A DNA stretch of 23,418 nt from a virus. The number at the start of each line of letters is the position of its first letter. Within the stretch, counting starts at the first letter, position 1. Both the position numbers and the translations under genes were made by a program. Of the stretch, positions 1 to 23,418 are shown piece by piece. The notes under the pieces were generated by a model, which worked only from the letters and a program-made list of their open reading frames with translations, searched no databases and was not told where the DNA came from. Location: positions 1 through 23,418 of IMG/VR virus record IMGVR_UViG_3300011116_000054; one strand, 5' to 3'.

Positions 1-85
1 CATTGTGAGTAGGGCAATAGAGTTTAGTTCTACGTTTTCTACTGCAGTCTTCTACAGTGCAGTTGTAATCATTGCTATATGGCAT
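1..85 (-). CDS. Zinc-finger protein start, probable HNH endonuclease (partial)
   Basis: An ATG at 85 opens a frame that runs without a stop to the left edge, giving 28 residues of the N-terminus. They hold C9, C14, C24 and H27, that is C-x4-C-x9-C-x2-H with a basic stretch between. This knuckle is typical of the N-terminal zinc site of small phage HNH homing endonucleases. The catalytic HNH part would lie beyond the window, so the call is an inference. It starts 15 bases after the stop of the preceding fibre gene, and no good Shine-Dalgarno site is visible. Another small zinc-finger protein is possible. Confidence 0.5.
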   Translation of the reverse strand, partial: MPYSNDYNCTVEDCSRKRRTKLYCPTHN

Positions 86-100
86 AGATCAATACTACCA

Positions 101-610
101 TCAACTGGACTTGATTCCGTAAAGGGTTGCGGTTGAGTATTGCAGAAAGTTTTGAGCATTTTGGCTTATCAAAGTTATGCGAGTAATTGCTGCTGAGTTA
201 GACCATAAACCTGCGCTAATTCGGATATACTGAGTCCCACTATTGTTTGGTGAAACTCCTTCAAGCGAAACGCTTTTATTATTTGAGCCTGTGTAGTTTG
301 GAACATAGGCAGACCAAGTGCCAAAAGTGCTAGCCGTAGCGGTATCAGCCGTCACTCTCGCTGCGGGATAATCAGAATAAAAACCTGATTCTATTGTGGT
401 GCCAAGAGCATCTATATCTCTAAAGGAATAATTACTAGCATTATTATTGAATTTGATATAAATAGAATCGGTGGCTGCAGCGCGAGCGGTACGACCACTC
501 AAAACCACATAAAGGTCTGTATAAGTTTGTGGGATATTTTGGAAGTCTATATTAGCCACCCCACCGCTACCCACAGTCACAGTCGCAATTGCTACATAAG
601 TATTTGCCAT
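101..610 (-). CDS. LYGIK-family fibre/surface protein (copy 4)
   Basis: This 169-residue protein has no membrane segment and is rich in Thr, Ser, Asn and Gly, as expected of a beta-structured virion protein. It belongs to a family with three other members in this window. Its start (YVAIATVTVG, then IPQTYTDL) and end (GLWSNSAAITRIT, NFLQYSTATLYGIKSS) line up with the proteins at 614-1108, 1111-1977 and 2202-2876. I do not recognise an enzymatic motif. The position after the adaptor and fibre genes suggests a fibre tip or decoration protein that binds the host surface (inference). It starts with ATG three bases after the stop of the preceding gene and has no clear Shine-Dalgarno site, so translation is probably coupled. 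Confidence 0.75.
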   Translation of the reverse strand: MANTYVAIATVTVGSGGVANIDFQNIPQTYTDLYVVLSGRTARAAATDSIYIKFNNNASNYSFRDIDALGTTIESGFYSDYPAARVTADTATASTFGTWSAYVPNYTGSNNKSVSLEGVSPNNSGTQYIRISAGLWSNSAAITRITLISQNAQNFLQYSTATLYGIKSS

Positions 611-613
611 TTG

Positions 614-1108
614 TCACGCAGCCTTTATTCCGTAGAGGGTGAAGGTTGAGCCAACTGAATAAGTCCCAGTACCAACAAGGTCAAAATTTATTGTAGTAAT
701 TGCAGAAGTATCGCGGCGTAAACACACGGCTGCTGTTGTAGCAGCACCAGCACTACCAGAGCGGCTAACTACAGTTTTGAACGTTGTGCTATTTGCATAA
801 TTCATAAAATGTAGAACTGCTACAAATGAAAATGTTGTTCCTACTTCAGAACCACTAGTGAAAACAGATTCATCTTGACCTGTTCTTCTTGTGCTAGATG
901 CTGTTGTACCATCTCCCGTCATACGTGTATCACTAAATAAACCAGCACCGCTTGCGTTAGTGTTGAACCAAGCGGCAGTAGCCCCTGATGCACTTGCGTT
1001 TATTACCGCTACAATGTCTGTGTAAGTTCCTGGGATTGAAGAAAATGTTACTCCAGTAGATGCGCTACCTAGTGTTGTCGTTGCAATAGCCTCATAGGTT
1101 GCTGGCAT
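614..1108 (-). CDS. LYGIK-family fibre/surface protein (copy 3)
   Basis: This 164-residue protein is paralogous to its neighbours on both sides. Shared landmarks are YEAIATTTLG at the N-terminus, IPGTYTDI near residue 25, a DTSAITTINF block in the last third and the C-terminal FTLYGIKAA. The middle differs strongly from the other copies, which fits a conserved framework with a variable binding face. The ATG at 1108 is two bases past the preceding stop. The likely Shine-Dalgarno site (AGGGAG) lies inside the last codons of the upstream gene, so translation is probably coupled. A host-binding or decoration role is inference from position and family. Confidence 0.75.
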   Translation of the reverse strand: MPATYEAIATTTLGSASTGVTFSSIPGTYTDIVAVINASASGATAAWFNTNASGAGLFSDTRMTGDGTTASSTRRTGQDESVFTSGSEVGTTFSFVAVLHFMNYANSTTFKTVVSRSGSAGAATTAAVCLRRDTSAITTINFDLVGTGTYSVGSTFTLYGIKAA

Positions 1109-1110
1109 CG

Positions 1111-1977
1111 TTACGCTCCCTTTATTCCGTATAAAGCAAATGATGAGTATTGTAAGAAATTAGCCGATGCTTCCAAACTGAAAGTTATTTTAGTTATAGC
1201 GTTTGTATTCATCCAAAAACCACTATGAATACCAATGCGGTCATTAGAGGTTGAGTTGTTATTCATACCATTTAGAGAGCGAGCAGTTTTATATTTATTG
1301 GTATTTGCATAATCTAATACATCAACAACGCCAGCATTGAAAATGTTAGAGTATGCTACTGGAGTATTTCCAGCAACATTTATATTGTTTGTATCTGTAC
1401 CACCAGCCAATACCGAAGCACCTGTGCCTAATAAAAAGTGTCCATTGTAATTTCCACTTGTACTGTCGTCGTTGAAGCGCATATAAAGATTTCTTATATC
1501 TGCTGGCGAGCCAGAGGCAGCAGCGATAAATCTAACCTGTAAGTGTGTATAAGTACCAGGGATAGAAGTAAAACTTACACTTGAACTTCCACCAGCACCA
1601 ACAGTTACAGTAGAAATGGACTCATAAGAGGTAGGTGTTGCTGGCGTGACGCTGTTACTTGCTGCAGAATACGCAGAATCTCCTAGGCTATTACCCGCCT
1701 TGACCTGAAAGGTGTAAGCAGTGCCAGCAGTCAAGCCCGATACTGTGATCGGCGATGCTGTGCCAGTGCCAGTAAAACTTCCAGGACTCGACAGTGCGGT
1801 GTAGGTAATCGTACCGTTGGCAACGTTGTTACCAGTAAAGGCAACGGATGCGCTTGTACCATTACCACCGTCTGAGGCAGTACCGATGATTGGTCTGAAC
1901 GGTAGTCCAGCCAAGACATCGTTGTACTTTGGAGTCTTATTTCCAATAGTAGAGTTTTTGATACGGGTAATAGCCAT
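1111..1977 (-). CDS. FnIII plus LYGIK-family fibre protein (copy 2)
   Basis: This 288-residue protein has two visible parts. Residues about 28-112 form a fibronectin type III-like domain: beta-rich, with ITVSGLTAGTAYTFQVKAGN and a closing SNSVTP, both characteristic of FnIII repeats. Residues about 116-288 are the family domain (YESISTVTVG, IPGTYTHL, SGFWMNTNAITKIT, NFLQYSSFALYGIKGA). FnIII domains are common as spacers or carbohydrate-binding additions in phage tail and surface proteins. The first 27 residues (MAITRIKNSTIG...) look like a short attachment segment. The ATG at 1977 follows AAGGA about ten bases upstream. This looks like a domain fusion next to single-domain paralogues. Confidence 0.78.
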   Translation of the reverse strand: MAITRIKNSTIGNKTPKYNDVLAGLPFRPIIGTASDGGNGTSASVAFTGNNVANGTITYTALSSPGSFTGTGTASPITVSGLTAGTAYTFQVKAGNSLGDSAYSAASNSVTPATPTSYESISTVTVGAGGSSSVSFTSIPGTYTHLQVRFIAAASGSPADIRNLYMRFNDDSTSGNYNGHFLLGTGASVLAGGTDTNNINVAGNTPVAYSNIFNAGVVDVLDYANTNKYKTARSLNGMNNNSTSNDRIGIHSGFWMNTNAITKITFSLEASANFLQYSSFALYGIKGA

Positions 1978-1992
1978 TACAGATAAGTCCTT

Positions 1993-2202
1993 TTAGGAGA
2001 GTAGTAGTTTGGCTTCGTCTTCGGTGATGCCTAGTTTTGCTAGAACTGCTTCTTTGGCTTTGATACGCGCTTCTTCTTGTTCGCGCTCGGTTTTGGCATC
2101 AGCCTTATCTAATTCCCATTGAGCCAATTCCTGCGCGTTCATTTCGCGTTCAATTTCTTCGCCTGTTTCAGCATTGACGATTTTGATAATTGGATTTCTC
2201 AT
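1993..2202 (-). CDS. Small acidic helical protein of the fibre locus
   Basis: A 69-residue, highly charged protein. After a short strand-like start (MRNPIIKIVNAETGEEI) it is almost entirely predicted helix rich in Glu, Lys and Ala, probably coiled coil, ending in LAKLGITEDEAKLLLS. Similar C-terminal segments (LxKLGxTxDEAxxLL) occur in small proteins beside phage tail-fibre genes. The role here could be a fibre chaperone or a small structural linker, which is inference. Its ATG shares one base with the stop of the upstream gene (TAATG at 2200-2204), and GGAG sits eight bases upstream. Confidence 0.7.
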   Translation of the reverse strand: MRNPIIKIVNAETGEEIEREMNAQELAQWELDKADAKTEREQEEARIKAKEAVLAKLGITEDEAKLLLS

Positions 2203-2876
2203 TAGTTCACTCCATATAGATACGCTGTGCCGCCGTCAATTGTTCCTGATGCAATTCCGACAGTTATCGAAGTAATTGCCGCAGAATTGTTATAGACACC
2301 GCCAGTGTGTTGACTTTGTGTCCAAGTATTTGATTTCTGTGAGTTTGAATCTACATCAAAGAAAACTCCACCAGTCGTTGTATAGCGATAAAGGTTGATA
2401 ACTGCGCGACCTTTGTTCTTATTATTATCTCCTGTGCCAGTCAAATAAATAATATTTGCTCTTGTTGTGCCAAGTCGGCCAGAAGTGTAATTTACTAATC
2501 CAATTGTGCCGTTGTCATCTCGAGAGTAATAACCATTCCACCAATAATTTGTTCCAGAATCGCTGTTGAATCTTAGGAAAACAGTATCGCCTGTTCCATT
2601 GTCAATAAGGTTATCCACAATGAGCATAAGATTTTTGTATGAACCGCTAATGGAACTGATTGTCGTTGATGCACCTGAAAGTGTCGTGGTACTAAGTAAA
2701 GTCATTCCACCGCTTGAAGGTGTAGCCCACTTCAATCCTGTCGCCGTTGTGCTGTCGGCAGTAAGGACTGTGTTGTTAGCGCCTACGCCCAACCTTGTTG
2801 GAATAGTTGAGAATGTAAATAAATCACCCTTAGTTGTTACTGGGGGATTTTGTGCATTGAATGAGTTGACAGCCAT
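2202..2876 (-). CDS. LYGIK-family fibre protein with KGD/GxKW module (copy 1)
   Basis: A 224-residue virion protein with two modules. Residues 16-50 carry a KGDLF...VLTADSTTATGLKW segment, which also occurs at residues 116-152 of the 172-aa protein at 3224-3742. I know this kind of segment as a linker in phage fibre proteins. Residues about 57-224 are the divergent family domain (LLSTTTLSG, ISGSYKNL, GGVYNNSAAITSIT, TAYLYGVN). It is the most diverged of the four copies, ending YGVN rather than YGIK. The ATG at 2876 follows the preceding stop as TAACAATG with no strong Shine-Dalgarno site, so coupling is likely. A host-facing fibre role is inferred. Confidence 0.75.
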   Translation of the reverse strand: MAVNSFNAQNPPVTTKGDLFTFSTIPTRLGVGANNTVLTADSTTATGLKWATPSSGGMTLLSTTTLSGASTTISSISGSYKNLMLIVDNLIDNGTGDTVFLRFNSDSGTNYWWNGYYSRDDNGTIGLVNYTSGRLGTTRANIIYLTGTGDNNKNKGRAVINLYRYTTTGGVFFDVDSNSQKSNTWTQSQHTGGVYNNSAAITSITVGIASGTIDGGTAYLYGVN

Positions 2877-2878
2877 TG

Positions 2879-3208
2879 TTAGGAAATCTCACTTCCGTAA
2901 GCGTTGAAGGTCAAGTTTGCAGATGATGCGTAGACTGTAATGACATCGGTTGTAGCCAAGGTAATACCGAGTGTTAGCGCAGTAGAGTCATTGGCTCCTA
3001 CTGAGCAGTCGTAGGCTACGTAGTGCTGGTTAGCAAGTGCTGCTCCAGCAGGACGGATAGCCAAGCGGAATGTTGCTGAAGTTGCATCACGGTTTGCTAC
3101 GACGATGGTTGATACCACAGCAGAAGTTGCTGCAGGTACTGTGTAGAGGGTTGTTGCTGTTGTTGCCGAGGGTGCTGATTGACCCAGGACTTTGTATACT
3201 GTTGGCAT
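2879..3208 (-). CDS. Small beta-rich virion protein
   Basis: A 109-residue protein rich in Thr, Ala and Val with no charged core (MPTVYKVLGQSAPSATTATT, then TLYTVPAATSAVVSTIVVAN, RLAIRPAGAALANQHYVAYD, DVITVYASSANLTFNAYGSE). I remember close relatives of this pattern annotated as structural or hypothetical proteins beside phage tail-fibre genes. It probably folds as a beta-sandwich and sits on the virion surface, as a decoration or fibre-attachment piece (inference). The ATG at 3208 follows a strong AAGGAG seven bases upstream. The gene is separated by only 15 bases from the upstream fibre gene. Confidence 0.75.
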   Translation of the reverse strand: MPTVYKVLGQSAPSATTATTLYTVPAATSAVVSTIVVANRDATSATFRLAIRPAGAALANQHYVAYDCSVGANDSTALTLGITLATTDVITVYASSANLTFNAYGSEIS

Positions 3209-3223
3209 TATTTCTCCTTTAGG

Positions 3224-3742
3224 TTATGCGCCCATTAGCATAAAAATATCTGGAACTGATCCACCAGCAGTTGCGCTAGTAGCAGCCCATTTGACTCCCA
3301 GAGTCTGGCTAGAATCGGCAGTCAAAACGTATCCATCTGTACCTACTGCCAAGTTATCCGCAGCGGCTGATGCACTACCTACTACCAAGTCACCCTTTGC
3401 TGTAATCAAGGTTGCTGGCAGAGTAGCATTGAAGTAAGTCAAGTCATCGCTGGTAAGAACGTGCTTGACAGTTGCACCTGCTGAGTGAGTTACTCCAGAT
3501 GAACCAGCACGTGCTCGAACGATAGTGAATGTATCGCTAGAGGCAGCGGTAATAAAAACAATTTCTTCGTTAGTGGTATCAGGGTCAATGGCTACTGTGA
3601 ACTGGTCAACGTTTCCAGCAGCGAGTGTGACCCCACCAAGTAAGGCAGAGCCAGTTCCTGAAGCCACAGTCATTGTCGTTGCACTTGAACTTAGTGAAGA
3701 TGCAAGTGTCGTCTCAACGCTAATGGACGAGTATAGACGCAT
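3224..3742 (-). CDS. Fibre-like structural protein
   Basis: A 172-residue protein. Residues 1-95 are beta-rich and contain TNEEIVFITAASSDTFTIVR plus a GxxxxxHSAGATVKH segment. I associate that segment with phage surface and fibre-base proteins that describe a beta-barrel entry domain. Residues 116-152 are the KGDLVVG...VLTADSSQTLGVKW linker shared with the 224-aa protein downstream. The last residues, VPDIFMLMGA, resemble the end of the collagen-like protein ([10 protein letters not shown]). AAGGAAGG precedes the ATG at 3742. Probable role: fibre or fibre-base protein; no enzymatic motif seen. Confidence 0.72.
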   Translation of the reverse strand: MRLYSSISVETTLASSLSSSATTMTVASGTGSALLGGVTLAAGNVDQFTVAIDPDTTNEEIVFITAASSDTFTIVRARAGSSGVTHSAGATVKHVLTSDDLTYFNATLPATLITAKGDLVVGSASAAADNLAVGTDGYVLTADSSQTLGVKWAATSATAGGSVPDIFMLMGA

Positions 3743-3754
3743 TATTGGCCTTCC

Positions 3755-4669
3755 TTATTTGGTGTAGTGGATTCTGATAGGGAATTTGTCTTGCAGTTTC
3801 AACGCTTCCTCCTGTAGTCGCTGTTGGAATAATTGAAATACAAAAGTACTTGCTTTTACCCCAGAGTTATATGGACTCTTAGAATCATTGAGATCAGCCT
3901 CAGCGCTGGATAGGTTTATACGACCAGCATCAAGGAATGATAAAAGTTTGTAGCAAGCGCCAAGGATAGTTACATCAACAGTGCTGCCAGGAAGACCAGT
4001 AACATCTTCATAGTCATCGGTACTAGCATCAAGGGTATTAGGCTCTGTTGTGTACCAGACTTGAACTGTACGTCCAGGTTGAATGTTCTCGTAAATGTTG
4101 ATGGTGTTATTGGTATTGAAGGTAGCAGCGTTTGCCATAGGATCTGCTCTCCAGCGATTGACTGGGAGCCATTCTTCAGATGAACCAGTTGTCTGCCACG
4201 ATACGTACAAGATTGCTTCTAGGTCATCTGGTAGGGCGTAGGTTGTCTGGGCTGCATTGAAAGTAAAAGTAGTTGAACTTACTGCCCATAACTTCGGATA
4301 GTATGAGTTGATAGTGTCATTGATAGCCTTCTTGATTGACACTCGTGGGAAAGTTGGAGCCAATGTTACTTGAGCATAGCGAGCGTGTGGTGAGGCTGTA
4401 GTTCCTTGGAAACCGCGACCAATCGGGTTAGTTGGAGCACCCATTACGTTGAGTGTGTTATTGGTCTTATTGAAGGAGTCAACCCAGATTAGTTCATCGT
4501 CAATCTCAATCAAACCTTTAGCAAGGTTGTCAGATGAACCGACTTCAATAGATAGGCTAGTGGTCGTCAGACCAGCAGTGTTATTGACATAAGTGATGCG
4601 ATCTTGACGGAGCGAATAACCTTGTAGGTTAGTTCTCACCTCGTCTATCATCTCGGACAGTGTTGGCAT
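3755..4669 (-). CDS. Putative head-tail adaptor / connector protein
   Basis: A 304-residue protein. The N-terminus (MPTLSEMIDEVRTNLQGY) is a helix. It is followed by a beta-rich part with LIEIDDELIWVDSFN and GRGFQGTTASPHARYAQVTL, and then RVSIKKAINDTINSYYPKLW. That order (a small barrel that meets 'IEIDDEL', then a helix of the 'IKxAINDTI..YYP' type) is one I remember from connector or neck proteins of actinobacterial phages. Its later half (ALPDDLEAILYVSW, EWLPVNRWRAD) resembles adaptor proteins of the T7 gp11 kind in general build. I chose the ATG at 4669, with GGAAGGAAAC just upstream, over a start eight codons earlier that lacks this. It overlaps the glycosyltransferase gene by 41 bases. 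The function is inferred. Confidence 0.6.
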   Translation of the reverse strand: MPTLSEMIDEVRTNLQGYSLRQDRITYVNNTAGLTTTSLSIEVGSSDNLAKGLIEIDDELIWVDSFNKTNNTLNVMGAPTNPIGRGFQGTTASPHARYAQVTLAPTFPRVSIKKAINDTINSYYPKLWAVSSTTFTFNAAQTTYALPDDLEAILYVSWQTTGSSEEWLPVNRWRADPMANAATFNTNNTINIYENIQPGRTVQVWYTTEPNTLDASTDDYEDVTGLPGSTVDVTILGACYKLLSFLDAGRINLSSAEADLNDSKSPYNSGVKASTFVFQLFQQRLQEEALKLQDKFPIRIHYTK

Positions 4670-5729
4670 TGTTTCCTTCCGTATACCAGCCATCTCCCCA
4701 CAGAGTTTCTAATCTGTGGAAGTATTTTTCGTATTGCTTTGCAATGACATCTACAGAATAAAGCGATATTGCTCTATCTCTAATTGCCTTGCGGTCTAGA
4801 TTCTTGACGTTCTGTGTTGCCAAGATAAACTCTTCTACATTGCGGCATCTAAAGCCTGTAACGCCTTCTATTACAGTTTCGGTAAATGCACCCCAGTCTG
4901 TAGTAATAACTGGAGTTCCACAGGCTTGTGACTCAATATTCACATTGCCAAATGGTTCTATGTACAGCGTTGGAACGAATGTTGCTATTGCTCCACCCAT
5001 CAACTCTGCACGCTTCTCAGGTCCTACTGGACCGATATACTCACCATAGTTTGGTATGTGATTACCAGGTCCTGCCATAATCAACTTAGCGCCGATGGTC
5101 TTGCAGATATGTGCTGCAATGTCTACACCTTTGCGAGCAATCATTCTGCCTACATACAGGTAGTAATCTCCATCGCCTTTGCCTAGCGGAAACATCTCAG
5201 GATCTAAGTAACCTGGAATGACCGCATCAAAGAATGAGCCATCTACTGTGGCTGCATCTTTATGCTGTGCATAAACACTGTGCATCCAAGCGTAAGATTC
5301 AAATACTCGGTAGTTAGAAAATACTCCAGAGTATCCAACACCAAACTCTACAACCATCATTCCTGGTAGAGCCATTGCTATCGGTTGATGTGAACCACCA
5401 CCGATGACACATACAAAGTCTTTCTGTTCTGCACGCTTGCGTATCTCAGCAGCAGCCTTCTTATTGAACTTCTGCCAGTGAGGTAACTTGTAATCAAACG
5501 GTGCTTCTACGTATGGTCTATTACCTACAACGATGCGTCGTTGTGTTTCGGTGATGCAAGGGATAAGTTCATCTACATCTGCTTCATTTTCTTCGCCAGC
5601 GTAGAGATAGACTGTGTGGCCTAAGCCCTTCATCATATTGCAGAACCTGCGTACCTTTTCAGTGTACGCACATCCTGCGTAATCTTTAGTTGTTTGGGTA
5701 TGTGGTAGTGATACAACGTGAAATCTCAT
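4629..5729 (-). CDS. Glycosyltransferase, GT4-type GT-B fold
   Basis: A 366-residue enzyme expected to transfer a sugar from an activated nucleotide donor to an acceptor, in the host cytoplasm. Visible GT4 landmarks in order: YLYVGRMIARKG (residues 190-201; R195 and K200 in the usual phosphate-contacting place), IMAGPG (217-222), and PTLYIEPFGNVNIESQACGT (253-272). The last holds the E-x7-E pair E258/E266, then PVITTDWGAFTE and GVTGF. The N-terminal half (MRFHVVSLPH..., HWQKFNK..., GGGSHQP) is the acceptor-side Rossmann domain. The length is normal for the family. It follows the collagen-like gene by ten bases and overlaps the adaptor gene, so it is made with virion proteins. The collagen-like fibre is an obvious candidate substrate (inference). 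No Shine-Dalgarno site precedes the ATG, which instead sits in a small hairpin. Confidence 0.88.
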   Translation of the reverse strand: MRFHVVSLPHTQTTKDYAGCAYTEKVRRFCNMMKGLGHTVYLYAGEENEADVDELIPCITETQRRIVVGNRPYVEAPFDYKLPHWQKFNKKAAAEIRKRAEQKDFVCVIGGGSHQPIAMALPGMMVVEFGVGYSGVFSNYRVFESYAWMHSVYAQHKDAATVDGSFFDAVIPGYLDPEMFPLGKGDGDYYLYVGRMIARKGVDIAAHICKTIGAKLIMAGPGNHIPNYGEYIGPVGPEKRAELMGGAIATFVPTLYIEPFGNVNIESQACGTPVITTDWGAFTETVIEGVTGFRCRNVEEFILATQNVKNLDRKAIRDRAISLYSVDVIAKQYEKYFHRLETLWGDGWYTEGNNANTVRDDRRGEN

Positions 5730-5738
5730 AAGGAGATT
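5722..5738 (-). promoter_or_regulatory. Hairpin holding the glycosyltransferase start codon
   Basis: On the minus strand AATCTC, the loop CTTAT and GAGATT form a perfect 6-bp stem with a 5-base loop. The A and U of the start codon lie in the loop and its G closes the stem. The sequence just upstream of the start is CTCCTT, which is opposite in sense to a ribosome site. The gene may therefore be translated only by ribosomes ending the collagen-like gene ten bases upstream. The structure is seen; the regulatory effect is inference, and a 6-bp AT-rich stem is weak. Confidence 0.3.
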
Positions 5739-5739
5739 A

Positions 5740-6647
<908 letters not shown>

Positions 6648-6651
<4 letters not shown>

Positions 6652-6986
6652 GTTGTTACCGCTCCTGTCACCACGAACTTGCCTTCAAGAATACGAGTAA
6701 TAACTCCACCAGAATCTAAAACTAAATCATAGGCATAACGGCCTGCTGATATAGCACCAGTGATAGTTGCATCTAATTCAATGACTACACGACCTTGTGA
6801 TTGCAAAGTGATGCGTCCATTAGATGTTGAAGCAACAACAGTAGTTGTACTAGCGCCAACGAATGGGCGTACAGTCATTGTTGCAGTGTAGTTAGTCAAG
6901 TCCCAAGGAGTATCGTTATTCTTTAGTTGGAACTGAAAATTGAATGTGGTCGCCTGGTCGCAGACCAGATTGTATTTAGCACTCAA
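6648..6986 (-). CDS. Beta-sandwich baseplate/neck-type protein
   Basis: A 112-residue protein starting [20 protein letters not shown], followed by [15 protein letters not shown] and a closing [10 protein letters not shown]. This 'xQGxTFxxxFxxKxxxxxPxDLTxYTAxMxVR' build is common in small phage proteins next to tail-fibre genes. It resembles the N-terminal domain of BppU-type baseplate proteins, which anchor fibres to the particle. I infer an anchor for the collagen-like fibre that follows it. The start is TTG at 6986, overlapping the upstream stop as TTGA, with AGAGGA eight bases before. No ATG or GTG fits the conserved N-terminus better. It overlaps the collagen-like gene by four bases. Confidence 0.72.
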
Positions 6987-7270
6987 GATGAGATTCCTCT
7001 GAGAGCCTGCGCTGCAGCCAGTCCAGAAGTAGAAGCGATGTAGTTACATACACCAGTAAAATCAAGCCACTTACTTTTATCAGTAATGCCAGCAATTTGA
7101 TTTAGCACCCCCACTGTATCTGTAACTGTAATGGTCACGGAGCGTTGGGTAGCCCACTGCTTTGCTGCTAGAGCCATATCAACCATATTGCCCATTGTGC
7201 GGTAAGTGCCGCCATTGGCTAGACGATTGAGTTCGTCATTGAGCGTTGTGCCGTAAACTCCTAGTGCCAC
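6983..7270 (-). CDS. Small phage protein of unknown function (95 aa)
   Basis: A 95-residue protein: ALGVYGTTLNDELNRLANGG, then NMVDMALAAKQWATQRSV, LNQIAGITDKSKWLDFTGVC and [17 protein letters not shown]. It looks like short helices alternating with 'LD(F/L)xGVCNxxA' turns. I remember similar 'VYGTxLNDELNRLANGGTY' proteins from actinobacterial phage structural regions, but not an experimentally assigned role. GTG at 7270 with AGGAG six bases upstream is the start. It overlaps the next gene by four bases (TTGA), which ties it to the beta-sandwich and collagen-like proteins as one translational unit. Confidence 0.7.
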   Translation of the reverse strand: MALGVYGTTLNDELNRLANGGTYRTMGNMVDMALAAKQWATQRSVTITVTDTVGVLNQIAGITDKSKWLDFTGVCNYIASTSGLAAAQALRGISS

Positions 7271-7279
7271 TTGTATCTC

Positions 7280-7435
7280 CTACTTCTTTTTTGCTACTGC
7301 TACGTTATCTACCAAGTTTGGCCAGGGTCTTCCAGCCTTCTTAGCGCGGGCTTTTGCCGCTGCCTTTTGTGATGGTGTCAGTTTCTTTGATACCTTCTTA
7401 GGATTCTTTGTATCCCAAAATGCTTTCTTTTTCAT
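7280..7435 (-). CDS. Very small basic protein (51 aa)
   Basis: Starts MKKKAFWDTKNPKKVSKKLT, continues SQKAAAKARAKKAGRPWPNL and ends in VAKKK. About a third of the residues are Lys or Arg. A GRPWPNLVDN segment near the end breaks the otherwise helical, basic run. I have a memory of similar 'AKARAKxAGRPYPNLVDN' tails in phage micro-proteins but no function for them. I use the ATG at 7435; an in-frame TTG at 7462 lies inside the upstream gene. Upstream is AAGTGGTAGTT, a weak ribosome site shared with the stop of the preceding gene. Confidence 0.68.
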   Translation of the reverse strand: MKKKAFWDTKNPKKVSKKLTPSQKAAAKARAKKAGRPWPNLVDNVAVAKKK

Positions 7436-7437
7436 AA

Positions 7438-7719
7438 CTACCACTTTTCGCGATTGGCCCAATAGGCAGCACTCATCTTGCCTTTAGCAATGTTTTTGCG
7501 ATGGCGAGCCTTGAAGGACTTTTGTCTAGCGGTAGGTTGTCTATCGCCTGTTACGCCTTGTTGTCCGAATCGGATAGTCTTGACTTGACTTCCTTCTTTG
7601 GCAACGACGACGTGACTCTTAGTTGGGTGAGAAGGCGTACGCTTGGGTTTGTTGAAGCCCGTAACGCCAGCACGTGCCAAACGCGGATCACGCTTTCTTT
7701 TGCTTTCCATACTCTCCAT
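7438..7719 (-). CDS. Small basic conserved phage protein (93 aa)
   Basis: A 93-residue basic protein. Visible blocks are GFNKPKRTPSHPTKSHVVVA, KTIRFGQQGVTGDRQPTARQ and KARHRKNIAKGKMSAAYWAN, ending REKW. This block order is one I remember from a conserved family of cyanophage and other phage proteins (possibly DUF6321). That name should be checked, and the family has no known role that I can state. Two in-frame ATGs at 7719 and 7710 are both possible: AGGAAAGT precedes the first and GGAGAGT the second. It starts inside the end of the preceding gene, like the rest of this cluster. Confidence 0.75.
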   Translation of the reverse strand: MESMESKRKRDPRLARAGVTGFNKPKRTPSHPTKSHVVVAKEGSQVKTIRFGQQGVTGDRQPTARQKSFKARHRKNIAKGKMSAAYWANREKW

Positions 7720-7831
7720 ACTTTCCTAGAACTGCACGAATCGTGCCATTCTTGTTGAGTCTGACAACCATCCCGTCTCTGATAATGACAGAGTTGAACT
7801 TCTCACGTCGGCGGTATTGACCCGACGACAT
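7688..7831 (-). CDS. Very small basic protein (47 aa)
   Basis: Reads MSSGQYRRREKFNSVIIRDG, then MVVRLNKNGTIRAVLGKYGE, ending YGKQKKA. The centre (VIIRDGMVVRLNKNGTIRAV) looks like a short beta-hairpin, with basic ends. The ATG at 7831 shares a base with the upstream stop (TAATG), and the gene overlaps the start of the next one by 32 bases. Coding is supported by this overlap pattern and the structured composition. I do not recognise a family. Confidence 0.62.
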   Translation of the reverse strand: MSSGQYRRREKFNSVIIRDGMVVRLNKNGTIRAVLGKYGEYGKQKKA

Positions 7832-7998
7832 TACTTCTTCTTAGCCTTCTTCTTAGCCTTTGGCTTGGACTTGCCAGCCTCAGATAAAGCGATAGCGATT
7901 GCTTGCTTGCGACTCTTGACCACTGGGCCACCCTTACCTGAATGCAAAGTTCCGCGCTTGAACTCGCCCATAACCTTTGCTTCTTTGGTTTTCTTCAT
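7831..7998 (-). CDS. DUF6496-like small basic protein (55 aa)
   Basis: The core KVMGEFKRGTLHSGKGGPVV, followed by KSRKQAIAIALSEAGKSK, is characteristic of the DUF6496 family: a short domain common in phages and some bacteria, with unknown function. The rest is a lysine tail (KAKKKAKKK). The ATG at 7998 overlaps the upstream stop as ATGA, and its own stop overlaps the next start as TAATG. The conserved domain makes this the best supported of the tiny genes here and argues that its neighbours are real too. Confidence 0.85.
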   Translation of the reverse strand: MKKTKEAKVMGEFKRGTLHSGKGGPVVKSRKQAIAIALSEAGKSKPKAKKKAKKK

Positions 7999-8153
7999 TT
8001 GTCTAGGTACCGTCCTGGATTCTTGTTCTTGGACTTCAACGGCTTCTGCTTCATAATGGCAGCATCAAGTGCATTCATCTTCTTGGTAGGCATCTTGGCT
8101 GGCTTTACACCTGGCTTCTTTGTAGCAGGCTTCTTCATCGCAGGCTTCTTCAT
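7995..8153 (-). CDS. Lys/Pro-rich tiny protein (52 aa)
   Basis: Starts MKKPAMKKPATKKPGVKPAK, then a short neutral helix (MNALDAAIMKQ) and ends KSKNKNPGRYLDK. The KKPA/KKPG repeats look like a histone H1-type tail and would bind nucleic acid or another acidic partner. That is inference from composition only. The ATG at 8153 shares a base with the upstream stop (TAATG) and its stop overlaps the next start (ATGA). Confidence 0.65.
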   Translation of the reverse strand: MKKPAMKKPATKKPGVKPAKMPTKKMNALDAAIMKQKPLKSKNKNPGRYLDK

Positions 8154-8296
8154 TACTTGCCCTGCTTTGGTGCTGGCTTGCCCATTGCGCCTGACATCAA
8201 TTTGTCATAGGTCATAAATGGCTTATCGTTTGTATCGCTAGGCCAAGGTAGGAAATCTTCTTCCATCTCGTACTGTGCTGGATCGTTGGCTGGCAT
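8153..8296 (-). CDS. Tiny protein of unknown function (47 aa)
   Basis: Reads MPANDPAQYEMEEDFLPWPS, then DTNDKPFMTYDKLMSGAMGK and ends PAPKQGK. It is acidic at the N-terminus and basic at the end, unlike its basic neighbours. A strong AAGGAG lies six bases before the ATG at 8296 and is formed by the last codons of the zinc-ribbon gene, whose stop abuts this start. No family is recognised. Confidence 0.65.
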   Translation of the reverse strand: MPANDPAQYEMEEDFLPWPSDTNDKPFMTYDKLMSGAMGKPAPKQGK

Positions 8297-8638
8297 TTAG
8301 TTCTCCTTGAGTGTCATTGTGTTTCCATCGAAGGCTTTACCAGTCTCGTTGGAAAACTTCATTGCGGCATCTATATCTTTTTGCTTGGTGGATATAGGTT
8401 CAACTCCCTGTCTAACTGCGTCGTAGTAGGAGTTGACTTCTTTGTCCCATTTGATTTCTTTGGTCTTATCCCAATGTTGCCGAGTAGGGAAGCACCCTGC
8501 AAAGTTAGGCATATTGATTGCTCTGATCATTTCGTTATCGCAGGTAGAGCAAATTTCTTTTCTTTCAAACTCTGCGTAAGACTTTGATATCTCTTCTTGC
8601 ACTTCGCAGGTCTGGCAAATGTAATCGTATCGTGGCAT
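8297..8638 (-). CDS. FmdB-like zinc-ribbon protein
   Basis: A 113-residue protein starting MPRYDYICQTCEVQEEISKS, with a second pair in EICSTCDNEMIRAI. The two CxxC pairs (C8/C11 and C31/C34, counting from this start) and the PxYDYxCxxC beginning are the hallmark of the FmdB zinc-ribbon family, common in bacteria and phages. The C-terminal two thirds (WDKTKEIKWDKEVNSYYDAV...) is helical and charged. Its role in the virion or infection is unknown. I use ATG at 8638, overlapping the upstream stop as TGATG; an in-frame TTG one codon earlier is less likely. Confidence 0.82.
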   Translation of the reverse strand: MPRYDYICQTCEVQEEISKSYAEFERKEICSTCDNEMIRAINMPNFAGCFPTRQHWDKTKEIKWDKEVNSYYDAVRQGVEPISTKQKDIDAAMKFSNETGKAFDGNTMTLKEN

Positions 8639-8961
8639 CAAATTTGTGTAAGGTAGGAGGAATAGCCTGCATCAATAAAGATTTGGGCTTCGGCATCGCT
8701 AATAATAGACTCAGTACCACCAAGGTAGTACGAATCAGCAGCAGCCAGCGTGTCTTGGCTTGGTGTCTGCTCTACAGTCACTGTTGTTCCATTGACGATA
8801 AATGTATAACCACGTGGAATATCTGTTAGAAATGGATTAGTAGTTCCAGTAATTGAACCACCAGTAATAGGCTTACCAGCAAGACGAGAGTATTTATCGT
8901 GGACATCAAATGATGCGCCCCACGTTTCCCAACGCCAAGGTGTTGTAAGTCTGTAACTCAT
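8638..8961 (-). CDS. Post-capsid small protein (107 aa)
   Basis: A 107-residue protein (MSYRLTTPWRWETWGASFDV...) with many aromatic residues. Its middle strand-turn-strand (GYTFIVNGTTVTVEQTPSQD) is followed by a helix and the tail AQIFIDAGYSSYLTQI. The C-terminal 'AGYxxYL' segment occurs in small proteins beside phage capsid genes as I remember them. The role could be head completion, capsid decoration or a connector, and is not settled. The ATG at 8961 follows AGGAAAGGA. The frame stays open further upstream into the capsid gene, but that extension is out of frame with the capsid protein and has no ribosome site. Confidence 0.7.
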   Translation of the reverse strand: MSYRLTTPWRWETWGASFDVHDKYSRLAGKPITGGSITGTTNPFLTDIPRGYTFIVNGTTVTVEQTPSQDTLAAADSYYLGGTESIISDAEAQIFIDAGYSSYLTQI

Positions 8962-8990
8962 TTCTTCCTTTCCTAATTTATTCACCACCA

Positions 8991-9008
8991 GGCAGGGTTG
9001 CCCCTGCC
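8991..9008 (-). promoter_or_regulatory. GC-rich RNA hairpin after the capsid gene
   Basis: On the minus strand GGCAGGG-GCAA-CCCTGCC forms a perfect 7-bp, G/C-rich stem capped by a GCAA (GNRA) tetraloop, 14 bases after the capsid stop codon. No run of T follows, so it is not a standard Rho-independent terminator. It more likely slows exonuclease decay of the capsid mRNA or partly attenuates transcription into the small-gene cluster (inference). The structure itself is certain. Confidence 0.6.
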
Positions 9009-9022
9009 CGATAGACAACAAA

Positions 9023-9952
9023 CTAGTTGATTGTTGTAGCAGTCTCGATGCGATAAAGCGCTGCTTCACGGAGGCGGTTCCAGCCACCGAAGAGGTACCA
9101 GCCGATGGTACGGAAACGACGGAGTGCGTCGATTTCTGGACCGATAACGACTGAAGTATCTTGAGCAAGTGCTTCAGCGAGTGCTTCACGACCAGCAACA
9201 ACTGCCTTGTAAACAACGACAGAAGATGCGTTGGTCTCGGATGGAACGCGAGGTGTCTCAACGATGTAAGCACCTTCAAGCGCTCCGACTGCACCTGCGA
9301 CGAACGGAGTGCGCTCGACGTACTTGGTGAGTTCTTGGAATCCACCAGTTCCCGCTTCAGCGCGGAGATCCGCAGACTGACGTGGGTGTAGGTATGCAGC
9401 ATAGAGTTCGCCAATACGTGGTACAGCCTTGTTGGTACGAAGTTGTACAACAGCCTTACGGATAAGAGCAGTTGTCATTGTGCCAGATGCTGTAACAGAT
9501 GCGGTACCAGTTGCGGTTCCGCCGTAGAGAGCGTTTGATCCACCAGTCAAGACGGATGCTACAACGGTGTCGATTGAATCTGCAGCGTTGTAAGCGATGA
9601 TGTCAGCAAGTGCTGAATCTACGTCGTTGAAAGAAGTGAGGTTCAACTTCTTGGTGGTTGTTACGGCTGAGCCGTATTCATTGAGTGTAACAGTAACCTG
9701 TGATGGGTTACCAAGTGCGATTGAGGAAACATCAGAAGTTTCTGTCAAAGTACCAGTCGCTGTTGCGAGATCTGAGTAGATGGAGAATACAACTGACGAA
9801 CCTGGCATTGCTTGCTGTACTGGCTTGACATCAGCCAACGCACGCATCACTGGGATGGAGCGAAGCGCCATACGGACGTATTGATCGTACGCCGTCTGGA
9901 CGAGGTTGCTGATTGTCGAAGACGAAGTAAGCGTACCTGTAGGAATTGCCAC
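9023..9952 (-). CDS. Major capsid protein, N4-gp56-like HK97 fold
   Basis: A 309-residue protein, the probable shell subunit. Features of the N4-gp56-type capsid family are the N-terminal helix (ISNLVQTAYDQYVRMALRSI), a LTETSDV segment, the EYGSAVTTTKKLNL block, and a 'DSALADIIAYNAADSIDTVV' spine-like helix. These are followed by LYAAYLHPRQSADLR and a C-terminal YKAVVAGREALAEAL region. The length is normal. It is directly preceded by a scaffold-like gene, as expected. The start is GTG at 9952, with AAAGG about nine bases upstream; the next in-frame Met would remove the first helix. No N-terminal protease target is evident and no maturation protease gene is seen here. Confidence 0.88.
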   Translation of the reverse strand: MAIPTGTLTSSSTISNLVQTAYDQYVRMALRSIPVMRALADVKPVQQAMPGSSVVFSIYSDLATATGTLTETSDVSSIALGNPSQVTVTLNEYGSAVTTTKKLNLTSFNDVDSALADIIAYNAADSIDTVVASVLTGGSNALYGGTATGTASVTASGTMTTALIRKAVVQLRTNKAVPRIGELYAAYLHPRQSADLRAEAGTGGFQELTKYVERTPFVAGAVGALEGAYIVETPRVPSETNASSVVVYKAVVAGREALAEALAQDTSVVIGPEIDALRRFRTIGWYLFGGWNRLREAALYRIETATTIN

Positions 9953-9978
9953 TTATCTTGCCTTTCGGATAGGTTCGG

Positions 9979-10443
9979 TTAGAGTCCAGACGCTCTAATG
10001 ATTTCATCCAATTCTTCGCGGCTATTTGCGTTCATCAACTTCTGATGAATTTGTGCTTGGAACTCAGGAGTAACTCCTTGTTCTACAGCATTAGTCATCC
10101 GCTGATATGCAGCAGCCTGTTTCGGATCTACATTAGGTGTCGCCTGGTTTGCCTGAGTTTCATAGCCAAATACATCGGCATAGTCCTCAAGCCATTTAGA
10201 TACAGACTCTTCAGTTGGGTCTATATCCTGTGGGATAAATGAAGCGATCTTGCTATTTACCCCGCGACTAGCGAGGGCATCTTTGATTGCTCGTTCTCTG
10301 TTTGCTTTTGCAAGTGACTCATACTGCGCCTTTAGTTCAGCGAGTTCTTTGTCTTTTGCCTTTGTTGCTTTACGCAACTGCTTGACGAGATCTCCACCAT
10401 CGTTGGTGTCAAAGTCATCATCGTCGTAGTCGTAGTTGGACAT
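9979..10443 (-). CDS. Capsid scaffolding protein (probable)
   Basis: A 154-residue protein just upstream of the capsid gene. It starts with a run of Asp (MSNYDYDDDDFDTNDGGDLV). A Lys/Glu coiled coil follows at residues about 20-55 (QLRKATKAKDKELAELKAQY). The body is helical and ends EELDEIIRASGL. The highly acidic N-terminus, coiled coil, small size and position before the major capsid gene are what scaffolds look like; no enzymatic motif. It would direct shell assembly inside the prohead and then leave. AGAAGGA precedes the ATG at 10443 in a gap free of genes. Confidence 0.78.
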   Translation of the reverse strand: MSNYDYDDDDFDTNDGGDLVKQLRKATKAKDKELAELKAQYESLAKANRERAIKDALASRGVNSKIASFIPQDIDPTEESVSKWLEDYADVFGYETQANQATPNVDPKQAAAYQRMTNAVEQGVTPEFQAQIHQKLMNANSREELDEIIRASGL

Positions 10444-10562
10444 AGGTCCTTCTCCCTTTGTTAGTTGGTTTCGCAGGCCTCATATAGAATCGGGGGCTTT
10501 CTATATGGCTCCTACTACTGGTTTTATATCTCTCTAACGGACCAGTCGTCCCGTTAGCAGGC
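10444..10562 (-). promoter_or_regulatory. Non-coding gap with two hairpins before scaffold-capsid
   Basis: This 119-base gap is the longest non-coding stretch in the window. Minus strand, first hairpin at 10557-10534: CTAACGG and CCGTTAG pair around a 10-base loop, or with more pairs if one G is bulged. Second at 10507-10481: CATATAGAA and TTCTATATG pair around a 9-base loop containing AGCCCCCGA. Neither is followed by a T-run. A TATAAA between them has only a poor -35 (GGGACG, 18-base spacing), so a promoter is uncertain. The likely role is control of scaffold-capsid mRNA by processing, stability or a weak promoter (inference). Confidence 0.5.
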
Positions 10563-10564
10563 CT
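10473..10564. repeat. GCAGGCCT direct repeat bounding the hairpin gap
   Basis: The 8-mer GCAGGCCT occurs at 10473-10480 and again at 10557-10564, 84 bases apart, one copy touching the upstream gene's stop. The two copies bracket both hairpins. It may be chance or the scar of a small insertion; no transposase or inverted ends are seen. Confidence 0.4.
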
Positions 10565-12041
10565 AGAATTGTCCCGCTCGTTCGCGGGCTAGTGCGCCAC
10601 CTGTTACTCCAGATGTGCCACCAAATTGTGCTTGTTCAAGTTCAGTTATCTTGCGACGCTTTTGTGCTGCTTCTACACCACCAGGTGTACCAAAGACTTC
10701 TGCTTCTGCAGTGGTCTGAGTAAATGGACCCATTCCCTGTTTAGCGTAAATATCGCCAAGTTGCGATGCTCGTGGTAGATATGATGCGATTGTTTGGTAA
10801 CCAGTACGTGCTTGTTCTCCAGTTACACCATAGCGTTGTAGTTCTTCTGCTCTAGATATTCCAGTTGCAAGTCCTGCTTGCATTGCACCAGCACCAATTT
10901 CAGCAGCAGTTACCTTGCGCTTGATATTTTCAATAGCCTTCTCTGGGTCAAGGACGTATGCCAAGATATCGCCATTGCCAATCTCTGCGCCATAGAATTG
11001 TGTTAGAGCATCTTTGACTTGTGGAGCAGCGTTGAGTACGCGACGCTGTGCAGTTTGAATACGATCCTCTAGTTCTACTGGAGAGACATCTCCACCAATA
11101 AACTTTTCAAAGCCTTGTTGAATACCCATATCACCACGTGCATAATACTCCTGTGGTAGACCATAACGGCGCATTACATCTTGGTACTGGTCTTCAAGAC
11201 CGATATATTCAGCCTCAGATAAGGCGCGTAAACCTTTGTTGATACGCGCTGCGTTAGCAGCAAAACGCTTTTTATAGGCATCTGTCTCGCGTAATTTTAT
11301 GGTAAATTCTGAAGGAGATATACCAGACTGAATAAGGCCTTTGAGTGGAGTAACTAACGCTCCAAGACCATAGGCATCAAATTGCTGGAACAAAATATCA
11401 TACGCAGACTGACGTTGTGCTTTTTGGTTATCTAAATTTGCTTGGTAAGCAACATAAGCATCTGCATTATTGAATTTTTTTCCGTCTGACGCTGTATAAA
11501 TTCCACCAGAACTAGAGCCACTGCCAAGATTGTAATAAGAATTTCCAGCAACAGTAGCATCATTTATTTTTACTGTACTTCCATCAGCAAAAACATAACT
11601 ATCGCCACGAGTAAATACAATTTCTGGATTTCCAGTTTTTGGATTTATAACCTCTACTATTGTAGCAGTTTCACCAGTATATGGGTTGAAACCAGATTCG
11701 ATTGTGGCTGCATCATCAGAGAGTCCACGTGCCTTTGCTGCGTCAAATGCTTTTTTAGCAGTAGCAATATTTATTGCATTACCACGAGCAGTACCTTTCA
11801 GACCTTGTGTATTTATATCTGCAAGGACAGCAGCATATTCCTCATCTGTTAGGTATGGTCTTTTGCTCTGCTCCGCTGCAGTGTATGCGTCACCAAAATA
11901 TCCAGCCTTGTTTACTCCACCACGTGATTCTAGATACTGCTCTGGTGTCATACCTTGGAATTTAGCATTTGCTTCAATGGTTGATTTAGCATCTGCACTT
12001 AGATTTTCAAAAGGAACCGCCTTGAATGTTGTTTCAGCCAT
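10563..12041 (-). CDS. Putative internal virion protein (492 aa)
   Basis: A mostly helical 492-residue protein. Residues about 244-268 read FTIKLRETDAYKKRFAANAA followed by RINKG, and continue to ALSEAEYIGLEDQYQDVMRR and YGLPQEYYARGDMG. At about 317-333 comes VSPVELEDRIQTAQRR. I remember this segment (LRxTxAYKxRFxxNxxR, EY..LExxY, GLP.xxY, DVSPxELExRI) from large head-associated or ejected proteins of actinobacterial phages. There is no enzymatic motif. The N-terminus includes an ordered EGxTAT-type beta stretch (TIVEVINPKTGNPEIVFTRG). It starts with ATG at 12041 after AGGGGTAATA. It is the last gene of the module before scaffold, and injection with the DNA is inferred. Confidence 0.6.
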   Translation of the reverse strand: MAETTFKAVPFENLSADAKSTIEANAKFQGMTPEQYLESRGGVNKAGYFGDAYTAAEQSKRPYLTDEEYAAVLADINTQGLKGTARGNAINIATAKKAFDAAKARGLSDDAATIESGFNPYTGETATIVEVINPKTGNPEIVFTRGDSYVFADGSTVKINDATVAGNSYYNLGSGSSSGGIYTASDGKKFNNADAYVAYQANLDNQKAQRQSAYDILFQQFDAYGLGALVTPLKGLIQSGISPSEFTIKLRETDAYKKRFAANAARINKGLRALSEAEYIGLEDQYQDVMRRYGLPQEYYARGDMGIQQGFEKFIGGDVSPVELEDRIQTAQRRVLNAAPQVKDALTQFYGAEIGNGDILAYVLDPEKAIENIKRKVTAAEIGAGAMQAGLATGISRAEELQRYGVTGEQARTGYQTIASYLPRASQLGDIYAKQGMGPFTQTTAEAEVFGTPGGVEAAQKRRKITELEQAQFGGTSGVTGGALARERAGQF

Positions 12042-12043
12042 TA

Positions 12044-13618
12044 TTACCCCTGGAATCCAAAGTCACGAAGTACGCCAAGAACTGAATTGGCAACTTCTTC
12101 ACGAGCATTTTCTGTGTACTGCCAGCGAGAGTCTTTACGTAGTGCTTTCTTGAAATCATAGATATTCATTTCTTTATCCATACCTATAGCACCACGTAAA
12201 GTACCATCATTGAGATCAATCTCATCTGGGTTGAGTTCAAGAATTTGAGCCATAACATTTTTGTATGGAGCATAAATTTGCTCTAGGTCATAGCCTTGTT
12301 GTAGTAATCCTTTGACATAATCTGGAGTACCTTGGGCTGCAATCATACGAGCATCTTGTGCTAGACGGTTGATATCTAGTTCTCCCGTAGCAAGTTTTTG
12401 CAATACTACATCATCGAGAGTTTGGCCTGGAAGCACTGATAATTTAGGCAGGATATCTTTGATAGATAGACCATTTGCCTTGGCTACTGCCTGAAGCGCT
12501 TGGTAGTTCTGTAGCGCTTGACCTGTATATCCAGATGGTTGAATTCCCATTCCAGTACCGACAATGCTGGATACTTTGCCAATATATGGGGCAATGAACG
12601 AATCAATGGCTACAGTATCGTTTTCTAAAAAGCCATCATAGACGCGTGAGACAATCTGATTGATTGCATTTTCATCTAGATTTGCACCCATCTGACGAGC
12701 ACGAGTCTGAACGCTACGCTTGATGGTAGCCGTATCCATTGCATACTCAGTCTTGGAAGCGTCCTGACCAGCAGAAGTAAGTTCATTGAACTTAGCACGA
12801 GCAATAATACGAGTACGGATAGGCGCTGAGTTCTGTTGCCACCACGTAGTTAGTTTTGCCTGTGATAGGAACTTCTCATCATCCCAACCTTCATTGACAG
12901 CCTTGACAAGAAGTTCGCCTAGTTTAGGAACTGTCTTGAAGATATAGTCAGGTAGGTCATACCAGAACTCTGTCTGACGCAAGATTGATTCAAGGTCACG
13001 CTGTGATTTTGGTGGAATGTTTGGAGTAGCACCCATAGATGCTTCTTCTCCAGCACGTACCATAGCAGGATCAAATGTGCCAGGTATTGCATTACCAGAT
13101 GGAGTAAGAGTAGTTCCAGTGTCTTTGTCTGGAGTTACTTTACCTTTACCTTTATCTTTTGCTGGCGATGGGGTCTTTGCTTCTTTTGCTGCTGTTTCTT
13201 TAGCAGTCTTAGTTGCTTGGAGAGTGACAGAACCAGTAGGACCAGCAGTTGGTTTTGCTGCTTGAGGCTTAGTAGCAGCAGGTAATTTTATTACTTCTGG
13301 TTTCTGAGAAATAAGTTTATTTAGTTCAGCAATCTCTTTATTGAGACTTTCTGCAGCATCTCTAATTTGTTGTAATTTTGTAGGTGAAAGTTTCTTTCCC
13401 TTGTTTTCACCTACAGCGGCTATACCTGTAGAAAGTTGTTGAATGTATAAGTCATAGATGCTTTTTTTAGAGCCTATAATCCTTCTGGCTTCTTTTTGTC
13501 GCTTTGCAAGATCTTCATTGCGTTTACGAATTGCATCAAGAATTTTTTTATTTTCTGCAGCGGTCTGTGCTTGAGTTGCTTGGTTTTGTTTATTTTGAAT
13601 ATCTTGTTCGACGCTCAT
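12044..13618 (-). CDS. Putative internal virion protein (524 aa)
   Basis: A 524-residue protein. The N-terminus (residues 1-105) is coiled coil with KRQKEARRIIG. A Lys/Pro/Thr/Ala linker follows (about 110-185), then a helical region. At about 246-268 is FLSQAKLTTWWQQNSAPIRT, a WW motif near an R-rich helix. At about 441-468 comes YDLEQIYAPYKNVMAQILEL and then NPDEIDL. Near the end KKALRKDSRWQYTENA is followed by LGVLRDFGFQG. These two motifs are ones I remember from virion proteins of actinobacterial phages, often in one larger polypeptide. Start ATG at 13618 overlaps the previous stop (TAATG). Role in the particle (ejection or core) is inference; no catalytic residues seen. Confidence 0.6.
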   Translation of the reverse strand: MSVEQDIQNKQNQATQAQTAAENKKILDAIRKRNEDLAKRQKEARRIIGSKKSIYDLYIQQLSTGIAAVGENKGKKLSPTKLQQIRDAAESLNKEIAELNKLISQKPEVIKLPAATKPQAAKPTAGPTGSVTLQATKTAKETAAKEAKTPSPAKDKGKGKVTPDKDTGTTLTPSGNAIPGTFDPAMVRAGEEASMGATPNIPPKSQRDLESILRQTEFWYDLPDYIFKTVPKLGELLVKAVNEGWDDEKFLSQAKLTTWWQQNSAPIRTRIIARAKFNELTSAGQDASKTEYAMDTATIKRSVQTRARQMGANLDENAINQIVSRVYDGFLENDTVAIDSFIAPYIGKVSSIVGTGMGIQPSGYTGQALQNYQALQAVAKANGLSIKDILPKLSVLPGQTLDDVVLQKLATGELDINRLAQDARMIAAQGTPDYVKGLLQQGYDLEQIYAPYKNVMAQILELNPDEIDLNDGTLRGAIGMDKEMNIYDFKKALRKDSRWQYTENAREEVANSVLGVLRDFGFQG

Positions 13619-14301
13619 TAGTCAGCACCCAACGCTTTCATAAATGTCTCATAGAAACCAAGCACTTTATTAGCCTTTGCCTCATCTGTCCCTGATACCT
13701 GATCTATTAGATACTGCCCTGCATCAAAGCCACCAGTCGTAGTGGTGGTTGTTCTTTTTCCAGAACGAACAGAAGTGCTAACAGTAGGCGCAGCCTTCTG
13801 AGCCTTCTTGACTAGTTTGGTATAACGAGCAACTTCAGCAGCATTAGCCTTACGACCTAGTTGGTCTTGAATAACAGCATCGATAAGAGCCTTGGCCTTA
13901 TCATCAGTAATAACTGAAATAGATTCTGATACATAAGTGCCATCACCACCAGCACCGCCAGTACCGTCAGCGCCTTCAAGCGCTAATCCAGCAATAAAGT
14001 CAAAGCGATTAGGTACATCAATAACAGTTGCTAGTTCAGCGCGTTTCTTTTCTGCTTGGATAAGAGCATCATAGAAACGATTGTTGAATTCTCCACTTAC
14101 CTTGCCACGATAGATGCCAGCATCTTTGAGTTGTTGTGCAATCTTGGCACGGATAGTAGGAGATGCTTGGCTTAGACCCTTAGCAAATGCTGTGAATGTA
14201 TCTTCGCCTGCGACGGCTGCATTCTGCTGTGCGCCAGCAGCCTGAGACGAGGCCATAGCCTGTGCTCTTGCTTGGTCAGCAGTCCTTGCTGTCTCTGCCA
14301 A
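13618..14301 (-). CDS. Putative virion-associated protein (227 aa)
   Basis: A 227-residue, mostly helical protein. It has an Ala/Gln-rich helix at the start (ARTADQARAQAMASSQAAGA) and a Gly-rich hinge near residue 115 (GADGTGGAGGDGTYVSES). At about 135-170 is LIDAVIQDQLGRKANAAEVA followed by RYTKLVKKAQK, then a Thr-rich segment and a helical C-terminus (AKANKVLGFYETFMKALGAD). The 'LGRxAxxxExxxYxxxL' helix pair is a motif I know from phage internal or lysin-linked proteins. The start is TTG at 14301, one base after the preceding stop, with GGAG six bases upstream. Function unknown; membership of the ejection module is inferred from position and composition. Confidence 0.62.
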   Translation of the reverse strand: MAETARTADQARAQAMASSQAAGAQQNAAVAGEDTFTAFAKGLSQASPTIRAKIAQQLKDAGIYRGKVSGEFNNRFYDALIQAEKKRAELATVIDVPNRFDFIAGLALEGADGTGGAGGDGTYVSESISVITDDKAKALIDAVIQDQLGRKANAAEVARYTKLVKKAQKAAPTVSTSVRSGKRTTTTTTGGFDAGQYLIDQVSGTDEAKANKVLGFYETFMKALGAD

Positions 14302-14302
14302 T

Positions 14303-17300
14303 TTAGTCTCCTAACAGCGAGGCAAACAACACGTTGTATGCACTCTTTGTATTTTCGTTGAACTCTGATAATTCACGCATCTTGACGATGGTGTCATCCT
14401 TGAGCATCTGTGCTAAGAATGTTCCACCGCTGATTACATCTAACGCCTTACGCTCATTCTTGTAAGAATCGTATAGGTCTAGCATTTCACGCAATTTACC
14501 TTCAGTAGCAGGCATAACGTTTGGCTTAGCCTCTAGCATAGAACGTAGATCGTTGATAGCGTTGATGCGCTCAATAGCCTTTTGGCTACCTTGCGATAGT
14601 TCTTCTGCAACTAATGGACGACCTGCAAAGAACAAGGTCTTCCAATCAGTAAACTCTTTGCGTAGTTGGCTACGTTCAAAGTCAGTTCCTACCTGAGTCA
14701 AGGACTCTTCGTAGGCATTCTTCTTTGCGTAGTAGGTCTGCAAATCTGCTGCTGTTTGTACCTCACGTAGGTAGTCAGCAACTGACTTGTTACGCTTTAG
14801 ACCCATATCAGTCATAGTCTTGTACGCATCCCACGAGAATCCAGCCTTGTGTGGAATCAAGAATGCTGCACCTTGAGGGAATTGCTTGAACAAATCTTTG
14901 TTCTGCTCTACGAAAGCACCTGATTCTTCAGCATAGCGGAAGTATGCAACCGTGCTTCGTTCTGATTCTGGTACTGTGAATGGAATTTGATCTGGATATA
15001 GTTCAACCCACTTAGCCATCGCAGCGTCATAGTCACCTGGATACTGGTCAAGTAGTTTGTTCCAGAGTTGCTTGAAGTTAGCACGTCCATTATCTCGTAC
15101 CCACTCAGCCATATCGCTCTTGAGTTGTACCTGTGGTGATGCTGGAGCAAAAAAACCGAATACGAAGCGAGTTCCAAGAATTGCAACCGTAGTGTTCTTC
15201 ACGCGTAGGCGATATTCTTCAAGTTCTTGCGCTGAAGGTGGAATTAGGTTTCCAGCCTCATCATACTTCTTAGGTAATCCGTGTCCACCAGCCTCAAGAT
15301 AGGTAACAGCCTTACGCCAAGCGCTGGCATACTGACTATCGCGCTCATCTTGGTTCATTGCCGCATACAAACGGTTGATATGTGCTGGCAAGAACGCTGA
15401 AACCATTGACTGATCTACAGCATACTTACCTAAAGCCAACTGTGTGATGGTATCTGCAGCACCTGGATTGAAGATACCTACAAGATTTGAAACAACCTTG
15501 ACAGATACACCAGATAATGGACCAGCAAATGTAGGAGCCAAAGAATCTGGGTTGAGAGATGGGGTAATCATCTTCAACTGTGCGCCAAATTGAATTGGCA
15601 GCGGTGTCTTGAACTCTGCTGGTACGCCTAAAGCCTGGAGTGCGCCTTGAACTGCACGGTAAACAGGCTCAATACCTGGATAAATGAAGTATGGTTCGCC
15701 CTGATCATCCTTCTGAATCCATCCAGAGTGAGTAATACCTTCGTAAGTAAGGCCTGCCTTGACGATAGACTCAGGGTTGTAGCGAACTGCCCTGTATACA
15801 CGTCGATAAAAGTCTTCTGTGGCACGGTAGAAACGTGCAAAGTTACGCGATGAGAAGGCAATCTGTGAACGAACTAGTGGATTATCCACATATTGCAACA
15901 CTTGTGATGTAGCACGTTCTTCAATAGCCTCAGCCAACTTGCGTTTAGCAAGGTTTGTTGCTGCTTCCACCTTGGCTGGCTTAGTTGGATCTACGTTCTT
16001 GAGGAAAGAATTGATGTAAGCGTCATAGAAACCAGTCTTCTTCATCTGCTTACGAATCTTTACCATCTCATTGATGACCAAAGGTTCACGTGATAGACGT
16101 GCGTTAGCCAAACCTAGCCAGGTCCAGCCTTTTGTCATAATAGATGCGGTGTAGGAACCAGCATCTGTTACTGGAACAAGGGTAGGTCCAATGACATACT
16201 CTGGGATATCGTCTAGATTCTCTGGTAGATCATCTAGTGATAGACGACCAGTGATGACATATTGACCTTTTTCGTCATCATAAACACGAATCTTATCAAG
16301 AAGTTCTTTATTGATGACAGCATTTCCAACATCATCTACTTTACGCTTAGCAATAATCTCTTTAGCACGATTTACAACAATCTTTGCGTGCTGCATTTCA
16401 TCAACGCCTTGCGCTGCAAGACGTGCATTCTTAGTAAACTCTGGATGCTTGATAATCCAGTCATAGACTAACTTGACAGCATCTGGACTATCAGCGTTAG
16501 CCAAGGCAATAGCGCCTAGTTCATCATTAGCATAGTAAGAAATACGCATCAACCAAGCAATCATTGAGGCTTCATCTTGCTGACCTAAAGCAATCTTCTT
16601 GAAGCCACGCTCCCCGCGTGCGCGAGAGTACATATTACTAGGGACGTTGATTTCCAAGGCAGCCATACGAACGCCTGTAGCCTTCTGGAAATTGACTGTG
16701 CGAGTGATGTAATCGTTACCAGTAACGAAGTTGAATCCACCCTCAGAAACAATAGACAATGTATTGTCAATGTTTCCGTAGGTAATCTGTTCTGCTAGGA
16801 ACTGCAGTTCTTCATCATCAAGCAGATTTGCACCCAGTTTGGTACGCAGTCTATTGACTCGACCTTCAGAAAGCGAACGGGCTAAAATATTACGAGTCTG
16901 TTGTACTAAACCACCTTGAGTGCTTTGACGTAACTCGTCAATACGCCGCTCAATATCAATTACTTTGCCTGGATTGAGAACCTTATCGGTTGTTTTCAAC
17001 TCATCGCGTAGCGCTTTGATTTCAGCCTTAGCATTACGAATTGCATCGTCAAGACCAGCAATCTCTGCTTCGTATTTACCAGCCTCATTTTTGTTCAGAA
17101 TACGCATTACAGATCCAAGAGGATTTTCTGCGGCTTTCTCACCTTTAGTAAGCCCTTTACGAATTCCAAGTGCTGTGTTGATACGTGTGGATAAGTAGCG
17201 AGATTTAGCCAATCCCCAAGGAGTTACCTGACCAATAGCCAAGGCAACCATCAAATCTTCTGTAGCGTTACGGATAGCATAGCGTGGACCAGCGAGAGTC

Positions 17301-19144
17301 AAGAATGACCAAGCACCAGTCATCTTATCTACCCAGTTTTTGTTGGCAGTACCAAGAATCCTGGATATCAATGTGCTACGTGCTGCTGCTCTATCAATAT
17401 CTACAAGACTAGGAGCAGAAACAAACTCGTTATAGTCAGATGGCAAAGCGCCAAGATCTTCAAACTCATCACCAAAACGACCAACCTGGAACTTGACATC
17501 GCCTTTGCCAGTCAAGCGACGGACAATCAACTGTCCTGGCTCTGTGGTATTGAGACCACGAATTTCAGCAATAGTAGACCAGAGTCCATAGAACATTTCT
17601 TTGCGCTCGCCTACATCATCAACAGATGCAAATGTCTGTTGGATTAACTGACTGTCGCGCTTTGTCATTACCAAACGAGCGAGGCGATACATTTGCTCTG
17701 GAGCATCTTTAGAAGTTACATCAAAAGTATCATCACGAAATAGTGGAGCAATAGCAAACTTACCTTTTGCTCTATCAAGACGCTTCATAATCATAGCCAT
17801 CGAAAATCGGGCTACTTCTTTAGGATTGTCGTTAGCGCCTACTTCAGCAACAGTAGTCTTCTTGCCGTTGAGAATAGTGTTCTTGATTCCATCTGTCGTT
17901 GTAGCATCACCAAAATAGGTGGCTTCTACGTACTTAGAACCCATCTTGTCAATATCAAAAACTTTATTTGCAGTAGTTGCAATAGCAATACGAGTCTTAC
18001 GCTTAGCATCGAGCACTGGCATAACCACACGCTTGCGACCAATACCACCCTTGATCATTTTGAGAGCATTATCAGCATTCTCAAAGTAAGCCTGTGCAGT
18101 GAGTGCATTGGTTACTGGCTGATCTGCTTTGAGGAAATCATCAACAACAGCAGGGCCAAACTCAGGTGCTAGGCGGCGTATTTCAGCATCTGCTACACGG
18201 GCTGCTTCAGCATCACCATTTTTGCGAGCAGTCTTGAGTTCATCAAGTTTAGCACCGTAGGTATCCCAGAAAGACTTACCATTAGGAGATGCAAAGTAGT
18301 CTTGGAGTTTCTGACCACCCTTGGCAAAGTTGCCATAGAGAACATCTACTGAATACTTAGAAACCTTGTAGGCGTTAGATACTTTACCACCGATAATAAG
18401 TGGATCTGCATATATTCTAAAGGCAGCATCTACTACACCAGAGACAAGTTTGTATGCAAGACCAGAGCCTTCTATTTGCTTAGGTAAAAGCAAGTTTGCT
18501 ATTTGACGACCTGGAGAATACTTAGAGGCATTGACCGCATCAAGAGTATCTTGGAACAAATCCTGCTCTGCTTGAGTTCCAGCCTTCTTGTATGCAAGTT
18601 TTACATACTTGGCTTCATCTGGAGTAGCAGAAGCCATAATCTTTTCTGGTTCTTCACCAGCAGCAATACGCATTGCGATAGTAACTGCGGTATTACCAAA
18701 CTTAGCCTTAGCATCACCAATGCGACCAGGGTTGAAAACCTTGTCACCTTTGTCATTTGCTTCGTCCCACGCATCTGCAAGACCCATTCCTTGGGTAGCA
18801 CCAATTACAGAAGTACGATACAGACGTGTTGTAAAGTCTGAAATATTTTGTAAGCCAGCCATCAACTTGCTGCCAGCATTCCATACTGCGCCACCTGTAT
18901 AGTGCCACGCAGTTCCCAACCAGCCTTTCTCAGGCTTGATGGTTGGATCTTCTGTACCAAATGTTGTAGCAAGTGATTGCTGTTGTGATACAGGCTTAGA
19001 GTTGTAAACTTTATTGGCTACATCTGCTGGGAGATTGCTGAGTTGCTTGTGAACTTCAACAGCCTTGATAAGGGCATTGACTTCACGCTTCTCTGCTTCA
19101 GTTAGACCAGCAGCCATTGATGCGGCTTTGAGGCTATCTGACAT
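14303..19144 (-). CDS. Giant putative internal/ejected virion protein (1613 aa)
   Basis: A 1613-residue protein, the largest gene here. Landmarks: WLGTAWHYTGGAVWNAGSKL near residue 75 and IYADPLIIGGKVSNAYKV near 240. SFLTLAGPRYAIRNATEDLM at about 609-632 matches an 'LxxPxYxxRNxxE' pattern I remember in large actinophage proteins. A coiled coil lies at about 680-742 (EIKALRDELKTTDKV, IERRIDELRQ). SGWIQKDDQGEPYFIYPG at about 1137-1156 is followed by a PIQFGAQLKMITPSLNPDSL block. Several helices are amphipathic or hydrophobic. No MuF, protease, lysozyme or ADP-ribosyltransferase motif is clear to me. Start ATG at 19144 overlaps the previous stop (TAATG). It most likely sits within the head and is delivered with DNA (inference), but a tail or head-morphogenesis role cannot be excluded. 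Confidence 0.62.
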   Translation of the reverse strand: MSDSLKAASMAAGLTEAEKREVNALIKAVEVHKQLSNLPADVANKVYNSKPVSQQQSLATTFGTEDPTIKPEKGWLGTAWHYTGGAVWNAGSKLMAGLQNISDFTTRLYRTSVIGATQGMGLADAWDEANDKGDKVFNPGRIGDAKAKFGNTAVTIAMRIAAGEEPEKIMASATPDEAKYVKLAYKKAGTQAEQDLFQDTLDAVNASKYSPGRQIANLLLPKQIEGSGLAYKLVSGVVDAAFRIYADPLIIGGKVSNAYKVSKYSVDVLYGNFAKGGQKLQDYFASPNGKSFWDTYGAKLDELKTARKNGDAEAARVADAEIRRLAPEFGPAVVDDFLKADQPVTNALTAQAYFENADNALKMIKGGIGRKRVVMPVLDAKRKTRIAIATTANKVFDIDKMGSKYVEATYFGDATTTDGIKNTILNGKKTTVAEVGANDNPKEVARFSMAMIMKRLDRAKGKFAIAPLFRDDTFDVTSKDAPEQMYRLARLVMTKRDSQLIQQTFASVDDVGERKEMFYGLWSTIAEIRGLNTTEPGQLIVRRLTGKGDVKFQVGRFGDEFEDLGALPSDYNEFVSAPSLVDIDRAAARSTLISRILGTANKNWVDKMTGAWSFLTLAGPRYAIRNATEDLMVALAIGQVTPWGLAKSRYLSTRINTALGIRKGLTKGEKAAENPLGSVMRILNKNEAGKYEAEIAGLDDAIRNAKAEIKALRDELKTTDKVLNPGKVIDIERRIDELRQSTQGGLVQQTRNILARSLSEGRVNRLRTKLGANLLDDEELQFLAEQITYGNIDNTLSIVSEGGFNFVTGNDYITRTVNFQKATGVRMAALEINVPSNMYSRARGERGFKKIALGQQDEASMIAWLMRISYYANDELGAIALANADSPDAVKLVYDWIIKHPEFTKNARLAAQGVDEMQHAKIVVNRAKEIIAKRKVDDVGNAVINKELLDKIRVYDDEKGQYVITGRLSLDDLPENLDDIPEYVIGPTLVPVTDAGSYTASIMTKGWTWLGLANARLSREPLVINEMVKIRKQMKKTGFYDAYINSFLKNVDPTKPAKVEAATNLAKRKLAEAIEERATSQVLQYVDNPLVRSQIAFSSRNFARFYRATEDFYRRVYRAVRYNPESIVKAGLTYEGITHSGWIQKDDQGEPYFIYPGIEPVYRAVQGALQALGVPAEFKTPLPIQFGAQLKMITPSLNPDSLAPTFAGPLSGVSVKVVSNLVGIFNPGAADTITQLALGKYAVDQSMVSAFLPAHINRLYAAMNQDERDSQYASAWRKAVTYLEAGGHGLPKKYDEAGNLIPPSAQELEEYRLRVKNTTVAILGTRFVFGFFAPASPQVQLKSDMAEWVRDNGRANFKQLWNKLLDQYPGDYDAAMAKWVELYPDQIPFTVPESERSTVAYFRYAEESGAFVEQNKDLFKQFPQGAAFLIPHKAGFSWDAYKTMTDMGLKRNKSVADYLREVQTAADLQTYYAKKNAYEESLTQVGTDFERSQLRKEFTDWKTLFFAGRPLVAEELSQGSQKAIERINAINDLRSMLEAKPNVMPATEGKLREMLDLYDSYKNERKALDVISGGTFLAQMLKDDTIVKMRELSEFNENTKSAYNVLFASLLGD

Positions 19145-19557
19145 TAGTTACCTCGTGCTAAAGCCTCTTGATACAAAATAGCAATTTCGCCAGTATCATC
19201 AAAAGGTAGTAGTTTGGCTAATGTATCTGATGTCTTGATCTGGATAGGACGTGCGCCAAGAACTTCTGGTCCAGGTCCAGGTCCCATTGCGATACCTGCA
19301 GTGATTGGTTCATCGCGGCGTTGTGACGGAGCATATAATGGGACAACTTTTTCTTGCTGACTAGGTGCCATACCTTGTTCTGATAAAGATATAGGGTTTA
19401 CATCTGGAGTTTTTGCAAGTGGGCCACCTGCTTTGATAGCGGCGTTCTCTGTACCAGAACCATATGTGTCTGATTGAAAACGGAGTTGGTCTGTTCTTGT
19501 TGAATATTGACCAGGACCTGCGGCTCCAGCCAATGGGTTCATTGGTTGCTTAGCCAT
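19144..19557 (-). CDS. Pro/Gly-rich protein of unknown function (137 aa)
   Basis: A 137-residue protein of mostly disordered composition (MAKQPMNPLAGAAGPGQYST, later ITAGIAMGPGPGPEVLGARP) ending in a helix (TGEIAILYQEALARGN). No domain is recognised. It starts with ATG at 19557 behind a strong GGAGGA, overlapping the upstream gene by eight bases, and ends at the start codon of the 1613-aa gene. This one-base link suggests it is a partner of the large protein (inference). Confidence 0.65.
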   Translation of the reverse strand: MAKQPMNPLAGAAGPGQYSTRTDQLRFQSDTYGSGTENAAIKAGGPLAKTPDVNPISLSEQGMAPSQQEKVVPLYAPSQRRDEPITAGIAMGPGPGPEVLGARPIQIKTSDTLAKLLPFDDTGEIAILYQEALARGN

Positions 19558-19768
19558 TATTGTCCTCCATCTTCTCTAAATCTGATGTGAATTGTTCCCA
19601 CACTCTGGAAACTTTTGTTTTTCTATTTGCGTTATACACTGCTAAATCTAAAATTTCTGATGCGAGCATCTCTATGGCTCGGATTATATTTACTGCAAAA
19701 CCTGATATAACTACTAAGAAATCAGCGAAAGTAATAGAGCGCGGTACGTAATCTTTATCTTCGTCCAC
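19550..19768 (-). CDS. Small protein with one hydrophobic helix (72 aa)
   Basis: A 72-residue protein: acidic start (MDEDKDYVPRS), then a hydrophobic stretch at about 12-45 (ITFADFLVVISGFAVNIIRA, IEMLASEILDLAV), then a charged C-terminus (NRKTKVSRVWEQFTSDLEKM). It could be a single membrane-spanning or membrane-lying helix, or one side of a helical bundle. The start is GTG at 19768 with AGAGGA seven bases upstream. Unknown function; placed between portal and the large internal proteins. Confidence 0.65.
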   Translation of the reverse strand: MDEDKDYVPRSITFADFLVVISGFAVNIIRAIEMLASEILDLAVYNANRKTKVSRVWEQFTSDLEKMEDNNG

Positions 19769-19789
19769 GCTCTATCCTCTCTAGTAACA

Positions 19790-19921
19790 CTAAGCCTTCT
19801 TGCCTTTACGAGCCTTACCAGCAAAGCCAAATTTGACTGCACCGCCCTTTGGCATTGGAGCCTTCTTTGAGCCTTCTTTTGGCTTGGCTACTGAAGCCTT
19901 TGCACGACCACCTTTTTTCAT
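19790..19921 (-). CDS. Tiny basic protein (43 aa)
   Basis: Reads MKKGGRAKASVAKPKEGSKK, then APMPKGGAVKFGFAGKARKG, ending KKA. About a third is Lys or Arg. It is preceded by GGAGGT seven bases before the ATG at 19921, the strongest ribosome site in the window, which argues that it is expressed. No family is recognised; binding to nucleic acid is possible from charge alone. Confidence 0.65.
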   Translation of the reverse strand: MKKGGRAKASVAKPKEGSKKAPMPKGGAVKFGFAGKARKGKKA

Positions 19922-19932
19922 TTCACACCTCC

Positions 19933-21666
19933 CTACCCTGCAATAGATGCGAGTAATTGAGCAATGTCTGGACGAGAGCCAGCAGCAGGGGCCGCACCCA
20001 TTTGTTCTGGAGTTGGCTGCGAGGCAGGAACGGGGGCCATACCTGCTGCTGGAACTTCTGCGCCCATTGGCACTTCTGGTTGTTCTACGGGTTCAGGCAT
20101 AAATACCTTCTCCACAATAGTCTCTAGTTGTAATCCCTTTTGACGACCTTTGATAACTTCAGCGATTCTGGAAACAATCTGAGAAGGATCTTGACCTTGG
20201 GCTGCAAGTGCTGGAATGGCCTGAGCGTATTGAGCAACAGCAACACGCAAAGAATCGCGCATCTCTTCAATATCCACACGCTGTTCTTCTTGAGTGACAT
20301 TCAACTCCATTGGGATTTCGCGACGTACATAGTCGCGGCTAACAAGTTTATCGCTACGCATCTGTAGCAAAGCAATGATGGCGTTGTTTGGATTCATTCC
20401 CGACATAATGCCGTAGCGAACATCTACGCCGTATTCGCCATTGATTTGTTTATTTGGGATGTACTTCATATTGAATGGAGTACCATCATCAACACCCTTG
20501 ATTTCTTTCTGGATGTTGCCGAAAATCTTCTCGTCTGTTTCAAAGCAGAGTGATATAAGTTCAGTAAAGAGGCGTGCAAACTGTGCTTGTGCTGCACGAA
20601 CCTGTGTATCAAAGCCTGCTTGGAGCGCTTGAACTCCGCGACCTGTGATGATAGAGGCATCAACGTTACCGCTACGTACTTCTGGATAACGAGCGCCTAG
20701 ACGAAGTTCACGCTCTAGCACACCAGATTCAGTAAAGACTCCAGGAGGTAGTTCTAGCGGTACACGACGGATTGCCTGTGGATTAGCAGAGCGCATAATG
20801 GCATCTGGGCCAAGTGCAAGTTCTTGTACATCTTGCGGAATAGCAATAGGAGCCTGAATAGATTTCTCTGCTGCTTGAATCTGCAATACTGCAAAGCGAG
20901 CGCGAGCAAGTTGCACTGCCAAGATATCATCGAACTGACCGCGTGCTTCACCATCAAGTGATGAACGAACAGCAACACGAGCCATACACTTACCCGTTGG
21001 GTTAGGTAGGTTTGATAAAACCAAGTTGTTGCGATCAGGTACATAAATCAAATCTTGGTCTTTGTCGTGATAGCGAATCATTGTGATATATGGAGAGCCA
21101 GATGCGTATTGGTTCTTAGCAACAATCTGGTTGTAGAACTCTGGATACTGCATCGCCAATGATTCTGCATCAGTATTGATGACCTGAGTTATTGAGATGC
21201 AACGACCAAAGCGGTCCATCTCAGGATAGACACCAAATGGATTGAGCAGGCGGATACGAGGATTGTTTGATTCGTAATCCATCTCTACGATTGCTGGAAG
21301 CATACCGTAGGTATTGAACCAGTCAGCGCCGTTGTACATCTGAATCTGTAGTTCAGACATTGAGACGTAATAGTTAGCGATACGAGTTCTGGTATCTGCA
21401 GACTTGCGTGCGCTATCAGAAACCATATTGGTAGCAGCGCAGTTGAAGGATGGAAGAGGTGCCATCACTTCTGCAAGATCACGAGCAGCAACGTCTACGA
21501 AGTTAGCAACAAGAGGCTTGGGGTAATCTTCGGAGAACATAGCAGGATAGACCTTGCTGATATCTCCTTGACGTACTGATAGCACGTCGCGCATACGCTG
21601 ATCGCGTGGTGCGTACTTCGTCTGAAGACGCGATACCTTAGCGACTACCTCTTTGAGTGATAACAT
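19933..21666 (-). CDS. Portal protein (probable)
   Basis: A 577-residue protein in the place of the portal, two genes after large terminase. It would form the ring at the head vertex through which DNA passes. Visible parts are an N-terminal wing with RQGDISKVYPAMFSEDYPKP and LLNPFGVYPEMDRFGRCISI. Long stem-type helices carry FDDILAVQLARARFAVLQIQ and VDASIITGRGVQALQAGFDT, then AQFARLFTELISLCF. A clip-type region leads into MNPNNAIIALLQMRSDKLVS. The C-terminus is Pro/Ala-rich (from about 510). The 'tGrgvqaLqaGfdtqvraaQ' helix is one I associate with phage portals. AAGGA overlaps the upstream stop, five to nine bases before the ATG at 21666. Confidence 0.8.
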   Translation of the reverse strand: MLSLKEVVAKVSRLQTKYAPRDQRMRDVLSVRQGDISKVYPAMFSEDYPKPLVANFVDVAARDLAEVMAPLPSFNCAATNMVSDSARKSADTRTRIANYYVSMSELQIQMYNGADWFNTYGMLPAIVEMDYESNNPRIRLLNPFGVYPEMDRFGRCISITQVINTDAESLAMQYPEFYNQIVAKNQYASGSPYITMIRYHDKDQDLIYVPDRNNLVLSNLPNPTGKCMARVAVRSSLDGEARGQFDDILAVQLARARFAVLQIQAAEKSIQAPIAIPQDVQELALGPDAIMRSANPQAIRRVPLELPPGVFTESGVLERELRLGARYPEVRSGNVDASIITGRGVQALQAGFDTQVRAAQAQFARLFTELISLCFETDEKIFGNIQKEIKGVDDGTPFNMKYIPNKQINGEYGVDVRYGIMSGMNPNNAIIALLQMRSDKLVSRDYVRREIPMELNVTQEEQRVDIEEMRDSLRVAVAQYAQAIPALAAQGQDPSQIVSRIAEVIKGRQKGLQLETIVEKVFMPEPVEQPEVPMGAEVPAAGMAPVPASQPTPEQMGAAPAAGSRPDIAQLLASIAG

Positions 21667-21675
21667 CTATATTCC

Positions 21676-21843
21676 TTAGTGTGACATTGTTATTTTTGTA
21701 ATATCGTATTCTTCTTTTTGTTTTTTATTTTTTGGTTTATTTTTTGGCTTGACAGATTCAGAAAGTTTCTTATGCGCTTTTTCTTGTTCTTTAGCCAACT
21801 TCTCAAGTTCTTTTTGGTTATGTCCTGATATTGGTCTTTGCAT
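21676..21843 (-). CDS. Small Lys-rich protein (55 aa)
   Basis: A 55-residue frame reading MQRPISGHNQKELEKLAKEQ, then EKAHKKLSESVKPKNKPKNK and ending KQKEEYDITKITMSH. It is a charged helix followed by a Lys-rich tail. AAGGAAAG lies a few bases upstream of the ATG at 21843. Its stop codon (TAA) is part of the portal's Shine-Dalgarno sequence, so the two are probably coupled. No family is recognised. Confidence 0.62.
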   Translation of the reverse strand: MQRPISGHNQKELEKLAKEQEKAHKKLSESVKPKNKPKNKKQKEEYDITKITMSH

Positions 21844-21852
21844 TATCTTTCC

Positions 21853-22251
21853 TTACTTGAGATTTTCTAGGAAAGCGCCGCCTGCACCGCCACCACGAAG
21901 TGTAAATTTCTGTCCAGATGAACGAGCGCTTGGTGCAGTTGCTGCTGCACGTTTCTTAGCGGCTTCACGGGCTTTCGCTGCTGCAGTAGTTTTGACTGGC
22001 TTGCTTGCAGCCTTGATAGAAGATGCGGCCTTCTTTGCTGCTTTCTTGCTATATTTTGCCTTTGCCTCATCAGCGGTCTTTGCTGATACTTGCTTTACAG
22101 ATTTTCCTGCTTTTGGTTCCGCTACACCTTTGAGTCCTGCTTGACTTACTACAGCAAACTGTGATTTGAAAGATGCTTTGGAGTATGTTTTTCCACCGAT
22201 GGTTACTGTTTTTTCATCGTTAGAAAATCTAAAATTCTTTTTTTCTGCCAT
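21853..22251 (-). CDS. Lys/Ala-rich protein of unknown function (132 aa)
   Basis: A 132-residue protein. The N-terminal part is compact (FRFSNDEKTVTIGGKTYSKA and FKSQFAVVSQAGLKGVAEPK). Residues about 60-112 are Lys/Ala repeats like a histone H1 tail (KAAKKAASSIKAASKPVKTT). The end is QKFTLRGGGAGGAFLENLK. DNA or RNA contact is possible from composition but no domain is recognised; a DNA-condensing or packaging role is inference. ATG at 22251 follows a strong AAGGAG. It lies between large terminase and the portal region. Confidence 0.7.
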   Translation of the reverse strand: MAEKKNFRFSNDEKTVTIGGKTYSKASFKSQFAVVSQAGLKGVAEPKAGKSVKQVSAKTADEAKAKYSKKAAKKAASSIKAASKPVKTTAAAKAREAAKKRAAATAPSARSSGQKFTLRGGGAGGAFLENLK

Positions 22252-22262
22252 TGTTTATCTCC

Positions 22263-23418
22263 TTAGATGAACTGTCTGTCTTTTTCTGCAAGGAGTTCAT
22301 CTATGTTGATGACCTTGCGCTTGCCCCGTTCATAGCGGGACAAAAATGGATTCTTCAAGTGATGGGCGGTATGGATACCTTGCGATAGCCATTCACGTAC
22401 TTTGATTTCACAGAACCAGAGCGCCATCACCATATCGGTCTTACCCTTGGTCGTAGGCGACCAGGTAATAAGTTGTTCTATAAGACTCTTGATATTTTCT
22501 GTTTGGTCTGATGGAAGATGAATCAGATTATCTCTATGATGCTTTCCATCTTGCTGCTTGGTACCAAAGAGGGTGGACATAGAAGCCACACCAAAGCCTG
22601 CATCCCACTTGTTATTACCAGTGTGGTGCTCTCTTAGTACAGTTCCTTTGGATGCAAGGAATTGTCTAATTCCCTCATCTTGCGTGAGAAAAGATTGAAA
22701 GGCATTGCGCTCGACGATCCATTCCGAAGGCGCATATACGTTAGTCCAATCGGTAATGAGTTGTCGGATTTGTGCAGGCGTAGGACGCGTAATCTTGATA
22801 GCGTCAACAATGTAGCGCTTATGAGATATGCGATCAACTGCATAACAGACCGCCGCTGTGTCTCCGACCATTGCAGGGTCGAGTCCACAAACAAAACTGA
22901 AACCGTTGAGGTCTTTGGGATGACCTGGACTGCCAGGCACCAATCGACCTGCTTTTCGCATTCCATCGATAGAGCCTTTCACACATACAGGGTCAAAGAT
23001 TGCATCATCAGATATATCTTGCTGTTGATAAATCAGCGCCCACGTACTTGCATCCATCGCTTGACGTTCAGCATAGAGATGCTTACCGTTCCAGCGTGGA
23101 TAGAGGCCGTCTTCTGTTTTCTCAGATTCGTCTTGTCCATCAAAGGCCATATCAGAGTAAGGCCAGAGGGTAACCCACTTGTTATGATCTTCGTGGGTTT
23201 CAAGTAGGGCTGGCATAGCCAGATAGGTCCAGGGAACTAAGCCACCTGGATAGCGGTCTGGACTACGTAATTCTTTATAGAGGTCTACGGCTGATACACG
23301 GGTACCTACCACAATCAACTTACCAGTAGGGTTGAGACGTGATCTAACGTCTTGGGTAAGCCACTTGATTTGCCGTTCAAAGTCATTGGCGTTAGCAAGT
23401 GTTACTGCGTCATCTATG
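22263..23418 (-). CDS. terL: Terminase large subunit (5' end outside the window)
   Basis: The motor and nuclease of DNA packaging. The frame runs off the right edge; 384 residues are visible, beginning IDDAVTLANANDFERQ. This opening IDDA looks like the end of Walker B, with IVVGTR about 32 residues later as the coupling motif III. The RNase H-like nuclease domain follows: FVCGLDPAM (D180 of the visible part), WIVERNAF (E236) and KTDMVMALWF (D328) are the three acidic metal-ligand positions expected. A TTG at 23318 is an internal codon and not the start. The Walker A part is lost to the window edge. The combination of motifs makes the call firm. Confidence 0.93.
   Translation of the reverse strand, partial: IDDAVTLANANDFERQIKWLTQDVRSRLNPTGKLIVVGTRVSAVDLYKELRSPDRYPGGLVPWTYLAMPALLETHEDHNKWVTLWPYSDMAFDGQDESEKTEDGLYPRWNGKHLYAERQAMDASTWALIYQQQDISDDAIFDPVCVKGSIDGMRKAGRLVPGSPGHPKDLNGFSFVCGLDPAMVGDTAAVCYAVDRISHKRYIVDAIKITRPTPAQIRQLITDWTNVYAPSEWIVERNAFQSFLTQDEGIRQFLASKGTVLREHHTGNNKWDAGFGVASMSTLFGTKQQDGKHHRDNLIHLPSDQTENIKSLIEQLITWSPTTKGKTDMVMALWFCEIKVREWLSQGIHTAHHLKNPFLSRYERGKRKVINIDELLAEKDRQFI

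Follow-up and report, generated by a model that had tools for sequence, protein, structure and literature searches.

The four neighboring, similar fiber-like genes at one end of a viral contig raised the question of whether they act as interchangeable copies or as parts of a single structure. The window, meaning the whole stretch of DNA analyzed, is a complete IMG/VR record of 23,418 bases. A sequence-only reading had proposed four paralogous fiber genes in a row, arisen by repeated duplication that could widen or switch the host surfaces bound. All four ORFs were found where that reading had placed them, on the minus strand at positions 101 to 610, 614 to 1108, 1111 to 1977, and 2202 to 2876, and their products are referred to as A, B, C, and D, respectively. 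Minus-strand genes ran in the order terminase, portal, 1613-aa protein, major capsid protein, collagen-like protein, and glycosyltransferase, followed by an SU10-type adaptor, fiber-like proteins, D, a 69-aa protein, C, B, and A. Because the record ends about 100 bases past A, the genes downstream of A were out of view. The capsid protein shared 92 to 100% identity with its counterparts in several other IMG/VR contigs and 49% identity with those of OX376640 (phage LanE43-AprE7; E7) and OX376641 (LanE43-AprF5; F5), which were the first cultured "Ca. Planktophila" phages (PMC10202952). Based on this capsid similarity, the window probably derives from a freshwater actinobacterial phage. The OX376640 and OX376641 records (loci L252 to L254; L-numbers are labels of loci in a 491-sequence sample) are unannotated and labeled "Caudovirales sp. 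ct2KA10," and OX376640 contained a C-B-A triplet at about 25320 to 26916, after which a relative of the 69-aa protein was encoded.

Other minus-strand genes near the array were examined. The nearest clear tail-assembly gene was that for the SU10-type head-tail adaptor (positions 3755 to 4693; PF24175, E = 1.5e-9). A tail fiber-like protein (positions 3224 to 3742; phrog_38058, "tail fiber protein," E = 3e-18) and a 109-aa conserved tail-region protein (positions 2879 to 3208; matches to phrog_1276 and tail fiber phrogs) were also encoded, the latter preceding the triplet in most relatives. The small genes described earlier as lying among the copies amounted to a single 69-aa ORF between D and C (positions 1993 to 2202), a conserved protein that had no Pfam match and whose phmmer relatives adjoined the triplet, directly after A in many relatives; it may be an assembly helper. 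The collagen-like protein (positions 5740 to 6651; PF01391, E = 5e-42) was encoded by a single gene that was conserved upstream in relatives and present in nearly all capsid relatives examined, and it is a possible candidate for the stalk partner of the fiber head proposed below.

A, B, and C shared a domain of about 170 aa (blastp, A-C E = 5e-23, B-C E = 5e-14, and B-A E = 2e-8), of which D carried a remote fourth copy. An A+B+C profile matched D at E = 3e-4, A, B, and C were matched at E = 1e-21 to 3e-26 by a profile built from the relatives of D, and hhalign of the class profiles against D gave probabilities of 95 to 96% (E = 1e-8 to 2e-9). The proposed homology of the four proteins was thus confirmed, as were the shared opening, central, and LYGIK- or YGVN-type closing motifs from which it had been argued. 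Conserved positions of this head domain (A numbering) were F23, I26, N55, Y106, K112, and LYGI, strongly so in A, B, and C and remotely in D. Subunits A (169 aa) and B (164 aa) consisted of the head domain only, without an N-terminal extension, and B was in frame with A, with three bases separating the B stop codon from the A start codon. In subunit C (288 aa), the head domain spanned about residue 106/115 to 288 and was preceded by the FnIII-like extension that had been noticed earlier (24.8 bits, barely below the Pfam cut-off of 25; E = 2.5e-5), which is the proposed anchor. D (224 aa) carried, also as noticed earlier, an N-terminal KGD...GxKW module (phrog_32934, E = 4e-11), followed by a divergent head domain that leaned toward class B (hhalign, E = 1.6e-9). 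The same module was found near the C terminus of the product of positions 3224 to 3742, and weak B-leaning matches occurred upstream of C in L259, L260, and L267. Lying outside the C-B-A unit and bearing an N-terminal module of its own, D is probably a related protein that forms a separate homotrimer.

Searches of family and structure databases placed the head domain in no named family. Neither A nor B had a Pfam match above the cut-off, and the class profiles corresponded to no Pfam entry. PHROGs matches were found for 0 of 47 A-class members, those among 19 B-class members were of single members only (three families, all of unknown function), C was matched in PHROGs and Pfam through its FnIII-like part only, and D matched phrog_14820 (unknown function; E = 3.5e-6). 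A PDB sequence search of the classes returned no credible relative; C-class matches to designed TIM barrels were judged to be due to chance. AF2 predicted A to be a 12-strand beta domain (pLDDT, 89.4; pTM, 0.85), for which no PDB fold match was obtained at E ≤ 0.001, the best matches being weak and lectin-like. In BFVD, 122 matches were found at E ≤ 0.001, several of them in collagen, FnIII, or fiber-repeat proteins. The same predicted fold was present in phage proteins A0A6J7WWM7 and A0A6J5NIY9 and in a collagen-repeat protein of Solumvirus, A0A3G5AGA0 (TM about 0.7 to 0.94 for the BFVD set), but these records are mostly unnamed and, unlike C-B-A, have no described triplet organization.

The arrangement of the copies was then compared across the 491 sequences, which came from scans of viral contigs and genome contigs, together with one phage record and the window. 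Loci had been retrieved with A, B, C, or capsid queries, such that the sample was not blind, although a query with one class does not require the presence of the others. Class models, each built from 15 to 19 proteins, assigned the window proteins with margins of 124 to 134 bits (C, 233 bits versus 99 and 99; B, 193 versus 70 and 65; A, 245 versus 114 and 89). Among 184 complete unique arrays situated away from locus ends, 174 were made up exactly of C-B-A units (168 single, 5 double, and 1 triple), and 6 of the remaining 10 still held a C-B-A (or C-B-a) unit. Of 117 three-gene arrays that had not gone into the class models, 115 had the order C-B-A (median margin, 99 bits). The copy number in 23 whole records was 0 (ten records), 3 (nine), 6 (one), or 9 (one), with one further record cut inside the array and one carrying a single copy. 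The earlier claim of four paralogues therefore held with respect to homology, but the copies are not equivalent: the three fixed classes A, B, and C together make up one unit, and D stands outside it as an additional copy. Divergent arrays in L010 and L256 still had three copies, the first gene having the longest leader, and L012 had three copies in one 520-aa ORF, this being one divergent example whose class identity is weak. L256 and L257 had been considered as fusions, but L256 contained three separate genes. Three complete triplets occurred in tandem in one phage (L167, positions 3815 to 8626), and a triplet in a contig of a Polynucleobacter metagenome-assembled genome (L251) reflects either a wider host range or a binning error in this betaproteobacterial bin.

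The explanation that we consider likely is that C, B, and A are the chains of one obligate 1:1:1 heterotrimeric fiber head, in which C serves as the anchor, the trimer is completed by B and A, and the loops bind the host. The adjacent, often overlapping genes would yield three different chains, of which C would tether the head to the virion by its N-terminal extension, and B and A, having no anchor of their own, would join C. The N-terminal strand (beta-1) and the C-terminal LYGIK strand of each chain would pack round a common axis, with variable loops contacting the host cell surface; in some relatives, a glycine-rich tip on A, or on both B and A, would contact it as well. This explanation draws on the homology, the classes, their order and all-or-none inheritance, the anchor/tip asymmetry, and the couplings reported here, and it predicts the physical trimer and its receptor binding. 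It is also favored by the three-copy ORF of L012, the class-fixed residues, the close spacing of the genes, the joined-chain model, and the occurrence of the fold in collagen and fiber-repeat proteins elsewhere among viruses. The proposal that a surface domain had been duplicated, keeping its frame while its loops varied, within a tail or fiber gene region was to this extent supported; the possibility of mixed trimers had been raised in that reading as well.

Placement on the tail rather than the phage head was deduced from gene order. A heterotrimeric decoration knob at quasi-threefold capsid positions, which would be compatible with the trimer itself, is unlikely, though it is the likeliest of the alternatives. 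Such a knob has a precedent in the heterotrimeric capsid decoration of phage T1 (gp48/gp49; PMC11945409), and the collagen-like gene lies within the same block of genes, but in most relatives the triplet genes come after those for the head-tail adaptor and tail fiber-like proteins, and glycine-rich C-terminal domains are borne by A and B.

The three classes differed in what was attached to the head domain. C had a median of 16 aa before the domain, often with an ILGI-like motif, and 0 of 265 C proteins had 2 or fewer; in L259, L267, L260, and L214, about 95 to 116 aa preceded it. B started at the domain in 94% of cases and A in 91%. C-terminal extensions were found on 0 of 271 C proteins, and those longer than 60 aa occurred only on A (20 proteins) and B (15 proteins), class A being the most frequent bearer of a glycine-rich tip; 4 of 6 extensions tested matched Pfam Gly_rich_2. 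Lone or fourth copies (L008, L057, L214, L230, and D) had N-terminal parts of their own of 47 to 108 aa. Of 542 gene gaps, 429 (79%) were within 5 nt, and 221 were one-base overlaps, a spacing that fits coupled translation of the triplet genes.

Contacts between the chains were sought with a mean-field coupling analysis, for which 271 triplets were paired (effective number, 264); this alignment is shallow, and shared ancestry is not wholly removable from it. Fifty inter-protein couplings among A, B, and C exceeded z = 6 (maximum, 15.7), compared with 6 to 16 under random re-pairing (maxima, 7.7 to 10.1) and zero under near-neighbor re-pairing (maxima, 3.6 to 5.2). In 30 of the 50, both ends fell within a region made up of the first and last strands and the YTDL strand. 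As this region had been named post hoc, columns were chosen from one interface and the other two were scored, and enrichment was retained (P = 3e-5 to 5e-9 at z > 6 and P = 0.013 to 1e-7 at z > 5). Gene overlap does not explain the couplings, since for many of the strongest pairs (A167-B7 and the A-C pairs, for example) the coding positions are far apart in the DNA. The A-B, A-C, and B-C pairs all used the same strand patch, as would be expected of a closed trimer more than of a chain; pseudo-threefold consistency was also tested, and no consistent cycle of couplings was favored. Residues fixed by class at equal positions in A, B, and C (position 117, D/R/L; position 32, D/D/H; position 115, S/L or I/R) fit non-identical partners.

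A joined C-B-A chain was also modeled. Single domains aligned together with a three-domain chain landed on one third of it, so input was limited to read-through chains and gene pairs, and the chain modeled was artificially joined by reading through the stop codons in L181. AF2 gave moderate scores (pLDDT, 82.8; pTM, 0.69), and Foldseek of this three-domain model returned weak tandem-sandwich matches only, such as laminin LG. By our estimate, three well-folded domains placed randomly would give a pTM of about 0.4, and some interdomain packing is therefore predicted with fair confidence.

Most phage fibers are homotrimers. That A, B, and C form separate homotrimers at three places on the virion, each of them essential, is accordingly a reading with a precedent, and each class is indeed conserved by itself. 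We nonetheless regard it as improbable, given that B and A have no N-terminal anchor and that neither inter-class couplings on one common patch nor the three-domain fusion in L012 and the duplication of mostly whole triplets would be expected of independent proteins.

In a tree of 272 triplets, including that of the window, A, B, and C were each exactly monophyletic (272 of 272), with support values of.99,.83, and.94, respectively; an earlier tree of 133 triplets had included isolate E7. These trees indicate that the classes are ancient, and the copy numbers in whole records indicate gain or loss as whole triplets; recent duplication as the origin of A, B, and C was ruled out. A cassette of recent duplicates offering alternative tips is very improbable, for although the variable loops and the strong differences between triplets of phages with near-identical capsid proteins would suit it, it is largely refuted by classes so fixed in order and number and by the single set in almost all genomes, when alternative tips would not require all three. 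The earlier suggestion that repeated duplication served to widen or switch host range was not supported on these grounds.

Host range seems to change by the swapping of whole triplets. L014 and L016 encoded capsid proteins 99% and 95% identical to that of the window and adaptors 91 to 95% identical, but their triplets were only 38 to 54% identical, and triplets also turned up in otherwise different genomes, one example being the 107-kb L180 record. From these patterns, the triplet seems to be exchanged as a whole, as a host-binding module would be. No triplet was found in the 26-kb record of L015 (98% capsid identity), where unrelated genes (positions 12939 to 17065) occupied the expected place. 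In L093 (positions 5435 to 7000), B was 84% identical to that of the window, A 48%, and C 43%, a sign of recombination inside the triplet; parts of triplets can thus be mixed, which counts against the obligate heterotrimer.

The triplet is kept together in hundreds of freshwater viruses, and abundant phages of this habitat are predicted from sequence to carry heterotrimeric tips of a large family not yet catalogued, in contrast to the usual homotrimer picture, with a clear split into one anchor chain and two tip-bearing chains. With the balance of probability slightly in favor, a large lineage of tailed phages may have replaced a homotrimeric tip, via ancient triplication, with an obligate, asymmetric tip whose chains (C as the anchor and B and A as its partners) are not interchangeable, presenting three different faces and exchanged as one host-range unit. 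If this is true, annotation and host-range work must handle the three genes together, as a single binding site. How a homotrimer turns into a heterotrimer could be studied within one family, because single copies with their own anchor persist, and the heterotrimer idea is testable, because cultured phages E7 and F5 carry the triplet.

A search of the accessible literature on heterotrimeric phage fibers found no description of the LYG(I/V) head-domain family. Three paralogous beta-sandwich chains (A, B, and C) also form one asymmetric trimeric binding head in complement C1q. This likeness is an analogy only: the collagen-like gene of the window is separate from the head genes, no Pfam C1q match was obtained, and C1q was not among the best 50 PDB fold matches. 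Closer in genetic organization is the tripartite tail of virophage DSLV2 (QIG59353-55), for which the accessible portion of the report (J Virol 2025, PMC12724248) describes three consecutive genes of similar length, conserved as a threesome within a lineage, whose coexpressed products copurify as a host cell-binding heterotrimer of 1:1:1 composition. C-B-A resembles it as an adjacent three-gene set kept as a threesome, with the complex here predicted from sequence. The DSLV2 proteins, however, belong to a virophage and have a needle fold like the T4 gp37 tip, whereas C-B-A belongs to a tailed phage and A is predicted to be a compact domain that does not resemble that needle or any PDB structure at E ≤ 0.001; the anchor/tip asymmetry seen in the C-B-A genes is also not described in that portion of the report. 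In mycobacteriophage Mysterious, adjacent genes encode gp35, gp36, and gp37, which form a beta-sandwich baseplate heterotrimer by cryo-EM (preprint 2026, PMC13252515). These are siphophage baseplate accessory proteins, and their Acadian counterparts showed no detectable sequence similarity to C-B-A. Acadian, which we take to be a B5-cluster relative of Mysterious carrying the same genes, encodes gp35 to gp37 in overlapping genes (L258, positions 14958 to 16809; 202 to 209 aa), with gp35 and gp36 being paralogues (E = 7e-10) and gp37 having no detectable similarity to gp35; the set is a parallel case of a three-gene heterotrimer. Homology of the head-domain family to these Acadian proteins was rejected (hhalign probability, 0.1%; hmmsearch, E > 0.3). 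By analogy, C-B-A may function as the three-gene heterotrimers of DSLV2 and Mysterious do, while on the features tested it belongs to neither.
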